DNA from: Verrucomicrobiaceae bacterium | GTDB lineage: Bacteria > Verrucomicrobiota > Verrucomicrobiia > Verrucomicrobiales > Verrucomicrobiaceae | Length of the DNA: 64,000 bases | Direction: 5' to 3' | Assembly: GCA_015075365.1 (NCBI GenBank) | Contig: JABTUN010000005.1 | Location: forward strand, 186,001 to 250,000 | In this document: positions 1 through 64,000 of the stretch, one piece after another | Position numbering within the stretch: position 1 is the first letter of the stretch | Layout: each line of letters starts with the position of its first letter | Notes under the pieces: generated by a model | Databases searched by the model: none | What the model was told of the DNA's origin: nothing | What the model saw: the letters and a program-made list of their open reading frames with translations, nothing else | Position numbers and translations under genes: made by a program

Positions 1-899
1 CTCTGCTCGGCGGCAAGCTCATGACCGAGCTGCGCGAGGGCCAGCGCACCATCGATCTCGTCCTGCGCCTGCCGGAGTCGTGGCGCGACTCGCCGGAGAA
101 GATTGGCAACCTGCTCATCGAGACGCACAGCGGCCAGCTCATCCCGCTCAACCTCGTGGCCGACATCCGGGAGGGCAAAGGTCCGAACGTCATCAACCGC
201 GAAAACACCCAGCGCCGCATCGTCATCGGCGCCAACACCTCCGAGCGTGACCTGGAACGCCTCGTGCGGCAGTGGGAGAGGCTCGTGCGCGAGAAGGTGA
301 AGCTGCCGGAGGGCTGCTTCCTGCGCTTTGAGGGCGAGTTTCAGGCGCAGCAGGCCGCCACGAAGCGCATCGCCTTCTACTTCGCCCTCGTGCTGCTCGC
401 CATCACCCTCCTGCTGTTCGGCTGCTTTAGGAGCCTCTCGCTCGCCTTGCAGGTCATGCTGAACATCCCGCTCGCGCTCATGGGCGGCCTGGCGCTCACC
501 TGGGTGCTGATTGATAACATCAGCATCGCCACCATCGTCGGCTTCATCGCCGTCGGCGGTGTGGCGGCGCGGAATGGCATCATGATGATCAGCCATTACC
601 TGCACCTCATGGCGCACGAGGGCGAAACATTCGGCCGCCCCATGATCGTGCGCGGCACGCTGGAGCGGCTTGTGCCCGTGCTCATGACCGCGCTGGCCGC
701 CGGCATCGCTTTGATCCCGCTGCTGCTCGCCGCGCATGAGCCGGGGAAGGAAATCCTGCATCCCGTGGCCGTCGTCATCGTCGGCGGCCTCGTCAGCAGC
801 ACCCTGCTCGACCTCATGGTCACACCCGCCGTCTTCTACCTCTTTGGCCGCAAGGCCGCCGAATCCGCCGTGGGCGCGCAGGCGCCCGCCGCCCAGTAA
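1..899 (+). CDS. Heavy-metal efflux RND transporter permease (CusA/CzcA family), C-terminal part
   Basis: The reading frame is open from the window edge (first full codon at base 3), so only the last ~298 residues of a protein normally over 1,000 residues long are present. They cover the end of the periplasmic docking/pore region and then the last group of transmembrane helices. Hydrophobic stretches include AFYFALVLLAITLLLFGCF, a helix ending ..GGVAARNGIMMISH, and the final helix ..DLMVTPAVFYLFG. Proteins of this family are inner-membrane proton antiporters that expel Cu/Ag or Zn/Co/Cd through a tripartite CBA complex. The gene is followed 26 bp later by a small exported protein, which fits the end of an efflux operon. 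The metal specificity residues lie outside the window, so the substrate is unknown. Confidence 0.9.
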   Translation, partial: LLGGKLMTELREGQRTIDLVLRLPESWRDSPEKIGNLLIETHSGQLIPLNLVADIREGKGPNVINRENTQRRIVIGANTSERDLERLVRQWERLVREKVKLPEGCFLRFEGEFQAQQAATKRIAFYFALVLLAITLLLFGCFRSLSLALQVMLNIPLALMGGLALTWVLIDNISIATIVGFIAVGGVAARNGIMMISHYLHLMAHEGETFGRPMIVRGTLERLVPVLMTALAAGIALIPLLLAAHEPGKEILHPVAVVIVGGLVSSTLLDLMVTPAVFYLFGRKAAESAVGAQAPAAQ

Positions 900-925
900 C
901 CCTCAACCCGACAACCCGCACCCGC

Positions 926-1369
926 ATGAAAACCAAACTCATCCTCCTCGTCACCCTCCTCACCAGCCTCGCCTTTGCTCATGAAGGCGTCGAACTCGGC
1001 CCGAATGGCGGCCGCATCCTCGAATTCAGCGACAACGAGACCCTGCACGGCGAGGTCACGGTCAAAGGCGACCAGTTTCACATCGCCGTGCTCGACAAGG
1101 ACATGAAGCCGGTGACGATGGACAAGCAGTCCCTCACCGCCACCACGGGCGACCGCGCCAAGCCGGTGAAGCTGGAGGTCACGAAGGACGCGAAAGGTTT
1201 TGTCCTCCCCGTGGTGAAGCCCGGCGAGTGGCTCATCCTGCGTTACAAGGACCACGCCGACGCCAAGGCCATCACCGCCCGCTTTGAATACAACACGGCG
1301 ATTTGCGAGGAATGCAAAAACGCGGAGTGGCTGTGCAAGTGCAAGCCGGACGGGGAGAAGAAGTCGTAG
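926..1369 (+). CDS. Small exported protein of the metal-efflux operon
   Basis: This 147-residue protein starts with a Sec signal peptide (MKTKLILLVTLLTSLAFA) directly followed by HEGVELGPNGGRI. It ends with a cysteine cluster, CEECKNAEWLCKC, where four cysteines sit within 13 residues. The middle is predicted to be beta-rich. It follows the RND pump gene by 26 bp on the same strand, so co-transcription is likely. I do not recognise a named family. Similar short periplasmic proteins beginning HEG..LGPNGG accompany CusA/CzcA pumps, so a periplasmic metal-binding or accessory role is inferred from position and the Cys/His content. Confidence 0.8.
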   Translation: MKTKLILLVTLLTSLAFAHEGVELGPNGGRILEFSDNETLHGEVTVKGDQFHIAVLDKDMKPVTMDKQSLTATTGDRAKPVKLEVTKDAKGFVLPVVKPGEWLILRYKDHADAKAITARFEYNTAICEECKNAEWLCKCKPDGEKKS

Positions 1370-1572
1370 AGGCAAACCTCAGTTTGTTCCGGGGTCGTAA
1401 AGGCAAACGTGAGTTTGCCCCGGCTCCGGGAAGTCTCACAACTTCCTCTACGAAACCTCTCCGCGCTCCCTTCCCCTCTTTTCCCTTTTGTCTCCTTTTC
1501 GGCCAACCTGCCCCGAACGGATTGAAATCGTCGGACGCGGCGCAGCGCGTCCCTACCTGAACGCCCACCGAC

Positions 1573-1624
1573 GGAACGGGCTGCTGCGAAGCCGCGAAGC
1601 GAACGCCGGACGACGAACGCGCTG
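1573..1624 (+). repeat. 52-bp direct repeat, copy 1
   Basis: Begins ggaacgggctgctgcgaagc. It matches the copy at 2079-2130 at 51 of 52 bases; the single difference is near base 36 of the unit. Confidence 0.9.
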
Positions 1625-2078
1625 CGCACATCTCTGACCGGGGCAACATTCAACGTCGAACATCCAACGCGGAACGTTCAAGGACGGAACGGGCTGAACC
1701 CCGAACTACGAACGCGCTGCGCACCACTGACTTCTGGCCACTGACCACTGACTTCTTTTCGGCAGGGATGGAATCCTGCCCTCCGGGGGGCGGTGATCTT
1801 GTTGCACCGCAACAAGGCTACGTTGGCTCCGCGCCTCGGCCTTTTTCCCTTTGGTCTCTCTTTCGGCCAACCCAGAGGGAACGTTCAACGTCGAACGTCC
1901 AACGCGGAACGTTCAACGACGGAACGGGCTCAAGCCCGAACGACGAACGCGCTGCGCGCACCTCTGACCGGGGCAACGTTCAACGCCGAACATCCAACGC
2001 GGAACGTTCAACCCCATGCGGCCGAGGACAAGTTCGAGCAGGAGGACGAGGACGAAGCAAACTTGGAACCTGGAACCT

Positions 2079-2130
2079 GGAACGGGCTGCTGCGAAGCCG
2101 CGAAGCGAACGCCGCACGACGAACGCGCTG
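2079..2130 (+). repeat. 52-bp direct repeat, copy 2
   Basis: Second copy of the unit at 1573-1624, in the same orientation about 500 bp away. It is preceded by a short ggaacct tandem (2064-2080). Confidence 0.9.
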
Positions 2131-2192
2131 TGGGGCGCGCTGGATGCACTTTGTTGTTTTCAAACGGGGCGCGGGCTGGCAGGCTGCGCGGC

Positions 2193-3260
2193 ATGAAAAG
2201 GTCATTGTTTCTGCTGCCGTGGCTGGGGATGCTGTGCGCGGCCCAGGATCTGCGCCAGGTGGGCGAGCAGCGCACCTGGCAGGAGCTGCCGGCGGAGGGC
2301 GCGGCGTGGGTGGAGCCAGGCAGCGGCCTGCTGGTGCCGCAGAGGCTGGGCGGGTTTGTGATGAGCGGGGGCTACACCTGGAAGGATCCGAAGCTGGGCA
2401 CGAGCGTGCGCCTGGAGCATGAGAAGGCCCGCGCGCGGGCGGACCTGTTTGTGTATCCCTGCGCGGCGCCCGCCGCCACGGAGGCGGAGCGGCGCGGCGC
2501 GGTGGAGGGGGAGCTGCGGCAGTCCGTGGGGACGGTCTTTGCGATGCAGGAGCGCGGCAGCTACTCGAAGGTGAACGCGCGGAACGGATCGTTCGGGGAG
2601 ATCGACCTGCTGCCGAAAGGGAGCCTGCCGTTTGCGTGGACGATCGTGACGATGACGCTGCACCAGCGCACGCCGGCGGGGGACGCGCCGGAGGAGGTGA
2701 CCTCGTGGCATGCGGTGACGGTGTTCAACGGCCACTTTGTGAAGGTGCGCTACACCTTTCCCAGCGCGGAGGGGGAGGCGGGGGAGAAGGTGCTCAACGA
2801 GTTCGTGGAGGCCTGGCAGTGGTGCCTGCGGGAGCCGGGCTTTCGCGCGATGATCCGGCCCTCCGTGAGGACGTATCTGAGCGATCCGTTGAGCCCGAAG
2901 GCGGCGGAGGCGGCGGGCGCGGTGCTGACGTATGCGGAGAAGACGGCCTTTGTCTCCCTGCCGCTGGGGGAGCGCCTGTCCCTGTGCATGCAGGAGGCGG
3001 AGGCGGCGGGCAAGGGCGCGGAACTGGACATCCTGCGCGCCTTTGTGACGGGCAGCGTGGACGCCAGCCTGCGCAGCCAGAAACCGGCGGAGCCGGAGGC
3101 CGGGGCGGCGCAGGTGGCGCGTGTGTACGGCCTGCTGAAGGCGAAACACGCGGGATTCCAGTCCCCGGCGCTGGAGGCGCTGGCGGAGGCGGTGAAGGCG
3201 GGGCGCGCCGGCCCATGGCTGGAGGAGAAAGGCGCGCTGAAAGCGGCGCCGAAGCGCTGA
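2193..3260 (+). CDS. Secreted protein of unknown function
   Basis: 355 residues. The start was placed at 2193 because a clear Sec signal peptide (MKRSLFLLPWLGMLCAAQ) begins there; the frame stays open upstream, but only through repeat DNA. The mature part has an alpha/beta region (to about residue 215) with aromatic-rich strands such as SWHAVTVFNGHFVKVRYTF, then an Ala/Glu-rich helical C-terminal part with a Pro/Ala linker. No catalytic motif or known family was recognised. It ends one base before the stop codon of the convergent DUF900 gene. A periplasmic or outer-envelope location is inferred from the signal peptide. Confidence 0.75.
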   Translation: MKRSLFLLPWLGMLCAAQDLRQVGEQRTWQELPAEGAAWVEPGSGLLVPQRLGGFVMSGGYTWKDPKLGTSVRLEHEKARARADLFVYPCAAPAATEAERRGAVEGELRQSVGTVFAMQERGSYSKVNARNGSFGEIDLLPKGSLPFAWTIVTMTLHQRTPAGDAPEEVTSWHAVTVFNGHFVKVRYTFPSAEGEAGEKVLNEFVEAWQWCLREPGFRAMIRPSVRTYLSDPLSPKAAEAAGAVLTYAEKTAFVSLPLGERLSLCMQEAEAAGKGAELDILRAFVTGSVDASLRSQKPAEPEAGAAQVARVYGLLKAKHAGFQSPALEALAEAVKAGRAGPWLEEKGALKAAPKR

Positions 3261-3261
3261 A

Positions 3262-4431
3262 TCACGGGGAGGCGGTCTTGAACTCAAAATACTCCAGCGC
3301 GCCGCGCACGACGGGCTGGAGGAAGTTCCGCCGTCTGGCCGGCAGCTTGTAAACGATGGCCTCAAAGAGGTCGGAGAGCACTTTTTTGCTGTCGCCGTAG
3401 TAGGAGTGGCCCAGCATGCTGGTGTCCACCTTGCTGGCATCGACGGTCTCGATGCCGGGATGGATGATGAGGCCCTCACCGGCGTCTCCGGCGCGCGGAT
3501 GCTCATGGACCTGCCTGGATGCCTGGAGGGCCTTGTCGTTGGCGGAGGCATAGAGGGTGACGGGCTTGCCGGTGGAGGCCAGCACGGGGGCGATCTGGGT
3601 GCGAAACACGTCCGCGTCGATGTCCGGCGCGGCGAGCACGATGCACTCGACGCGGCTGATGACATCCTGCCCGCCGGCGCGCACCAGGCGCTCCAGCGCG
3701 CGGGTGAGGGCGCGGTTCCCCATGCTGTGGGCGATGAGGTGGATCTTTTTCACCCCGCCGGGCCCGGTGAGCTCCGCGAGGAACTGCTCTAGGTGCGGCG
3801 TGGACCACTCCACGTTGTTCTCATCCACGGTGTACTGCGCCGTGCTGGCCTTTGACGGCCAGGAGAAGCACACGGGCACGCCCTGGAAGCGCAGATCATG
3901 GCTCAACTGCGCGGTGCGCCGCGTGGCGTCCTCAAAGGAGACATTGTAGCCATGCACGAAGACGAGCGCCTGCCGCCCGTCCGTCTGGCCGGCGGTGGCA
4001 TCGAGGCTGGCGAGAAATTCCGCGCGTGAACAACGCCGCGGCGTGCCCATGACGACATGGCGCGCGCGGTCCGGGCTGAACTCCAGCCGCCAGATGCTGG
4101 GCGCCTCCAACTGCCCCTCCTGGTGATGTGCCGGGATGGAGACCTCGACGATGCCGTAGTCCAGCACGCCGGGCAGGCGGCTGCGGCCGCCGCCGTAGCC
4201 CGCGCCCTCCCGCGCGCGATCCGTGCCGTAAAACACGGAGACCTCCGTGTGCGTGCCGGTGTGCCTGGAAACGGGCACGGGCGGGCGGACGGATGCGATG
4301 CCGCGGCTGCCGCCCAAAATCGTGCCTGTGGAGCCGGCTCCGCCCAAGGGCACAGGAGCTGGCGCGGCGCAGCCGGCCAGCAGCAGCGATGTGACGACGG
4401 CGCTCAGCGAAAGGCACAAGATCTTCCTCAT
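3262..4431 (-). CDS. DUF900-family alpha/beta hydrolase lipoprotein
   Basis: About 389 residues. Starting at the second methionine gives a textbook lipoprotein signal (MRKILCLSLSAVVTSLLLAGC, lipobox LAGC); an ATG three codons upstream (4440) is the alternative. The core carries ALVFVHGYNVSFEDA (oxyanion region), FSWPSKAS, and the nucleophile elbow LIAHSMGNR with the catalytic serine, followed by VLAAPDID with a candidate acidic residue. This is the arrangement of DUF900 alpha/beta hydrolases, whose substrates are unknown. The protein is probably membrane-anchored and faces the periplasm. It is divergent from the lipoprotein gene at 4540, with about 108 bp for promoters between them. Confidence 0.85.
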   Translation of the reverse strand: MRKILCLSLSAVVTSLLLAGCAAPAPVPLGGAGSTGTILGGSRGIASVRPPVPVSRHTGTHTEVSVFYGTDRAREGAGYGGGRSRLPGVLDYGIVEVSIPAHHQEGQLEAPSIWRLEFSPDRARHVVMGTPRRCSRAEFLASLDATAGQTDGRQALVFVHGYNVSFEDATRRTAQLSHDLRFQGVPVCFSWPSKASTAQYTVDENNVEWSTPHLEQFLAELTGPGGVKKIHLIAHSMGNRALTRALERLVRAGGQDVISRVECIVLAAPDIDADVFRTQIAPVLASTGKPVTLYASANDKALQASRQVHEHPRAGDAGEGLIIHPGIETVDASKVDTSMLGHSYYGDSKKVLSDLFEAIVYKLPARRRNFLQPVVRGALEYFEFKTASP

Positions 4432-4539
4432 GACGGCCATTCAACTTCACCGGGGCCTGTGCCGTCAATGAATTCATCCCCGGCGCATGATGTTTCACCG
4501 GCGTTGCCTGCGCGGCGGCATTCATTAGCATGCGGCGTG

Positions 4540-5301
4540 ATGTCCCGCCGTCTCCTCCTGCTGCCTGCCGCCGTACTGCTGTCCCTGCTGACGTCTTGCG
4601 CGCCGGTGAACCGCCTGCTGAAGGCGAGGCCGGCCGGGCTGTCCGCCTTTTTCGAGCAGCCGGAACTGGCGCTGGACGCGCGGAAGCACGGGCCGTTTCA
4701 GACGGTGTGGACGACGCCGGATGCCGCGCTGCTGGCACGCGGGGCGGCGGCGCGGAAGCTGTACATCGCGCCGGTGACGCTGCGGTACCTGCGCCCGGTG
4801 GGAAAGGCGATGTCCCGCCAGGAGATCGAGTGGGGCGTGCAGCGCCAGGCGGCGCAGGTGGCGTGGCAGTTGCGGGAAGAATTCGCGGCGGCGTTTCAGC
4901 GCTCCCCGGCGGCGCGTTATCAGATCGTGCGGCGGCCGGCGGCGGACGCGGCGGTGCTGGAGCTGGCGATCACGGAGCTGAACCCCACCAGCCCGAAGGG
5001 CAACGCGGTGGTGACGCTGGCGAAGGTGCTGAACCCGGTGGCGGCGCTGGGCCGCTTCTTCACGAAGGGGGACATGGCCATCGAGGGCAAGGTGCTGGCT
5101 CCGGGCGGGCGGAGGGCGTTCTTCCAGTTCGCAGACCATGAGGCGGACCGGCTGACGTTTGTGAACGCCCGCGATTACACGCCCTACGGACACGCGATGC
5201 AGTCGATGCGGGACTGGGCGGTGCAGTTTGAGGAGTTCACCCGCAGCCCGTCCGGCCTGCGGGTGAAGGACTCCGCCGCGGTCACGCTGAAGCTCAACTG
5301 A
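4540..5301 (+). CDS. Lipoprotein of unknown function (DUF3313-like)
   Basis: 253 residues with a lipoprotein signal (MSRRLLLLPAAVLLSLLTSC, lipobox LTSC). The start was chosen because the signal peptide begins there, although the frame is open further upstream. The body contains ARKLYIAPVTLRYLRP, an alternating helix-strand region, ELAITELNPTSPKGNAVV, and a C-terminal segment on strand exchange (..TRSPSGLRVKDSAAVTLKLN). It weakly resembles DUF3313 lipoproteins; I am not certain of this. The 3' end overlaps the convergent DUF1552 gene by 8 bp. Confidence 0.75.
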   Translation: MSRRLLLLPAAVLLSLLTSCAPVNRLLKARPAGLSAFFEQPELALDARKHGPFQTVWTTPDAALLARGAAARKLYIAPVTLRYLRPVGKAMSRQEIEWGVQRQAAQVAWQLREEFAAAFQRSPAARYQIVRRPAADAAVLELAITELNPTSPKGNAVVTLAKVLNPVAALGRFFTKGDMAIEGKVLAPGGRRAFFQFADHEADRLTFVNARDYTPYGHAMQSMRDWAVQFEEFTRSPSGLRVKDSAAVTLKLN

Positions 5302-6658
5302 TCTCCAGGCGGCCGGTGCTGTCGCCCACGCGCTCGGCGGGGACGCCCATGCGGTCGAGCATGCCGAGGTAGAGGTTGGTCATCGGCGTGTCGGTCTTGA
5401 GCATGACGCGCTTGCCATGGCGGATGGTGCCATTGCCGCCGCCGGCGAAGAGGATGGGCAGGTTGTTGTGGTTGTGCCGGTTGCCATCGCAGATGGCGCC
5501 GCCGAAGACGATCATGGAATTGTCGAGCAGGGTGCGGTCGCCTTCCTTGACGGCTTTCATCCTGTCGAGGAAGTAACCGAACTGGCGCAGGTAGAACTGG
5601 TCGATCCTGGCGATCTTTTCGAGCTTCTGCGGGTCGCTCTGGTGGTGGGAGAGGTAGTGGTGCGCGTCCGGCACGCCGATCTCCGGGAAGCTGCGGTTGC
5701 TGCCGTCATGCGCGAGCATGAAGGTGCCGATGCGGGTGGTGTCCGTCTGGAAGGCGAGCACGAGAAGGTCAAACATGACGCGGATGTGCTCCTCGTAGGA
5801 GTCCGGGATGCCGTCGGGGATTTTCACATCGGGCATCTGGGTCTTGAACTGCTCCGCGCGCTCGATGCGCATCTCAATGTCGCGCACGGAGGCAAAGTAC
5901 TCGTCGATCTTGCGGCGGTCGCCGGTGCTGACCTTGGTTTGCAGGGACTTCGCCTCGTCGAGCACGGTGTCGAGGATGCTTTTCTGCATGCGCTGCTGGC
6001 GGCGCCCCTCCACGGTGTTTCCGGCGCTGGAGCCGAGGCCGAAGAGGCGCTCGAAGACGAGCCGCGGGTCCATTTCAGGAGCCATGGGCATGGTTTCGTT
6101 CTTCCAGGCGAGGTTGAACTGGTAGGCGCAGGAGTAGCCGGAGTCGCACTTGCCGGAGCTGCGCTGGCCGTCGGTGCTGAGCTCCAGGGAGGGCAGGCGG
6201 GTGAGGTGGCCGATCTTTTGCGCGGCGATCTGGTCCACGGAGATGCCGAGATGGATGTCCGCGCCGGCGGTCTTCTTGGGCTGGCAGCCGGTGAGGAAGG
6301 TGGCCACCGCGCGCGCGTGGTCGCCGCCGCCGTTTCCATGGGAGTGCGCCCAGTCCTGCATGAGGCCGGACATGACGGTGAAGTCACCGCGGTTCTTCTC
6401 AATGGCCTTGAGGGAGTTCGACAGGGTGTAGTCCGCGCCTTCGCCCGTGGGGAACCATTCGTTCACATTCACGCCGTTGGGAATGTAGAGCCAGGCGGCG
6501 CGCAGCGGCTTCACCGGGGCTTTCTTCGCCTCCGCGGCAAAGGCGCGGAAGCCGAAGGACTCCAGAAAGGGCAGTGTCATGACCGTGCCGAGGCCGCGCA
6601 GCACATGGCGGCGGCTCGGTGAATGCGCGGCGAGGGAGGTATCGCGGAAAGGGTTCAT
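5294..6658 (-). CDS. DUF1552 domain protein with twin-arginine signal
   Basis: 454 residues. The start was set at 6658, where a twin-arginine-type leader begins (SRRHVLRGLG, then a hydrophobic run ending FRAFAAEA). Family landmarks are AAWLYIPNGVNVNEWFP, HARAVATFLTGC, DQIAAQKIG, ARIDQFYLRQFGYFL and the C-terminal NLPILFAGGGNGTIRHGKR. DUF1552 proteins are common in Planctomycetes and Verrucomicrobia, usually beside PSD-type cytochrome proteins (DUF1592/DUF1588). No such partner is adjacent here. They are thought to belong to exported polymer-degrading or oxidative systems, but the reaction is unknown. Export to the periplasm by Tat is inferred. Confidence 0.9.
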   Translation of the reverse strand: MNPFRDTSLAAHSPSRRHVLRGLGTVMTLPFLESFGFRAFAAEAKKAPVKPLRAAWLYIPNGVNVNEWFPTGEGADYTLSNSLKAIEKNRGDFTVMSGLMQDWAHSHGNGGGDHARAVATFLTGCQPKKTAGADIHLGISVDQIAAQKIGHLTRLPSLELSTDGQRSSGKCDSGYSCAYQFNLAWKNETMPMAPEMDPRLVFERLFGLGSSAGNTVEGRRQQRMQKSILDTVLDEAKSLQTKVSTGDRRKIDEYFASVRDIEMRIERAEQFKTQMPDVKIPDGIPDSYEEHIRVMFDLLVLAFQTDTTRIGTFMLAHDGSNRSFPEIGVPDAHHYLSHHQSDPQKLEKIARIDQFYLRQFGYFLDRMKAVKEGDRTLLDNSMIVFGGAICDGNRHNHNNLPILFAGGGNGTIRHGKRVMLKTDTPMTNLYLGMLDRMGVPAERVGDSTGRLEIS

Positions 6659-6805
6659 AGGGGGGTGATTGGGATACGAACAGGGCAGGGGGGACCTTTC
6701 CTCGCGCACACTCTGTGCCCGGCGCTGGTAAAAAGTCGTTGATAAACCGCCCGGGAGCGGCCCGATTAGTGCCCTCCCCCAAAAAGACACATCCTCACCT
6801 CCTCC

Positions 6806-7267
6806 ATGATGAAATCCCTGCTCTCCGTCGTCCTCACCGCCGCCCTCAGCCTGTCCGCGTCCGCGCAGGACGCCGCCGTGGCGGAATTTACCCTCAAGCC
6901 CAGCCCGGCGAACCCGATGATGTGGGACATCACGGAACTGACGGTCAAGGCCGGCCAGAAGGTGAAGCTGACCATCGACAACGCCAGCGCGCAGCCGCTC
7001 CCGCACAACTGGGTGCTCGTGAAACCCGGCAAAGACGCCGTCGTGGGGAATGCCTCCCTCGCCATGGCCGCCGATCCCACCGCGATGGCCAAGAGCTACA
7101 TCCCGGAGGCCAGCAAGGCGGACATCATCGCCAACACGAAGCTGGTGCAGCCGAACCAGAAGGAAGTGCTGGAGTTCACCGCGCCTGCCGAGGCCGGTGA
7201 CTACCCCTACATCTGCACCTTCCCGGGCCACTTCCTTCTCATGAAGGGCGTGCTGCATGTGAAGTAA
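6806..7267 (+). CDS. Exported cupredoxin (azurin/plastocyanin-like blue copper protein)
   Basis: 153 residues with a signal peptide (..LTAALSLSASAQ). The type-1 copper ligands are visible: His67 in PLPHNW, then Cys137, His142 and Met146 in YICTFPGHFLLMKG. This is the azurin/pseudoazurin ligand order. Such proteins are periplasmic one-electron carriers to oxidases or reductases. A second ATG one codon downstream could be the start. It is followed 44 bp later by a small exported protein and then a strong terminator, suggesting a two-gene transcript. Copper use fits with CcoG-type oxidase assembly genes elsewhere in the window; that link is inference. Confidence 0.92.
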   Translation: MMKSLLSVVLTAALSLSASAQDAAVAEFTLKPSPANPMMWDITELTVKAGQKVKLTIDNASAQPLPHNWVLVKPGKDAVVGNASLAMAADPTAMAKSYIPEASKADIIANTKLVQPNQKEVLEFTAPAEAGDYPYICTFPGHFLLMKGVLHVK

Positions 7268-7311
7268 GCCGCCTCTTTCTTCCTGTCCCCCATCCATCAC
7301 CCACGCGCATC

Positions 7312-7833
7312 ATGAACCGCCGCCTTTTCTCCGCCCTCGCCCTCCTCACCCTCGCCGCCGCCCCGCTTCACGCGCAGGACGGGAAGGTCGAGGCCGGGGG
7401 GCTCACCTTCACCTACAGCGCCCCGTGGAAGATGTCCGACACGCCGGGCATGATGCGCGCGGCCACTCTGCTGGCCACCGTGGACGGCGTGGAGAAGCCG
7501 CTGGAGGCCGCCTTCTACTTCTTCCCCGGCGGTGGCGGCGGCGTGCAGGCCAATGTGGACCGCTGGCTGGGCCAGTTTGCCAAGACGGACTCCTCCAAGA
7601 CCGAGGAACTGGACGCGGGCGGCAAGAAGGTCACGCTGGTGAGCGCCAGCGGCACCTACAACGACGGCCCGCCGATGGGCGCCAAGACACCGAAGGAAAA
7701 TTTCTCCCTCCTCGGCGCCATCGTGCCCACACCGGACTCCAACGTCTTCATCAAGCTCACCGGCCCCAAGGACGCCGTGGCCAGGCTGGCCGAGAGCTTC
7801 AAGAAGATGGCCTTGAGCGCTTATGTGAAGTGA
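7312..7833 (+). CDS. Small exported protein of unknown function
   Basis: 173 residues. A signal peptide (MNRRLFSALALLTLAAAPLHAQ) is followed by a compact alpha/beta domain with a glycine-rich loop, YFFPGGGGGVQANVDRW, and a final helix (DAVARLAESFKKMALSAYVK). I do not recognise a named family; proteins of this shape recur as hypotheticals in Planctomycetes and Verrucomicrobia. It lies 44 bp after the cupredoxin gene and just before a rho-independent terminator, so the two are probably one operon. Confidence 0.8.
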   Translation: MNRRLFSALALLTLAAAPLHAQDGKVEAGGLTFTYSAPWKMSDTPGMMRAATLLATVDGVEKPLEAAFYFFPGGGGGVQANVDRWLGQFAKTDSSKTEELDAGGKKVTLVSASGTYNDGPPMGAKTPKENFSLLGAIVPTPDSNVFIKLTGPKDAVARLAESFKKMALSAYVK

Positions 7834-7857
7834 GACGTGAGGTAACTTTTTTCCACG

Positions 7858-7888
7858 CGGGCGGCCCAGACGGGCCGCCCGTTTTTTT
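7858..7888 (+). terminator. Rho-independent terminator of the cupredoxin operon
   Basis: A perfect 10-bp stem (cgggcggccc / gggccgcccg) with loop agac is followed by seven T. It lies 25 bp after the stop codon of the gene at 7312-7833. Confidence 0.92.
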
Positions 7889-8006
7889 ATGCAGCAGTCA
7901 TGCTGTGGCCGGGCTGGCAGGCCTTTCTGCCGTGCCCTCGGGGTGACGGTTTTTTTCAGCGGTTTGCGAAGGCGAAAGGAAGTTTGCGGAAAAAACATGG
8001 CAAAAC

Positions 8007-8024
8007 TTGGCACGGGCCATGCTT
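8007..8024 (+). promoter_or_regulatory. Sigma-54 (RpoN) -24/-12 promoter of the ammonium transporter gene
   Basis: The sequence ttggcacgggccatgctt fits the sigma-54 consensus: TTGGCACG, four bases, then a TTGC-like ATGCT. The invariant GG (8009-8010) and GC (8021-8022) are 12 bp apart, as required. Transcription would start near 8034, which places the start codon of the transporter at 8060 and excludes an in-frame upstream ATG at 7997. Sigma-54 control of amt genes by nitrogen status is well established in other bacteria. No activator gene is in the window. Confidence 0.85.
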
Positions 8025-8059
8025 GGACGGGTTTCGGAGCTAATTCCACACCCCGTCCT

Positions 8060-9589
8060 ATGCTGAAACCCAACAACCATACTCGAATCTGGCGCAGCAT
8101 CGCATCCGCTGCGGTCGTCGCCATCGCCACCCTCGCCATCAATCCCGGTGATGTCCGTGCCCAGGACGCTGCCGCGCCAGCCCCGGCTCCTGCGGCCGCC
8201 GCGCCGGCGCCAGCACCGGCTCCGGCTCCCGCTGAGGCTGCTCCTTCCGGCCCCACGCTTGAGCAACGCATCTTCGACCTCGAGAAGTATGTGCAAAACG
8301 TGCAGCCTGGCAAAGACGGGGACACGACCTGGACCTCGAACATCGCAGGCCCCGGCCCCGGCCACAATGCCTGGCAGATGGTGAGCACCGCGCTGGTCAT
8401 CTTCATGACGCTGCCCGGCCTCTTCCTGTTCTACGGTGGTCTGGTCCGCAAAAAGAACGTCCTTTCCGTCATCGCCCAGTGCATGGGCATCGCGGGCCTG
8501 GTGACCATCCTTTGGTGGGCCTGCGGTTACAGCCTCTCCTTCGGAGTGGATGCGAAGAGCCCCTTCATCGGTGACCTCAGCAACGCGCTCTTCAAAGGCG
8601 TGTCGCCTTACGCCGCCGGTGCGGGCTACTGGTGGATCAGTGACGCCATGTGGGCCATGTTCCAGCTCAGCTTCGCGATCATCACTCCCGCGCTCATCGT
8701 GGGTGCCATCGCCGAACGCATGAAATTCATCTCCGTGCTGGTGTTCGTCGCGCTGTGGATGTTCGCGGTCTATTTCCCCTTCGCCCACATGGTGTGGAGC
8801 ACGGTCGGCTACATGTGCGGACCTCTGAACCCGAACGCGGCCATCAAGGCCATCGACTTTGCCGGCGGCACGGTCGTTCACATGACCTCCGGCTGGAGCG
8901 CGCTTGTGCTTTGCATCCTCCTCGGCAAACGCAAAGGATACGGCAAGGAGCCGATGGCTCCGCATAGCATGGTGCTCTGCGCCATCGGCACCGGCATGCT
9001 GTGGGTCGGCTGGTATGGGTTCAACGCCGGTTCCGCCCTCGGTGCGGACGGCATCGCCGCCAATGCGTTCATGACCACCACGCTCGCCGCGGCCACCGCG
9101 GGCTTTGTCTGGGCGGTTTTGGAATGGATTCTCCGTGGCAAGCCCAGCGTGCTCGGCTTCTGCTCCGGCATTGTCGCGGGTCTGGTCGTCATCACTCCTG
9201 GCGCGGGCTTTGTCACCGCCAATGGCGCGATGATCATGGGTGTGGCCGCAGGTGTGATCCCCTTCCTGGCGGTCGCCTACCTGAAGAAAATCCTCGGCTA
9301 CGATGATGCCCTCGATACCTTCGGTGTCCATGGTGTGGGCGGCACACTGGGTGCCATCCTCACCGGCATCTTCGCTGACGAGAAGGCGAATTCCATCGTC
9401 GGCGGTCTCAAGGAAGGTCTTCTTGGCAATCAGCTGAAGGCAGTCGCTCTCACCATCGTCTGGAGCGTGGTCGCCACTCTCGTCATCACCCTCATCGTCA
9501 AGGTGGTCGTCGGTCTGCGCCCTGATCCGGAAATCGAGACCAGCGGTCTTGACCTCGCCGAGCATGGCGAGGCCGGTTACGAGCATTGA
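8060..9589 (+). CDS. amtB: Ammonium transporter (Amt family)
   Basis: 509 residues. The start at 8060 follows from the sigma-54 promoter and gives a signal-type leader ending VRAQ. An Ala/Pro-rich linker (about residues 36-70) and a short predicted coil precede the usual 11-helix Amt core. Landmarks are VIFMTLPGLFLFYGGLVRKKN, ITPALIVGAIAERMK, the first pore histidine in VVHMTSGWSALVL and the second in FGVHGVGGTLGAILTG. Amt trimers conduct ammonium across the inner membrane and are normally gated by GlnK; no glnK gene is adjacent. The N-terminal Ala/Pro extension after the leader is longer than in E. coli AmtB. A strong terminator follows. Confidence 0.95.
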   Translation: MLKPNNHTRIWRSIASAAVVAIATLAINPGDVRAQDAAAPAPAPAAAAPAPAPAPAPAEAAPSGPTLEQRIFDLEKYVQNVQPGKDGDTTWTSNIAGPGPGHNAWQMVSTALVIFMTLPGLFLFYGGLVRKKNVLSVIAQCMGIAGLVTILWWACGYSLSFGVDAKSPFIGDLSNALFKGVSPYAAGAGYWWISDAMWAMFQLSFAIITPALIVGAIAERMKFISVLVFVALWMFAVYFPFAHMVWSTVGYMCGPLNPNAAIKAIDFAGGTVVHMTSGWSALVLCILLGKRKGYGKEPMAPHSMVLCAIGTGMLWVGWYGFNAGSALGADGIAANAFMTTTLAAATAGFVWAVLEWILRGKPSVLGFCSGIVAGLVVITPGAGFVTANGAMIMGVAAGVIPFLAVAYLKKILGYDDALDTFGVHGVGGTLGAILTGIFADEKANSIVGGLKEGLLGNQLKAVALTIVWSVVATLVITLIVKVVVGLRPDPEIETSGLDLAEHGEAGYEH

Positions 9590-9619
9590 TCCATATCCTT
9601 TAAAGATCTGAATCGCCCC

Positions 9620-9654
9620 GCCGGGCTGGCTTCCGCCAGCCCGGCTTTTTTTTT
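9620..9654 (+). terminator. Rho-independent terminator of amtB
   Basis: A perfect 11-bp stem (gccgggctggc / gccagcccggc) with loop ttcc is followed by nine T. It lies 30 bp after the amtB stop codon. Confidence 0.95.
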
Positions 9655-9724
9655 GCGCTGAAGCAGGCGCGTGCCAGATGAAATCATCGTGGAAGTGGGC
9701 TGGCCGGATGATGCATGAGGGGGC

Positions 9725-9746
9725 GGTTTGCAATAAAGTGCAAACC
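9725..9746. promoter_or_regulatory. Candidate operator: perfect 8-8 inverted repeat upstream of the ZnuD-like receptor
   Basis: ggtttgca and tgcaaacc are perfect reverse complements separated by ataaag. The site lies 40 bp before the receptor start codon, in an AT-richer stretch that would hold the promoter. A second weaker near-palindrome follows (about 9750-9772, ttgtaa..ttgcaa). The size and position fit a Fur/Zur-type dimer site. The sequence is not a known Zur consensus, so the regulator is a guess. Confidence 0.5.
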
Positions 9747-9772
9747 ACTTGTAAACGCATTCGTATTGCAAC

Positions 9773-9777
9773 AAGGA
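9773..9777 (+). promoter_or_regulatory. Ribosome binding site deciding the start of the TonB receptor
   Basis: aagga lies 8 bases before the ATG at 9786, but touches or overlaps the in-frame ATG at 9777. The site therefore favours the 9786 start. Confidence 0.6.
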
Positions 9778-9785
9778 TGGCCGTT

Positions 9786-11873
9786 ATGCGACCTTCCCGC
9801 CTGCTTTCCCGTTCCGCTTTCCTTCTCCTCATGCCCGCCCTGGCCGCGCAGACGCCCCACCGGCATGACCCTGCCCACAACCATGAGCACGAGGTCATCC
9901 CGCTGGATGAGGTGATCATTTCCGCGCCGCTGAACCGCCCGCTGTATCAGCAGGCGCAGGCCGCCTCCATCATGGCGTCCCAGGCGCTGAATCTTGGCAA
10001 CGAGCCCTCGATCGGGCAGACGCTCAGCCGCGTGCCAGGTGTCAGCAGCAGCTTCTTCGGGCCCGCGGCCAGCCGGCCGATCATCCGCGGTCTGGAAGGA
10101 GACCGCATCAAGGTCCTGCAGAACGGCCTCTACACGGTGGATGCCTCCTCCGCCAGCCCGGACCACGGCGTGAGCTTCGATGTGTCGAATTTGAAGTCCA
10201 TCGAGGTGGTGCGCGGACCGGCCACGTTGCTGTACGGCTCGAATGCGATCGGCGGCGTGGTCAATGCCATCGACGGGCGCATCGTGGATGAAGAACTCGA
10301 GGCGGGCACCATCCGCGGTTCGCTGGGCAGCCGGTTTAGCAGCGTGGACAACGGCCATGCGTCCAGCTTCATGCTGGAGGGCGGGCTGGGGCATGGCCTG
10401 GCGTTTCACATCGAGGGTTTCACCCGCGCCGCGGAGGACTTCCGTGTGCCGGGCGAACTGCGCTCCAAGGCCTTTCAGGAGATGAATCCTCTGCCGGCAG
10501 GTGATCTGGAGCAGCGTGATGTCGTGACGAACAGCTACCTGCGCGCCGAGGGGCTCAGCGGAGGGCTCAGCTATGTGTGGGACGAGGGGTTCATCGGCTT
10601 CTCCTGGACGGAATACCACTCACGCTACGGCTCTCCCGCCGCGCAGGACGTCTTCATCGACATGAACCAGACGCGCCTGGACGTGCGCGGCGCCTTTTAT
10701 CATCTGCTTCCCAAGGTGAAGGAGCTCAGCTACCGCTTCGCGTGGTCAGACTACGAGCACACCGAGTTTGAGGGCGGTCAGGACAACACCGTGTTCAAAA
10801 ACGACGGCTACGACCTCCGCATCGAGGCGAAGCACGAAAAAGTCGCCGGCCTGGAGGGCGTGGTGGGCATCCAGTCGGAGCTCAGCAACTTCATGATCAG
10901 CGGCGGCGAGGCCTTCATGCCACCTTCCAGCACGCAGTCGAACGCGATCTTCTTCTTCGAGGAGCTCAGCGCCTCCGACAAGCTCCGGCTCCAGTTCGGC
11001 GGGCGCTATGACCGCATCGATGTGCAGGCCGTGAACTCCGATGTCTTCGGCCCGGCCCAAGAGCGCGGCTTTGACAATCTCAGCGGCTCCATCGGCGCTG
11101 TTTTTGCCCCCGGGGACACTTACTCGGCCGCCTTCACCCTCACTTACGCGGAGCGCGCGCCCACGGCGCAGGAATTGTTCGCCAATGGCGTCCATGCCGC
11201 CACCAACACCTTCGAGGTCGGCAATCCCAACCTCGGGCTGGAGAGCTCCATCGGCTTCGATGTGAACCTGCGGAAGCGCACCGGCTGGGTCACCGGGGCC
11301 ATCGGCGGCTACTACACGCGTTACAACAGCTTCATCGGCCTGCTGCCCACCGGCGCCGTGGTCGTCACGCCGGATGGGGATGTGTTCAACCAGTTCGTCT
11401 ATCGCAGCGTGGACGCGGAGTTCATCGGCGGCGAAATCGAGGCGCAGTTCCATCTGCTGCATCCGCTTGAAGGCACGGACGAGGATGCTCCGCGCACAAA
11501 CCTGCACTGGGAGGTGCGCGCGGACGCGGTGCGCGCGCGCAACGCGGAGACCGGCACGTCCCTGCCGCGCATCCCGCCCTTTCACCTCACGAACGCGCTC
11601 GTGTTCCAGCGCGGCGGCCTCACCGCGCGCCTGGAGGGCATCTACGCCGGCCCGCAGGACCGCCTGGCCGCCAACGAACTGCCCACGGACAGCTACTTCC
11701 TTGTGAACGCCTCCTTGAACTACCAGTTCAAGCTGGCCCGCACCACCTGTGATCTGTTCATCAAAGGCATGAACCTCACTGACGCGGAGGCGCGCGAGCA
11801 CACCTCCTTCCTCAAGGACCAGGTGCCGCTGCCGGGCCGCGGCCTCGTGGTGGGGTTCCGCACCACGTTCTAG
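9786..11873 (+). CDS. TonB-dependent outer-membrane receptor, ZnuD-like (zinc uptake)
   Basis: 695 residues. The signal peptide (..FLLLMPALAAQ) is followed by five histidines in eleven residues (His25, 27, 31, 33 and 35). A TonB-box-like LDEVIISAP comes next, then a plug domain with VPGVSSSFFGPAASRPIIRG, SASPDHGVSFDV and VVRGPATLLYGSNAIGGVVN. These plug motifs closely match the ZnuD family of zinc receptors. The beta-barrel ends in the expected aromatic residue (..GFRTTF). The protein imports metal across the outer membrane using TonB energy; zinc is inferred from the family and the His-rich N-terminus. Its TAG stop codon coincides with the first bases of a MITE-like element, and a palindrome lies upstream. 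Confidence 0.88.
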   Translation: MRPSRLLSRSAFLLLMPALAAQTPHRHDPAHNHEHEVIPLDEVIISAPLNRPLYQQAQAASIMASQALNLGNEPSIGQTLSRVPGVSSSFFGPAASRPIIRGLEGDRIKVLQNGLYTVDASSASPDHGVSFDVSNLKSIEVVRGPATLLYGSNAIGGVVNAIDGRIVDEELEAGTIRGSLGSRFSSVDNGHASSFMLEGGLGHGLAFHIEGFTRAAEDFRVPGELRSKAFQEMNPLPAGDLEQRDVVTNSYLRAEGLSGGLSYVWDEGFIGFSWTEYHSRYGSPAAQDVFIDMNQTRLDVRGAFYHLLPKVKELSYRFAWSDYEHTEFEGGQDNTVFKNDGYDLRIEAKHEKVAGLEGVVGIQSELSNFMISGGEAFMPPSSTQSNAIFFFEELSASDKLRLQFGGRYDRIDVQAVNSDVFGPAQERGFDNLSGSIGAVFAPGDTYSAAFTLTYAERAPTAQELFANGVHAATNTFEVGNPNLGLESSIGFDVNLRKRTGWVTGAIGGYYTRYNSFIGLLPTGAVVVTPDGDVFNQFVYRSVDAEFIGGEIEAQFHLLHPLEGTDEDAPRTNLHWEVRADAVRARNAETGTSLPRIPPFHLTNALVFQRGGLTARLEGIYAGPQDRLAANELPTDSYFLVNASLNYQFKLARTTCDLFIKGMNLTDAEAREHTSFLKDQVPLPGRGLVVGFRTTF

Positions 11874-12037
11874 ACCGGTTCTCAAAATGTCTGTCAGATT
11901 CCCGGCGGCGGGGCAGCCCCATTGGCGGCGTCATTCGCTCGTCAGCTATTGTTCCAATAGCCTCCTCGCTCTTTCCTTGCCACTGAAGCCGCCGCGCCCG
12001 CCGGTCATTTCAGACATTCTTTTTGAGAAACGGTCTA
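11871..12037. mobile_element. MITE-like palindromic element (167 bp)
   Basis: The ends are imperfect inverted repeats: tagaccggttctcaaaatg at the left and, read inward on the other strand, tagaccgtttctcaaaaag at the right. Pairing continues inward (the two aatgtctg copies, then GC-rich arms), so the whole element can fold into one long hairpin. An internal perfect hairpin, gctattg/caatagc, lies at 11945-11961. The outermost bases are TA on both sides, consistent with TA target duplication as used by IS630/Tc1-mariner elements. No transposase is encoded. It sits between two convergent genes, and its left TA is part of the receptor stop codon. Confidence 0.65.
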
Positions 12038-12056
12038 ACCGTCGCGCGGGGCGAGG

Positions 12057-13262
12057 TCAGCGGATCACGCCCCAGTTCCGGCCGAACGGGAAGTAGCAGA
12101 AGAGTCCAGGACCCACGAGGTTGCGCTCCGGCACCGAGCCCCAGTAGCGGCTGTCGGAGCTGTTGAAGCTGTTGTCTCCCATGGCCCAGTACTCCTCGTC
12201 CTTCAGCCGCACCTGCCGTCCTTCGGAGAGCAGCAGCAGGGCGCCGTAGCCGCGGTTGTACAGCCCCTGCATGGACGCCACCCGCTGCATGCCGGTCTCT
12301 TCGGCGGGCTTTCCATTGACCCACAGGGCAGGGGGCCTCACCTCCAGCGTGTCACCGGGCACGCCCACGAGGCGCTTGATGTAATGCTGGGAGCCCTGCT
12401 CCGCAGGCACGTTCATGTAGGCGGAGCGGATGTTCTTCGTCGTGAAGACAAACACCTCCCCCCGCGTCGGCCGGCGGAAATGGTATGCAAACTTGTTCAC
12501 CAGCACATGGTCCCCCGTGTCCAGCGTGCCGGAGGCGATCACCTGTCCCTTCGTCACCATGCGGCCGCCCAGCGCGCCCACATAGCGCTGGCCGATCATG
12601 TCCGGCGTGATCTTGGAGCGGTCCACCTCCGGGTAGGCGCCCACGCGCTCGAACAGCCCCAGGTTGTAGTGTGAGTTGATCAATTGCGCCATCGGCGCCC
12701 AGATGCGGATCGAGTGCCCGTCCTCAAAGTGCAGCTTGCAGTGCGTGAAAAAGCCCATCACGCCGTGCTCCGTCAGCGGTTGGCGGTTGCTGATCGTCCC
12801 CGTGTGGTCGGACACCACATGGATGTGGCTGCGCCCCGTGACAAAGTCCGCCGCCTGCCGGAACAGCCCCGGCGTGGAGTCCTCCTCCGTCGGATTTGCC
12901 ACGATGCCGTAGAGCGTCGGCTGCATCGATCCCGTGGGGATCTTGAACGGCTGCAGGATGTAGCTGCGGATGCCAAAGGCCACCACGATCGCCACAAAGA
13001 ACACCTCGATGTTGTCCGCCAGGTCCGAGCGCCCCGCGTCCGGCAGCGCCTTCTCGCACGCGCCGTTGATCTCCTTGGTCAGCGCGTCGATCCGCGAACG
13101 GTCGCGCACCCGCATCGCATCCTCCAGGCTCGTGCGCAGCGTGGTGATCTCCTGCAGCTTGTCCGGCGGCAGGATGTCGCGCTTGTAGTGGATGAAACGC
13201 GTGACCCCCTTGTGCAGGAGCCGGGCTTGTTTCATGTAGCGGGGCAGGAGAAAGGCAAACAT
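12057..13262 (-). CDS. lepB: Signal peptidase I
   Basis: 401 residues, longer than the E. coli enzyme (324). The first ~80 residues are a charged helical extension. One membrane segment follows (IEVFFVAIVVAFGIRSYIL), then the catalytic serine in KIPTGSMQPTL (Ser112) and the general-base lysine in QHYIKRLVGVPGD (Lys296). The C-terminal box WAMGDNSFNSSDSRYWG is typical of S26 peptidases. It cleaves signal peptides from exported preproteins at the periplasmic face of the inner membrane. About 140 residues separate the transmembrane/serine region from the VLVNKFAYHFRRP box, a long insertion. The gene stands alone, convergent with the ZnuD-like receptor. Confidence 0.93.
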   Translation of the reverse strand: MFAFLLPRYMKQARLLHKGVTRFIHYKRDILPPDKLQEITTLRTSLEDAMRVRDRSRIDALTKEINGACEKALPDAGRSDLADNIEVFFVAIVVAFGIRSYILQPFKIPTGSMQPTLYGIVANPTEEDSTPGLFRQAADFVTGRSHIHVVSDHTGTISNRQPLTEHGVMGFFTHCKLHFEDGHSIRIWAPMAQLINSHYNLGLFERVGAYPEVDRSKITPDMIGQRYVGALGGRMVTKGQVIASGTLDTGDHVLVNKFAYHFRRPTRGEVFVFTTKNIRSAYMNVPAEQGSQHYIKRLVGVPGDTLEVRPPALWVNGKPAEETGMQRVASMQGLYNRGYGALLLLSEGRQVRLKDEEYWAMGDNSFNSSDSRYWGSVPERNLVGPGLFCYFPFGRNWGVIR

Positions 13263-13427
13263 CGTTCGGATCGGAAGGCCCGCATTTCGGGCAGATCAGC
13301 GCAATGTGCAATCAGGGAATCCGCCGCGCCGCGCACCCGCCTCCGGTTCCTCCCCCGGCCAAAATGCGTTTGCCTGACAAACAGGCCACGCCGAGAGCGT
13401 TCGACTCCATCCTTCACCACGTCTCCC

Positions 13428-14462
13428 ATGATCCTGCCACGCTCCATTCGAGTCCTCGCCGCCGTCCTGTGCCTGCCCGTTTCCCTCCTCCGCGCTCACG
13501 ACGCCGGCGCCCAGATGGCGGACATGGCCGGCATCTTCCTCGCCTCCCTCACCCCGGAGCAGCGCCAGAAGGCCGTCTTCGACTTCCAGGACGAGGAGCG
13601 CATCAACTGGCACTTCATCCCGCGTGAGCGCAAAGGCCTCCCCATGAAGGAGATGACCCCGCAGCAGCGCCTGCTCGCCCACGCCCTGCTCAACACCGGC
13701 CTCAGCTTCCGCGGCTCCGCCAAGGCCGTCACCATCATGAGCCTGGAGGAGGTCCTCTACCAGATGGAAGGCGCGGACGAGTCCAAGCGTGCCGCCGTGC
13801 GTGAGCGCCGCGACCCGGAGAAGTACTTCTTCTCCATCTTCGGCACTCCGGCCGTCAAAGGTGCCTGGGGCTGGCGTGTCGAGGGCCATCACCTCGCCCT
13901 CAATTTCACCCTCAAAGACGGCCAGCTCATCCGCTCCTCCCCCGCCTTCATGGGCACCAATCCCGGTGATATCCGCGCCGGCGCGCTCCAGGGCCTGCGC
14001 GTCCTCGGCGTCGAGGAGGAGATGGGCCGCGCGCTCGTGAAGTCCCTCGACGACGCCCAGTTCAAAAAAGCCCTCGTGGACACCGTCGCCCCCAAGGAAA
14101 TGATCACCGCCGCCGAGAAAAAGGTCAACCCGCTCCAGCCCCTCGGCCTCCCCGCCGCCGAGCTCAACGCCGCGCAGAAAAAGATGCTCGACCAGCTCAT
14201 CGCCGAATACTGCCAGCGCCTCCGTCCCGAACTCGCCGCCGAAACCCTGGCCGAAATCGAGAAGCAGGGAGGCGTGCATTTCGCCTGGGCCGGTGGCAAG
14301 GAGCGCGGCCAGCCCCACTACTACCGCGTCCAGGGGAAGACCTTCCTCATCGAATACGACAACACCCAGAACGACGCCAACCACGTCCACAGCGTCTTCC
14401 GCAGCTTCGATGGCGACTTCGGCCGCGACATCCTCGCCGACCATGTGAAGCAGGCTCATTGA
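13428..14462 (+). CDS. DUF3500 family exported protein
   Basis: 344 residues. The start was chosen at the ATG giving the signal peptide MILPRSIRVLAAVLCLPVSLLRA. Family landmarks are FDFQDEERINWHFIPRERKGLP, LLNTGLSFRG, WRVEGHHLALNFT, FMGTNPGDI, and a C-terminal part with YYRVQGKTFLIEYDNTQNDANHVHSVFR. DUF3500 proteins are exported, have no characterised activity, and are frequent in this phylum. The HH and N..D..H residues resemble a metal site, but this is only suggestive. The gene is divergent from lepB with about 165 bp between them. Confidence 0.88.
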   Translation: MILPRSIRVLAAVLCLPVSLLRAHDAGAQMADMAGIFLASLTPEQRQKAVFDFQDEERINWHFIPRERKGLPMKEMTPQQRLLAHALLNTGLSFRGSAKAVTIMSLEEVLYQMEGADESKRAAVRERRDPEKYFFSIFGTPAVKGAWGWRVEGHHLALNFTLKDGQLIRSSPAFMGTNPGDIRAGALQGLRVLGVEEEMGRALVKSLDDAQFKKALVDTVAPKEMITAAEKKVNPLQPLGLPAAELNAAQKKMLDQLIAEYCQRLRPELAAETLAEIEKQGGVHFAWAGGKERGQPHYYRVQGKTFLIEYDNTQNDANHVHSVFRSFDGDFGRDILADHVKQAH

Positions 14463-14687
14463 GCCCACGCCAGGCACGTTGCAGAAAAACCGGCGCTGTT
14501 GTAGCACCGGCCAGCGGCCGGTGATGGCGTCTTTCAGCAGCCTGCCAGGCGCCTTCTACATGTCTGTGCAGCCGATTGCATGACCAGCACCGGCGCAAGC
14601 CGGGACTACGAACGCGCTGCGCGCACCTCTCACAACGTCTGAGCAGGAGGCACCTGAAACTTGAACCGGGCGCGGTGGCTGCTGGCC
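14463..14687. repeat. Gene-free repeat-bearing spacer sharing words with 1370-2192
   Basis: No gene is seen in these 225 bp between convergent genes. There is a perfect hairpin caccggcc/ggccggtg at 14505-14523. At 14605-14630 the text actacgaacgcgctgcgcgc recurs, the same word that appears four times in the repeat patchwork at 1370-2192. The hairpin may also end transcription, but it has no T-run. Confidence 0.65.
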
Positions 14688-16721
14688 TTAGGAGGCTGCT
14701 TCGCCGTTCTTCGTCTCCCGGACGACACGATCGACGCTGTGCTTGGTGATGATGTTCCCCTGAGACTCGCGGTTTTTGATGGCGATGGAGTTGAAGGGGA
14801 ATTTGATCGTCAGATTGCGCAGGTAGAGAGCGGGCTTCAGATGCACGACGGCGGTGAAGGCGTTGCTCTCCTCCTCGGTCTCGTGGCGGATCAAATAGAG
14901 CACGGTGGAGCCGGGTGTGCCCTTGGTGAGGACGTATTCCTTGTCGCGCGTGATGCCGCCGACGCGGAAACGCTTGGCCATGACATTGCCCTGCCGTCCA
15001 TCGCGATAGACGAGGCTGTACACGGCCTGATCGTCCTTCTTGAAGAGGCTGATGTAGGGCGGATTCTTGCCGACGAAGAATTTCTCGCCCGCCTTGGTGA
15101 CGGTCATCGTGCCTTCTTTGGTGAAGAAGATCACGTCGTCGAGCGGCGAGCATTTGCAGATCGGCTCGCCCTCGCGCTTCAAGCTGGTGCCGGCAAAGCC
15201 GTCCTTGGCGTTGAGGTAGAGCGTCTCGTTCTGCATGATGACCTCGGCGGCGGCCACACGCTGGAGCTGGCCGGCGATGACTGTCTTGCGCTCGCGGCCC
15301 TTGCCGTAGGTGTCACGCAGGCGTTCGAAGTGCTTGATGGTGAACTTCGTGAGCTGCTTGAGGTTCTTCTGCACGCCCTCGATGTCGTCTTCGATCTTCT
15401 TGAGGTATTCGTCGGCCTCGAAGCTGTTGTACTTGGAGATGCGCTTGATTTTGATCTCCGTGAGCTTCGCGACGTCGTCGTCATTCACCTCGCGTTTGAG
15501 GGCTCCGAGGAAGGGTTTGAGGCCTTTCCAGATCGCGGCCATCACGGCCTCCCAGGTCTCGCACTCCTCGATTTTGCGGTAGATGCGGTTCTCGATGAAA
15601 ATCTTCTCCAGCGAGCTGAAGTGCCATTTTTCCTCCAGTTCGCCCAATTGGATCTCCAACTCCTGGCGCAGCAAATCCTTCGCATGCTCGGCGCTGGCCT
15701 TCAGCAGCTCGGTGACGCCGACAAAGCGCGGTTTGTCCTCGAAAATGACCACCGCGTTCGGCGAGATGGACACTTCGCAATCGGTGAAGGCATAGAGCGC
15801 CTGGATGGTCTGGTCCGGATCGGCTCCGGCGGGCAATTGGATCACCAGCTCGACGTTTTCGGCCGTGTTGTCATCCACGCGGGCGATCTTGATCTTCCCT
15901 TTGTCGTTCGCGGCCACGATGCTGTCCTGAATGCCGCCCGTGGTAGTGCCAAACGGGATCTGCGTGATGACCAGCGTGTTCTTTTTCGCTCCTTGCTCGA
16001 TCTTCGCCCGCACACGCACGCGACCGCCACGCTGGCCGTCATTGTATTCTGTGGCGTCCATGATGCCGCCCGTGGCGAAGTCCGGCAGCAGCTTGAACTC
16101 CTCGCCGCGTAGCGCCGCGATGCTCGCATCGCACAGTTCGATGAAATTGTGCGGCAAAATGCGGCAGGACAGGCCCACCGCGATGCCTTCGACGCCCTGC
16201 GCCAGAAGCAGCGGGAATTTTACTGGAAGCGTCACCGGCTCCTTGTTGCGGCCGTCATAGCTCGCGAGCCACTCGGTGACCTTCGGCGAGAAAACGACAT
16301 CCTGCGCGAACTTCGACAGGCGGGCTTCGATGTATCGCGGCGCCGCGGCGTTGTCGCCGGTGAGCGTGTTGCCCCAGTTGCCCTGCGTGTCGATGAGCAA
16401 TTCCTTTTGGCCAAGCTGCACCAGCGCGTCCGCGATGGAGGCATCTCCATGCGGGTGATACTGCATGCAATGGCCGACGATGTTCGCGACCTTGTTGTAG
16501 CGGCCGTCGTCCTTCTCCCAGAGCGAGTGCATGATGCGGCGCTGCACCGGCTTGAGGCCGTCGTGGATGTGCGGCACGGCGCGTTCGAGGATCACATAAC
16601 TGGCGTAATCGAGGAACCAGTCCCCGTAGAGATCGTCCACGGGCTTGTGCTCCACCGGCGCGGCGGAGGGCAGGATCGGAGAATGGGCGTCAGTCGGCTT
16701 GGAGGAGGATTTTTTGGCCAC
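14688..16721 (-). CDS. parC: Type IIA DNA topoisomerase subunit A (ParC/GyrA-like)
   Basis: 677 residues. Landmarks are YVILERAVPHIHDGLKPVQRR, the DNA-gate segment QYHPHGDASIADAL, and the catalytic tyrosine in NAAAPRYIEARLS (Tyr130). A long coiled-coil/tower region (about 370-470) follows, and then a short C-terminal domain. The length and shortened C-terminal domain are closer to ParC-type proteins of Bacteroidetes and Verrucomicrobia than to a full GyrA (~850 residues), which has a six-bladed DNA-wrapping domain. It cleaves and rejoins both DNA strands to decatenate or relax chromosomes. The ATPase partner (ParE/GyrB) is not in the window. ParC rather than a second GyrA is an inference. Confidence 0.88.
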   Translation of the reverse strand: MAKKSSSKPTDAHSPILPSAAPVEHKPVDDLYGDWFLDYASYVILERAVPHIHDGLKPVQRRIMHSLWEKDDGRYNKVANIVGHCMQYHPHGDASIADALVQLGQKELLIDTQGNWGNTLTGDNAAAPRYIEARLSKFAQDVVFSPKVTEWLASYDGRNKEPVTLPVKFPLLLAQGVEGIAVGLSCRILPHNFIELCDASIAALRGEEFKLLPDFATGGIMDATEYNDGQRGGRVRVRAKIEQGAKKNTLVITQIPFGTTTGGIQDSIVAANDKGKIKIARVDDNTAENVELVIQLPAGADPDQTIQALYAFTDCEVSISPNAVVIFEDKPRFVGVTELLKASAEHAKDLLRQELEIQLGELEEKWHFSSLEKIFIENRIYRKIEECETWEAVMAAIWKGLKPFLGALKREVNDDDVAKLTEIKIKRISKYNSFEADEYLKKIEDDIEGVQKNLKQLTKFTIKHFERLRDTYGKGRERKTVIAGQLQRVAAAEVIMQNETLYLNAKDGFAGTSLKREGEPICKCSPLDDVIFFTKEGTMTVTKAGEKFFVGKNPPYISLFKKDDQAVYSLVYRDGRQGNVMAKRFRVGGITRDKEYVLTKGTPGSTVLYLIRHETEEESNAFTAVVHLKPALYLRNLTIKFPFNSIAIKNRESQGNIITKHSVDRVVRETKNGEAAS

Positions 16722-16990
16722 AGGCGGGGATGCGGAAGGCTGGGGGCTGGAAGGGAAGGGTTGTCAGGGCCTATTAGAAAACGCGGGGCCGCTGCGCAAA
16801 CCGAAATTCCAGGCCGGACTGTCTGTCCGGGGGCACAAACCCGCCCTCAGCCCCGTTTCGAGGCCATTTCCACCCCAAGAATCCCTACCGTGGCCCTTTG
16901 GAGGCGGGTGGCGCGTGTGATGGATGGTTCGAGCGGCAGCCTCGGTTCGATCTGGACCAAAACGGCGGCGGCGGGTACGATGGCGCGGTG

Positions 16991-19984
16991 ATGAAACTGA
17001 AATTGCGCGCCACCTGGCACACGCTGGCCCTGCTGACGATGCTGGCGGCGATGTGGTATGCGGCGGAGGCGCAGTCGAACGGGGCGGCGTATCTGCTGGC
17101 GATGCTGGCAGGGCTGCTGACGGCGGTGTCCGTGCTGCATGCGCGGGCCAACCTGCGCGGGCTGTCCGTGCGGGTGCGGAGCATGGCGGTGATGCGGGAG
17201 GGGGAGCGCGGCCGGGTGCGGGTGGAGGTGACGAACCAGGCGGCGAAACCGGCGCGCGGGGTGGAATGGATCGTCGAGGGGGCGGCGCGGGGCGTGTTTG
17301 TGGACGGGGTGGAGCCCGGGGAGACGAGGCACCTGGAACTGCCCGCGCCAGCGCAGCCGCGCGCGGGCGCGCCGCTGCGGCTGGTGGCGCGCAGCGTGTA
17401 TCCGCTGGGTTTGTACAGCATGGAGGCGGTGATCGAGGCGGCGGGGGCGCGGGTGGTACACCCGAAGCCGGCCGGGAATTTGCCGCTGCCGTCAGCGCGG
17501 CCGCTTTCCCCGGAGGCGCGGTTGCTGCTGTCATCGGGCGCGGGGGATGCGGTGGCCCGCGGCGGGGATGACTTTGCGGGGACGCGGGAATGGCAGCCTG
17601 GGGATTCCCCGCGGCACATTGACTGGCGCGCGGTGGCGCGCGGCCGGCCGCTGGTGGTGAAAACCTGGGCGGCGCAGGCGCAGGATGGCGTGGTGCTGGA
17701 CTGGGAGGCGGTCCCGCTGGCGGAAGAGGCGCGCGGGGGGCAGATGGCGCGGTGGATCGAGGATTGTGCGCGGGAGGGGCGGCCCTTTGAGCTGCGGCTG
17801 CCGACGGTGCACATCCCGGTGGGAGGCGGCGAGGCGCAGGCGCGGCGCTGTCTCGACGCGCTGGGGCAGTTCCTGGCGGCGCGGGATGCGGAGGCGGCAG
17901 GCGCGGGGCAGGGGGCGCAGTTTGCGGGAGAACCGTCCGCGCGCCGGGTGCCATGGAGCTTTGAAACATCGTCCCACCTGCCGCCGGGGCCGCTGCGCCT
18001 GATGGGGGTGGCGCTGCTGCTGAGCTTCCTGCCGCTGGCGGGGGTGGTGGCGCTGCCGTGCATGGGGGTGGCGGCGCTGTGCTTCCTGTGGCGGGCGGTG
18101 CTGCGGCTGCCGGTGCCGCATGTGGGTGTGCGGTTGCTGGTGCTTGGCGCGGGGGTGTTCACGACGTGGTTTTCCCATGCCACGCTGCGCAGTATGGAGG
18201 CGGGGATCGGCCTGTTGATCACGCTGGCGGGGGCGAAGCTGCTGGAGAGCCGCACGCCGAGGGAGTTTCAAATTCTGGCGATGATCGGGTGGTTCCTGTG
18301 CCTGTGCGGCATCGTGCTGGACAACAGCCTGACGCGGATGCTTTGGTGCGTGGCGGCCTTTGCGATGATCACGCTGTGCCTGGTGCGCTTCCGTCACAGC
18401 GTGCCGGGGCTGTGGCGTCCGGCACGAGTGACGGGGGCGATGTTTGCGCAGGCGGTGCCGCTGGTGGCGGTGCTGTTCCTGGTGTTCCCGCGCGGGCTGC
18501 TGAATCTGAGCGCCACGTTTGGCTCCCAGGCGGGCATGTCCGGCATCACGGATGAGCTGGACCCGGGCAGCCTGACGAGCGTGGCGCTGCGGATGGAGCG
18601 CGCCTTCAAGGTGGAGTTCCCGGACGGGCGCGTGCCCACCAACGACCAGCGCTACTGGCGCTGCCTGACGCTGTGGGACTGCCATGGCCTGCGCTGGCGG
18701 CGCGGCCAGCGCCTGGGCTACACGCCGCGCCTGCTGGTGCCGGATGCCTCCCTGGACACGCGCCATATCATCACGCTGGAGCCCAGCGGCGCGCGCTGGC
18801 TGCCCGCGCTGGACATTCCTCTGCGTCTGGACATGGACCGCAGCTACCTGCTGCCGGAGTTTGACGACTGTTTCGCCAGCCCCTTCTCGATACGCAGCCC
18901 CATCCGTTATGAGGTGCGCTCCCGCGCGCTGCAACGCCAGCCGGAGGACCTGCCGGATCATCACCGGGAGGCAGCGCTGGCGCTGCCACAGCGCCTGCCG
19001 GCGAGCATGCGAGCGCTGGCCGCCGCGTGGGAAAACGGCGCGCGCAGTGACGAGGATATCGTGCTGCGCGCGCTGGAGCACTACCGCACCCAGGGCTATG
19101 AGTACACGCTGACGCCGGATGACTACAGCGGGCCGGATGGATTCGAGGACTTCATGCTGCGGGGAAAAAAGGGGTTTTGCGAGCACTTCAGCGCCTCCTT
19201 TGCCACGCTGATGCGCCTGGCGGGCGTGCCTTCGCGCGTGGTGGTGGGCTTCCTGGGCGGTGAATGGGTGCCGGAGCGCCAGCATATGATCGTGCGGCAG
19301 AGTGACGCGCACGCATGGGTGGAGGTGTGGCTGGAGCGGCTGGGCTGGCTGAGGATCGACCCCACTGCCGCGCTGGCGCCGGACCGGGTGAACCAGGACC
19401 CGCGCCGCATCATTGAGGCGCAGGCCTCCCGCGCGGCGCGCGAGTTTGGCTTCCTGGGTGAGATGGTCTTTCAGGTGCGCGTGATGTGGGACCGGCTGAG
19501 CTACGCGTGGGAGGACCGGGTGGTGGATTTTGACCGGGAGGAGCAGAGCGACTGGCTGGCATCGCTGGGCTGGCGCTCCGGCACCTGGTGGCATCTGCTG
19601 GGCGTGAGCGCGGGTGTGGTGGCGTTGGGCCTGCTGGCCGTGTGGGCGTGGCTGCGCCGCCGCGCCGTGCCGGATGATCCCTGGGCGCGTGCTTGGCAGC
19701 GCCTGTGCCGGAAGCTGCTGCGCGCCGGCTTTCCCGCGCGGCGTCCCTGTGAAGGCCCGCTGGCTTATGTGGAGCGCCTGCGCACCGGGAGTGCGGAGAT
19801 CGAGGCGCTGGTGCAGGACTACGTCGCCGGACGCTACGGCGCGCCATCTGCAACGGTGTCCGGCTTTGCCCGGCGCGTGCGCCGTCTGCGCGTGGGGAGA
19901 CGCGCCGGGCGTGCAGGCAGGCCGGGGCGTTTTGCCGCGCCGCTGCGGGGAGGGCTGAAAGAGGGGGCGGAGGGCTCCCGTTAG
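16991..19984 (+). CDS. DUF58-TgpA fusion: membrane-bound transglutaminase-like protein
   Basis: 997 residues. The ATG at 16991 directly precedes two membrane helices (residues 10-48); upstream codons in frame lack initiation signals. A DUF58-like module follows, with the hallmark SPRHIDWRAVARGRPLVVK (206-224). Next are DUF3488-type membrane helices (about 335-500) and a periplasmic transglutaminase-like domain with Cys730 (GFCEHFSASF), His774 (SDAHAWVEVW) and Asp790 (RIDPTAAL). Another membrane helix comes near 870, then a C-terminal DUF4129-like tail. In most bacteria DUF58 and TgpA are separate genes beside a MoxR ATPase. Here they are one polypeptide and no moxR is adjacent. The role is probably in envelope protein processing, but substrates are unknown. 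Confidence 0.85.
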   Translation: MKLKLRATWHTLALLTMLAAMWYAAEAQSNGAAYLLAMLAGLLTAVSVLHARANLRGLSVRVRSMAVMREGERGRVRVEVTNQAAKPARGVEWIVEGAARGVFVDGVEPGETRHLELPAPAQPRAGAPLRLVARSVYPLGLYSMEAVIEAAGARVVHPKPAGNLPLPSARPLSPEARLLLSSGAGDAVARGGDDFAGTREWQPGDSPRHIDWRAVARGRPLVVKTWAAQAQDGVVLDWEAVPLAEEARGGQMARWIEDCAREGRPFELRLPTVHIPVGGGEAQARRCLDALGQFLAARDAEAAGAGQGAQFAGEPSARRVPWSFETSSHLPPGPLRLMGVALLLSFLPLAGVVALPCMGVAALCFLWRAVLRLPVPHVGVRLLVLGAGVFTTWFSHATLRSMEAGIGLLITLAGAKLLESRTPREFQILAMIGWFLCLCGIVLDNSLTRMLWCVAAFAMITLCLVRFRHSVPGLWRPARVTGAMFAQAVPLVAVLFLVFPRGLLNLSATFGSQAGMSGITDELDPGSLTSVALRMERAFKVEFPDGRVPTNDQRYWRCLTLWDCHGLRWRRGQRLGYTPRLLVPDASLDTRHIITLEPSGARWLPALDIPLRLDMDRSYLLPEFDDCFASPFSIRSPIRYEVRSRALQRQPEDLPDHHREAALALPQRLPASMRALAAAWENGARSDEDIVLRALEHYRTQGYEYTLTPDDYSGPDGFEDFMLRGKKGFCEHFSASFATLMRLAGVPSRVVVGFLGGEWVPERQHMIVRQSDAHAWVEVWLERLGWLRIDPTAALAPDRVNQDPRRIIEAQASRAAREFGFLGEMVFQVRVMWDRLSYAWEDRVVDFDREEQSDWLASLGWRSGTWWHLLGVSAGVVALGLLAVWAWLRRRAVPDDPWARAWQRLCRKLLRAGFPARRPCEGPLAYVERLRTGSAEIEALVQDYVAGRYGAPSATVSGFARRVRRLRVGRRAGRAGRPGRFAAPLRGGLKEGAEGSR

Positions 19985-19999
19985 GCTCGCGCCTCCCCC

Positions 20000-22876
20000 A
20001 TGCGCCGCCCTCTTGTTTTGATGTTGTTTTGGACTGTTTCCGTCTCCGCGGCGGACATGACGCACTTTGAGCAGCGCATCCGGCCGCTGCTGATCGAGAA
20101 CTGCATCGACTGCCACGGGCCGGGGAAGCAAAAAGGCGGGCTGCGGCTGGATTCGCGGGCTGGCTGGCAGACGGGCGGGGATTCCGGGCCGGCGGTGGTG
20201 CCGGGGAAGCTGGAGGGGAGCAAGCTGTGGCAGGCGGTGACCTACACGGATCGCGATCTGAAGATGCCGCCGAAACGGAAGCTCAAGGACAGCGAGGTCG
20301 CGGATTTAAAGCGCTGGATCGAGGAGGGCGCGCCGGACCCGCGGGAGGCGGTGGCGGCCAGCGGGCCGAAATCCGGCTCCACCCGCGCGGATTTGAGTTT
20401 TTGGTCCTTCCAGCCGCCGAAGGCAGCACCGCCACCTGCAGTGAAGGACGCGGCGTGGCCGGCGAATGACGTCGACCGTTTCATCCTGGCGAAACTGGAG
20501 CAAAACAACCTGGCTCCCGCGCCGGACGCGGAAGCGGGCACGTTGCTGCGGCGGCTGTCCTTTGACCTGACCGGCCTGCCGCCGGGGGCGGAGACGATTC
20601 GACCGACCAACACGGGGACGCTCTCCCTGCCTGACTACGAGCGAATGGTGGACGAAATGCTGGCCAGTGACGCCTTCGCGGAGCGGTTCACCTCACACTG
20701 GCTGGACATCACGCGCTTTGCGGAGTCGTCCGGCGGCGGGCGCTCGCTGCCCTTCAAGGATGCGTGGCGCTTCCGGGATTACGTGCTGGAGTCCATCCGT
20801 GACAATGTGCCGGTGGACCGCATGATCCAGGAGCAGATCGCGGGAGACCTGCTGCCGTATGAGAGCGCGGCGCAGCGCCGGCGCCAGCTCACGGCGACGG
20901 GTTTTCTGGCGCTGGGGCCGACAAACTACGAGGAGCAGGACAAAGGCATGCTGCGGATGGACATCGTGGACGAGCAGCTCGACACGATGGGCCGCGCCTT
21001 CCTGGGCATGACCATCGGCTGCGCGCGCTGCCACGATCACAAGTTCGACCCGATCTCGACACGGGACTACTATGCTCTGGCGGGCATCCTGCGCAGCACG
21101 CGCACGCTCAAGAACTACACGGACAACGTGGCGCACTGGATCGACACGCCGCTGCCGCTGGACGGCGCGGCGGAGGCCGGGATGCAGCGGCACGAGAAGG
21201 CCGTGGAGGCGGTGAAGGCGGAGATCGCCGCGCTGAAGGACGACCTGCGGGACGCGGGCAGCGCGGAGTTGCGCGCGCGCACGAGCATCACGCCGTCCGA
21301 CCTGCCAGGCATCGTGATCGACGACAGCGAGGCGGAGAAGGTGGGCTTCTGGAAAAACTCGACACACTACGGTCCCTACATTGGCGCGGGCTATGTGAGC
21401 GACCACAACGAGGGCAAGGGGGAGAAGACGATCTCCTTCACACCGAAATTCCCGCGCACAGGGCGCTATGAGGTGCGCGTGGCCTTCAACGCGGGGCCGG
21501 GGCGCTCGGCGCGGGTGCTGGCGACGATCCTGCACGCGGACGGGGAGGAGCTGAAGGAGTTCAAGATGGCCACGGAGAGCCTGCGCGGGCTGCAATTCGC
21601 CTCGCTGGGCACTTACCGGTTCGAGGCGAACGGCCAGGGCTTTGTGCTCATTTCCAACGCGGCCTCCGAGGGTTATGTGACGGTGGACGCGGTGCAGTTC
21701 CTGCCGGCGGAGGGTGCCGCGGACGCGCCGGTGGCGAACAAGCCGTCCGGCAAGGAGGCGGAGCTGAAGAAGCGCCTGGCGGCGGCGGAAAAACAGCTCA
21801 AGGAACTGCAAAAAGACCGCCCGGCGCGCCCGGAGGTGATGTCCGTGGCGGAGGACGAGGCACCGGAGGACGCCAAGATCCACATCCGCGGCAACATCCG
21901 CAATCTGGGCGCGGTGGTGCCGCGCGGCTTCATCCAGGCGGCGATGCGCTCCGGCGCGCCAGCCATCCCGGCGGATGCCAGCGGCAGGCTGCAACTGGCG
22001 CAATGGATGACCGCGCGCGATCACCCGCTGACGGCGCGTGTGATGGTGAACCGCGTGTGGCACTGGCTTTTCGGCGCGGGCATCGTGCGCACGACGGATA
22101 ATTTCGGCGCGACGGGCGAGGCGCCGAGCCATCCGGAACTGCTCGACCACCTGGCGGTCAAGTTCATGGAGGACGGCTGGAACCTGAAACGGCTGGTGAA
22201 GGAGATGGTGATGAGCCGGACCTACCGGATGAGCAGCCGGCCGGGTTCCTCCACCCGTCCAGGCAACGGGTTGGAAAACCCGTCCCTCAAGGACCCGGAC
22301 AACCGCCTGCTCTCGCGCATGAACCGGAAGCGGCTGGACGCGGAGAGCCTGCGGGACACGATGCTGCACGCGGCGGGCACTTTGCAGCGGGATTTTGGCG
22401 GGCCGGGCGTGCAGGCCACGTCCATCGACGCGAACGACCAGAAGGTGCAGAACCTGGAGTACGCCTACACCTTCGACGACACGCGGCGCAGCGTGTACAC
22501 CGCCGCCTTCCGCAATGTGCGCCATCCGCTCTTTGAGGTGTTTGACTTTGCCGACATCAACCAGCCGATCAGCCAGCGCACCACGAGCACGGTGGCCACG
22601 CAGGCGCTGTTCCTGATGAACTCGCCGAAGGTGATCGAGCAGGCGCGCGCCGCGGCGGAGGTGGTGCTGAAGTCCTCCAGGGACGAGGCGGCGCGCATCG
22701 AGACCGCGTTCCAAAAGTCGCTGCAACGCGCGCCGACGGTGAAGGAGCGTGCGCAGGTGCGTGTGTTTCTCGACTCCAGCATCTCCGGCAACGCCACTGC
22801 GGAGGAGATCCGCGATGTGTGGGCGCGCTTCATCCAGACGCTCTGGGCCACGCCGGAGTTCCGGTTTGTGGATTGA
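20000..22876 (+). CDS. PSD1/DUF1549-DUF1553 protein with cytochrome c motif and golvesin-like domain
   Basis: 958 residues with a short signal peptide (..FWTVSVSA). The N-terminus has a heme c motif, CIDCH (35-39), in a planctomycete cytochrome C (PSCyt1) domain. DUF1549 follows, with NDVDRFILAKLE, DITRFAESSGGGRS and a second CxxCH (GCARCHDHKFDP). A beta-rich insert (about 430-580) ends GYVTVDAVQFLPAE, like golvesin/xanthan-lyase binding modules. The last part is DUF1553, with HPLTARVMVNRVWHWLFGAGIV and NRKRLDAESLRD. These large exported proteins are abundant in Planctomycetes and Verrucomicrobia and normally pair with DUF1501 proteins, absent here. A role in oxidative polymer breakdown is suspected but not established. 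Confidence 0.9.
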   Translation: MRRPLVLMLFWTVSVSAADMTHFEQRIRPLLIENCIDCHGPGKQKGGLRLDSRAGWQTGGDSGPAVVPGKLEGSKLWQAVTYTDRDLKMPPKRKLKDSEVADLKRWIEEGAPDPREAVAASGPKSGSTRADLSFWSFQPPKAAPPPAVKDAAWPANDVDRFILAKLEQNNLAPAPDAEAGTLLRRLSFDLTGLPPGAETIRPTNTGTLSLPDYERMVDEMLASDAFAERFTSHWLDITRFAESSGGGRSLPFKDAWRFRDYVLESIRDNVPVDRMIQEQIAGDLLPYESAAQRRRQLTATGFLALGPTNYEEQDKGMLRMDIVDEQLDTMGRAFLGMTIGCARCHDHKFDPISTRDYYALAGILRSTRTLKNYTDNVAHWIDTPLPLDGAAEAGMQRHEKAVEAVKAEIAALKDDLRDAGSAELRARTSITPSDLPGIVIDDSEAEKVGFWKNSTHYGPYIGAGYVSDHNEGKGEKTISFTPKFPRTGRYEVRVAFNAGPGRSARVLATILHADGEELKEFKMATESLRGLQFASLGTYRFEANGQGFVLISNAASEGYVTVDAVQFLPAEGAADAPVANKPSGKEAELKKRLAAAEKQLKELQKDRPARPEVMSVAEDEAPEDAKIHIRGNIRNLGAVVPRGFIQAAMRSGAPAIPADASGRLQLAQWMTARDHPLTARVMVNRVWHWLFGAGIVRTTDNFGATGEAPSHPELLDHLAVKFMEDGWNLKRLVKEMVMSRTYRMSSRPGSSTRPGNGLENPSLKDPDNRLLSRMNRKRLDAESLRDTMLHAAGTLQRDFGGPGVQATSIDANDQKVQNLEYAYTFDDTRRSVYTAAFRNVRHPLFEVFDFADINQPISQRTTSTVATQALFLMNSPKVIEQARAAAEVVLKSSRDEAARIETAFQKSLQRAPTVKERAQVRVFLDSSISGNATAEEIRDVWARFIQTLWATPEFRFVD

Positions 22877-22912
22877 GCAGCGGCGAGCGCCCTCGCCGCG
22901 CAGGTGCCGCGT

Positions 22913-25399
22913 TCACGGCACGCGCTCGATGACGAGTCGCACAAACTGCCGCTCCGCGTCACCGCCGGTCAGCTCGCGCGTGACGCCGACCTCCCGGATC
23001 GTGCCACCGACGACGCTTTCGCCAGTGACGGTGCCGCCGTTCTGCCCGCTGGCGGGCGCGCCGGCCACGCTCTGTGCGATGGCGGTCCATCCGCCGAGCG
23101 CGGAGCTGATTTCCAGACGGTAGGTGAGGTCCGTGGCGGCGCTGTCACGCAGAAAGGTGGTGCTCAGCAGGCGGCTGCCGCCGGAGGGCGGGGAAAACGC
23201 CGGCTGGAGGCCCGTCTGGGCGTTGTAGGCCAGCGGGCTGAAGCCGAAGGCGTATTCGAGCTGGTTGGCGATGCCATCGCCGTCCAGATCGCCGTGGGGA
23301 TCGACCCACTGGCCGGTGAGGAGGGCGGGGAAATGCTGCGCCAGCCATTTCTGGAAGGGCGTGGCATGCACCAGCACCAGTTGCGGGCGTTTCGCCGGAT
23401 CGGCGTCCTCACGACTGGCGATGGTCTTGGTGGTGGAAGTGCCCGTTTCGTCCGAGCGCAGCAACCAGCCGAAATTCGTTCCCGGCGTGGCCTGCCAGTT
23501 CCGCACATCCTGCGTGAGCTGCGGGCTGAAGAAGCCGCGAACACCCGTTTGGGTGTTGACGCCAAATGCGGCGGACTGGGTGGTGGAAAAGTCGCCGCCT
23601 TCGTCGCCCCACGGAACGGGTGTGGTGGTGGAGTAGAGCCTGTTGATCCAGGTGGCATCACCATTCTGCGCCGTGGCACCGCCCGTGGCGCTGAAGGAGG
23701 CGGCTTCTCCCCATGAGGAGAGGACGCGGTTGAGAATGGTGTTCCGCTGGCCTGGATTCCCGGTGAGCGCCGCGGTAACATGAAGTTGCAGCAGTGCCGC
23801 GCCCACATGCGTGCCTGCTGGCACATTGGAGAGATCAAACTGGAGCAGCGCGCGGCGCAATTGATCCGACGCGGTGGTTCCCGCAAAGAGCGGCCCTGTG
23901 CCATTGCTCAACTCCTCGCCGCCACCACCGGTCTCCGTGAAGATGCTGTTGTCCTTCACCGCCGTGAGCACGACCGGCGCAGGATTGACCGGCGCGGCCA
24001 CCAGTTGATACAGGCCGCCGTTGGGCAGGCCGTTTTCCAGTGCCAGCACGCCGCCGCTGCTCTTCGTGCCGACGTAGATTTCCCCCGCGCTGTCACGCCC
24101 CAGGCACATCACACGGGTGGAGAGTGGATTGCCGCCGAGTATCGGAATGGCCTCGGTGAGCGTGAAGGTGCCGCTGCCGGGTGGATTGACCTCTTCCAGC
24201 CCCATGAGGCGGCCGCTGGCGGAGCCGCTTGTCGCGCCATAGTCGCCAAACACATACTTCCCCTGCAGCGCGGGAATGGCGCTGCCACGATAGACATAAC
24301 CGCCGGTGATGGAGAGCCCCAGCAGCGGCAGCGTGGTGCCCGTGATGCCGGGATGGCCGTACTGCGCGATGGGGTCGATCAGCGTGCCGCCTGGATGTGC
24401 CATGGTGGAGGAAAACGACGGCCTTTCCGTGCCCTCCATGTAGCGCCAGCCATAATTCCCGCCGCTGACGATCAGATTCACCTCCTCAATGCGTCCCTGG
24501 CCCACATCCGCGCAGAAGAGCCGGCCCGTGCCGCCGGGCCCGTCATCAAAGGCCAGGCCCCAGGGATTGCGGATGCCATAGGCATAAATCTCCTCCTTGA
24601 TGCCGCCGCCCGCGCCCACCAAGGGATTCGTGGCCGGGATGCCATACTGGCCGCCGGGGCCGTTTGTGCCCAGCGGGTCGATGCGGAGGATCTTGCCGAG
24701 GTAGTTGGTCCTGTCCTGGCCGTTGCCGAGGGCGCCCGTGGGCCGTGGACTCGTGCTCGCGCCGCCGGTATGGCCCACATTGTTGTCATCCGCGCTGCCG
24801 CCGTCGCCGCTGCCGATGTAAAGCAGGCCGTTGCTGTCAAAGAGCAGGTTGCCGCCGTTGTGATTGCTTTGCGGCTGTGGGTAGAGCAGCAGCTTGCGCT
24901 CGGAAAGCGGATTTGCCGTGTTGGGATCGCTGGCGGAGACCTGGAACTCTGCGATCACGGTCGTGCAATTGGGCGTCCATGCCCCGCCATCGTGCGGCGG
25001 CGGGTCGATCCCGGCCTGGTAAGTCTTGTTGTAATTCAGATAAAACCGGCGGTGGCCCGGCGAGGCCGGATTCGCATAACCAGGATGAAAGGCCAGGCTC
25101 AGCAGGCCGCGCTCCGTGTAGCCCATGGTCACTCCCAGCACCTTCCGGTGAGCCGGGTCCGCCGCCGCGTCCGAGATGTCCAAAAACGGCGTCGGGCGCA
25201 TCATGCCGCCCTCCACGATGAAAATGCGCCCCGGCTGGTCGCACACAAAAAGGCGTCCACTGCCGTCCGGTGCCGCCACGATGCAGGTGGGGGAGTGGAA
25301 CTGCTGCTGCACCACTGGCTTCAGATACAGCGTGGGAAAGGCCGCCCGCGCCAGGGAACTGGCGGCGAGCCAAAGGAGGATGCGAAAAAACATATGCAT
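22913..25399 (-). CDS. Exported PQQ-dependent sugar dehydrogenase-like protein with DNRLRE domain
   Basis: 828 residues. After a signal peptide (..LLWLAASSLARA) comes a six-bladed beta-propeller of the soluble glucose/sorbosone dehydrogenase type. Landmarks are CIVAAPDGSGRLFVCDQPGRI, ERGLLSLAFHP, NHNGGNLLFDSNGLLYIGSGDGG, YGIRNPWGLAFDD and VNLIVSGGNYGWRYMEGTE. A DNRLRE-type beta domain follows (about 480-650; ALLQFDLSNVPAGTHV). The C-terminal segment carries DLDGDGIANQLEYAFGFSP, a calcium-binding-like module typical of secreted verrucomicrobial proteins. It probably oxidises a sugar or polyol outside the inner membrane. PQQ dependence is inferred from the family. It is convergent with the PSD1 gene. 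Confidence 0.88.
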   Translation of the reverse strand: MHMFFRILLWLAASSLARAAFPTLYLKPVVQQQFHSPTCIVAAPDGSGRLFVCDQPGRIFIVEGGMMRPTPFLDISDAAADPAHRKVLGVTMGYTERGLLSLAFHPGYANPASPGHRRFYLNYNKTYQAGIDPPPHDGGAWTPNCTTVIAEFQVSASDPNTANPLSERKLLLYPQPQSNHNGGNLLFDSNGLLYIGSGDGGSADDNNVGHTGGASTSPRPTGALGNGQDRTNYLGKILRIDPLGTNGPGGQYGIPATNPLVGAGGGIKEEIYAYGIRNPWGLAFDDGPGGTGRLFCADVGQGRIEEVNLIVSGGNYGWRYMEGTERPSFSSTMAHPGGTLIDPIAQYGHPGITGTTLPLLGLSITGGYVYRGSAIPALQGKYVFGDYGATSGSASGRLMGLEEVNPPGSGTFTLTEAIPILGGNPLSTRVMCLGRDSAGEIYVGTKSSGGVLALENGLPNGGLYQLVAAPVNPAPVVLTAVKDNSIFTETGGGGEELSNGTGPLFAGTTASDQLRRALLQFDLSNVPAGTHVGAALLQLHVTAALTGNPGQRNTILNRVLSSWGEAASFSATGGATAQNGDATWINRLYSTTTPVPWGDEGGDFSTTQSAAFGVNTQTGVRGFFSPQLTQDVRNWQATPGTNFGWLLRSDETGTSTTKTIASREDADPAKRPQLVLVHATPFQKWLAQHFPALLTGQWVDPHGDLDGDGIANQLEYAFGFSPLAYNAQTGLQPAFSPPSGGSRLLSTTFLRDSAATDLTYRLEISSALGGWTAIAQSVAGAPASGQNGGTVTGESVVGGTIREVGVTRELTGGDAERQFVRLVIERVP

Positions 25400-25548
25400 G
25401 GCCGGGGCGCGTGGTGGGCGGGAGACGGACAGGATTGAACCAGACCGCGTTCAAAGCGGCAAGACCTCATTTTTACGCCCGCGGCCAAAGGCCTTGCATT
25501 CCCGCCGCCTCCGGCTACTTCCATGCTGTCCGCCCTTCAGTGGCACAT

Positions 25549-25634
25549 GCCGGTGTGGTGAAATTGGTAGACGCGCTAGACTCAAAATCTTGTGGGCATC
25601 CCCCGTGTCGGTTCGAGTCCGACCACCGGCACCA
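25549..25634 (+). tRNA. tRNA-Leu(CAA)
   Basis: The acceptor arms gccggtg and caccggc pair perfectly, the discriminator is A, and CCA is encoded. The D-loop (ggtagacgc), the long variable arm of a class II tRNA and the T-arm ggttcgagtcc are present. The anticodon loop ctcaaaa gives CAA. The anticodon stem (ctaga/tcttg) has one T-T mismatch at the second pair. The layout closely parallels E. coli tRNA-Leu(CAA). Confidence 0.95.
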
Positions 25635-25723
25635 CTGGGCGTGGCGGGACGTGGATTTTTCCAAGGAATCCCGCGCCCCGCGCGTCTCACCCGTCCCTGC
25701 CGCCTCCAACCACCAGGAATCCC

Positions 25724-26716
25724 GTGCCCATCGAAACCCTCACCTACGAAACGCCGCAGTTTCTGCAAAAACTCATCGGCCATGACCTCGCCAGCCTGCG
25801 TCATGTGGCGGACGCCTTTGGCGTGAACGTCACCAGCCGGGAGGCCTGGGTGCGTCTGGAGGGGGAGGAGACCGCCATCAGCGCCGCGCGCGGCGTCTTC
25901 ATGCAGTTGGAAAAAGTCCGCCGCCAGGGCGGGGATGTCACCCCCGCCATGGTCCGTCTCGTGACGGAAAGCGTGCAGCGCGAGGGGGACGACGCGCCCG
26001 CGGAGGCCATCATCAGCCTCAAGCTCCTCAGCACCGGGAAAAAACCGCCCGTGCTGGCCAAGACCCGCGGTCAGATCGCCTACGTGCAGGCCATGCGGGA
26101 GAGCGAGGTCGTCTTTGGCATCGGTCCCGCCGGCACAGGCAAGACCTACCTCGCCATGGCCCAGGGGCTGCACCTGCTGCGGGAAAAGGTCGTGCAGCGC
26201 CTCGTGCTCACCCGTCCCGCCGTCGAGGCCGGGGAGGCGCTGGGCTTCCTGCCCGGTGATTTGAAGGAAAAAATCTTTCCCTACCTGCGCCCGCTCTACG
26301 ACGCCCTCTACGACATGCTGGAGCCGGAGGAGGCGGAGCGCCTTATCGAGCGCGGCGCCATCGAGATCGCCCCGCTGGCCTACATGCGCGGCCGCACGCT
26401 CAAAAACGCCTTCATCATCCTCGACGAGGCACAGAACACCACCACGGAGCAGATGCTCATGTTCCTCACCCGCCTTGGTGAGGGCGCGCGCTGCGTCGTC
26501 ACCGGCGATCCCTCCCAGATCGACCTGCGCCGCCATGTGCGCTCCGGCCTGCGGGAGGCCGTTGAGGTCCTGCAAGGCGTCGAAGGCGTGCGCTTCGTGA
26601 ACTTCCTCTCCAAGGATATCGTGCGCCTGCCCGTCGTGCAGCGCATCATCGAGGCCTACGACGCCGCGCGGAAAAAACCCGCCCACACAGCGCCCGCCGC
26701 CCGCGCAGAAGGCTGA
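25724..26716 (+). CDS. phoH: PhoH-family ATPase
   Basis: 330 residues. No ATG is usable: the frame's only upstream ATG lies inside the tRNA. I placed the start at GTG 25724, which has agga six bases upstream and gives [14 protein letters not shown]. The Walker A motif is GPAGTGKT (134-141) and Walker B is [12 protein letters not shown]. The sensor-like [12 protein letters not shown] and the C-terminal [19 protein letters not shown] are typical of PhoH. It is a cytoplasmic ATPase linked to RNA metabolism and often found with ybeY, which is not adjacent here. The gene lies 90 bp after the tRNA; co-transcription is possible. Confidence 0.93.
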
Positions 26717-26778
26717 GGAGGGATGTTCCAGAGGAAACGGTCTTGCCGTGTCCCAACGGAATCCTTACACTCGCGCCC

Positions 26779-28089
26779 ATGAAACGGTGTTTTTTGCTCC
26801 TTGCAGCGGTAGTGGCTGTCTGCCCGGCATGGGCACGCACTTGGACGGAGGCGGCGAGCGGGAAGAAGATCGAGGCGGAATTTGTCTCGGCGGATGCCAC
26901 GCGTGTCACCGTGGTGGTGAAGGGCGGCGGGACGTTCCAAATCGAACTGGCACGGCTCTCGGCGGAGGATCGCGCGTTTGTGCAGGAGCGGCTGAAACCC
27001 GCGGCGAAGGCCGAAACGGCCCCGGCGGCGAAGATCGAGGACTCGTTCGATGATCTGAAGGTGGACGCGGCGAAGATCCCGGTGAGCGGCGAGGCGAATG
27101 CGAGTTATGCGGCGGTGGATGACGCGGTGAAGGCCTTCATGGCCGAAAAGGGCGTCGGCGCTGTCACATTGGCGATCAGCAAAGACGGCAAAATTCTGCA
27201 TGATCGTGCCTTTGGCTGGGCGGATGCCGATTTGAAGACGCCGCTACAGTCCGGCGTGAAAATGCGTCTCGCATCCATGACGAAGCCGGTCGTCAAAGCG
27301 GCTGTGGAGACGCTGTTTGCAGCCGGGAAGCTCAAACCGGAGCATTCGGTGTTCAAGGTCCTCGATCTCGGCCAATACAAGGAGTCGAATGGCTGTGACG
27401 AACGCTGGCAGAAGGTCACCATCCAGCATCTGCTCGACCACAAGGGCGGCTGGGATCGCGACAAGTCCGGCGACTTCACGAACAACGCCTCCGAGATGTG
27501 CGGTCTGTTCAATGTGAAGCTCAACGAACTGCAACCGGAGCATGTGATGCGCCATGGCCTCACACGGCGCTTTGACTGGCAGCCCGGCGAGAAATACGCC
27601 TACTGCAATTATGGTTACATCCTGCTCGCGCGCGTGATCGAGAAGGTCAGCGGACAGAAGTTCATCGACTACCTGCACGCGACGGTGTGCAAGGAGGCGA
27701 AGGCACCGTCCTTCAGCCTGAGCAGCTCCGATGCGTCTGACCGGCAGGCGGGAGAGATCTGGTATTCCTACCATCCGGAATACACCAGGAAGACGGTGCC
27801 GTTGGGTTTCCGCACGGAGGCGCGTGATGGCGCGGGTGTGCTGGCCTGCACGGCGGCGGACTACTGCCGTTTTTTGGAGACCTACTGGATCAGCGGAAAG
27901 CCCCGGACCAAGGAAAACTATCGTTACAGTTTCAGCGGCAGCCATCCTGGTGTGACCGCCATTTGCGCACAACTCGCCGGCGGCCTGAACTATGCCGTGA
28001 TCTGCAACCGGCGGGAAGAAAGTTCCTCCAAATGGAATGAGGAATTGCGAAAGGCCATCGACGCAGCGCTGGAGCAGGCGGCGAAGTGA
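26779..28089 (+). CDS. Exported serine hydrolase (class C beta-lactamase fold) with SHD1-like domain
   Basis: 436 residues with a signal peptide (MKRCFLLLAAVVAVCPAWA). Residues 20-72 form a small SHD1-like domain (ARTWTEAASGKKIEAEFV), common in exported proteins of this phylum. The hydrolase domain has the nucleophile motif SMTK (166-169) and the YxN motif YCN (275-277), with GSHPGVTAICAQLAGGL standing in for the third box. Members cleave amides or esters, including D-amino-acid peptides and esterase substrates; true beta-lactamase activity is unlikely. The start was fixed by the signal peptide. It lies 62 bp after phoH on the same strand. Confidence 0.88.
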   Translation: MKRCFLLLAAVVAVCPAWARTWTEAASGKKIEAEFVSADATRVTVVVKGGGTFQIELARLSAEDRAFVQERLKPAAKAETAPAAKIEDSFDDLKVDAAKIPVSGEANASYAAVDDAVKAFMAEKGVGAVTLAISKDGKILHDRAFGWADADLKTPLQSGVKMRLASMTKPVVKAAVETLFAAGKLKPEHSVFKVLDLGQYKESNGCDERWQKVTIQHLLDHKGGWDRDKSGDFTNNASEMCGLFNVKLNELQPEHVMRHGLTRRFDWQPGEKYAYCNYGYILLARVIEKVSGQKFIDYLHATVCKEAKAPSFSLSSSDASDRQAGEIWYSYHPEYTRKTVPLGFRTEARDGAGVLACTAADYCRFLETYWISGKPRTKENYRYSFSGSHPGVTAICAQLAGGLNYAVICNRREESSSKWNEELRKAIDAALEQAAK

Positions 28090-28446
28090 TCTTTCGTCGA
28101 AAACGTGGACACGGAAAGTTGGGTTAGTTGTTTTGGATGGATTGTTCGAAGGTGAGGGGCCGCGCCATACCTCCCACAACAGCAGCACTGCACCAGCTTC
28201 CCGGATGAGCCGTTCTTCGGCCGCGAAGGTTGTTCATTATAAGGGAAAAACTCATGTGCTAGGAGCTGGCCTCCAGTTTAAATATATATTTAGCTGATTT
28301 AAAACACGTGGGAAGCCTACGCTGGAAAAGAATTATTTAATTCGTTCCGCACCATGAATGCCCTCCTGCTTCTGCCTGCGACGACGGCTTCCCGCCGCCT
28401 GGGGATGGGTATTGCGCGGGGGGTGGCCCCCGGCGGACTGGAAAAA
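28090..28446. other. Gene-free AT-rich spacer before the tandem repeat
   Basis: No gene is visible in these 357 bp. The part from about 28230 is markedly AT-rich for this genome (tttaaatatatatttagctg near 28277), and a palindrome gaattatttaattc lies at about 28329-28342. Promoters may be here, but I cannot define -35/-10 boxes. Confidence 0.5.
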
Positions 28447-28690
28447 GGGGGCGTTACCTTTTTCTCCGGGATGGCCCCCTTTTTCCAGGTGAGCGCCCCC
28501 TTTCTTTCCGGGGGCGTTACCTTTTTCTCCGGGATGGCCCCCTTTTTCCAGGTGCGCGCCCCCTTTCTTTCCGGGGGCGTTACCCTTTTCTCCGGGATGA
28601 CCCCCTTTTTCCGGGTACGCGCCCCCTTTCTTTCCGGGGGCGTTACCCTTTTCTCCGGGATGACCCCCATTTTCCAGGTTGCGGCCTTTT
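28447..28690 (+). repeat. 63-bp tandem repeat, about 3.8 copies
   Basis: Units begin at 28447, 28510, 28573 and 28636, exactly 63 bp apart without indels; the last is incomplete and decays after about 28680. Each unit starts gggggcgttac and contains gggatg, ccccctttttcc and gcgccccctttctttcc, so complementary G5 and C5 runs can pair within or between units. Because 63 is divisible by three, one frame on each strand stays open through all copies. The minus-strand frame (28317-28670) would encode a 21-residue Lys/Pro-rich repeat (KKGAIPEKKVTPPERKGA..). Neither has a ribosome site, so I list it only as a repeat. Confidence 0.9.
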
Positions 28691-28789
28691 GGGCCTCCAG
28701 GGGCGCGAATTCAAGGCGGACGGCGGCGTCCGCGCTCCGCTCCGCCCAACAGGGAACTGCGAACCGCGAACTGAGAACGCCAAACCGCT

Positions 28790-29677
28790 ATGCGCCAGCT
28801 TTTTTTCGACGCCATCAATCCCTACACCGGCCGGATTCACACTCTGGACGACGCCAATCTTTTTTTCGGCGCGGACGGCCTCGGCTATGCCCGTGATTCC
28901 TGGGACGAGGGCTTCGTGCCCTATGTGATCCCCGCCCATCCTTCCTCACCAACCAACCCTCCACCCTCCACTCGCATGACACGCCAAAATTACTTCCCCA
29001 CCCGCCAGGCAGACCAGGCCGTCTGGCTGGAGAATTTCCGCTTGAAACTCGTCCTCCACGCCGTGGCGCTGGGCCTGGCCGCGCCGCGCGTGGCGGACAT
29101 CGTGGCAGACGCGCGCTGGCTGGTGCATCTGCTGGTGTCCTGGCTGGGGTCCGTACGCTCGCACGGGAAGGCGGCCACCAGCACGCTGGAGCAGGCGATG
29201 ACGGGCGACGGTCCGCTGACGCTGCCGGTGCACACGCCGCCGCCGCTGGCGGACGGCGTGGTGGCGCGTCCGGCGGGCGCGTTGAGCCGCATCTTTGACT
29301 TCATCGCGGAGATCAAGGAGAACGACGCCTGCACGGAGGCCATCCAGATCGAGCTGGGCATCCTCGGCTCTGTGGAGCCGCCGCCAGACATGCCGAACGT
29401 GCGCCCGGACATCACCGCCATCCTTTCCGCAGCCGGGGTGCAGATCGGCTGGGGCTGGCAGGGCCTGGCGAAGCATCTGGACCAGTGCGAAATCCAGGTG
29501 GACCGCGCTGATGGCAAAGGCTGGGTGGTGCTGACCTACGACACCACGCCCGGCTACCTGGACACGACCCCTTTCCCCGCCGCGCTGACGAAATGGAAAT
29601 ACCGCGCCATCTACCGCGTGGACGACCACCAGGTCGGCCTGTGGAGCGCGGAGGTGAGCGTGAATGTCGGCGGATGA
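28790..29677 (+). CDS. Hypothetical protein with C-terminal fibronectin-like domain
   Basis: 295 residues from ATG 28790, or 233 if translation begins at the internal ATG 28976 (MTRQNYFPTRQADQ). The later start fits the homologous proteins I recall from this phylum, which begin near NYFP. The N-terminal helical region contains DQAVWLENFRLKL and ARWLVHLLVSWLGSVR. The C-terminal ~90 residues (IGWGWQGLAKHLDQCEIQVD to VGLWSAEVSVNV) look like a fibronectin type III or Ig-like fold. The upstream extension LFFDAINPYTGRIHTLDDAN is in frame, so I kept the longer model. There is no signal peptide and no known function. Confidence 0.6.
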   Translation: MRQLFFDAINPYTGRIHTLDDANLFFGADGLGYARDSWDEGFVPYVIPAHPSSPTNPPPSTRMTRQNYFPTRQADQAVWLENFRLKLVLHAVALGLAAPRVADIVADARWLVHLLVSWLGSVRSHGKAATSTLEQAMTGDGPLTLPVHTPPPLADGVVARPAGALSRIFDFIAEIKENDACTEAIQIELGILGSVEPPPDMPNVRPDITAILSAAGVQIGWGWQGLAKHLDQCEIQVDRADGKGWVVLTYDTTPGYLDTTPFPAALTKWKYRAIYRVDDHQVGLWSAEVSVNVGG

Positions 29678-29743
29678 GCGAGTCCCCCAAAAAAAATAGG
29701 TGAGCACAAGCCAAGCCAAAACTAAACATCAAACACAAGCGCC

Positions 29744-30232
29744 ATGACATCAAAACACATCCGATCAACATTATGCACACTAATTGCTACAGCCCTGAGC
29801 CTGTTCGCAACCTTTGCAGTCCCGGCGACTTCATTCGCTGATGACCGTTGTCCTTACTGTGCAAAAGATCACACCAGAGATTGTAATTGGTGCTACTGGG
29901 ATCACGAGTACTATTGGGCTGAGGAGGAGTACAATACACAATGTGATGTCTTGGACGAGATGTATAGCAATCCAAACACAACGCTTGGAGAGATTTCGGC
30001 ACAGGAGGATGTTGTTTCGGAGGCTGGGTACTACTGTGGCTACTGCATTGGTTTAATGGGCTTCAGCGGAGACTGCATCTGCTACAATGACGAGCCGGAC
30101 GAGAACCAGGAGGAAACCCAGCAGGAAACCCAGCAGGAAACCCAGCAGGAGACCCAGCAGGAGACCCAGCAGGAGACCCAGCAGGAGACCCAGCAGGAAA
30201 ACCAGCAGGAGACCCAGCAGGAAAACCAGTAG
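29744..30232 (+). CDS. Secreted cysteine-rich protein with (Glu-Thr-Gln-Gln) repeat tail
   Basis: 162 residues. A clear Sec signal peptide ends PATSFA, followed by a ~85-residue acidic domain with eight or more cysteines in close pairs: CPYC, CNWC, CGYC and CIC. Aromatic residues lie between them (CYWDHEYYWAEEEYN). The last ~40 residues are about ten EXQQ units (X is Thr, or twice Asn). The pattern suggests a disulfide-bonded or metal-binding secreted domain on a flexible polar tail. I recognise no family. Base composition is clearly AT-richer than its neighbours, hinting at transfer. The next gene starts 68 bp downstream after an inverted repeat. Confidence 0.8.
   Translation: MTSKHIRSTLCTLIATALSLFATFAVPATSFADDRCPYCAKDHTRDCNWCYWDHEYYWAEEEYNTQCDVLDEMYSNPNTTLGEISAQEDVVSEAGYYCGYCIGLMGFSGDCICYNDEPDENQEETQQETQQETQQETQQETQQETQQETQQENQQETQQENQ
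30112..30232 (+). repeat. 12-bp coding tandem repeat, about ten units
   Basis: Units of the type caggaaacccag / caggagacccag run head to tail to the stop codon. Synonymous gaa/gag changes and acc/aac changes distinguish the units, so expansion seems to have been followed by drift under amino-acid constraint. Confidence 0.9.
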
Positions 30233-30251
30233 GAGCCGGACGATCCTTAAA

Positions 30252-30286
30252 TCTACTCCCTGATTACCAAAAAGTCTGGGAGTAGA
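30252..30286. terminator. Inverted repeat between two accessory genes (terminator or attenuator)
   Basis: tctactccc and gggagtaga are a perfect 9-bp stem around a 17-base loop, just after the stop codon of the cysteine-rich gene. There is no T-run, so it could be a processing or attenuation hairpin instead of a terminator. Confidence 0.5.
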
Positions 30287-30300
30287 AATCTTCTCCAAAT

Positions 30301-30942
30301 ATGAAAGAAAAAGTGTTTTATTTGCTTGCTGGCATCCTGCCCTTGATTGCCATCGCGGGGGTTTACATCTGGCGTGAGCCGAATGATCAAAAAACCTCCG
30401 CCAAAGATTTTACTTCTGCGCGAGCCCCCCACTCCTCCGTTAAGGCAAACGCAGTTTCATCTGCCTCGATCATGAAAGATGGTGCCAACTCCTTGAATGA
30501 TTCCGACTTCTATCGGCAGATGGTTGAACAGGCTGAGCAGTCAAAGCGAAGGCTTAGAGAAGCCAAAATGAGACTTGTGGAAGCCTCGCCGCCGGAGGTA
30601 ATCAGGCAAAACCACATTAAGGGAATGCGCGACCGCGAACCTCAATTTCGCGAATTGATGATTTCTCTAGGCATACCACATTCTGTCGGCGAAGAAGTGT
30701 TGCAGGTGCTTTTGGAGAGAAACGTTCAATTGAACGAGGTCAATATTGACGCTGCGAAAGAGAGCGATCGAAACTTGAGTTCACTGTTATACACAGGCAA
30801 GGATGCGATAAGAAAACAGAGTTTTGAGAAGCTCGTTAAATTGGTTGGCAGAGATAATGCAGATGCCATATCCCAACTAGATATGAAAATTGATGCCGAG
30901 AACATTGCCCGTGCCCGCAAGGCACGTTATGGCGAGAATTGA
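30301..30942 (+). CDS. Membrane-anchored helical protein of unknown function
   Basis: 213 residues. One N-terminal membrane segment (VFYLLAGILPLIAIAGVYIW) is followed by a polar linker and a long helical, charged body likely to form coiled coils (MVEQAEQSKRRLREAKMRLVEA; later QLNEVNIDAAKESDRNLSSLL). The body probably faces the periplasm. No family was recognised. Base composition is as AT-rich as the preceding cysteine-rich gene, and the two share orientation, so they may have been acquired together. No ribosome site is obvious before the ATG. Confidence 0.75.
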   Translation: MKEKVFYLLAGILPLIAIAGVYIWREPNDQKTSAKDFTSARAPHSSVKANAVSSASIMKDGANSLNDSDFYRQMVEQAEQSKRRLREAKMRLVEASPPEVIRQNHIKGMRDREPQFRELMISLGIPHSVGEEVLQVLLERNVQLNEVNIDAAKESDRNLSSLLYTGKDAIRKQSFEKLVKLVGRDNADAISQLDMKIDAENIARARKARYGEN

Positions 30943-31076
30943 TGGTAATGAGCAAGAAGCAACATACACCGGCAACCAGCCGCCCCGAATAAAGTCGGCA
31001 ATTTGTTCAACTTTGGAGTGGGCACTACATATGTGTTGTTTCACGCGCAGGTAGGCAAGCATTGCCAGATGAACTG

Positions 31077-31742
31077 ATGGAGGCATCGATGTCCAATTTA
31101 CGGGGAGTCCCAAAAACGAAAGGGCGGGCCTTGTGATTGTCCCTGTTGTTCGCGTTTGCCCTCGGATGGCTCCTTCCTTTCACTTGGGTAGGATCGAAAC
31201 TGGCGCGTCTGCCGTTCCGCATGCCTGACCGTATCTGGCAGCAGTATGCTGCGGCAGGACTTTTCACCCAGCGATCCTCAATCTGGTCTGACTGGCGCAT
31301 CGAAATACGCATGGCCTCCAGCGACGAATGGCGAGTCCTCGACATGGCGCAGGTGTCACCGCAGCCCTCCTCGGGCTACCGGCAGCGGATGGACCGTATC
31401 CTCGGGGACACGCATAACAAAAAGATCGCCGAGAGCCTGCGCATGAGGCTGGCGGGGTGGATCGCCCAACTTCTGAAGAAGCAGGCGGGCATGGAGATCA
31501 GCGGTGTGCGCTACTACCACCGGGCGTGGCGCACGAACACGCCGGAGCTGGCGTTTCCAGACGGGCATTGGAATGGGGACGGGCCGCTGCCGGCGACGAC
31601 GAAGGTCGCGCTGCTGGGAACGTATGGGATCGCGGAGGGGAAGGCCGCGCGGGAGCGGGCCGCGCAGCGCGCGCCCGCTGCGGTGCCGCAACCAAAGATT
31701 TTCCGCCGGGAATCCAAGCAGGAACCGCCTGCAAAGTTATGA
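31077..31742 (+). pseudogene. Membrane protein partner of an HTTM-type gene, interrupted by an in-frame TGA
   Basis: From ATG 31077 (or 31089) the frame reads MSNLRGVPKTKGRAL, then TGA at 31134-31136, then a membrane segment LSLLFAFALGWLLPFTW and about 180 more residues. Replacing the TGA by TGG (Trp) would restore one ~221-residue protein. A TTG right after the stop (31137) could restart translation and still give a 201-residue membrane protein, so it may not be dead. The C-terminal half contains ELAFPDGHWNGDGPLP. The gene overlaps the next by ATGA (31739-31742), implying translational coupling. It resembles proteins I recall beside HTTM-domain genes; the function is unknown. Confidence 0.6.
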
Positions 31743-32656
31743 ATCACCCTTCCAGCCCGGACATGCCAGCCACGTACGGCGAGAGTAGTCCCTCCGGGGC
31801 TTCACAGCGCGGACTGCTGTCTGCGCTGGTGGATGACATCGACGCGCTGCCGCTGCGGGTGTTTGAGGTGCTTTTCACCTGCGCCTTCCTGCTGCGCATG
31901 GGCTGGCTGGGCCTCTCCTGGCGGGAATGGCTGACGGAGGAGGGATTTCACCTCAACGCGGCGGAGCTGGCGGCGGTGGGCTGCCCGGAGCCGCTGCCGT
32001 TGCTGACCGGGCCCGGTGTGGCGGCTCTGGCGGTGGTGATCTGCCTTTCTGCAGCGGGTCTGATGCTGAACAAGGCACGGCGGCTGGCGCTTCTGGGAAT
32101 TTTTGGGTGCGCTCTCTACACCCAGGGTGTGGACTGGATGTCCGCGTCCTCGATCAGCAAGCTGTTCGTCGGTGTGTATGGGATCCTGCTGCTGACGCCG
32201 GGCTACACGCGGGACGCGGCCAGCGGGCGGCTCATGGTGAGCGCGGTGCCGGTGAGGCTGGTGCAGGGCACGCTGATCTGCCAGTATCTTGCCTCCGGGA
32301 TCGCCAAAGGATTCAGCGGTGACTGGCTGAAATACAACGACGTGGTGTACACGCAGATGCAGGGCATTTTCAGGACGGATTTCGCGGCGTGGTGCCTGCG
32401 CACGCTGCCGCTGTGGAGCTGGACGGGGATGTAGTGGGTGACGCTGCTCTTTGAACTGGAGGCACCGGTGCTCTTCTGTGTGCGGAAGCTGCGCCCCATC
32501 GCCTTTGTGATCGGGATGGGGCTGCATCTCATGATCGCGCTGATGATGAAGGACCTGATCTTTTTCAGCGCGCAGATGTGGACCTTCTACGCGCTGTTTG
32601 TGACGCCGGAGCAGTGGCGGTGGCTGGGCGGCGTGCTGCGCGCGGCCTGGAGGTGA
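31739..32656 (+). pseudogene. HTTM-domain-like integral membrane protein, interrupted by an in-frame TAG
   Basis: The frame codes for ~305 residues with several membrane helices (VFEVLFTCAFLLRMGWLGL, GLMLNKARRLALLGIFGC, LVQGTLICQYLASGIAKG). A TAG at 32432-32434 breaks it after residue 231 (..LPLWSWTGM), and the same frame continues WVTLLFELEAPVLF for 73 residues. A single C-to-T change from CAG would explain the stop. The layout resembles HTTM (vitamin K-dependent carboxylase-like) membrane proteins, including SdpB-type proteins, but I am unsure. Losing the last helices probably inactivates it. It is translationally coupled to the preceding damaged gene. Confidence 0.65.
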
Positions 32657-32774
32657 GAGGGGCCATGAGAGGTGGAAGCTGCACTTTGCCTTTTGTGCCA
32701 GATTGGGCCAAAATGGCAGCCTGCGGGCCTAATCTTCCGGCTGCTGGCCCGTTCTAACCCTGCACACCCATCGC

Positions 32775-33332
32775 ATGCCCGACTCTCATGACCAGGACGA
32801 AGCCTCCGTGTTGGTCCGGCGTGCCCTTGATCAATATGAAAGCAGCCTCATCGCCTACGCAGCCGGCATCCTCGGTGGAGACATCGAGCGCGCGCGCGAT
32901 GTCGTGCAGGACGCGTTGTTGCGGCTCTACCTCACGGAACCGGGCAAGGTGCGTGAGAACCTCAAATCCTGGCTCTACACCGTCTGCCGCAACCGCGCGC
33001 TGGACATCCTGCGCAAGGACCACCGGCTGGACATCGGCAACGAGGAGATCATGGAGGCGTCCCCGGCCCATGGCCCCGATCCGGTGCAGTTCGCGGCCAA
33101 TCGCGAGCTCTATGAGCAGATCTGGCGCTGCGTGGACCGCCTGCGCCCGAACCAGCGCGAGGTCGTCCGCCTCAAATTCCTCCACGACTGCTCCTACCAG
33201 GAAATCGCCAGCATCACCGGCCTCACGGTGGGCAACGTGGGCTTCATCATGCACCACGCGATCAAAAAACTGCGTGAACTGCTCAGCAACGACATCCCCG
33301 CCGAGCACCTGACCTCCCTTTCATCATCATGA
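32775..33332 (+). CDS. ECF-type RNA polymerase sigma factor
   Basis: 185 residues. Region 2 includes YAAGILGGDIERARDVVQDALLRLY and SWLYTVCRNRALDILRK. Region 4 includes LRPNQREVVRLKFLHDCSYQEIASITGLTVGNVGFIMHHAIKKLRE. Two-domain sigma-70 factors of this size direct RNA polymerase to stress or envelope promoters and are held by an anti-sigma factor. The stop codon overlaps the start of the next gene (ATGA, 33329-33332), so the partner is co-translated. An autoregulated promoter probably lies in 32657-32774, but I cannot define it. Confidence 0.93.
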   Translation: MPDSHDQDEASVLVRRALDQYESSLIAYAAGILGGDIERARDVVQDALLRLYLTEPGKVRENLKSWLYTVCRNRALDILRKDHRLDIGNEEIMEASPAHGPDPVQFAANRELYEQIWRCVDRLRPNQREVVRLKFLHDCSYQEIASITGLTVGNVGFIMHHAIKKLRELLSNDIPAEHLTSLSSS

Positions 33333-34771
33333 ACCCGCAAGACAATCCTCAATTCACCGCGTACGCCCTTGGCGAGCTCGATTTCGGCCAGGCGCGCGAG
33401 ATTCACGACGAATTGCAGACGAACTCCGCCGCCGCGCACGAGCTGGAGCACATCGAGGCCGTGACCGACGCCCTCCGCCACGGCGCGCCGATCCCGCTGG
33501 CGCGCCTCACGCCGGAGCAACGCCACGCCGTGCTGCATCCCACCCATCTGCCGCGCCGCATGCAGCCCATGATGCCACGCAAGCCTGCGCCAAGGCCGCA
33601 GCCGGTTTTCTGGACCGGCATGGGCCATCTGCTGAAGGCTGCCGCCGTCATCACGCTCACGGGCGGGGCCTTTCTGGCCGGCTGGCGCATGCAGCCGCAG
33701 CAGTCCGGCCTGGCCGAGGTCAAGGCACCGAAGCCTCCGCTGCCGCAACCCGTCCCCGTGGAGCCGATGGTGGAAAGACAGCCCGTGGTCGTCGTCGAGG
33801 CACCGGCTCCGGCCCCTGAAAAGGTCGCGGCACCGGCCCCCAAGCCGCTCACACCTGCTCCGGTGGTTGTCGCGGCAGCGCCACCCGCGCCGGAAAAGCC
33901 GAAGGCTGCCGCTGCCATCGAAAAGCCTCAATCGTCGCAGCCCGTGGAGGTGGCCGAGTCCCTCAAGCCCGTTCCTGCCGCGGTCGGGCTGGGCTTCAGC
34001 ATGCCGCGTGGAGCCGCGGCCGCCTTTGCGAACACCACCCGGCAGCCAACAGCACAGTACAGCCTCCAGCCATCGCTCGTGCGCCCGCCCGCGCCCCGGC
34101 GTGATCCGCAGGTCATGGCCTCACCGGTGAAACCCGGCACGAAGGTGGAGGAAAAGCCCGCAAAGGCCTCCGATCTGCTTCTTTACTCCTGGCAGTCGGA
34201 GATCGCCTCCTGCCCGTGGAATCCGGCGCATCGTCTGCTGCGCATCGTGATCCAGCTCCCGGCCAATCAAGCGCCGGTCATCAGCAGCACGGACGCCCGC
34301 TTCCCGATGGAGATCACCTTCGACGCCGGCGCGGTGAAGCAGTTCCGCCTGCTGTGCGAGCGCCATCTGCCTGCCGCCGACCTGTCCAGGGCGGGCACGC
34401 ATGTCGTGTGGTATGAGTTTCAGCCGAATGGCGCGGTCGAATCCCGCGAATCCGGCCGCCAGATCGCCACGGTGACGGTGCCGAAGGCCCGTTTTGCCGT
34501 GCAGCCTGTGGGCCCCTTTGGCGGCACGGACAGCAGCCGTCTGCGCGTGCTCGATCGTGGCTACACGCTGCAAAATGCCCGCGAGGACTTCATCTTCGAG
34601 ACGGCCGTGGTCGGCTTCGGCCTGCTCATGCGTGGCGCGGAGCAAACGGGCAGCTTGAATCACGACATGGTGCTCGACCTGGCCACCCGCGCCAAAGGCG
34701 GTGACGGCCCGAACGACCGCAGCCGTTTCATCAAGCTGGTGCAGGACGCTCAAAAAGTCGTGGGGCTGTGA
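33329..34771 (+). CDS. Probable anti-sigma protein: N-terminal regulatory domain, TM helix, YfbK-like C-terminal domain without a VWA domain
   Basis: 480 residues. Residues 1-80 are a cytoplasmic anti-sigma-like helical domain (FTAYALGELDFGQAREIHDEL), lacking the HxxxCxxC zinc motif. One membrane helix follows (LLKAAAVITLTGGAFLAGW), then a ~150-residue Pro/Ala linker. The C-terminal part matches the end of YfbK-type proteins (DUF3520): ETAVVGFGLLMRGAEQTG and SRFIKLVQDAQKVVGL. In full YfbK-type proteins a von Willebrand factor A domain lies before DUF3520. Here it is missing and no MIDAS motif (DxSxS) is present. The gene overlaps the sigma-factor gene, so it is most likely its membrane-bound regulator. 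Confidence 0.8.
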   Translation: MNPQDNPQFTAYALGELDFGQAREIHDELQTNSAAAHELEHIEAVTDALRHGAPIPLARLTPEQRHAVLHPTHLPRRMQPMMPRKPAPRPQPVFWTGMGHLLKAAAVITLTGGAFLAGWRMQPQQSGLAEVKAPKPPLPQPVPVEPMVERQPVVVVEAPAPAPEKVAAPAPKPLTPAPVVVAAAPPAPEKPKAAAAIEKPQSSQPVEVAESLKPVPAAVGLGFSMPRGAAAAFANTTRQPTAQYSLQPSLVRPPAPRRDPQVMASPVKPGTKVEEKPAKASDLLLYSWQSEIASCPWNPAHRLLRIVIQLPANQAPVISSTDARFPMEITFDAGAVKQFRLLCERHLPAADLSRAGTHVVWYEFQPNGAVESRESGRQIATVTVPKARFAVQPVGPFGGTDSSRLRVLDRGYTLQNAREDFIFETAVVGFGLLMRGAEQTGSLNHDMVLDLATRAKGGDGPNDRSRFIKLVQDAQKVVGL

Positions 34772-34817
34772 TCGCCGCGGCCGTTTGGTCACGAACGTCC
34801 AGAACATGCTGCCGCTG

Positions 34818-34839
34818 ACCTGCCGGAAAACCGGCAGGT
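34818..34839. terminator. Hairpin between convergent genes, possible shared terminator
   Basis: acctgccgg and ccggcaggt form a perfect 9-bp stem with loop aaaa. It lies between the end of the anti-sigma gene and the end of typA. No T-run follows on either strand, so its strength is uncertain. Confidence 0.55.
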
Positions 34840-34874
34840 GCTGTCAACCGAGGTCAAGTGCACCGGGCTCTCGA

Positions 34875-36713
34875 TCACGCGCTTTCCAGCTCGGCTTCGA
34901 GCTTCTTGCGCTCGCGGAGGCGGGTGTTGTGATCAAGGATGCGCTTTCGCAGGCGGATGCTCTTCGGCGTGGCCTCGACAAGCTCGTCGGGGGCGATGTA
35001 CTCGATGGCTCGCTCCAGGCCGAAACGGATGGGCGGGGCAAGTTGGGCGTTTTTGTCGTTGCCGGCGGCACGGAAGTTCGTGAGCTGCTTGGAACGTGTC
35101 GGATTGACGGGCAGGTCGTCGGCGCGCGGGTTTTCACCCACGAGCATGCCGTCGTAAACGAGGTCGCCTGGGGCGATGAAGAGCTTCCCGCGCTCCTGGA
35201 TCGTATCGAGCGCGTAGCTGGTGGCCTCGCCGGCTTCGGTGCTGACCAAGGTGCCGGTAGAGCGTGTCTGCATGGGGCCGGCGTGCGGGCCGTACTCGCG
35301 GAAAAGATGGCTGTGAATGCCGTGGCCGCTGGTGAGGTTCATCAACTCAAACTCGAAGCCGATGAGACCTCGGGTGGGGACGCAGGCGGTGAGGCTGGTG
35401 CGGCCGTTGTGGGCCTGCATGTCCTCGATTTTGCCCTTTCGCTCCGAGAGGGACTTCATGACACCGCCGAGGTACTCATCCGGCACATCGACGTAAAGGG
35501 TCTCAAAGGGCTCGCAAAGCTCGTCATTGACGCGGTGCATGATGACCATCGGGCGGGAGACGAGCACCTCAAAGCCCTCGCGACGCATCTGCTCCACGAG
35601 AATGGCGATCTGCATGGCTCCCCGCGCGCTGACGTCGAAAATGCCGGCGAGATCGGTGTCCTTCACGCTGATGGTGACGTTCATCTTTTGCTCACGGTCC
35701 AGGCGGTCGCGGATCTTGCGGGAGGTGACGTGCTCCCCCTCGCGGCCGGCCAGCGGGCCGTCATTGACGGCGAACTGCATGACGATGGTAGGCGGGTCGA
35801 TGGCCACGAAGGGCAGGGCCTTCGCATCTGCCGATCCTGCGACGGTCTGCCCGATGTCCACGTCCTCAAAGCCGGAGATGCCGACGATGTCGCCGGCGAT
35901 GCCCTCGACCGAGTCGCTGGTCGTGAGTGTGGTGTATTGGAAGACCTTGGTGACCTTGATGCGCTTGGCGGGTTCTTCCGGCGTCTTGCCGAGCAGCCAG
36001 ACGGTGTCTCCCATTTTGACCTTGCCACGGGTGACCTTGCCGATGGCGACACGGCCGACAAAATTGTCCCAGTCGATGTTGGAGACGAGCATCTCGAAGC
36101 TGCCCTCGACCTCCGCCTTCGGCGCGGGGATGTGCTTGACGATTTCGCCGAGAAGAAAGGTCATGTCCTTCTGCTCGCCATCCGGCTTGTCAGTCACCCA
36201 GCCGGCACGGGCGCTGCCATAGACAAAGGGGGCGTTGAACTGGTCCTCGGTGGCGTCGAGTTCGAGAAAGAGCTCCAGCACCTTGTCATGCACGGCGTGC
36301 GGCTCGATGTGCGGGCGGTCCATTTTATTGATGAGGACGATGGGCTTGATGCCCTGCTGGAGCGCCTTCTTCAAAACGAAGCGCGTCTGCGCCTGCGGGC
36401 CTTCATACGCATCGACGACGAGCATCACGCCATCGACCATCTTCATCACGCGCTCGACCTCGCCGCCAAAGTCGGCATGGCCGGGGGTGTCCACGATGTT
36501 GATGATGTGGTCGTTCCAGTGAACGGAGGTGTTCTTGGCCTTGATGGTGATCCCTTTCTCACGCTCAAGGTCCATGCTGTCCATGGCGCGCTCGGCGATG
36601 GCCTGGTTTTCGCGGAAGTTGCCGCTGGCGCGCAGCAGGCCGTCAACGAGCGTCGTTTTGCCGTGATCGACGTGCGCGATGATGGCGATGTTGCGGATCT
36701 TGTCGGGGGTCAT
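34875..36713 (-). CDS. typA: Translational GTPase TypA/BipA
   Basis: 612 residues, the usual length. The P-loop is [16 protein letters not shown]2 lies in [14 protein letters not shown]3 is [12 protein letters not shown] and G4 is LINKMDRP. The BipA-specific region contains [22 protein letters not shown] and [20 protein letters not shown]. TypA binds the 70S ribosome as an EF-G-like GTPase and aids ribosome assembly and growth under stress such as cold. It stands 98 bp downstream of the SafE-like gene on the same strand, but is probably transcribed on its own. Confidence 0.97.
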
Positions 36714-36811
36714 TCAGGTATGTTGGGGGGGAAGGGGGCGCGGAGACTAGCCGCGTTTCCCCCCGTGGCAACCGATTCGGTCGTGACGGTTTCGAGGGCT
36801 GTTTTCCACCC

Positions 36812-37507
36812 TCACATCGCCGTTGTGTGGCAGCAGCCCGGAATTTCGGTGCTGGTGAAGTCCAGCGTGTCACGCAGCCGCCAGGCGAGGATGACGGCGG
36901 TGACGAGCGCGAGGCCGCGCTGGAGTTTCCTCATTGTGGCGGGCTGAAGGCGGCCACCGAGCCAGTGAAGCTGCGTTTGTGCCAGCCAGAGCAGCGGCAG
37001 CGTGCCCAGCCCGAAGGCCAGCGCAAACTCCGCACCGCGCGCCGCGCTGCCATTCGCCATGGCAAGCGCGAACATGAGGTAAAGCGGCCCGCAGGGAAGC
37101 AGGGGTGTGGCGAGGCCGAGGATCGTGGCGCGCAGATCGCTTTTCAGGCGGAAGGCGGCGCTCTGCACGCGGCGAAGGCCAGTGGACAGGAATTTCGGCT
37201 TCGGCAGCCAGGCATCGAGCCCCATGCCGACGATCGCAAAGGCCAGCACAAGCAGCCACGGCAGCACGATGCCCGCGCCATGTTGAAAAAACGCCAGCGG
37301 CATCGTGCCCAGCGCCCCGGCGAGCGCGCCAACGAGGCCATACGCGATCATCCGCCCCGTGTGATAAAGCGCGGTGCCGCGCATGAAGCCGCCGCTTTTT
37401 GCCGACACCGCCCACGAGCACGACAGCGGCCCGCACATGCCCACGCAGTGTGCACTGGTGACGATGCCGGCCATGAAGGCGGCGGCGCTGGTGTCGATCT
37501 GCATCAT
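36812..37507 (-). CDS. TauE/SafE (UreH-type) membrane protein linked to oxidase assembly
   Basis: 231 residues with about six membrane helices. The N-terminal motif SAHCVGMCGPLSCSW is typical of the DsbD_2/UreH branch of the TauE/SafE family, often found with cytochrome oxidase assembly genes and thought to handle copper or other metals. The middle motif ATPLLPCGPLYLMFALA repeats the Cys-Gly-Pro feature. The C-terminus ends GCCHTTAM, a likely metal ligand cluster. The start overlaps the stop of the FixH-like stub (ATGA), implying coupling. Copper delivery to the cbb3-type oxidase is inferred from context. Confidence 0.85.
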   Translation of the reverse strand: MMQIDTSAAAFMAGIVTSAHCVGMCGPLSCSWAVSAKSGGFMRGTALYHTGRMIAYGLVGALAGALGTMPLAFFQHGAGIVLPWLLVLAFAIVGMGLDAWLPKPKFLSTGLRRVQSAAFRLKSDLRATILGLATPLLPCGPLYLMFALAMANGSAARGAEFALAFGLGTLPLLWLAQTQLHWLGGRLQPATMRKLQRGLALVTAVILAWRLRDTLDFTSTEIPGCCHTTAM

Positions 37508-37692
37508 GGGGCGAGGTGCTTGAGCGGAACAACCTCCGGCTGGTTGTTCATCGCGATGTAAAACAGCGCGGTCCACGCGCCGAGGAGCACGACAAAGGCG
37601 GCGACGACCCACAACCACGGGCGGCGGCCGAAGAAACCGGGCCCGGACGCGGTGTCACTGCTGGAGGTATTGTTTGGGATCGAGGTAGTCAT
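37504..37692 (-). CDS. Small FixH-like single-helix membrane protein
   Basis: 62 residues: a polar Ser/Thr-rich start, then GRRPWLWVVAAFVVLLGAWTALFYIAM and a short tail. The helix and its preceding RPW resemble the N-terminal anchor of FixH, a protein between FixG/CcoG and FixI in cbb3 oxidase maturation operons, but the ~100-residue periplasmic domain of FixH is absent. The gene overlaps the end of ccoG by 38 bp and the next gene by 4 bp, so it is embedded in the operon. It may be a reduced FixH or a distinct small subunit. Confidence 0.7.
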   Translation of the reverse strand: MTTSIPNNTSSSDTASGPGFFGRRPWLWVVAAFVVLLGAWTALFYIAMNNQPEVVPLKHLAP

Positions 37693-39082
37693 TGGATTTG
37701 AGGCGTGCGTCCGGCCCGGCGAACTCGAAGGGCTTGGTGGAGTACCTTTTGCCGTCCTTGGTGTCGGTGACGGTGATGCTGAGCTTGAAGGGTGCCTTGA
37801 AATTCCCCTCCGGCATCGTGATCATGAGCGGTTTCAGTTCCTCGCCCTGCGCGGCGATGGTGACGGGCGCGTCGGCACCCGCGGCGGCCAGTCCGGCTGG
37901 CAGATCACCCTGCAGGGCGAGTGTGAAGGTGCGCGGTTCGCTGCGTTTGTTGATGAGGCGCACGAGAAACTGGTTCCGCAGCACGCCATTCGCCACATAA
38001 TAGGGCGATCCCTGCATGCGCAGCACATTGGCGCGCATCGGCTCGATCCGGCTGGCGGAGAAGGCAAACACGGCCGCGCCAAGAAGCAGCAGCCCGGTGT
38101 AGAAAATGATGCGCGGGCGGACAAATCTCGTTTTTCCTCCCTCGAAGGCCACCATTGACGCGTAGCGCACCAAGCCGGGCTTGCGGCCGAGTTTAAGCAT
38201 GATCGAGTCGCAGGCGTCCACGCAGGCCGCGCAGCCGATGCACTCAAGCTGGAGACCGTTTCGGATGTCGATGCCCGTGGGGCAGACCTGGACGCAGCGC
38301 GTGCAGTTCACGCAGTCGCCGGCATTGGGCGTGCCTGCCTTGCCGCGCGGCTCGCCGCGCTTCTTGTCGTAGCCGATGATGACCGTGTGGTCATCGCTCA
38401 GCGCGGACTGCATGCGGCCGTAAGGGCACATGATGACGCAAAACTGCTCTCGGAACCAACTGAAGGCTCCGTAGAGTCCCGCAGTTAGAAAAAGCATCAC
38501 CCCGAAGGAAATCATGTGCGCCCTGGGAGAGTGCCTCATCATGTCATACAGCCGCTCCAGGGAGACGAAGTAGCTGAGGAAGATGTGCGCAATCAGGAGC
38601 GAGGTGAGGATGTAGAGCGCGTGCTTGGTGATGCGTTTCGTGATTTTCGCTGCAGTCCATGGCGCGGCGTCGAGACGGCGACGCGCGGAGGCGTCGCCGT
38701 CGATCAGGCGCTCGATGCGGCGGTAGATGTGCTCCAAAAAGACCGTGTAGGGACAGGTCCAGCCGCACCACACGCGTCCAAACAGCGCGGTGACGTAAAA
38801 CAGCGAGAAACCCAGTCCAGTGACGAGGAAAAAGCCCACCCACAGGTCCTGCACCGCCAGGGTCAGGCCGAAAAAGTGGAAGCGGCGGTTCAGCACGTCG
38901 AGAAACACCGCCGGGAAGCCGTTCACCTGGATCCATGGCAGCGCGATGTACACCACCAGCAGCGCCAGCGCGGTCAGCCGCCGCCAGCGTGTGAATTTTC
39001 CGCTCACATCGGCCGGGTGCAGCGTCTTTTTGCTGCCATCCTCATTGATGGAGCCGAGTGAGACAAGATTGGGCGCGTTCAT
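37655..39082 (-). CDS. ccoG: Cytochrome c oxidase accessory protein CcoG (FixG/RdxA)
   Basis: 475 residues; the start was chosen at 39082, giving MNAPNLVSLGSINEDGSKKT. Membrane helices flank cysteine motifs VWCGWTCPYTVFLE and FCVIMCPYGRMQS. A double 4Fe-4S ferredoxin domain follows: CVNCTRCVQVCPTGIDIR and CIGCAACVDACDSIMLK. The periplasmic C-terminal Ig-like domain ends the protein. CcoG is reported to act as a cupric reductase in cbb3 oxidase assembly. The oxidase structural genes ccoNOP are not in the window. It heads the operon with the FixH-like stub and the SafE-like gene. Confidence 0.95.
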   Translation of the reverse strand: MNAPNLVSLGSINEDGSKKTLHPADVSGKFTRWRRLTALALLVVYIALPWIQVNGFPAVFLDVLNRRFHFFGLTLAVQDLWVGFFLVTGLGFSLFYVTALFGRVWCGWTCPYTVFLEHIYRRIERLIDGDASARRRLDAAPWTAAKITKRITKHALYILTSLLIAHIFLSYFVSLERLYDMMRHSPRAHMISFGVMLFLTAGLYGAFSWFREQFCVIMCPYGRMQSALSDDHTVIIGYDKKRGEPRGKAGTPNAGDCVNCTRCVQVCPTGIDIRNGLQLECIGCAACVDACDSIMLKLGRKPGLVRYASMVAFEGGKTRFVRPRIIFYTGLLLLGAAVFAFSASRIEPMRANVLRMQGSPYYVANGVLRNQFLVRLINKRSEPRTFTLALQGDLPAGLAAAGADAPVTIAAQGEELKPLMITMPEGNFKAPFKLSITVTDTKDGKRYSTKPFEFAGPDARLKSNDYLDPKQYLQQ

Positions 39083-39097
39083 TGACGTTTTGAACGT

Positions 39098-39128
39098 GGC
39101 GAGCCTTGGTCCAACTTCTCGGCTCGCC
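39098..39128. promoter_or_regulatory. Inverted repeat in the ccoG leader region
   Basis: ggcgagcc and ggctcgcc are a perfect 8-bp stem around 15 bases, 16 bp upstream of the ccoG start. It could be a leader hairpin or a protein site; nothing else supports a function. Confidence 0.35.
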
Positions 39129-39291
39129 TTGCGCATCGCTGGACGGATTTTGCGGAAAGGAGCGCCGCGGATCGTCGGCAGCAAGATCTTCGGTCCGCCC
39201 GCCTCATGTTTTCAGGCGTGTGTTTGACAAATTCAGGCGCAGGTTTCCCGCTTGAACAGGCTCGGCCACGGCGTTTAAAGCTGCCACCTGC

Positions 39292-40272
39292 ATGATCTTC
39301 GCCGCTCTTCCCGAACCCAGCCCCACAGGCGACGTTTTCGTCGCGTTTCTCAGCATTGTTTTCGAAGGGGCACCTTACATCCTTCTTGGAACGCTGCTTT
39401 CCGGTTTCATCGACGCCTTTCTGCCGGCGCGGCTGCTGGAGCGCGTGCTGCCGAAGAGCCGCGTGCTCTCGACGATCCTCGCGGGCTTCCTGGGGCTCGT
39501 TTTTCCCGTCTGCGAATGCGCCATCGTGCCGGTGATCCGCCGGTTGGTGCAAAAGGGTCTGCCGGTGTCCTGCGCGGTCACCTACATGCTTTCCGCGCCG
39601 ATTGTGAACCCGATCGTGGCCGTGAGCACGCTGACGGCGTTCAAGGAATTCCAAAACTGGTCGTGGAGTGATCCCGCCAGCGCCACGATGACCATCGCGC
39701 GGCTTTCGCTGGGCTATGTGGTGGCGGTGCTGGTGGGCCTGTTCCTGATCCGTTTCAAGCCCTCGCAGATCCTGCGTGAGAATGTGGCCTCGCAGATCGA
39801 AGCGGGCGGCGGGGCAGGGGATGATGGTCACGCGGCACCGGCGGCTCCTTTTAACGGCAGGCTGATCCACGCCATGCGCACCGCCATGCGCGACTTCCTG
39901 GACACGGGAATGTACTTTGCCATCGGCGTGATCATCACCTCGATCTTCAACACACGGGTCGATCAGGCGATCCTGGACACCATCGCGAAGAACGACGCGA
40001 TGGCGCTGCCGTCGATCATGGGGCTGGCGATGGTGCTGAGCCTGTGCTCGACCTCGGACGCCTTCATCGCCGCGCCGATGGCCTCCTTCAGCATGGCCGC
40101 GAAGCTGGCCTTCCTGGTCTTTGGCCCGATGATGGACATCAAGCTGCTCTTCATGTACTCCGCGGTATTCAAGCGAAAGGTCGTGCTGGGGCTGCTCATC
40201 GGTTTGTTTGTTCTCGTCGGCTCGCTGAGCGTGCCTTGGATGCATTTGATTCAACAACTCGGCGCGAAATAA
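39292..40272 (+). CDS. DUF318 (ArsP_1) family permease
   Basis: 326 residues with about eight membrane helices. Family motifs are FEGAPYILLGTLLSGFID, FPVCECAIVPVIRRLVQKG and MLSAPIVNPIVAVSTLTAF in the first half. The pseudo-repeat in the second half is MGLAMVLSLCSTSDAFIAAPMASF. The conserved CEC and SAPxxNP motifs are typical. DUF318 permeases usually form a two-gene system with a DUF1980 protein, encoded here 47 bp downstream. The substrate is not established; a metal is inferred from the His-rich partner. A polar loop (about 168-185) contains GDDGHAAP. Confidence 0.9.
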   Translation: MIFAALPEPSPTGDVFVAFLSIVFEGAPYILLGTLLSGFIDAFLPARLLERVLPKSRVLSTILAGFLGLVFPVCECAIVPVIRRLVQKGLPVSCAVTYMLSAPIVNPIVAVSTLTAFKEFQNWSWSDPASATMTIARLSLGYVVAVLVGLFLIRFKPSQILRENVASQIEAGGGAGDDGHAAPAAPFNGRLIHAMRTAMRDFLDTGMYFAIGVIITSIFNTRVDQAILDTIAKNDAMALPSIMGLAMVLSLCSTSDAFIAAPMASFSMAAKLAFLVFGPMMDIKLLFMYSAVFKRKVVLGLLIGLFVLVGSLSVPWMHLIQQLGAK

Positions 40273-40319
40273 AATCTCATTCCCCGCCTTCTCATTTCCA
40301 ACCTCTCATCCGCACCACC

Positions 40320-41561
40320 ATGTCCGGCACACGCACTCTCATTCACCTCCTCAGTGTCGCGACGCTCCTTCTTTGGAGCGGCGTGATGCTGTTTTTCCAC
40401 TATTCGGGCCGCATCGTGGCGTACCTGCCGCCGGACGGCATCTTCCGGCCGATGGTGCTGGCCGCAGGCATCGGGCTGGGCGTGCTGGGCCTGTTCAATC
40501 TGCTGACGATGAACGCGGAGGACATCGGCTGCGAGGGACATGACCACGGTCATGACGATCACGACCATGACCACGGCAAATGCGGCCACGATCACGCGCA
40601 CAAGCACGATCATGGCTGCTGCGGCCATGATCACGGCCACGAGCACCACCATCACGATCATGATCACGAGGCATGCGGGCATGACCATGGTCATGAGCAT
40701 GCGCACAAGGCGGGCTGCTGCGGCCACGAGCACGGGCACGATCATTCCCACGGCCATGCGCATGGCATTCTGGAGGAAAGCGGCTGGGTCGGGCGAATCG
40801 CGGCCCTGCTGATCCTCATCGCGCCGATTTCTGTGGCTGCGGTGCTGACTCCGGATCGCTACAGCCCGAACGCGGTGATGAACAAGGGCCTCTACAACCC
40901 GAACTACGCCGACACCTCGCGTGCGGAGCAGTTCTCACTCAAGAACAAGACCGCCATCGCGCCCGCCACGCCGAAGCGCGCCGAGCCGAAGGTCACCCCC
41001 ATCGACATGCCTCCCGCCACCGTGGCCGCGGCCCCGGGCACGGATACCAAAGCGCCGCCCATTCCCGGCGCGCCACCGCCGCCCACGAAGCCCGGCGAGC
41101 CACCGAATGCCGCGAACGCTCCGAAGCCGCCGCAGGAAGCCAAAAGCTACGGCACCTTCACGCTGGAGGACCTCAAGGCCCAGGTGCCGCAGAACAAGGA
41201 GGGACACTTCCTTCTCGAAGTGCCGGAGATTTATTACACGGGGGGCGATCTGGAGGTGCAGAAGGTGCTCACGGGTCAGATGGTCGAGACCACGGCGCAG
41301 GTGCTGCCGGAAAAGGTCAACAACCCGGATGGTCATCGCATGCGCATCTTCCGCATGCTGGTGCAGTGCTGCGCGGCGGACGCGCGCCCCTTCTCCGTGC
41401 CGATCGACTTCGGCAAAAAGGCCCCGGACTTCAAGGACATGACCTGGGTGAAGGTGACCGGGAAGGTGAGCTACAAGAAAGAGGGCGACCAGACCGTCCC
41501 CCTGATCGAGGTGTCCAAAGTCGAGGAGACGACCGCGCCGGACAATGCGATGATTTATTGA
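40320..41561 (+). CDS. TIGR03943/DUF1980 permease partner with a His-rich metal-binding loop
   Basis: 413 residues. Two N-terminal membrane helices (LIHLLSVATLLLWSGVMLFF and MVLAAGIGLGVLGLFNLLTM) are followed by a loop (71-149) with 32 His and 7 Cys in repeats like GHDHGHEH and GCCGHDHGH. A third helix (IAALLILIAPISVAAVL) and a Pro-rich linker follow. The soluble C-terminal domain has MLVQCCAADARPFSVPIDF, the family signature. The partner permease lies just upstream. A loop this histidine-rich points to zinc, or cobalt/nickel, buffering at the membrane. Start: ATG 40320, from the position of the first helix. Confidence 0.88.
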   Translation: MSGTRTLIHLLSVATLLLWSGVMLFFHYSGRIVAYLPPDGIFRPMVLAAGIGLGVLGLFNLLTMNAEDIGCEGHDHGHDDHDHDHGKCGHDHAHKHDHGCCGHDHGHEHHHHDHDHEACGHDHGHEHAHKAGCCGHEHGHDHSHGHAHGILEESGWVGRIAALLILIAPISVAAVLTPDRYSPNAVMNKGLYNPNYADTSRAEQFSLKNKTAIAPATPKRAEPKVTPIDMPPATVAAAPGTDTKAPPIPGAPPPPTKPGEPPNAANAPKPPQEAKSYGTFTLEDLKAQVPQNKEGHFLLEVPEIYYTGGDLEVQKVLTGQMVETTAQVLPEKVNNPDGHRMRIFRMLVQCCAADARPFSVPIDFGKKAPDFKDMTWVKVTGKVSYKKEGDQTVPLIEVSKVEETTAPDNAMIY

Positions 41562-41719
41562 TCCCGGCGCCGTCGCGTGTCTCATAGGTGTCCGGGGAGG
41601 CTCCGGGAGGTTCCGTCATTCTCGCCGTGACAGGAGAGAACCGGTCTTCCGTGGACGTTCCCCGCCACACATCCCCAGTTCGCATCCATCACGGCATGCG
41701 CTCTGCGCCGCATCTTCCC

Positions 41720-44700
41720 ATGAACCTCACTCTCCGCCCCGCCACGCTTGCCGCTCTCGGCTCCTTTCGCGCCCGGCGTGCATCGCTGCTGAAAACCCGC
41801 GCACTGCTCTGTGCCGCCGTGATCATCATCACCGCGCTCGCCGTGATCGCGCTGCTCGATCGCGTGCGGTTCATGCCGGATGTCATTCGTCCTTGGTTCT
41901 CGCTGGCCACCTACGCCACCGCCGCCATCGCCGCGTGGAAGGTTGCGCTGCGTTTCATCGGTCAGGCGCGCGGTGAAGACGGTGCAGCGAAGCTCATCGA
42001 GGCCGCCGAGCCTGCGCTACGCGAGCGTTTGCTTGCCGCGGTCGAGCTTTCCGCCAAGGGCGACGTGAAGGACAGCGCCGAATTCCGCGAGCGTCTTCAA
42101 GAGGACGTCGCGAAAGCGGTGGAAGGCGTGAACTGGAAGGCGCGCCTGCCCGCGCGCTCGCTGCGCCCGTGGTTTCTCGCTGCCCTTGGGGCCGCGGCAG
42201 TGGTCATCGGCCTCTGTTTCGTGCCGATGCTGCATTTCCCCGGGTTCCTCGCGCGTGCCGCGGTGCCGTTTGCGAACTTCGAGCGCCCCGCGTCGCTGAA
42301 AATCACCATCGTCGAGCCCGCGCCGGCGTCCACGCTCGCGCCGATCGGCAGTGAGATGCCGCTCATCATCGAAACCGAAGGCGCGAAGGCCCCCGCGGCC
42401 ACGCTGGAAGTGCTCGCTCCCGGCGGACGCCCGCGCAAAATCGAGCTCAGCGCCTTCGGCACGACACGCTTCGAAGGCGTCGTGCCCGTCGGCCAGACCG
42501 ACGTGCAGTATCGCGTGCACGCCGCCGATGCCATCACGCCTTGGCACACGCTTTCTGCCCGCGCCCGTCCGCGGATCGTCAGCTTCCAAAAAACCATCGT
42601 CCCGCCCAGCTACACCGGCGCGAAGGAAACCACCCTCACCGAGGACCAGGGCGACCTCGAAGCCCTCGACGGCTCCACCATCAAACTCACCCTCACCGCG
42701 AACCAGCCGATCAGCAAAGCCGAGGTCCACCTCAACGCCGAGCTCGCCGAGAAAAAATCCATCACCGCCGAACTCGCCGTCAACACGGTCAATACCGTCA
42801 TCAAAGTCACCCCCGAGGCTTCCAGTTGGCTCGCCGCACTGAAATCCGCCGAAACCGGCTTCACCAACGAAGAAACCACCCCGTGGCGCATCACCACCAT
42901 CCCCGATCTGCCCCCCACCGCGCAAATTGAAGACCCCGCGCAGCAAATCGAACTCCTGCCGGATGAAGCCGTGCGCCTCGCCGGCCTCGCCACCGACGAC
43001 GTGGGCCTCGCCAGCGTCAAACTCGCGCACACCATCAACGCCGCGAAATGGAGCGAGACCGATCTGCTCATCACCAAGTCCGCGAAAGAAGCACCCGTGA
43101 CGCATTTGCTCCCGCTCGCGCCGCTCGGCGTGAAGGCGGGCGATGCCGTGCAGCTCAAACTCATCGCCACCGACCTCAAAGGCCAGAAGACCGAGTCACC
43201 CGCCTTGCGCGTCATCATTCTTGAGCGCACGATTGATCCGCGTCAGCGCGATTGGGCCGAAAGCCAGCGCCGCCTCGCCCAACGCGCCGAATCGCTCTCG
43301 CAGCAAACGCGCGAGCTCACCAAGTCGCTCGATCAAGTCCGCAAGCAGGAGAAGAAAGACCCCGCGCAGGCCGACACCGCGCTCGCGAAGGCTCAAAGCG
43401 AACTCGAGCAGGTCAAAGAGCAGTCCGAGCAGCTTTGGAACGATCTCAAAGACGCCGCCAAAAACGCGCCGAACCAGCTCGATGCCAATGAAGCGCAGCT
43501 TCTCGCCGAAAAGATGGCGCAGCTCCGTCGCGAGGCCTTGCCGAAGCTCGAAGCCCTCGAAAAAGGCGACACCGAAAACCTCGAAGCCCTCAAAAAAGCC
43601 TCCCGCGTCGCCGATGCAGACGCCGATGCCGTCGCGAGCGCCGCCAAGGCCTTCGCGAATGAAGACACGGCCAAAATTGCCGCGCAGGAAAGCCAGCAGC
43701 TCATGCGCCAGAGCAAAATGCTCACCGAAAACGCGCTGCCCGCCAACCGCGATGCCAATCAGCGCCCGCAGTGGCAGGAGCAGCAGCGTGCGCTCATCGC
43801 GCAGACCGAAGCGCTGAAAAAAGACCTCACCACGCTCGATGAAACCAGCCGCCAACGTCACAGCGGCCAAATCAAAAATCTCGACAAGCAGCTCAACGAA
43901 ACCGCGGCCGACTTGAATGCGTCGCTCGACAAGCCAGATCAAACCAAGAGCCCCGAGCACCTCTACGGCGCCAGCGACAACCTGCGCAATCGCCTTCAAC
44001 AAACCGCCGACGCCACGCGCAACATAGCCGAGCAAGCCTCGAAAGAAGCCGAGCAACGCCGCGAGCAACTCATGCGTCAGGACAATCCCGCGCTCGTTGC
44101 TTTGAGCGAAGCTCGCCAAGCCCTCGCCGAGGCCGAAGCCGCCGCGAAGAAGCCCGACAAAAAGCCGAAACAGGAAAAAGACGGCCTCACCGCCGCCGAA
44201 CGCGCCCAGCAAAAACTCGCCGAAGCCTCCAAACAACTCCAGGACCAGGCCGAGATCCGCGAGCAAAACCAGCTCACCAACAATCAAGCCGCGCTCGACA
44301 CCAACCGCGCCTCACGCGCTGTCGATGAAGTCGCGCAAAACGCCAAAAAAGCCGCCACCGCCGAGGAATTGGCCCAAGCGAAGGAGCAGACCGAAAAACT
44401 CGCCAACATCGCTCGCGCCCTCGAAGCCGATGCCGCCGTTCAAGATGCCGCGCAGGCCCTTCAAGCCGCGCAGCAGGCCGCCATGCAGCCCGCGAACAAA
44501 CAGGACCTGCCGCAAACCGCCGCGCAGGCCAAAGCCGCCGCCGAAACGCTCGCGGAAGCACAGCAGCAGATCAATCGCTCGCAGCTTGCCGCCGAGATGA
44601 ACAAACAAAACCCGCAGGCGGCCAATCAACTCCGCCAGCTCGGGGAAGAAGCCAAAAACCTCGCGAAGAACGCCGCCGAGCAAAACAAGAACCTCGCCAA

Positions 44701-46312
44701 TCAAGCCGCGCAGGCCCAGCCGAACCAAAACCTCGATCAAAACCCCGCGCAGCAATCCACCGCGCAGGCCGCGATGAAGGCGAATGAACTCGCCGCGCTC
44801 ATCGAGCCGCAAACCACCGCCGCACGCGCCCAGCTCGCCGAACTGACTCCGGAAGTCAGCGAGATGATGAAACGCGTCGCCGCCGATTTGAAGAAAACGC
44901 AGGAACAGACGCAAAACGCCGCCAACGAGGCCAAAGCCGAAAAACCCGTCGCCGAGGTCGCGGAGAAGGCGAAGGATCTCAAAGCCGAAAACGCCGAGAA
45001 CACTGAAAAAATGGCCGCTTTGCAGGCCGCGCTGCGTCAGGAGGCCAACGCGGCTGATTTGACGCAAAAACCCGAGATGCAGATGGCCCGCACCGCCGAT
45101 GTCGCGCTCGCGCAGATGCAGAAAAACACGCCTCAAATCGCCCAAAACCTCAAACAGGCCGCGCAAGCCACGCAAAGCCAGCCACAGGCCCAAAACCTGC
45201 AACAAGCAGCCGATGCCCAACAGCAAGCCGCGCAGGCTTTGCAGCAGCTCGCGCAGAACATGCAGAAGCTCGAAGACGGCCAGCAACTCACCGAGGCCGA
45301 ACAAGCCGCCATGGCCAACATGGAGCAGCAACTCGGCGTGCAGGAGCCGCTCGATGAATCCTATCAGCGTGCACAGGAGATCGCGCAGATGGCCCAGGAC
45401 GCCAAAGAGAACCCGCAGGCCGTGCTCGCCGCGCTCGAAAAGGAGCTGCCGAAGAATCCCGCCATGCAAAAAGCCCTCGCCGACCTCGGCAAGGAAACCG
45501 CGCAGCAAAGCGAAGCCGCCGTCGCGAAGGAAAATCAGCAACTCAGCAACACCGGCATGGCCACGCTCGAAGCCGCCAACAACCTCAAACGCGTCGCCCG
45601 CCATCAAGACCGCCTCGGCGACAAACCCGCCGCGCAAGCCACCGCCGAAGCCGCCAAACAAGTCGAAGCCGCCGGCAAACAAGCCCAGGCCACGCAAGCG
45701 AATCCGCAGCCCAATCCCCAAATGGCCCAGCAGGCTCAAGCGAATGCCGCCCAAGCCGCCAAATCCGCCGAAGCCACCGCCAGCAAAACCGCGCCACCTC
45801 TTTTCACCAGCCCGCTAGCCCAAATGCAGGGCCAGATGCTCGCCCAGGCCCTCGATCAACTCGACGCGCAGCTTCATCCCTCGCAAACCGGCCAGCAACA
45901 AGCTGGTCAACAAGGCCAGCAGGGCCAACAGCAACAAGGCCAGGGCCAGCAACAGCAGCAGGCTCAGAATTCATTGAACCAAGCCCAGCAAGCCCAGCAG
46001 CAGCAAATGGCCGACAGCCGCAACAGCGGTCAAACACCTGGCCAGCAACCCAGCCCGCAGCAGATGGCCCAAAACCAGCAGCAGAGTCAGCAAAACGGCG
46101 CGCAGAGCAACGAGGGCGGCAATCAAAGTCAGCTCGTGAAGGCCGAGGGCGAACTCGGGGCCGTCCAGATACTCGTGAATGGCGACTGGGGCCACCTCCC
46201 CCAAAAAATGGCCGACGACCTCACCGAAGCCACGCGCACCGAAGCCGCCCCCGAATACCGCGCCGCCATCGAAAGCTACTACAAAGCCATCGCGCAGAAG
46301 GCGAAGAAGTAG
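41720..46312 (+). CDS. Giant DUF4175-like membrane protein with very long Ala/Gln-rich coiled coil
   Basis: About 1,530 residues from ATG 41720 (an ATG at 41696 is possible). Two membrane segments lie near the N-terminus (about 29-70; LLCAAVIIITALAVIALL) and a third near 155-175. Ig-like periplasmic domains follow (about 180-480; ILERTIDPRQRDWAESQRRL ends this part). Then comes a ~900-residue helical region dense in Ala, Gln, Glu and Lys with heptad spacing. The end has Gln runs and GELGAVQILVNGDWGHLPQK, then APEYRAAIESYYKAIA, the closing motif of this family. Such proteins usually sit in MoxR-DUF58-Bat operons, absent here. A structural envelope role is likely. Confidence 0.75.
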   Translation: MNLTLRPATLAALGSFRARRASLLKTRALLCAAVIIITALAVIALLDRVRFMPDVIRPWFSLATYATAAIAAWKVALRFIGQARGEDGAAKLIEAAEPALRERLLAAVELSAKGDVKDSAEFRERLQEDVAKAVEGVNWKARLPARSLRPWFLAALGAAAVVIGLCFVPMLHFPGFLARAAVPFANFERPASLKITIVEPAPASTLAPIGSEMPLIIETEGAKAPAATLEVLAPGGRPRKIELSAFGTTRFEGVVPVGQTDVQYRVHAADAITPWHTLSARARPRIVSFQKTIVPPSYTGAKETTLTEDQGDLEALDGSTIKLTLTANQPISKAEVHLNAELAEKKSITAELAVNTVNTVIKVTPEASSWLAALKSAETGFTNEETTPWRITTIPDLPPTAQIEDPAQQIELLPDEAVRLAGLATDDVGLASVKLAHTINAAKWSETDLLITKSAKEAPVTHLLPLAPLGVKAGDAVQLKLIATDLKGQKTESPALRVIILERTIDPRQRDWAESQRRLAQRAESLSQQTRELTKSLDQVRKQEKKDPAQADTALAKAQSELEQVKEQSEQLWNDLKDAAKNAPNQLDANEAQLLAEKMAQLRREALPKLEALEKGDTENLEALKKASRVADADADAVASAAKAFANEDTAKIAAQESQQLMRQSKMLTENALPANRDANQRPQWQEQQRALIAQTEALKKDLTTLDETSRQRHSGQIKNLDKQLNETAADLNASLDKPDQTKSPEHLYGASDNLRNRLQQTADATRNIAEQASKEAEQRREQLMRQDNPALVALSEARQALAEAEAAAKKPDKKPKQEKDGLTAAERAQQKLAEASKQLQDQAEIREQNQLTNNQAALDTNRASRAVDEVAQNAKKAATAEELAQAKEQTEKLANIARALEADAAVQDAAQALQAAQQAAMQPANKQDLPQTAAQAKAAAETLAEAQQQINRSQLAAEMNKQNPQAANQLRQLGEEAKNLAKNAAEQNKNLANQAAQAQPNQNLDQNPAQQSTAQAAMKANELAALIEPQTTAARAQLAELTPEVSEMMKRVAADLKKTQEQTQNAANEAKAEKPVAEVAEKAKDLKAENAENTEKMAALQAALRQEANAADLTQKPEMQMARTADVALAQMQKNTPQIAQNLKQAAQATQSQPQAQNLQQAADAQQQAAQALQQLAQNMQKLEDGQQLTEAEQAAMANMEQQLGVQEPLDESYQRAQEIAQMAQDAKENPQAVLAALEKELPKNPAMQKALADLGKETAQQSEAAVAKENQQLSNTGMATLEAANNLKRVARHQDRLGDKPAAQATAEAAKQVEAAGKQAQATQANPQPNPQMAQQAQANAAQAAKSAEATASKTAPPLFTSPLAQMQGQMLAQALDQLDAQLHPSQTGQQQAGQQGQQGQQQQGQGQQQQQAQNSLNQAQQAQQQQMADSRNSGQTPGQQPSPQQMAQNQQQSQQNGAQSNEGGNQSQLVKAEGELGAVQILVNGDWGHLPQKMADDLTEATRTEAAPEYRAAIESYYKAIAQKAKK

Positions 46313-46327
46313 GCAGGAGGCTGTTGT

Positions 46328-47515
46328 TCAAGCCAGCCATTCGGCGATCACGGCGACGACCTCGGCACGCTGGGCTTCGGTGAGTTCGCCGTAGATCGGA
46401 ATGCTGAGGACCTCGGCGGCGATGCGGTGGGAGATGTCGCAGCCGGTGCGGGAGGCGGCAGGTAGATTTGCAAAGCACTGTTGCTGGTCGAGCGTGACAG
46501 GGTAGTAAATATCGCAGCCGATTTTTTTCGCCACGAGATGATCGCGCAAGGAATCGCGCCTGCTGCCGAGGACGCGCAGGGTGAACTGGTTCCAGATGTG
46601 CGAGTTGTGCGCGTAGGAGACGGGCAGGACGATGCGTGCGTCTTGAGCGGCCAGCGCCGCGTCCTGTGTCGCCACGCATTTGCAGTGCGCGGGGTCTGCC
46701 TGGACGACGCCGGGCAGCTTCAAAAGGCGCGCGGTGTAGTCGGCGGCGTTGCGCTGGCGCTCGGCGGTGTATTGCGCGTAGCGCTTGAGCTTCACGCTGA
46801 GCAGCGCGCACTGCAGCGTGTCCATGCGGAAGTTTCCGCCGACATAATGATGGTAGTACTTCGGTTTCGAGCCGTGGACACGCAACACGCGCGCGAACTC
46901 GGCCAGCGCGTCATCATTCGTCACCAGCATGCCGCCATCGCCGAATCCGCCGAGGTTTTTGCTGGGGAAGAAGCTGTAGGTGCCGAAATCGCCCATCGTG
47001 CCGGCCTGGCGGCCCTTGTATTGCGCGCCGATGGACTGCGCGGCGTCCTCAATGACCTTGAGGCCGTATTGCTTGGCCAGCGCGAGCAGCGCGTCCATGT
47101 CCGCGCACTGGCCGAAGAGATGCACTGGGATCAGCGCCTTTGTTTTGGCGGTGATCTTCCTCCGCGCGTCATTCACGTCCATGTTGAAGCACACCGGGCA
47201 CACATCCGTGAAGACGGGGACGGCGCCGAGACGCGAGACCGCGCCTGCGGTGGCGAAAAAGGTGAAGGCCGGGCACAGCACCTCGTCGCCGGGCTGGATG
47301 TCCAGCGCCATGAGCGCCAGCAACAGCGCGTCCGTGCCGGAGGAGACGGCCAGCGCATGTTTCGCTCCGGTCATGGCAGCGACTTCCCTCTCGAAGGCTT
47401 CCATCTCCGGCCCCATGATGAAACGCCCGTGATGCAGCACCTGGGTGAAGGCGGCCTGGAGTTCGGATTCGAGCGGGAGGTTCTGGGCGTTGACGTCGAG
47501 GAGCGGGACGGGCAT
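46328..47515 (-). CDS. DegT/DnrJ/EryC1/StrS family PLP-dependent sugar aminotransferase
   Basis: 395 residues. The PLP lysine is Lys186 in SFFPSKNLGGFGDGG. Other landmarks are ALAVSSGTDALLLAL, CPAFTFFATAGAV, VHLFGQCADMDAL, VIEDAAQSIGA and the C-terminal GCDIYYPVTLDQQQCF. These enzymes transfer an amino group to keto-sugars used for cell-surface polysaccharides or glycans. No nucleotide-sugar pathway genes are adjacent, so the product is unknown. It is convergent with the giant coiled-coil gene (15 bp apart) and divergent from uvrC. Confidence 0.93.
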   Translation of the reverse strand: MPVPLLDVNAQNLPLESELQAAFTQVLHHGRFIMGPEMEAFEREVAAMTGAKHALAVSSGTDALLLALMALDIQPGDEVLCPAFTFFATAGAVSRLGAVPVFTDVCPVCFNMDVNDARRKITAKTKALIPVHLFGQCADMDALLALAKQYGLKVIEDAAQSIGAQYKGRQAGTMGDFGTYSFFPSKNLGGFGDGGMLVTNDDALAEFARVLRVHGSKPKYYHHYVGGNFRMDTLQCALLSVKLKRYAQYTAERQRNAADYTARLLKLPGVVQADPAHCKCVATQDAALAAQDARIVLPVSYAHNSHIWNQFTLRVLGSRRDSLRDHLVAKKIGCDIYYPVTLDQQQCFANLPAASRTGCDISHRIAAEVLSIPIYGELTEAQRAEVVAVIAEWLA

Positions 47516-47618
47516 GGGACAGACGGTGAGTGGTCAGATGTGAGAAGTGGGACGAGGGGAGTCGGGCGGAGGATAGAAGAGAGAGGAGCGGCTGCCAGCG
47601 ATTCCTTTGGGCGCGGGC

Positions 47619-49286
47619 ATGGACAAGGGGCGCGGGCGGTCCATTTTACCGTCCTTGAAGCCTGAAAAGTCCAGACCCGACCTCGCCGCCCGGCTGCACG
47701 ACGTGCCGCATAGTCCCGGCGTGTATGTCATGCGCGACCGGCTGGACCGCGTGATCTATGTGGGCAAGGCCCGCGACCTGCGGAAGCGCCTCTCGAACTA
47801 CTTCCTGCCCTCCGCGGCGAAGAAGGCGGATGTGAAGACGCGCGCGCTCATCACCAGCATCTGGCATTTCGACATCCACATCCTGCGCAGCGAGACGGAG
47901 GCGCTGCTGCTGGAGGGAAAGCTCATCAAGGAATTCCGCCCGCGCTACAACATCAGTTTCCGCGATGACAAGCGCTTCCTGCTCGTGCGGGTGCATTTCG
48001 GCGATGAGTTTCCGCGCATCGGCCTCACACGGCTGAAAAAGGACGACGGCGCCACCTATTACGGCCCGTTTGCGCATTCCGGCGCGCTGCGCACCACGCT
48101 GAACTGGCTGAACAAGAAATTCGGCCTGCGCGTGTGCCGCCCGCTGCGCCCGGGCGAGGCGGACTACAAGCATTGCAGCAACGACATCATCAAAAACTGC
48201 TCCGCGCCCTGCATCGGCCGTGTTTCGCCGGAGGACTACCGCCAGCGCGTGCGGGACGCGTGCGAGTTTCTGCAAGGGAAGTCAAAGGACCTGCTGGCCG
48301 CGCTGGAGGAGGAGATGCAGAAGGCGGCGGCGCGGCTGGATTTTGAAAAGGCGGCCGAGCTGCGGGACATGCTTAACGACCTGCGCCAGACCACCGCGCC
48401 CACGCGGCGCTTCGAGCGCGGCGCGCGTGCGAGGGTCGTCTCCACCATCGATCCAATGGCCGATGTGCGCGAGCTGCAGGACATCCTGCGGCTGGAGCGC
48501 CCGCCGCTGGTCATGGAGTGCTTTGACATCGCCAACATCGGCACGGCGCACTGCGTGGCCAGCATGGTGCGCTTCAAGGACGGCGTGCCGGACAACGCGA
48601 ACTACCGCCGCTACCGTATCCGCGCCGTCAGCGGCCAGAATGACTTCATCAGCATGGCGGAGGTGATCCGCCGCCGCTTCTCCCGTATCCTCCTGGAGGC
48701 TGCGAAGGCCGATCCCGATGCCGAGTTCAGCCAGGAGGCGCCGCGTGAGGCGATGATGCGGCTGGCGGAGCGTCAGAAGTCAGAGGGGAGAGGTCAGCAG
48801 TCAGAAGTCAGAGGTCAGAGGTTTGTGAGCCTGCCTGACTTGGTCATCGTGGACGGCGGGAAGGGGCAGCTGGGCATGGCGGTGAAGGAATTGCAGCAGC
48901 TCGGGCTGCACGATCTGCCCATCATCGGCCTGGCGAAGGAGAACGAGGAGGTCTATCGGCCCGGCGAGAGTGATCCGGTGATCATTCCGCACGAGCGCGG
49001 CGCTTTGAAGCTGCTCCAGCGCATCCGCGATGAGGCGCACCGCTGGGCAAACGGCTATCACCAGCTCCTGCTCAACCGCCGCGTGGCGGAGAGCATCCTC
49101 GACGAGTGCCCCGGCGTGTCGCAGAACCGCAAAACGGCCCTGTTGAAGCATTTCGGCTCGGTGACGCGGCTGCGGAAGGCCGCGGTGGAGCAGATCGCGA
49201 AGGTGCCCGGGATCGGCGCGGCGCTGGCGCGGGAGATTCACGAGTTTCTTATCACGCGCGGCTCCGGGGATGCCGTCACTCCTTGA
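47619..49286 (+). CDS. uvrC: UvrABC excinuclease subunit C
   Basis: 555 residues, slightly shorter than E. coli UvrC (610). The start is ATG 47619, as an upstream TTG is less likely. The GIY-YIG nuclease domain begins [20 protein letters not shown]. The UVR motif lies near 225-260 ([18 protein letters not shown]). The RNase H-like endonuclease domain contains [34 protein letters not shown] and [22 protein letters not shown]. Helix-hairpin-helix motifs end the protein. It makes both incisions in nucleotide excision repair. Residues 386-401 are an extra peptide encoded by repeat DNA. The end overlaps the convergent nitrilase gene by 11 bp. Confidence 0.95.
48773..48820 (+). repeat. gtcag-type repeat inserted in frame in uvrC
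   Basis: The purine-rich run is made of agaagtcaga / gaggtcag words and codes for Gln386-Arg401. The same words occur on the other strand in the non-coding patchwork at 1723-1756. It sits just before the conserved [15 protein letters not shown], at a natural loop. Confidence 0.75.
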
Positions 49287-50601
49287 GCGGCGGCGGGCGG
49301 TGGCTGGGGATCTGCGCCTTGAAGTCACCGAGGCTGTTCCAGTGCGCGGGCTCGTTCAGATCCACCTCCGCCACGGCCAGCGTGCCCCATTCATCCGCCT
49401 GTGCGATCACATCGCCGTAGTGGTCAAAAATGCCGGAGATCATCCAGTCATGCTTCGAGTGGTCCGTGTAGGTGCTGCTGATGACATAGACGTGGTTCTC
49501 ACACGCGCGCGCCTTCGCCAGCATGGGATTGCAGCCCCACACGGGCCAGGCGATGACCTCCGCGCCCTTCACCGTGAGCGCGCGGGCCACCTCCGGGAAA
49601 AAGCCGTCGTAGCAGATCATCATGCCCACTTTCCCAAAGCGCGTGTCGAACACCGGATAGTCCCGGCCCGGCGTGATGCCGGCCTCGATCTCCCCGCGCG
49701 GCAGCGTGACCTTGCGGTACTTCCCGATGAGAGCCCCGTCCGGCCCGATGAGCGCGCTGGTGTTGTAGATTGTCTTTCCATCCCGCTCCACCAGCCCGGC
49801 GACGATGTGCAGGTCGTGCTTTTGGGCCAGCCCGCCAAAGTAGCGCGTGCTGGGACCGGGAACGGGCTCCGCGCACTCCGCCATGGTCTTTCCCGTGCCG
49901 TAATAGGTCAGCGTTTCTCCCAGCACGACGAGTTCCACGCCCTGCATGGCCGCCTGGGCGATGAGCGGCGCGTACTGCGGCGGTTTGTCGGCCGGATTTT
50001 TGCCTTCGCGCGGCTGGAGATGGATGGTGGCCAGCTTGACCTTGCGCGGGGCGGGGGAGGGGACCTGCGTGAGTGTCGCGTCGCTCCACTCCACGCGCGC
50101 GTTGGCCGCCCATTGCAGATAGAGCTCGATCTTCGCCTGCGTGGCCGCCAGCGGCGCGCGCAGCACGGTGTCATAGCGCGCCCACTGGTCGGCCGCGCCG
50201 CCTGGGTCACGCGGATACTCCGGCTCCGCGCGCGGCACGGTTCCCTTGGCATAGCCCTGCCTGGCCGGTTCTTCCCACGTCACCGCCTTTCCCTGTGCAT
50301 CCTGCCAGATCACGCGGGCATACACGCTGCGGCGCGGCTCCGGCATGGCGCTGTGCTTCCGCCACGCGCCAAACTGATAATGCTTCCCGCCCTCCACGGG
50401 CACGGTGCGCGTCCAGCAGCCGATCCAGTGCTCGCCCGTGCCTGTTTCCAGCACGAGGGAGCCTTTGCCATCATGGCCGCCCTGCTGATGCATCACGGAC
50501 TGGGGCCGCGCCTCCTCCCGCGGAGCCCACAGGGTCCAGTCACCGGCGGAGAAAACGGATGAATTGCAAATCAACGACAGGCAGAATGCAAAAAGTCTCA
50601 T
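49276..50601 (-). CDS. Exported carbon-nitrogen hydrolase (nitrilase superfamily) with N-terminal beta domain
   Basis: 441 residues with a signal peptide ([19 protein letters not shown]). Residues 20-180 form a beta-sandwich-like domain ([19 protein letters not shown], ..[12 protein letters not shown]), similar to carbohydrate-binding modules. The catalytic half begins [12 protein letters not shown] and carries the triad Glu229 (LGETLTYY), Lys297 (KYRKVTLP) and Cys330 ([14 protein letters not shown]). Nitrilase-superfamily enzymes hydrolyse amides or nitriles. Export and a fused binding domain suggest action on an external amide, perhaps an N-acyl sugar or peptide; this is inference. Confidence 0.88.
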
Positions 50602-50647
50602 GGTTCAAGTACGACGGACTCGACAGAGACATTGCGTGGCACCGAGA

Positions 50648-52228
50648 TCAGGAGAAATCGATGAATCCGCGATTGATCGAGGCAATTGTCCTTCCCACAC
50701 GGCGAAATACCCCGATGCCTTCACGAGAGCCTCCATCATTGGTGTTGCCTTCGATGGTTTCCAAAGAGTTGCCAATGACACGGGAGACAATCCCGGTGTG
50801 ACCTTTGCCGCCGCCAGTTGAGATGATGAAAACCATGCCCGGTTTCACCTTGGACGGATTGTTCGTGGCTTCATTGGTGCTGATCGTGGTGATGCCGGCG
50901 TCGCGCGCCCGGTTCCAAAGGTCGAGAACCCCTCCTGTGCGGCATTTCTTCTCCATCGGGTTTGTAACCGCCTTGTTTTTGGCGGCGGTTAAGAAGCACC
51001 AATACACGAACGCCACACACCAAGCATCGCCACGCGATATCCCGACGCTGCGTTGGTACTCCTGGACGCGCTTGCCTGCGTTGCTTCCGGGAGGATCCTC
51101 CATCACCCCGACTTCCATGGAGGCAACATCAAGCACCTCCTGTAACAGTTCGCTGTCAGTCTTGGCAGTCTCCGACACATGCACCGTTTTCGCTCCAAAA
51201 AGGGCACCCCAAGTGTCAGAGCCAACTTTGCCGTCTATTTCCAGCGGAGCACCATGCACGTTGGTGTGACGCGTTTGGAAAAGCTCGACAGCGTCCTCGG
51301 TATCCCGTCCGAAAATACCATCAACGAGCAGAGGCTCGACTCCTCCCTTCTTTGCGGGCTGGGTAAAGCCGAGGTCACGAAGCCGCTGTTGGATAAGCCT
51401 AACGGCAGTTTTGTCGGCGCTGTCGCGGACGATGAGTTTGCCAGGATACTTGGGGGCTGGTGTGCCGGCGGCCAGCGGAACGAATGGAGTGTCGTGGACT
51501 ACATTCATCCCGGGGCCGCCGCCTGCCGCAGTGCCTGGATCGTCCGGGATGCTGCGGGCCAGGTCATAGTAGGCGGAGACGAGCTCGCCGTAGTACTTGC
51601 CTTCTGCATTCTTGTGACCTTGCTTGAGCCCTTTCGACAAGTCGGAGGTCCCTTTGTTGTAAGCGATGGCGACGTGGATTTTTTCCAGGTCTGTTAGCGT
51701 CTGCTTGGCAGACCACCCCTGGCGTTTCATCGCCTCAAAGAGCTCTTTGATCACGCGAGGAAAGCACTCTGATGCCTCCGCCCACTTTTCCTTGAGAAAG
51801 TAATCCGCGTCTTTGAGGAAGAACTGAAGGTCATATTGGAAGATGCCAAAGCCCCGGCAGAATTTGTTTGGATTCGATACGGCTCCCTGGAAATCAGGGA
51901 GCAGCGCGGCCACGTCCTCCAGGCACTTGCGGGCGACGGCAAACATAGCAGCACCCTGGGGATGCTCCAGGAGATGCGCTTTGTTCCGGGGGAATGCCTT
52001 GCGGCCTTTCTTGGTCGTCGGGTTGTAGTCAATCGTGTCGCCGACGCATAGTCGCAGGACCTCCTTTTTGCCCAGGCCTCTTTTCACGAGGCGGTGCCAG
52101 ATGTAACCCGTCTCCTGGTAGGCGATGGCGGAAAGCATATCGATATTGAAAGGCGTGCCGCGCACGGCGTCCTGTAATTCCCTGTCAAATGCGGTTTGGA
52201 ACCAGATGATGGCGTCTCGAGTGTTCAT
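50648..52228 (-). CDS. Lysozyme-like / peptidoglycan-binding / CHAP cell-wall hydrolase
   Basis: 526 residues in three modules. Residues 1-230 are a lysozyme-like helical domain with candidate Glu39 in AIAYQETGYIW and FGIFQYDLQFF. A peptidoglycan-binding fold follows (about 265-345; VDGIFGRDTEDAVELFQ and IDGKVGSDTWGALF). A C-terminal CHAP domain has Cys404 (GDAWCVAFVYWCF), His477 (GKGHTGIVSRV) and Glu493 (LETIEGNTN). Such enzymes cut glycan strands and cross-link peptides. There is no signal peptide, as in phage endolysins or effectors exported by a dedicated route. It is the last gene of a four-gene operon. Confidence 0.85.
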   Translation of the reverse strand: MNTRDAIIWFQTAFDRELQDAVRGTPFNIDMLSAIAYQETGYIWHRLVKRGLGKKEVLRLCVGDTIDYNPTTKKGRKAFPRNKAHLLEHPQGAAMFAVARKCLEDVAALLPDFQGAVSNPNKFCRGFGIFQYDLQFFLKDADYFLKEKWAEASECFPRVIKELFEAMKRQGWSAKQTLTDLEKIHVAIAYNKGTSDLSKGLKQGHKNAEGKYYGELVSAYYDLARSIPDDPGTAAGGGPGMNVVHDTPFVPLAAGTPAPKYPGKLIVRDSADKTAVRLIQQRLRDLGFTQPAKKGGVEPLLVDGIFGRDTEDAVELFQTRHTNVHGAPLEIDGKVGSDTWGALFGAKTVHVSETAKTDSELLQEVLDVASMEVGVMEDPPGSNAGKRVQEYQRSVGISRGDAWCVAFVYWCFLTAAKNKAVTNPMEKKCRTGGVLDLWNRARDAGITTISTNEATNNPSKVKPGMVFIISTGGGKGHTGIVSRVIGNSLETIEGNTNDGGSREGIGVFRRVGRTIASINRGFIDFS

Positions 52229-52260
52229 GATGCGGGGTTGGTAGGTTGGTTGTGTTAAAC

Positions 52261-54384
52261 TTAAAACCCTGCCAGCGATGTCACAGGGTGCGTCAGTTTG
52301 GCGTCATCCGCCTGTCCGAGGATGCGGTTGAGGGTGCGGGTGATGTAGAGGGTGTCGTTGTCGAAACCGCCGTGGGAGGGTTGTTTCTGCTCCTTGCCGT
52401 CATGGACGGTCTCGCCGGACTTTTTCAGGAACAAAGCGGGAACTTTTTTCGAGGCGACGGTGGCGCGCCATTTTTGCACGGCGTCATTGAAGCCGAACTC
52501 GTCCACGCCTTTGCGGTTGAGGAGCTGGAAGATGTCCTTGTCGTCGAGGTCCTTGTTCCAGGCGGCTTCCATGCCGAGAATGGGTGTCTTGTGCCATTCC
52601 TCGCAGGCGCGGCTGACGAAGTAGAGCAACGATTTGTTGTAGAAGCCGCCCACGTTGTCCTCCAACTCGGCGGTGTTGTCGAGGTTGCTGACGTAAAGGC
52701 GCGGCCCTGCCAGCGTGCCGCGGCTGAGCGCGCGGGCGTAGTGCTCGTTGGCGAAGGGGACGGTGCATGCGGGAGCAAACAGGTGGCAGGAGGCCAGGGC
52801 GGCGTTCTTGTCCGTCTTGTGGAGGGTGGAGATGAAGTGCCCCTGCCAGATCGCGCCTGCGGAGTGGCCCAGGAGATGAATTTCCGCCGTTTTGTAACTG
52901 GTGAGCAAGGATGCGACCTCCGCGGCGAAGACGGCGGCACCGTGCCCTGCGCGTCCGGACGCCTCCGCGTTTTGCTTCATCTGCCGCCAGAGGGATTTGC
53001 CGAGGAATCCGAGCGTCGTCTCCACGGTGTAGTCGGCACCGTCGCTGACCTGCTCCTTGAGCCAGTCGCCAATCCCTTTCGCCTGGGAGGGCAGCCAACT
53101 TTCTGGGAGGATTTTCTTGAGCACATCGACACCCATGTCCCGCAGGCTTTCCTTCCAGCCCGTTTTCCAGATGACGAAGATGGGATAAATGCCGTTGGCC
53201 TTGAAATAAGGGGCCATGATCTGGGCTCGCTTGATGCCGTCTTCTTCGTGATTGAGACCGCCGTGGGCGTAGATGGCGACTTTGCGGTTCTTTGAGCTGG
53301 CTTTCATCCAGTCGCGCAGGTTTTGGAACACGACCTCCTGGGCGAACCCGACGCCGCTGTGCGCGCCGGAGTTGCGCAGCAGCACGCCGTCATTCCCGAG
53401 CACCACGGAGTGATGGCGGGCCAGATCCTCGCTCCATGGTGCGGTGGGCGTGTTCAGGGTGGCGGCAGAGAAACCTGAGGCGATACTGGAAGAGACGCGG
53501 TGCAGTGCGCGCGTGGTGTAGGTCGTGGGCACCTTGTCCTGAATGACGGGAACACCCATCGTGGCCACCCAGGCATCCGTGGCGTTTTCCAGCCAGTCAC
53601 CGTAAAGCATGAGGGCAAAGCCGTGATAGCCCCAGTCATCTCCCCAGGAGTTCTGCACGATGAAGCCGCGGCAGTTGTAGCCCACGATGGCGAAGGCATG
53701 ACCGCTGGGCGCGTCACGCCCGGGTTTCCAAGCCATCACAGGCAGGAGCCCCACGTGATCCTCCACATCCAGCAAATCCCAGCCGTCATGCACATTGGCA
53801 CTGCAATACAGCGCGCCCACCTCATGAATGGCACTCTGCATGGCGGTGATGTCGTCCGTCTCGACACGGTAATAGGCACCGAGGGCGATCTGCGCGGCCT
53901 CGACAGCCCATTTCGGCTTCGGTTTCCCCGGATTCTTGTCCTTGTCGAGATAGGGCCAGGTCTTCTTGAGGCACACACCATGGCGGTGCCAGCCTTTCAT
54001 CGCGCCGCGGCAGCTCGATCCGTCATAATCCTCCCCAGGCCATTCGTCGTAGAGCTTGGCGTGCTCGTAGAGCATGCGCTCGCTCACTTTGTCGGGCAGC
54101 GCGGCGTCCTCGATCACGCTGCCGCCCGGAAAGACGGCCTGTCGGAAGCGCAGGTAATTGATCATCGCCGCCAGCCCGAAGCCGGTGCAGGCACCTTCCT
54201 CCCCCTGGTCGAGGACGAGCTTGCTGTAGCGAGGGAGCAGATTGTCCGCGAATTCGATGGAGGGATAGACAGCGGGCAGGTTCACCAGCTTGGGCTGGTA
54301 TTTGCGGTCGCGAACGTCGTAGCGGTCGGGGCGCACGTCGAAGAGGCGTGCTTTGCCGTGGAATGTTTTTCGGTTGGCGGGCAT
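52261..54384 (-). CDS. Papain-like cysteine protease fused to an alpha/beta hydrolase
   Basis: 707 residues; the start is placed at 54384 (MPANRKTFHGKARL). The N-terminal ~280 residues are a C1-type peptidase with Gln60 and Cys66 (LDQGEEGACTGFGLA), His229 (SGHAFAIVGY) and Asn245 (IVQNSWGDDWGYHG): a complete papain tetrad without a pro-domain. From about 365 an alpha/beta hydrolase follows, with IYAHGGLNHEEDG (oxyanion region) and the nucleophile elbow LLGHSAGAIW (Ser508). There is no signal peptide. I recall uncharacterised C1 peptidases with the same EGACTGFGLAA and YDEWPGEDYDGSSCRGA motifs. It lies between the helical protein and the cell-wall hydrolase genes, 32 bp before the latter. Confidence 0.85.
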   Translation of the reverse strand: MPANRKTFHGKARLFDVRPDRYDVRDRKYQPKLVNLPAVYPSIEFADNLLPRYSKLVLDQGEEGACTGFGLAAMINYLRFRQAVFPGGSVIEDAALPDKVSERMLYEHAKLYDEWPGEDYDGSSCRGAMKGWHRHGVCLKKTWPYLDKDKNPGKPKPKWAVEAAQIALGAYYRVETDDITAMQSAIHEVGALYCSANVHDGWDLLDVEDHVGLLPVMAWKPGRDAPSGHAFAIVGYNCRGFIVQNSWGDDWGYHGFALMLYGDWLENATDAWVATMGVPVIQDKVPTTYTTRALHRVSSSIASGFSAATLNTPTAPWSEDLARHHSVVLGNDGVLLRNSGAHSGVGFAQEVVFQNLRDWMKASSKNRKVAIYAHGGLNHEEDGIKRAQIMAPYFKANGIYPIFVIWKTGWKESLRDMGVDVLKKILPESWLPSQAKGIGDWLKEQVSDGADYTVETTLGFLGKSLWRQMKQNAEASGRAGHGAAVFAAEVASLLTSYKTAEIHLLGHSAGAIWQGHFISTLHKTDKNAALASCHLFAPACTVPFANEHYARALSRGTLAGPRLYVSNLDNTAELEDNVGGFYNKSLLYFVSRACEEWHKTPILGMEAAWNKDLDDKDIFQLLNRKGVDEFGFNDAVQKWRATVASKKVPALFLKKSGETVHDGKEQKQPSHGGFDNDTLYITRTLNRILGQADDAKLTHPVTSLAGF

Positions 54385-54403
54385 GGCGGGTTGAGGGTGT
54401 GAA

Positions 54404-54778
54404 TCACAGCAGCGGCACACCGAGAGAGGTGTTGATGGCGGTGGCGAGCACTTTGAGAGCGGCGTTGACCGCGTCTTGAGCGGCGAGCTTCAAATCCGCC
54501 TTTGACATGTCCACGACGGCGGCAGCGGCGAGTTCGATATTTTCGAAGGCGAGCTGAGCCCTTTCTCTGGCGGTCTTCTCCAGCTTCGCACGTTTCCTGG
54601 CATTGCCCTGCGCTGCGGCAGTGACCATGTCGAGGGCGAAACTGGCCTCCAACTGGATTGCTGCGGCGCTCAGACGACGGAATTCAGTCTCGGCGTAATC
54701 GCTCATTGCCTTCCACTGGCCCTTGGCGGCCTTGGTGGCGGCTTTGAGCATGTCTTGAACTGTCTTTTCGAGATTCAT
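54404..54778 (-). CDS. Small all-helical protein of the lytic operon
   Basis: 124 residues, almost entirely Ala/Leu/Lys/Glu helices with no signal peptide and no cysteine. The second half has amphipathic stretches (AFENIELAAAAVVDMSKADL, AVNAALKVLATAINTSLGVPLL). The first half resembles phasin-like four-helix proteins (EKTVQDMLKAATKAAKGQWK, EFRRLSAAAIQLEASFALDM). A scaffold, granule-binding or chaperone-like role for its neighbours is possible; pore formation is another. It lies 6 bp after the lipoprotein gene and about 20 bp before the protease gene. Confidence 0.75.
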   Translation of the reverse strand: MNLEKTVQDMLKAATKAAKGQWKAMSDYAETEFRRLSAAAIQLEASFALDMVTAAAQGNARKRAKLEKTARERAQLAFENIELAAAAVVDMSKADLKLAAQDAVNAALKVLATAINTSLGVPLL

Positions 54779-54784
54779 GGCGGA

Positions 54785-55246
54785 TCAGGATTGAGGAGCT
54801 TCGAGAATCTGGCTGCTGCGCTTTTTGGCGAGCTGGTGGTGGATCAGGCTGCGCAGCAGAGAGCGCACACCCTCCGCTTCCGCAGGGCGGAGCGAGCCGG
54901 CGATCTGGTGGATGCGTCCCATGTTGCGCGTGGCGGTTCGCAAACGGCCCAGCGTGGCGATCTCCGCCTCGTTTTGTTTGTACAGGGCGGAGCGCATCTC
55001 GATGGCGGCGATGGCTCCCTGCGCCTCGGTGTAAAAGCTGGCGTGTTTTCGATACGAGCTGCTGTTCAACGTGGCGTCAGCGATCACAGCCTCTGTTTTG
55101 GCTGCGAGGTCTTGCACGGCCTTGTCCGTGACTTCATCATAAGAACTGACCAGACTGATGGTGCAGCCGCTGAGTGCAAATGCTGCCACGACGGCGGCCA
55201 GAAGGCGCAAAGGCAGGACCGTGGATGATGAGGGGAGCGTATTCAT
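54785..55246 (-). CDS. Lipoprotein heading the lytic operon
   Basis: 153 residues from ATG 55246. The lipoprotein signal is PLRLLAAVVAAFALSGC (lipobox LSGC). The mature part is helical, with a likely long hairpin (SYDEVTDKAVQDLAAKTEAV, then RSALYKQNEAEIATLGRLRT). No family was recognised. It is the first gene of the operon reading leftwards, and its promoter must lie in the 270-bp gap shared with the divergent regulator gene. Anchoring in the inner or outer membrane suggests it links the operon products to the envelope. Confidence 0.78.
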   Translation of the reverse strand: MNTLPSSSTVLPLRLLAAVVAAFALSGCTISLVSSYDEVTDKAVQDLAAKTEAVIADATLNSSSYRKHASFYTEAQGAIAAIEMRSALYKQNEAEIATLGRLRTATRNMGRIHQIAGSLRPAEAEGVRSLLRSLIHHQLAKKRSSQILEAPQS

Positions 55247-55516
55247 GGCCGGGAGGAAACGCGCCCATTCGAGCATCACAGATGTTCAAACGGCAAGATG
55301 GGTGAATTTGCATTTTGAGCGCAAACTGTTGCCGTGGGGGCACACGGTGGTTTTCACGTGTTGTCACCCGGCAATCTCCAGGGCTTATGGCACAAGGTTT
55401 TCTGCTTTTGTCTTGCTTGTGGAGGGGCTTTTGCTCCATTTTCCCCACGCGCGCCTGTGGAGGCGATGTTCTGGCATTTTTGATCCCATGCATCCACATC
55501 AAACCTCATTCTCCAG

Positions 55517-56152
55517 ATGAAAACGACGATGGTGATTGCGGAGAGCCATGGCCTGCTGCGGGACTTGCTGGCGCTGGCCGTCTCCAGCGAGGCGCAGATG
55601 CAGGTTTCCAGCCTGTGCGCGAGCGGACGCGAAGTTTTGGCCTTTTGCGAAAAGAATGCCCCCGATGTGCTGCTGATTGGTTGTGCCCTGGAGGACATGA
55701 CCGGTGTTTCCCTGCTCAAAAAGATGCATGCCGACCACCCGGAGACACGCGTGCTGATGCTGACGGGCGAAGGAAATGGCGAGGTGCTCACCCTGCCGAT
55801 CCAAGAGCAGCCGCACGGTATTTTTCACCGCAACGACCCGCTGCCTGTGTTTTACGAGGTCCTGCGCGCGGTGGCGCGCGGTGCGCGTTATCATTCCGAA
55901 CGGGTCATCCGCCATGCCAACGGCGGCGGACACAACGGCAAGACGCCCCATGTGAAGCTCACCGAACGTGAGCGCGAAGTCCTGGTCCTTCTGGCGCGCG
56001 GGCGAAGCAGCAAGCAGATCGCTCATGATCTAAAGCTCTCACCGAAGACCGTGGATCATTACCGGGCGGATTTGATGAAGAAGCTAGACATTCACGATGT
56101 CGCGGGCCTCACCAGGCATGCGTTAAAAGCAGGATTGGTCACGCTGGAGTGA
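55517..56152 (+). CDS. NarL/FixJ-type regulator with a degenerate receiver domain
   Basis: 211 residues. The N-terminal domain has the receiver fold, but the phosphorylation site is lost. The acidic pair is Glu9-Ser10 (VIAESHGL), the phospho-acceptor Asp is Gly55 (PDVLLIGCALEDMTG), and the conserved Lys is replaced in GIFHRND. The C-terminal LuxR-type helix-turn-helix is intact (LTEREREVLVLLARGRSSKQ, then IAHDLKLSPKTVDHYRADLM). It is probably an orphan regulator working without a kinase, perhaps through ligand binding or dimerisation. It is divergent from the four-gene lytic operon, a common arrangement for a local regulator. No histidine kinase is nearby. Confidence 0.9.
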   Translation: MKTTMVIAESHGLLRDLLALAVSSEAQMQVSSLCASGREVLAFCEKNAPDVLLIGCALEDMTGVSLLKKMHADHPETRVLMLTGEGNGEVLTLPIQEQPHGIFHRNDPLPVFYEVLRAVARGARYHSERVIRHANGGGHNGKTPHVKLTEREREVLVLLARGRSSKQIAHDLKLSPKTVDHYRADLMKKLDIHDVAGLTRHALKAGLVTLE

Positions 56153-56220
56153 TGGAGCAGCGATTGTCCATCGGCCTCATTGCAGCCCTCCCGCTCCTCC
56201 AACGGATCATGACCACGCCC

Positions 56221-58929
56221 ATGAAGACCTTGTTCCTCCTTGTCCTGGCCGCCAGCGCGGCGGCGCAGCCGTTTGCGTGGCCGCCGGGCTATTTCAATGC
56301 GCGCACGGCGACGGATGCGGCGAAGCCGCGGCCTGGGATGACGCCGGGGGAACTGCGGGTGACGACGACGCATCACAGCATCGGCGTGGAGTGGGATGTG
56401 GAGGGGGACACGGACCACGACGCGGCCTGTACGGTGAGCTACCGCCTGGAGGGCGGCGGCCAGTGGCGGGAGGCGCTGCCGCTTTTGCGCGTGGATTACG
56501 CGGGCTGGTATGACAAGCACAACGCCCTGCGCCCCTTCAACATGCTCGCGGGCAGCGTGATGTTTCTGCAACCCGGCGCGGCGTATGAGGTGAAGCTCAC
56601 GCTGAGTGATCCCGACAACACAAAACCCATCGAGCAGGTGAAACGCGTGCGCATGAAGCCGTGGCCGGCCTTCAAACCGGCGCGCAGGCTGCATGTGGTG
56701 CCGAAAGGTGATGGTGGTGAGGGCGATGGATCAAAGGACAAACCCTTCCAGGGCATGCAGGCGGCGCTGCGAGCGGCGAGACCGGGTGATCTGTTCCTGC
56801 TGCGCGGCGGGGAGTACGGCGCGGTGAGCTTTGAGGTGAGCGGCGAGGCGGGAGACGCTGACCCGGCGGCGGACACGACGAGGTACATCGGCTTTAAGGC
56901 GGCTGGGAGCGCCCCGGCGGTGTTCACGCAGATCGGCACGCGGGGGAATCACCTGTGGTTGGAGGGCTTGAGCCTGAAACGCGGCGAATCGCCGAACGGG
57001 CTGCGCGCGAACGGCCCCTGCGAGAACATTGTGGTCAAGCGCTGCACCTTCCGCGGCCTGCATTACTCGATCTTGCTCAACAAAGACTGCCGCGGCTGGC
57101 ACATCGCGGACAACGACATCACCGGTGACACGGAAAAAGGCATCAGCGGCGAGTGTGTGGAGCTGAACCACTCCAGCGGCCACACGGTCTGCCACAACCG
57201 CATGGACCGCAGCGCGGACGGCGTGTCGTATCCGCACGCGGACTGCGACATCTTTGGCAACGACATCGTGAACATGTCCGACGACCCGGTGGAGCCGGAC
57301 TACGGCTACGCGAACAACCGCATCTGGGGAAACCGTCTGCACGGCCATTCCGCGATCACCTTCCAGCCGATGTATTGCGGCCCGTGGTACATCGTGCGCA
57401 ATCACTGCATCAGCCGCGGCAACACCTTCAAGCTGCGCGTGCAGGACCGCTTTGTGTGCGTGAACAACACCTTCGCCGCCCACGGCACCGCCGTGCCGCA
57501 TGCGCACGGCCTGCTCAGCTCGTTTTGCCGGAACAACGTGTGGATGCATCTCGGCGGCTCGGAGGCGCTGTGGACCTGCGCGGCACCGGAGGCGGAAAAG
57601 TATCGCGGCTACAACATCAAATACGTCGTGTATGACTCGCCGGTGGCGAATTGGAAGACGGATGTCGATTATGACGGTTTCGAGTTCAGCGCCGCCACGC
57701 CGCATCCGAAGCTCCAAACGCCCAATCCGTGGAACTGGCTCAACCGGCGCTTTTTTGACCTGCCGGGCTTCAGCGCCGCCATCGGCATCGAGCAGCATGG
57801 TGTCGTGCTGGATCGCTCGCGCGACTTTTTGCCCTTTGAAGTGACCAAAGACATGCCCGGCGCGCAAACGCCGTTCATCCGCCTCAGCGAAGCCAGCGCC
57901 GCGAAAGACGCGGGCGTGCCCGTGCCGAACCTCAGTGATCACTTTGAAGGCAAAGCGCCGGATCTGGGCGCGTTCGAGATCGGGCGTTCGATCCCGCATT
58001 ATGGCCCGCGCAGGGACGACGCTCCGGCGGTGGAGTGGATCAGCGCGTTCCGCGGCGCGGTGCAGCCGCAGGAGTTTGAGCACGCGGGCATTTTGGCCGC
58101 ATGGGAGGCTTACAAGGATGTTTTGAGCTTCGGCAAAGGCCAGACGCTGGCCTTGCTGGATGATGGCTGCGACATGACACGGCCGGAGTGGCAGGGTGAG
58201 AAGGTGCGCGTGACTTTTGATGCTGTGGATGGCGACAACGACCCGAAACATGAGGGCAGGGGCTACCACGGCACCACGATCGGCATTCCATCCTCCGTGA
58301 ACCACGGCGGACGTCGCGGCGTGGCCTTCAACAACCAGCTCGCCATCGTGCGCAGCCTCGAGTGCTGCCATTGCAAGATCGCGGACAGCGCGTCGCTGGC
58401 CAAAGCGCTGCAATGGGTCATTGACCATCACGCCGAGCATCACATCACCACGGTGAATCTGGCACCGGTGGATGATCAGCAGCATGCGGAGCCGGTGCCG
58501 ACCGAAATCGACGCCAAGCTCGCCAAACTGCGCGAACTGGGCATCTGGGTGAGCGCCCCGGCGGGCAATCATGGCTTCACGAAAAGCATCTCCTGGCCCG
58601 CGAGCCAGCCGAACTGCTTTGCCATCGGCGCTGTGACGCCCGGCGGCGATGTCGTCACGCTCGACCGCAGCGCCAAAATCGACCTTCTCGTGCCTGCGCG
58701 AGCCACGAGCAGCTCGAACGCCATCCTCTGCGGTTCGGCGATGCTTCTGCGCGAGGCGATTGAGAAAAGCGGCTACGATTGGAAAAAAGACGGCGCTGAT
58801 CTAGCGAGCGCGATGATGAAAATCTTCCAAACGACCGGCGTGGAAGTGAAGGACGGTCAAAGCGGCCTCAGCTTCCGCCGGCTGGATCTGATGGCGGCGC
58901 TGGAAGAGGTCATGCCGTTGGCACGGTAG
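56221..58929 (+). CDS. Exported parallel beta-helix protein fused to a subtilisin-like protease
   Basis: 902 residues. The ATG at 56221 gives a signal peptide (MKTLFLLVLAASAAAQ). After an Ig-like part (about 40-165) comes a right-handed beta-helix (about 175-480) with repeats such as NIVVKRCTFRGLHYSILLN and GWHIADNDITGD. From about 635 an S8 peptidase domain has Asp647 (ALLDDGCD), His683 (RGYHGTTIG) and Ser839 (CGSAML). The usual GTSMA box is weakened to GSAML. Beta-helix domains often bind or cleave polysaccharides. Together they suggest a secreted enzyme acting on a glycoprotein or matrix, or a surface protein. The gene begins 68 bp after the regulator gene. Confidence 0.82.
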   Translation: MKTLFLLVLAASAAAQPFAWPPGYFNARTATDAAKPRPGMTPGELRVTTTHHSIGVEWDVEGDTDHDAACTVSYRLEGGGQWREALPLLRVDYAGWYDKHNALRPFNMLAGSVMFLQPGAAYEVKLTLSDPDNTKPIEQVKRVRMKPWPAFKPARRLHVVPKGDGGEGDGSKDKPFQGMQAALRAARPGDLFLLRGGEYGAVSFEVSGEAGDADPAADTTRYIGFKAAGSAPAVFTQIGTRGNHLWLEGLSLKRGESPNGLRANGPCENIVVKRCTFRGLHYSILLNKDCRGWHIADNDITGDTEKGISGECVELNHSSGHTVCHNRMDRSADGVSYPHADCDIFGNDIVNMSDDPVEPDYGYANNRIWGNRLHGHSAITFQPMYCGPWYIVRNHCISRGNTFKLRVQDRFVCVNNTFAAHGTAVPHAHGLLSSFCRNNVWMHLGGSEALWTCAAPEAEKYRGYNIKYVVYDSPVANWKTDVDYDGFEFSAATPHPKLQTPNPWNWLNRRFFDLPGFSAAIGIEQHGVVLDRSRDFLPFEVTKDMPGAQTPFIRLSEASAAKDAGVPVPNLSDHFEGKAPDLGAFEIGRSIPHYGPRRDDAPAVEWISAFRGAVQPQEFEHAGILAAWEAYKDVLSFGKGQTLALLDDGCDMTRPEWQGEKVRVTFDAVDGDNDPKHEGRGYHGTTIGIPSSVNHGGRRGVAFNNQLAIVRSLECCHCKIADSASLAKALQWVIDHHAEHHITTVNLAPVDDQQHAEPVPTEIDAKLAKLRELGIWVSAPAGNHGFTKSISWPASQPNCFAIGAVTPGGDVVTLDRSAKIDLLVPARATSSSNAILCGSAMLLREAIEKSGYDWKKDGADLASAMMKIFQTTGVEVKDGQSGLSFRRLDLMAALEEVMPLAR

Positions 58930-58998
58930 CGGCAAACGTGCGGTTTCCTCTGGCTCGGGGAAGGCTGACGCCTCCTGCCACGAGCAAGCGCGCGTGGC

Positions 58999-59985
58999 TC
59001 ACTGGAAGAGCTTGGTGCCGGCCTCGTAGTGGGCGGCGTGCTGGGCCATGCGCAGTTCGACGCGCTCGCGGATGCTGCGCTCCCCGATGCCGTCATGCTT
59101 GGTGGCGACGAGGGCCTTCAGCAGGTCGATGAGAGCCTTGACGTCATCCATCATGACAAACTCCGGGGCGATCTGGCGCTGAAGGCCGATGTTGTGGTAG
59201 TTGCCGAGCGGAATGGAGATGCCGACGCTGCGCACGCCGGCGGCCTGGACCGCGGTGGCCTCGCACGCGCCGGCGTCGAGCAGGCAGCGCTGGACGCGGA
59301 TGGCCTGCTCCTTGGCGGTGGTGGTGAGGACGGCGACGGCCTCGCTGTCGAAGACTGAGACACGGTCCCCCACGCGGACCATGGGGCCATCCCCCATGAC
59401 GGCACCGTTGACGGGACGGCTGGTTTCAATGGAGACAAAGACGGCATCCTTTCCAAAAGGCCAGTTTTGCGCGAGGTGCCAGGCACCGAGCCAGCCGACC
59501 TCTTCGGCGCGGGTGAAGGCGGCGTGGACGGTGGTCTGGATGCCGAGACGCTCCAGCTCCAGCAGGGTCATGACGATGATGGCGCAGCCGACGAGGTCAT
59601 CGCAGGCGGCGGCCTCGATGCGGCTGTTGGTGACTTTGACGGGGAAATTCCACACGCCGATGCTGCCACGGGCCTTGCGCAGGCCGTTTTTGATCGCGGT
59701 CTCCATCTCCGGGGTGGTGGAGCCGCCGAGAAACTCCCAGCCCTCGTCCTCGTCATACACAAAGGCGGGGTGATCCATGTGGGAGCAGAGGACCCAGGTG
59801 GGCTTGCTGGTGCGTTTGCCGTTTTTATAGGTGGCCAGCAGGTTGCCGAACTTGTCGTGCTTGAGCTTCACATGGGGGCAGTCCTTCAGGATGGCCTCGA
59901 TCTCCGCGCGCACATGGTACTCGTGAAACGGAGCCGTGGGCAGCTTGAGAAGTCGTTTGAGGATGCTAGGAAGGGTTTGGGCCAT
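58999..59985 (-). CDS. M42/M20-like metallo-aminopeptidase
   Basis: 328 residues from ATG 59985 (MAQTLPSILKRLL). Metal and catalytic motifs are LCSHMDHPAFV (His and Asp), ACDDLVGCAI (bridging Asp), FTRAEEVGWLGA (catalytic and metal Glu), VSIETSRP and the C-terminal GNYHNIGL (last His). This is the co-catalytic di-zinc set of M42/M28-type aminopeptidases. It is cytoplasmic, as there is no signal peptide. It is divergent from the acyltransferase gene with about 42 bp between the starts. The downstream spacer 58930-58998 carries a ggcaaac hairpin like those after 1369. Confidence 0.9.
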   Translation of the reverse strand: MAQTLPSILKRLLKLPTAPFHEYHVRAEIEAILKDCPHVKLKHDKFGNLLATYKNGKRTSKPTWVLCSHMDHPAFVYDEDEGWEFLGGSTTPEMETAIKNGLRKARGSIGVWNFPVKVTNSRIEAAACDDLVGCAIIVMTLLELERLGIQTTVHAAFTRAEEVGWLGAWHLAQNWPFGKDAVFVSIETSRPVNGAVMGDGPMVRVGDRVSVFDSEAVAVLTTTAKEQAIRVQRCLLDAGACEATAVQAAGVRSVGISIPLGNYHNIGLQRQIAPEFVMMDDVKALIDLLKALVATKHDGIGERSIRERVELRMAQHAAHYEAGTKLFQ

Positions 59986-60027
59986 GAGGCCCATCGTAAC
60001 GCACATTTCCCAAACGCCAAACGCCTC

Positions 60028-61011
60028 GTGAAGAAGCTCCGTTATTTCGCCGAAACCGCCGTGATCGAGACCATCGCATGGATCCTGCCGCGGCTGCCGC
60101 GCACGGTGTTGCTGGCGCTGGCGCGCGGGCTGGGCACGGCGGCGTTTTACCTCGACAAACGCGGACGCACAACGGCGCTGGAGAACCTGCGCGCGGCGTT
60201 TGGAAAGCAGTACAACGAGCCGCAGCGCCGGCGCATCGCGCGCGGTTCCTACCAGACATTTGCGCGGACGTTTCTCGACCTGTTCTGGTCCACGCGCCTG
60301 ACGCAGGACAACTGGCAGCCGTTCTTTGACATCCACATCCCGCAGCCGGAGATCGAGGAGCAGGCGCGGCGCACCGGCGGTGTGTGGGTGACGCCGCATT
60401 TCGGCAATTTCGAGCTGGTGAGCAAGGTGTGGGGCTTCCGCGGCTTTCCCTTCACGGTGGTGGCGCAGGATTTCAAGAACCCGGCGCTCACGCGTGTCTT
60501 CAAGCGGCTGCGGGAGCAGAGCGGCCACACGATCATCCCGCAGGAGAACGCGATGATCAAACTCATCAAGACGCTGAAGCGCCAGGGCCACGCGGGGCTG
60601 CTGACGGACCTGAACATCGTGCCGGGCAAGGCGGCCGCGGCGATCCAGTGCTTCGGCCTGTGGACCTGCGTGCCGACGCTGCATGTGGAGCTGGCGAAAC
60701 GGCTGGGCCTTTCCATCATCACCGGCGTGTGCCGCCCGCTGCCCGGCGGGCGCTATGAGGCGCGGCTGTTCGAGGCCATCCAGCCGAAGCCGGAGGACGA
60801 CACGCGCGAGCTCACGCAGCGTGTGTGGAATGATTTTGAGCAGAGCATCCGCGACCATCCGGAGTGCTGGATGTGGATGTACAAGCACTGGCGCTACCGG
60901 CCGACGGATGATGTGACGTGGGTCGATCCGCGCTACCCCAGCTATGCCAACGCGTACGAGGCGTTCATGAACCTGATTCCAGAAGAGATGCGGCCCCGGC
61001 GTGAGGGCTGA
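60028..61011 (+). CDS. Lysophospholipid/lipid A acyltransferase (LpxL/HtrB family)
   Basis: 327 residues. The start is GTG 60028 (MKKLRYFAETAVIETIAWIL); no ATG suits. The catalytic HX4E motif is His124-Glu129 (VTPHFGNFELV). Other family blocks are GLGTAAFYLDKRGRTTALEN, FKNPALTRVFKRLREQSGH, LLTDLNIVPGKAA and ECWMWMYKHWRYRP. Members are inner-membrane enzymes that add secondary acyl chains to lipid A or related lipids. The gene is monocistronic and divergent from the M42 peptidase. Its presence indicates a lipopolysaccharide-type outer membrane. Confidence 0.92.
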   Translation: MKKLRYFAETAVIETIAWILPRLPRTVLLALARGLGTAAFYLDKRGRTTALENLRAAFGKQYNEPQRRRIARGSYQTFARTFLDLFWSTRLTQDNWQPFFDIHIPQPEIEEQARRTGGVWVTPHFGNFELVSKVWGFRGFPFTVVAQDFKNPALTRVFKRLREQSGHTIIPQENAMIKLIKTLKRQGHAGLLTDLNIVPGKAAAAIQCFGLWTCVPTLHVELAKRLGLSIITGVCRPLPGGRYEARLFEAIQPKPEDDTRELTQRVWNDFEQSIRDHPECWMWMYKHWRYRPTDDVTWVDPRYPSYANAYEAFMNLIPEEMRPRREG

Positions 61012-61027
61012 GGCTTGCCGTGCGTGT

Positions 61028-63280
61028 CTATTTCGGCGGCTCGCGCGAAAGCTGCTCGCGAAGGCCGCCGGCACCGGGCGGAAGAGAGAGGCGCAGCCCT
61101 TCACCGGGCTTCTCCGGGGGCGGGGCCAAGGGAATGTCCTCCTCAGGCACCGGAATGGCCTTGGGCACGGCCGGAGCCGGCTGGGTGGAGGCGGGCGGCA
61201 GCGGGGTCGAAACCGCGCTGGCCGCGGAGGGCGGCAGAGGGCTGGCTGTCTGCGCGGCAGGCCGGTTTCCCAGCTCGGCCTTGCGCTGCCAGAGGGCATG
61301 CCCGGAGAAGTGGGCGAGGATGGCACCGAGAATCATCGTGCCGCCGATGAACACAGCAGCCTTCAACCAGAACGGCACCGCATCGTCCGGGATGAGGTGC
61401 TCCGGGAGCGTCGGTGGTGCGCCGGTGGCATCACGCGCCCAGTCTGGCGCGTCCGGCGGAGCGGGCTCCCCGCCACCGCTGCGGAAGAGCAGCTCGGCAA
61501 AGCCGATGGTCCCGGCCTCGCCGCTGGTGGAGACGCTGCCGCTGGTGAGCGGCATCACCGGCGTGTCGCGCACGGCGGCGGGCTGCTTGGTCCGGCTGAC
61601 GGAGACGGTGCGGGAGCGTGGCTTGGGAGCGATGGTCTCCACCACACCCGCGGCCTGGGTTTCCGCTGGAGGCTTCACCAGATCATGATGCTGGATGACG
61701 CGGGCGAAGCGGGAGAGAAAATCAGAGCGCGTGGCGGGCCGTGCCTGGCCCAGCTTGTCGATTTCCTCGTCCAGCAGCCGCGCCAGGGTCTCACGCTCGC
61801 GCGCGGAGCCGTCAGGCTCCGCCTGGATGCCGAGCGGTGACACGAAACCGACGAGGAACTTGCCCATGGCCGCCATCCAGGCTCCATGCCAGGGCGTGGG
61901 GCCAGGATCGGCGGCGGGCGGCAGCAGCACGGCGGGATCGGTGCCGCGCCCGGCCATGGAGGCCAGCGTGGGATGCGCGCGCACGACCATGTTGAAGGCG
62001 GGCCACTCGTTGAGCTTTGTGGTGAGCAGCTTGGCACCGCGCGGATCGTCACGCGAGAAGCCGGTGAGCAGGAAGATGTCGTCGATGCGCACCTTGCTGG
62101 CCTTGAGCGTCGAGGCATCCAGCTGGGACAGCGCGGAATCGAGCGCCGCGAGCACGAGATAGGCCTCCTGCACGTCGATGCAGCGTCGTTCCTTGAGCAG
62201 ATCGGCCAGGCTGATGCCCTCCGCCACCTCCTCCGCCACGCAGGTGATGCCCTCCGCCTCGTTGACGAGCGCCACCTTGATGAGCGCGGAGAATTCCCGC
62301 TTCTTGGTGATGCGCAGGGCGTTGTTGTCCATCACGAGCACCTGCGGGCAGCTCACGCGCGCGGGCGGCACCTGCTCGATGAGCACCGGGCGGCCGGCCT
62401 TCGTCAGCGTGCCGCGCATGCTGTAGGGATTCGCCATGTCGAGCCGCTGGCTCTGGATGCGCACGAGGTTCACCACGCCGCGCGCCACCTCCTGGTAGGA
62501 GGCCAGCAGCGGGGCCAGCAGCGCGCGCGGTTTCTGCGCGGTGGGGATCTCCCCGGAGAGATGCTCCGGTGCCAGCTTGAGCAGGGTGGCGCGCAGATCA
62601 CGCATGGCGCTCATCACCGCCATGCCCGCGCTGCCCAGGCAGGCGCCCATCAGTTCCATGAAATCCGCCGCGGCCACCGGATGATCGGCCAGGGTGACAT
62701 TGCCGCCCGACTGCTCCACCAGGAAGCTGCGCAGGAATTTCGCCTGCTTGTCAAAGCCGGCCTTCAGCACGCGCTTCTTCCCGCCCGTGCTGTCCAGCAC
62801 GCGGAAGTCGCCCGCCAGCACCTGCACCGTCTGCGGGCCGGTCTGCACCACGCGCAGGCTGTCCAGCGGTGCGTCGGTCATGGCGTCCCCGCACTCCGCC
62901 AGCGCCATCGCCGTCTCCAGGGACCGGCTGGCGATCATCACCGCCAGCCAGCACGGCAGGTCCGTGAGGCGGCCCAGATACGTGCGCAGAGGCTCGCCGT
63001 CGATGTTGGAGGTGATGTAGAACGGATTGCCCTCGTCCTCCCCAAAGTCGATCATGCGCGCGAGCGCCGGATGACCGCGCTGCTGGAGCTTTTGGCAGAT
63101 GTCGTCAAACGCCGCGCGGCTGGCCAGCGGGTTCAGCAGCACATGGCAGTGGACGTATTCGAGCCGCTTCGTGTCAAAGGCCAGCACCGCCACCTGTTCC
63201 GCATTGCGCGCCAGCTCGACGTTGTTGCCGTCGGCGTCCTGGACGATTTGGTAGTGCCTGAACAGACTCGGTTCCGACAT
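61028..63280 (-). CDS. Membrane protein with two degenerate protein-kinase-like domains
   Basis: 750 residues. The N-terminal region resembles a Ser/Thr kinase N-lobe (RHYQIVQDADGNNVELARNA, then ..RGHPALARMIDFGEDEGNPF and DGEPLRTYLGRL). It lacks the HRD, DFG and glycine-loop motifs. A second kinase-like region follows (about 305-470; VLIEQVPPARVSCPQVLVMD, EGITCVAEEVAEGISLADLL). A Pro-rich linker, one membrane helix (PFWLKAAVFIGGTMILGAIL) and a Pro-rich periplasmic tail complete it. It is probably a pseudokinase scaffold or sensor. The gene is convergent with the acyltransferase and divergent from the MBL gene. Confidence 0.7.
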   Translation of the reverse strand: MSEPSLFRHYQIVQDADGNNVELARNAEQVAVLAFDTKRLEYVHCHVLLNPLASRAAFDDICQKLQQRGHPALARMIDFGEDEGNPFYITSNIDGEPLRTYLGRLTDLPCWLAVMIASRSLETAMALAECGDAMTDAPLDSLRVVQTGPQTVQVLAGDFRVLDSTGGKKRVLKAGFDKQAKFLRSFLVEQSGGNVTLADHPVAAADFMELMGACLGSAGMAVMSAMRDLRATLLKLAPEHLSGEIPTAQKPRALLAPLLASYQEVARGVVNLVRIQSQRLDMANPYSMRGTLTKAGRPVLIEQVPPARVSCPQVLVMDNNALRITKKREFSALIKVALVNEAEGITCVAEEVAEGISLADLLKERRCIDVQEAYLVLAALDSALSQLDASTLKASKVRIDDIFLLTGFSRDDPRGAKLLTTKLNEWPAFNMVVRAHPTLASMAGRGTDPAVLLPPAADPGPTPWHGAWMAAMGKFLVGFVSPLGIQAEPDGSARERETLARLLDEEIDKLGQARPATRSDFLSRFARVIQHHDLVKPPAETQAAGVVETIAPKPRSRTVSVSRTKQPAAVRDTPVMPLTSGSVSTSGEAGTIGFAELLFRSGGGEPAPPDAPDWARDATGAPPTLPEHLIPDDAVPFWLKAAVFIGGTMILGAILAHFSGHALWQRKAELGNRPAAQTASPLPPSAASAVSTPLPPASTQPAPAVPKAIPVPEEDIPLAPPPEKPGEGLRLSLPPGAGGLREQLSREPPK

Positions 63281-63361
63281 TGGGGCGGTTTTTGGGAGAA
63301 AAATGAGAAACGCCTGCGATTATCCGCCGCCCCCGGCCATCTTCAAGCGCGGGTTTCCCCT

Positions 63362-63979
63362 ATGTTTCCCATCCAGACTTACACAGGCGGCATCGCCTCC
63401 ACGAACAGCCATCTCCTCCAGCTTCCCGCGGGCAAGATCCTCGTCGATGCGCCCGAGGGCGTGGCCGACTGGCTCGACGAGCAGGACGCGTATGTCGAGA
63501 CGCTGCTGATCACCCACCAGCACTTCGATCACGTCATGGACGCCGCGGAGGTGAAGGCAAGACATGGTTGTCGTGTCATCGCGTGGTCACCTTTCTCACG
63601 CGATCTCACGCTGGAGCGGCTCTTTGGCGCGGTCACCGGCAGCATGATGTCCGTGCCCGCCTTTGAGGTGGACGACGTGCTCGCCGGGCAGGACAGCGTG
63701 TCCGCCTGCGGGGTGGACTGGCGGCTGTATCATGTGCCCGGCCACTCGCCGGACAGCGTCTGCTTCCACTGGGAGGAGAAGCATCTGCTCTTTGGCGGGG
63801 ACGTGCTGTTCTGGGGCAGCATCGGCCGCACGGACTTCCCCGGCGGCTCCCAGGCCATGCTGGTTAGCGGCATTCAGGAAAAGCTCCTGCCGCTGCCCGA
63901 CGACACGCTCGTGTACTCCGGTCACGGGCCGCGCACGAGCATCGGCGTGGAGCGGCGTGACAATCCCTTCATCCAGTGA
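63362..63979 (+). CDS. MBL-fold metallo-hydrolase (glyoxalase II-like)
   Basis: 205 residues. The metal motif HxHxDH is THQHFDHVMDA (His52, His54, Asp56, His57). Further ligands come from VPGHSPDSVCFH, LFGGDVLFWGSIGRTDFPGG and the final YSGHGPRTSIGVER. The length fits small glyoxalase II-like thioesterases, which bind two metal ions and hydrolyse thioesters such as acylglutathione. Without the substrate-binding C-terminal helices of true GloB, the exact substrate is open. It stands alone and is complete; the window ends 21 bp after the stop. Confidence 0.92.
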   Translation: MFPIQTYTGGIASTNSHLLQLPAGKILVDAPEGVADWLDEQDAYVETLLITHQHFDHVMDAAEVKARHGCRVIAWSPFSRDLTLERLFGAVTGSMMSVPAFEVDDVLAGQDSVSACGVDWRLYHVPGHSPDSVCFHWEEKHLLFGGDVLFWGSIGRTDFPGGSQAMLVSGIQEKLLPLPDDTLVYSGHGPRTSIGVERRDNPFIQ

Positions 63980-64000
63980 CAGGCTCTTTTCGGCAAAAGA

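What the first reader, a model, noticed from the sequence alone, without database searches (positions are those of the whole stretch)
29744..30232. Secreted cysteine-pair protein with a Glu-Thr-Gln-Gln tail
It combines a signal peptide, four closely spaced cysteine pairs in an acidic aromatic-rich domain, and about ten tetrapeptide repeats. I recognise no family. It could be a surface or secreted binding protein, or a precursor peptide, given the (damaged) HTTM-like membrane pair about 0.85 kb downstream.
Basis: partly seen in the sequence, partly recalled or inferred. Interest (0 to 1): 0.58.

Follow-up and report, generated by a model that had tools for sequence, protein, structure and literature searches.

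The report
Secreted hairpin protein beside carboxylase-like pair
A small secreted protein with paired cysteines and a repetitive tail belongs to a fast-changing bacterial family that is often encoded next to a membrane enzyme related to the vitamin K carboxylase, which makes it a candidate target of that enzyme.

Summary
ORF 29744-30232 (gene B) encodes a signal peptide, an acidic core with three CxxC pairs and one CxC, and an (ETQQ)n tail. No Pfam, NCBIfam, PHROGs or PDB family covers the core. It is not a lone orphan: 10 loci in 9 of 68 genomes of its family (Prosthecobacter group) hold relatives, 9 found by profile and one by eye. Seven aligned homologues share only four invariant columns, all Cys (CxxC ... 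CxC). The tail changes freely (ETQQ, DTQQ, SEPT, EQGT, Cys-rich, Pro-rich). B is followed by a hairpin and a membrane-anchored gene C; in five loci an HTTM pair D-E follows. B and C are hypervariable (21-28% identity) between conserved flanks. The block begins where DNA homology stops at the end of gene A, a slot that elsewhere holds RHS-like or adhesin-like cargo. E is homologous to bacterial vitamin K carboxylases; it keeps the catalytic Lys218 but has Lys/Arg for His160. D's model best matches the carboxylase lumenal domain, by fold only. Most likely B is an exported cargo protein modified or matured by D-E and paired with C. Function is inferred. In the window E is broken, D possibly too.

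The parts
28790..29677 (+). Gene A, 295 aa, anchor gene: multi-copy family, 16 tblastn matches in this genome; conserved left border of the cargo slot
   Evidence: 25 of 48 congeneric genomes match; DNA homology to relatives stops at or within about 15 bp of its stop codon
29744..29839 (+). Gene B signal peptide, residues 1-32
   Evidence: Hydropathy; cut site by eye
29744..30232 (+). Gene B, 162 aa: the finding. Signal peptide, Cys-paired helical hairpin (helices 49-75 and 81-107), ETQQ tail
30106..30234 (+). 12-bp tandem repeat coding for the ETQQ tail; the frame closes with TAG inside the array and stays open to TAA at 30248-30250
30252..30286 (+). Intergenic hairpin between B and C, 9-bp stem, no T run after it
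   Evidence: z -3.8 against 60 dinucleotide shuffles; hairpin in 8 of 9 B-C gaps
30301..30942 (+). Gene C, 213 aa, N-terminal membrane anchor plus charged helical domain, no known family
   Evidence: profile matches in 21 of 68 genomes of the family
31137..31742 (+). Gene D, TTG start, 201 aa: one N-terminal TM helix plus alpha/beta domain; model resembles the lumenal domain of vitamin K gamma-carboxylase. An in-frame TGA at 31134-31136 separates it from an upstream ATG at 31089, so the N-terminus may be damaged
31739..32434 (+). Gene E, first part: HTTM membrane protein with the Lys of the GGCX Lys218 motif; ends at in-frame TAG 32432-32434
32435..32656 (+). Gene E, second part, same frame after the TAG; still similar to intact relatives

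Best explanation
B is an exported cargo protein of a variable gene slot. Shown: it is one member of a hypervariable family with a signal peptide, a CxxC near the mature N-terminus, a predicted two-helix hairpin, a CxC (or similar) at the far end of the second helix, and a disordered repetitive tail. The hairpin brings the two Cys clusters to the same end, so they can close it by disulfides or bind a metal (inferred). B is followed by a hairpin in the DNA and by C, a membrane-anchored gene that varies as fast as B. In five loci both stand between the conserved gene A and a conserved two-gene HTTM system D-E. Inferred mechanism: B is secreted, its Cys frame closes outside the membrane, and D-E (E the quinone-type HTTM membrane domain with the catalytic Lys, D the outside domain) modifies or matures it. 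C sits in the same membrane as cognate partner, most likely immunity or receptor. The fast change of B and C and the exchange of cargo in the slot suggest a role in contact or competition with other cells. In this genome E, and perhaps D, is interrupted, so B may now be unmodified or served by another HTTM pair.
For: B family by profile: 9 loci in 8 of 68 genomes, including G030 at E 2e-47, which was not in the profile, plus one by eye in G021. Only invariant columns are 4 Cys in 7 rows. Helices 49-75 and 81-107 at block pLDDT 65-89. Gene order A-B-C-D-E kept in G025, G027, G024 and, split over two contigs, G038. Identities G000-G038: B 21, C 28, D 66, E 84%; G027-G024: A 89, B 29, C 26, D 42, E 46%. 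B-C gap hairpin in 8 of 9 loci, not in 6 A-B or 2 C-D gaps. DNA homology ends at A's stop; copies of A about 81% identical overall (92 and 90% over the 3' end) are followed by other cargo in G013; in G024 the last 63 bp of A reappear after E before another secreted-type start. E is HTTM: one relative above the Pfam cut-off, two just below, E 9e-5 to bacterial vitamin K carboxylases over 248 columns; the Lys218 motif is present in 12 of 12 E sequences examined. D model: the top 15 entries are all GGCX. All 9 B-bearing genomes hold an HTTM gene against 12 of 39 others.
Against: No function was tested. Three of 10 B loci (G009, G030, G021:C5) show no D-E next to B-C, so local D-E is not obligatory; these genomes do hold another HTTM gene elsewhere, but without the in-cassette cases the HTTM excess is weak (3 of 3 against 12 of 39, p 0.04, post hoc). 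His160 of the Glu pocket is Lys/Arg in E, against plain Glu carboxylation. D-GGCX rests on fold only (Z 5.5, Foldseek E above 0.2); profile comparison gave nothing. C occurs without B in many genomes. The Glu of the tail is Asp in the nearest relatives. B G009-G030 dN/dS is 0.24, so no positive selection was shown.
Confidence: 0.4

Rival explanations
1. B is a secreted or surface structural, adhesive or metal-binding protein that needs no enzyme; D-E is only a neighbouring cargo item in the same slot.
For: B-C stands without D-E in 3 of 10 loci. The G021:C5 relative has a tail of repeated CPxCYxxPCxC units that looks like metal ligation or disulfide stacking. Other cargo behind gene A looks like adhesins (named by eye).
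Against: D-E follows B-C in all five A-linked loci whose contigs reach that far. Nothing known matches by fold.
Confidence: 0.3
2. B is a bacteriocin precursor of the SdpC kind, with D-E as SdpA-SdpB and C as immunity protein.
For: Secreted Cys-containing product next to an HTTM pair; hypervariable product and partner; SdpA and SdpB are needed to process SdpC (PMC6818787, passages).
Against: No C-terminal hydrophobic domain in B (highest 15-residue mean hydropathy in the mature part 1.19). E is not matched by the SdpB model: the only hit in this genome is another gene, below the cut-off. No SdpA or SdpB model matched D or E relatives.
Confidence: 0.1
3. The cassette is decaying in this genome and B is a relic without function.
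For: In-frame stop in E, in-frame TGA ahead of D, B frame closed inside its repeat; G025 has a broken C and a broken A remnant.
Against: B and C are open; E is under the same constraint on both sides of the stop (dN/dS 0.20 and 0.20), so any decay is recent; relatives are intact.
Confidence: 0.15

Closest known systems
Vitamin K-dependent gamma-carboxylase (GGCX / bacterial VKGC), for D-E
   Same: E is homologous over the whole membrane domain and keeps the Lys that aligns with Lys218, the base that deprotonates vitamin K hydroquinone (PMC12589487, passages). D's model matches GGCX 403-493.
   Different: Two genes instead of one chain; His160 of the Glu pocket is Lys or Arg; no sequence support for D. 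Full-length VKGCs exist separately in the same genus.
SdpABC cannibalism toxin system of Bacillus subtilis
   Same: Secreted product beside a two-gene system with a membrane protein.
   Different: B lacks the C-terminal hydrophobic domain; E fails the SdpB model; gene order differs.
Linaridin clusters with an HTTM protein (crdG)
   Same: HTTM protein beside a secreted peptide; its role there is described as unclear (PMC9927463, passages).
   Different: No other linaridin gene was sought here; B is a 130-residue Cys-paired protein.
Polymorphic toxin cassettes (RHS, contact-dependent inhibition)
   Same: Conserved anchor, exchangeable cargo, a displaced second cargo start behind a short copy of the anchor end.
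   Different: The anchor here is a separate gene, not the N-terminus of the toxin; toxicity untested. The comparison is from memory.

Membership tests
HTTM (PF05090), for gene E | Match to the HTTM profile above the curated cut-off | tested here: met
   Relative in G016 32.4 bits against 27.7; G017 25.3 and G027 26.7 just below. The window's first part alone gave no match.
Vitamin K-dependent gamma-carboxylase, for D-E | Lys218 catalytic base | tested here: met
   Motif present in 12 of 12 E sequences; aligned with VKGC Lys and GGCX
Vitamin K-dependent gamma-carboxylase, for D-E | His160 of the Glu-binding pocket | tested here: not met
   Lys or Arg in 8 of 8 E rows; His in 5 of 5 bacterial VKGC rows
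Vitamin K-dependent gamma-carboxylase, for D-E | Lumenal domain behind the membrane domain | tested here: inconclusive
   Fold match Z 4.4-5.5 to 15 GGCX entries, next Z 4.0; no profile match
SdpB (TIGR04033) | Score above the curated cut-off | tested here: not met
   Window E and the C3 copy not hit; only G000:C2:1430110 at 40.8 of 178.4 bits
SdpC | C-terminal hydrophobic domain that becomes the toxin | tested here: not met
   Hydrophilic tail; hydropathy; definition from PMC6818787 passages
Any Pfam, NCBIfam, PHROGs or PDB family, for the B core | Significant match outside the low-complexity tail | tested here: not met
   weak Pfam hits cover residues 117-159, the repeat tail

The most novel reading that the evidence does not exclude
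D-E is a split, quinone-dependent carboxylase-like enzyme outside the known gamma-carboxylases, and the B family is its hypervariable, Cys-clasped secreted substrate: a bacterial counterpart of Gla-type modification with a changed acceptor pocket, used on cargo exchanged between strains.
Probability: 0.12. Interest if true: 0.85.

Novelty: new variant of a known kind. Interest (0 to 1): 0.52.

Why it matters
What bacterial HTTM and carboxylase-like enzymes act on is largely unknown (recalled; for the linaridin HTTM protein a paper says the mechanism is unclear). Here a secreted Cys-paired family is co-encoded with a two-gene HTTM system in several species, with the catalytic Lys kept and the Glu-pocket His replaced. 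That gives a concrete enzyme-substrate pair to test, and a slot in which secreted cargo and its partner are exchanged behind a fixed anchor gene.

Tried and rejected
Single-sequence searches for the B core found nothing beyond itself: Pfam, NCBIfam, PHROGs and PDB, viral contigs and named genomes, and 47 congeners at chance level. Only gene order gave the family. The weak Pfam hits (DDHD, presenilin and others) lie on the Gln-rich tail and were dropped.

B as a phage protein: no PHROGs match of meaning. B fold search in the PDB: best E 0.58, only helical bundles; mean pLDDT 58, so no conclusion. D against the VKGC lumenal part by profiles: nothing. C against VKGC: nothing. A classical terminator between B and C in the window: the scan found none on the + strand; only the G038 gap has a T run directly behind its hairpin. 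Hairpin counts: 9 gaps tested, G021:C5 fails (z -1.2), G024a is weak (z -2.2); L134 has a hairpin and L128 none (no shuffles). Positive selection on B: not seen. The identity of A between G000 and G038 is wrong (bad frame in my script); the 80% used is. In one search several B comparisons involving shorter cores rest on fewer than 25 aligned residues and were not used. Literature: searches returned no paper listed as describing this family or a split carboxylase pair; no claim beyond these searches.

Full report
Check of the observation. ORF 29744-30232 on the + strand encodes 162 aa with a signal peptide, three CxxC pairs (36/39, 47/50, 98/101), one CxC (111/113), one further Cys (67), an acidic aromatic-rich core and an ETQQ tail encoded by a 12-bp tandem repeat of 10.8 copies. 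The repeat pattern is unique in the genome. The Cys-pair count by itself is only marginal against shuffling (p 0.07). No Pfam, NCBIfam, PHROGs or PDB family covers the core; the weak Pfam hits lie on the tail. Searches with the single sequence found no relative in viral contigs, in named genomes, or in 47 congeneric genomes above chance.

The family appears through gene order. Relatives of the neighbour D (8 of 48 genomes) and of the upstream gene A (25 of 48) led to loci with the same order. Between A and C lies in each case a small secreted protein: G025 (L027 4190-4681), G038 (L075 2-529 minus, cut by the contig end; its tail continues on another contig), G027 (L032 5369-5845), G024 twice (L033 840-1334; L077 2-385 minus, cut), G042 (L081 3559-4005, no ATG start seen in frame). 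G009 (L030 1782-2375) and G030 have B-C without A or D-E. Seven rows align with exactly four invariant columns, C36, C39, C111, C113; with the G009 row, three remain. A profile of eight rows finds 10 places in 8 of 68 family genomes, which are 9 loci since two places are the halves of G038; G030 was not in the profile and scores E 2e-47, though it is 93% identical to the G009 row over the B part compared. A tenth locus, G021:C5 (L133 770-1423), was found by eye upstream of a C match; its tail is a series of CPxCYxxPCxC units and it lacks the N-terminal CxxC. Named records in genome contigs that hold D-E loci are Prosthecobacter sp. and Verrucomicrobiaceae MAGs, plus two more distant ones.

Shape. 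A three-sequence AlphaFold2 model gives a two-helix hairpin (49-75, 81-107; block pLDDT 65-89) and disorder elsewhere. In this geometry the N-terminal Cys cluster (36, 39, 47, 50) and the C-terminal cluster (98, 101, 111, 113) lie at the same end. Disulfide closure or a metal site is inference.

Surroundings. C (30301-30942) has one N-terminal hydrophobic segment and a charged helical domain; a profile finds 27 matches in 21 of 68 genomes, many without B. Two of the C loci without CxxC-type B (L128, L134) still have a small acidic secreted gene just upstream. A hairpin stands in the B-C gap in 8 of 9 loci (z -2.2 to -6.0 against 60 shuffles), with unrelated sequence in each except the near-identical G009 and G030 pair, and not in 6 A-B or 2 C-D gaps. 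In the window it is 30252-30286. Only G038 has a classical T run directly behind it, so terminator, attenuator or RNA stabiliser remain open.

Variation. Between G000 and G038 the identities are B 21, C 28, D 66, E 84%; between G000 and G025 B 26, D 74, E 80%; between G027 and G024 A 89, B 29, C 26, D 42, E 46%. B and C are thus much more variable than what stands on either side. DNA similarity of A to relatives stops at window positions about 29671-29692, at its stop codon. In G013, A copies about 81% identical in DNA overall and 92 and 90% identical over the 3' end are followed by unrelated cargo: a 483-aa protein with head-like repeats in one place, a 230-aa protein and an RHS-like protein in another (names by eye). 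In G024 the last 63 bp of A reappear after E, before another secreted-type start. GC of B and C is 0.51 and 0.47 against 0.64-0.66 for A, D and E in the window, and similarly lower in the four relatives compared. This is the picture of exchangeable cargo behind an anchor gene.

D and E. E relatives match Pfam HTTM (32.4 bits above the 27.7 cut-off for G016; 25.3 and 26.7 for two others). Profile comparison of E with five full-length carboxylases of the same genus gives E 9e-5 over 248 columns. The motif that contains the Lys218 equivalent occurs in 12 of 12 E sequences and aligns with the catalytic Lys in bacterial and animal enzymes; the match to animal GGCX alone is not significant (E 3). 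In the paper on human GGCX, Lys218 is the base that deprotonates vitamin K hydroquinone, and Asn159, His160 and Tyr395 hold the Glu (PMC12589487, passages). The His160 column is Lys or Arg in 8 of 8 E rows and His in 5 of 5 bacterial carboxylases. D's nine-sequence model (pLDDT 74, pTM 0.60) has GGCX as its first 15 entries in the second-look structural alignment (Z 4.4-5.5, 87-119 residues, mostly GGCX 403-493), then urate oxidase at Z 4.0. Foldseek alone is not significant (best E 0.22, GGCX at ranks 22, 33 and 50), the Z values are in the range the tool calls common, and profile comparison gives no support. So D as the outside domain of a split carboxylase-like enzyme is a lead, not a result. 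E does not belong to SdpB, and B lacks the hydrophobic domain of SdpC.

State in this genome. E carries an in-frame TAG at 32432-32434 while both sides remain similar to intact relatives with the same dN/dS of 0.20. D's frame is closed by a TGA just ahead of the TTG at 31137, so its start is uncertain. B ends by a TAG inside its repeat, six codons before a TAA. Another D-E pair, with a longer D, lies elsewhere in the genome (L072).

How it most likely works. Export of B and its membership in a hypervariable family are well supported. Pairing with C rests on 10 loci and equal variability. Modification by D-E rests on five loci and the enzyme's ancestry; three loci without local D-E speak against an obligatory link, although their genomes hold another HTTM gene. 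The biological role (competition, recognition, matrix) is inference from the exchange pattern. I rate the main reading at 0.4.

Noticed in passing
28447-28679: 63-bp tandem repeat (3.7 copies, 95% matches) just upstream of gene A; partly similar sequence stands upstream of A in G038, and a repetitive reading frame also in G027.
   Followed up: partly
28790-29677: Gene A belongs to a family with 16 tblastn matches in this genome and matches in 25 of 48 congeners, no Pfam or NCBIfam family, and different secreted cargo downstream.
   Followed up: partly
L072 (G000:C3:887000-898000): Second D-E pair in the genome; its D is fused to a leucine-rich-repeat-like part, and upstream stands a large protein with a PENDD repeat and two small genes.
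   Followed up: partly
L133 770-1423: B relative in G021 whose tail is a series of CPxCYxxPCxC units, a possible metal-binding or disulfide-rich repeat.
   Followed up: no
L145-L149: Full-length bacterial vitamin K carboxylase-like proteins (about 300 bits to HTTM) in 5 of 48 Prosthecobacter-group genomes.
   Followed up: partly
L153, L154, L150: Other HTTM proteins directly preceded by a gene with one TM helix and a D-like layout, so two-gene HTTM systems seem common in the genus (by eye).
   Followed up: no
G000:C2:1429963-1430739: Another HTTM gene of this genome that resembles SdpB below the cut-off.
   Followed up: no

Follow-up and report, generated by a model that had tools for sequence, protein, structure and literature searches.

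Two in-frame stops in a coupled membrane gene pair of a Prosthecobacter-like Verrucomicrobiaceae genome: probable recent nonsense decay at the end of a five-gene cassette

The overlapping gene pair and its in-frame stops

Two adjacent membrane protein genes of a Prosthecobacter-like Verrucomicrobiaceae genome are each interrupted by a single in-frame stop codon, raising the question of whether the pair has decayed, is read through, or was assembled with errors. We consider it probable that they are the last two genes of a cassette with the order A-B-C-D-E, and that both were recently hit by single nonsense changes. In the window (the whole 64 kb stretch of DNA analysed), gene D occupies positions 31089-31742 and gene E positions 31739-32656, both on the forward strand. 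Gene D is predicted to encode one N-terminal transmembrane helix and an alpha/beta domain of ~180 aa, and gene E a polytopic membrane protein with an HTTM/GGCX-like fold. An earlier note, made from the sequence alone, had reported both stops in frame and an ATGA overlap of the two genes, and all were seen again, the overlap at 31739-31742. The premature TGA is codon 16 of gene D (31134-31136, forward strand) and is adjoined by a TTG (31137-31139) that could serve as a restart, and the premature TAG is codon 232 of 305 in gene E (32432-32434, forward strand), with loss of the last 73 residues. The start of gene D, placed by the note at 31077, is more likely the ATG at 31089, because a GGAGG Shine-Dalgarno sequence on the same strand (31079-31083) ends 5 nt before it.

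All 64 kb were scanned with a codon-usage model trained on the long genes of the window itself. The TAG at 32432 had the strongest two-sided coding signal of any stop (0.30 and 0.49 nats per codon on its two sides), which marks it as more than a chance feature. Seven other stops from the scan were weaker on at least one side, and most of these lie opposite a predicted gene on the other strand or where a gene ends normally. The 15 codons upstream of the TGA at 31134 had no signal in this model (-0.27), and the evidence for the gene D stop therefore comes from homology to the N-termini of relatives and from the Shine-Dalgarno sequence.

Intact orthologues and the alternatives to nonsense decay

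Searches of both products against related genomes located the two genes next to each other in several relatives, and the intact orthologues show a single gene on each side of the overlap, without the stops. The closest named orthologue, L111 (CALMTT010000658.1, uncultured Verrucomicrobiaceae), is intact and shares 83% identity with gene E and 66% with gene D; orthologues of gene D are intact in G066/L111, G020, G019, G060 and G023. The column of the TGA holds Arg in four relatives (L111, G020, G023 and G060) and His in G019, so Trp is not the ancestral residue and an Arg codon is likelier than the TGG that the note had expected. Its proposal of CAG at the TAG agrees with the near-invariant Gln of that column across homologues. 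Between the window and L111, dN/dS was 0.24 for gene D and 0.21 for gene E, and within gene E it was 0.21 before the TAG and 0.20 after it. Values of about 0.2 that are equal on either side of the TAG indicate that the stops are recent, and sequence comparison thus points to a frame kept under purifying selection until recently. Gly for Val at codon 230, close to the TAG, looked like a second, missense change but was rejected as one, because the intact gene of G060 also has Gly there.

The TAG falls inside a predicted membrane helix and removes the conserved C-terminal helices, including the invariant LMIALMMK..FFSAQMW.FY block, the most conserved part of the protein. Loss of function is therefore likely, and truncated gene E is most likely non-functional. 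For this gene we conclude that the stop probably represents real, recent nonsense decay in an uncharacterised cassette and not recoding.

For gene D, the TGA precedes the sole membrane helix and the gene is probably impaired, its product being either lost or made at a lower level from the TTG at 31137. Through the ATGA coupling, the stop in gene D should also lower translation of gene E. It is a realistic possibility, though on the unlikely side, that only gene E is dead and that gene D works from this TTG, with the TGA doing no more than shortening a variable leader. The TTG follows the TGA immediately, the resulting 201-aa product retains the membrane helix and every invariant residue of the gene D alignment, and relatives differ in leader length, with G023 having 4 codons ahead of the site. 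However, this product loses the basic N-terminus, i.e., the K/R residues that flank the helix in relatives, and its candidate Shine-Dalgarno (AAGG/GGGCGGG) is weak compared with the strong one at ATG 31089. Since a helix-retaining product could be made, inactivation of gene D is not certain. The note's claim of a recent inactivation of the coupled pair is still the best reading, and its recency is supported by the intact orthologues and by a dN/dS near 0.2 before and after the TAG alike. The two genes need not have been inactivated jointly, as the note suggested, and gene D may still be made.

The main rival to nonsense decay is an error of consensus or assembly at one stop or at both, in which case the organism itself would carry intact genes. 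Each stop differs by one possible transition from the codon types of relatives, and the pair has no frameshifts along with its low dN/dS. We consider such errors unlikely, however, given that the assembly comprises 6 contigs and that, among the remaining long genes of the window, the codon scan showed no internal stop comparable to these. It would also be a coincidence for two independent errors to strike a single coupled pair of 1.6 kb (~3% for the second landing there at random), and gene E is independently broken in four relatives.

Read-through, whether by a suppressor tRNA or through some other form of recoding, is highly improbable. The frames are open and conserved on either side of the stops, which speaks for it, but the checks that the note had called for turned up neither a stop-reading tRNA nor a SelB above its cut-off. 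The genome search yielded 57 tRNA matches, most assigned by ARAGORN and the rest, in an array on contig 1, read from the sequence and Rfam alignments; none of the 57 had a stop anticodon (TGA, TAG or TAA), and no selB scored above the cut-off. Two matches to the tRNA-Sec model exceeded their cut-off and coincide with tRNA-Leu and tRNA-Ser genes. Moreover, the stop sites align to Arg and Gln rather than Sec, the two stops are of different types, and ordinary genes in the window end with TAG and TGA. Single intact orthologues rule out a chance arrangement of open reading frames and refute the alternative, raised in the note, of truly separate genes with these boundaries.

The tRNA array itself spans C1:886951-892392 of the same genome (G000; L080:6952-12394) and holds about 14 tRNA genes, several of them diverged, as well as a GOLLD RNA (159 bits; L080:10889-11318). 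It is probably a phage or another mobile element.

The cassette and the damage to its last gene in the genus

Three further genes on the forward strand precede the pair, all intact in the window, and decay of the cassette is thus at an early stage. Gene A (28790-29677; 295 aa) is fibronectin-like by inspection, with no Pfam match, and lies upstream of the pair in relatives as well, including G060; tblastn found it at the same locus in G023 (71%), G008 (55%) and G020 (38%). Gene B (29744-30232; 162 aa) encodes a secreted, Cys-containing protein with a hydrophobic N-terminal segment (residues 10-28) and a QQET repeat tail, and its positional counterparts in G020, G023 and G060 carry a signal peptide and Cys motifs, often together with a repeat tail. 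Gene C (30301-30942; 213 aa) has one N-terminal membrane anchor (residues 5-23), with counterparts in L111 (23% identity) and, in tandem, in G023. Genes B and C diverge fast. The full order A-B-C-D-E recurs in G060 and, in damaged form, in G020 and G023.

All three upstream genes (window 28790-30942; L133, L040 and L041) evolve fast, and the in-frame repeat tails of the secreted Cys protein vary by species (QQET, DNQQ and TSEP). In two relatives, large secreted proteins seem to take the position of gene B (L113:582-3728 in L113 and L048:3462-6371 in G008), the former being Ig-like according to Pfam.

As named by inspection of open reading frames, the cassette neighbours are rnpA/yidC-like genes in L111, argC/argJ-like genes in L113, and a 2-oxoacid:acceptor oxidoreductase-like gene and a cstA-like gene in L112; the neighbour in the window is an ECF sigma factor. 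Because the neighbours differ between relatives, we conclude that the cassette relocates or is transferred. The earlier note had recognized the coupled pair and missed the relocating cassette, whose last gene breaks repeatedly across the genus. Directly downstream of the pair (32775-34771), the ECF sigma factor gene is followed, with an ATGA overlap, by one for a protein with a YfbK C-terminal match.

Homologues of gene E at E < 1e-8 were detected in 11 of 48 same-genus genomes. The gene looks intact in six of these carriers (G066, G019, G058, G060, G006 and G024) and is broken in the other five by five different lesions. Besides the TAG of the window, these are a frameshift in G023, a C-terminal remnant next to transposase pieces in G026, a short fragment with a TGA in G008, and, in G020, an interruption near residue 198 by a sequence of which that genome carries 7 copies. 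The end of this insertion lies at L040:6737-6876; as a 25-aa reading of it had no Pfam match, it is taken for an insertion sequence on account of the 7 copies. In G020, gene C seems to carry a frameshift as well. Gene D was not found in G058, but gene E lies there about 600 bases from the contig end. Where assemblies are fragmented, some of the lesions may be errors, yet they differ in kind.

Nonsense pseudogenes are ordinary in bacteria, and the pair resembles them in its isolated premature stops, otherwise conserved frames and intact orthologues. It differs in that two adjacent, coupled genes are affected and in that the last gene of the cassette is broken in several congeners. A second pair from these two families, diverged but intact, lies elsewhere in the genome (G000:C3:890697-892936; L024 and L038; 39% and 35% identity) and may cover the function of the broken one.

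Predicted folds and a possible role in maturation of a secreted protein

Five of six gene E homologues matched Pfam HTTM (PF05090; best E 1.8e-10), and the window protein itself scored 19.7 bits against a gathering cut-off of 27.7. When gene E was modelled with AlphaFold2 as a protein read through at the TAG (mean pLDDT 71.5), Foldseek matched the model to 15 GGCX chains below an E value of 0.001, with values of 2e-5 to 3e-4 (best E 2.2e-5, probability 1.00, TMq ~0.60). The model and the homologues' profile matches thus identify gene E as a predicted membrane protein of the HTTM / vitamin-K gamma-carboxylase fold. The predicted fold corresponds to the membrane part of GGCX cryo-EM structures, whereas gene E is only ~305 aa long compared with 624-698 aa for the matched GGCX chains; it is also truncated by the TAG and falls below the Pfam cut-off, the likeness being one of predicted fold. 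For gene D, the AlphaFold2 model (pLDDT 70) has the one N-terminal helix and the ~180-aa domain, and a structure search found no relative of it in the PDB.

The layout of the cassette is reminiscent of the SdpAB/SdpC and YitPOM systems of Bacillus, with a small one-helix protein beside an HTTM-like polytopic protein and an adjoining variable secreted protein. The Bacillus yitPOM and sdpABC operons generate secreted toxins from SdpC-type precursors whose C-terminal regions diverge, and it has been proposed that YitM needs YitP and YitO for its processing (PMC6818787). Membership in these families was not supported: one gene E homologue weakly matched SdpB (E 0.002), no genome searched reached the 178.4-bit cut-off of SdpB (TIGR04033), and gene D had no NCBIfam match, SdpA included, in any of its 9 members. 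We therefore keep the likeness as an analogy only. A difference from the Bacillus operons is that no immunity gene was recognised in the cassette, and a literature search for HTTM together with SdpB found nothing. Elsewhere in the genome, a further HTTM protein (G000:C2:1430110-1430727) has a sub-threshold SdpB match (E 4.8e-10), and many congeners have similar ones.

By this analogy, the order of a secreted protein, an anchored protein, a one-helix protein and an HTTM protein would resemble SdpC with SdpA/SdpB, and gene order suggests that D and E probably help to mature or export protein B, the variable secreted product. A GGCX-type carboxylation of Glu in the QQET tail is conceivable and poorly supported, because Asp replaces Glu in the G020 tail. 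Repeated loss is possible for a trait that is costly or linked to competition, and this would fit the five different gene E lesions in the genus. We tentatively suggest, as a somewhat speculative extension, that the cassette might be an unrecognised system for maturing a secreted protein, possibly a competition factor, in which a GGCX-fold enzyme acts on a fast-evolving Cys/repeat protein and the HTTM gene is repeatedly lost through nonsense changes, frameshifts, insertions and deletions, the pattern expected of a costly trait that invites cheating.

The pair opens a view on an uncharacterised, relocating cassette of Verrucomicrobiota, in which a membrane protein with a predicted GGCX fold appears to be coupled to a variable secreted protein. 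With intact relatives at hand, the repeated and independent-looking loss of one gene within the genus provides a natural experiment on the cost or role of that gene.
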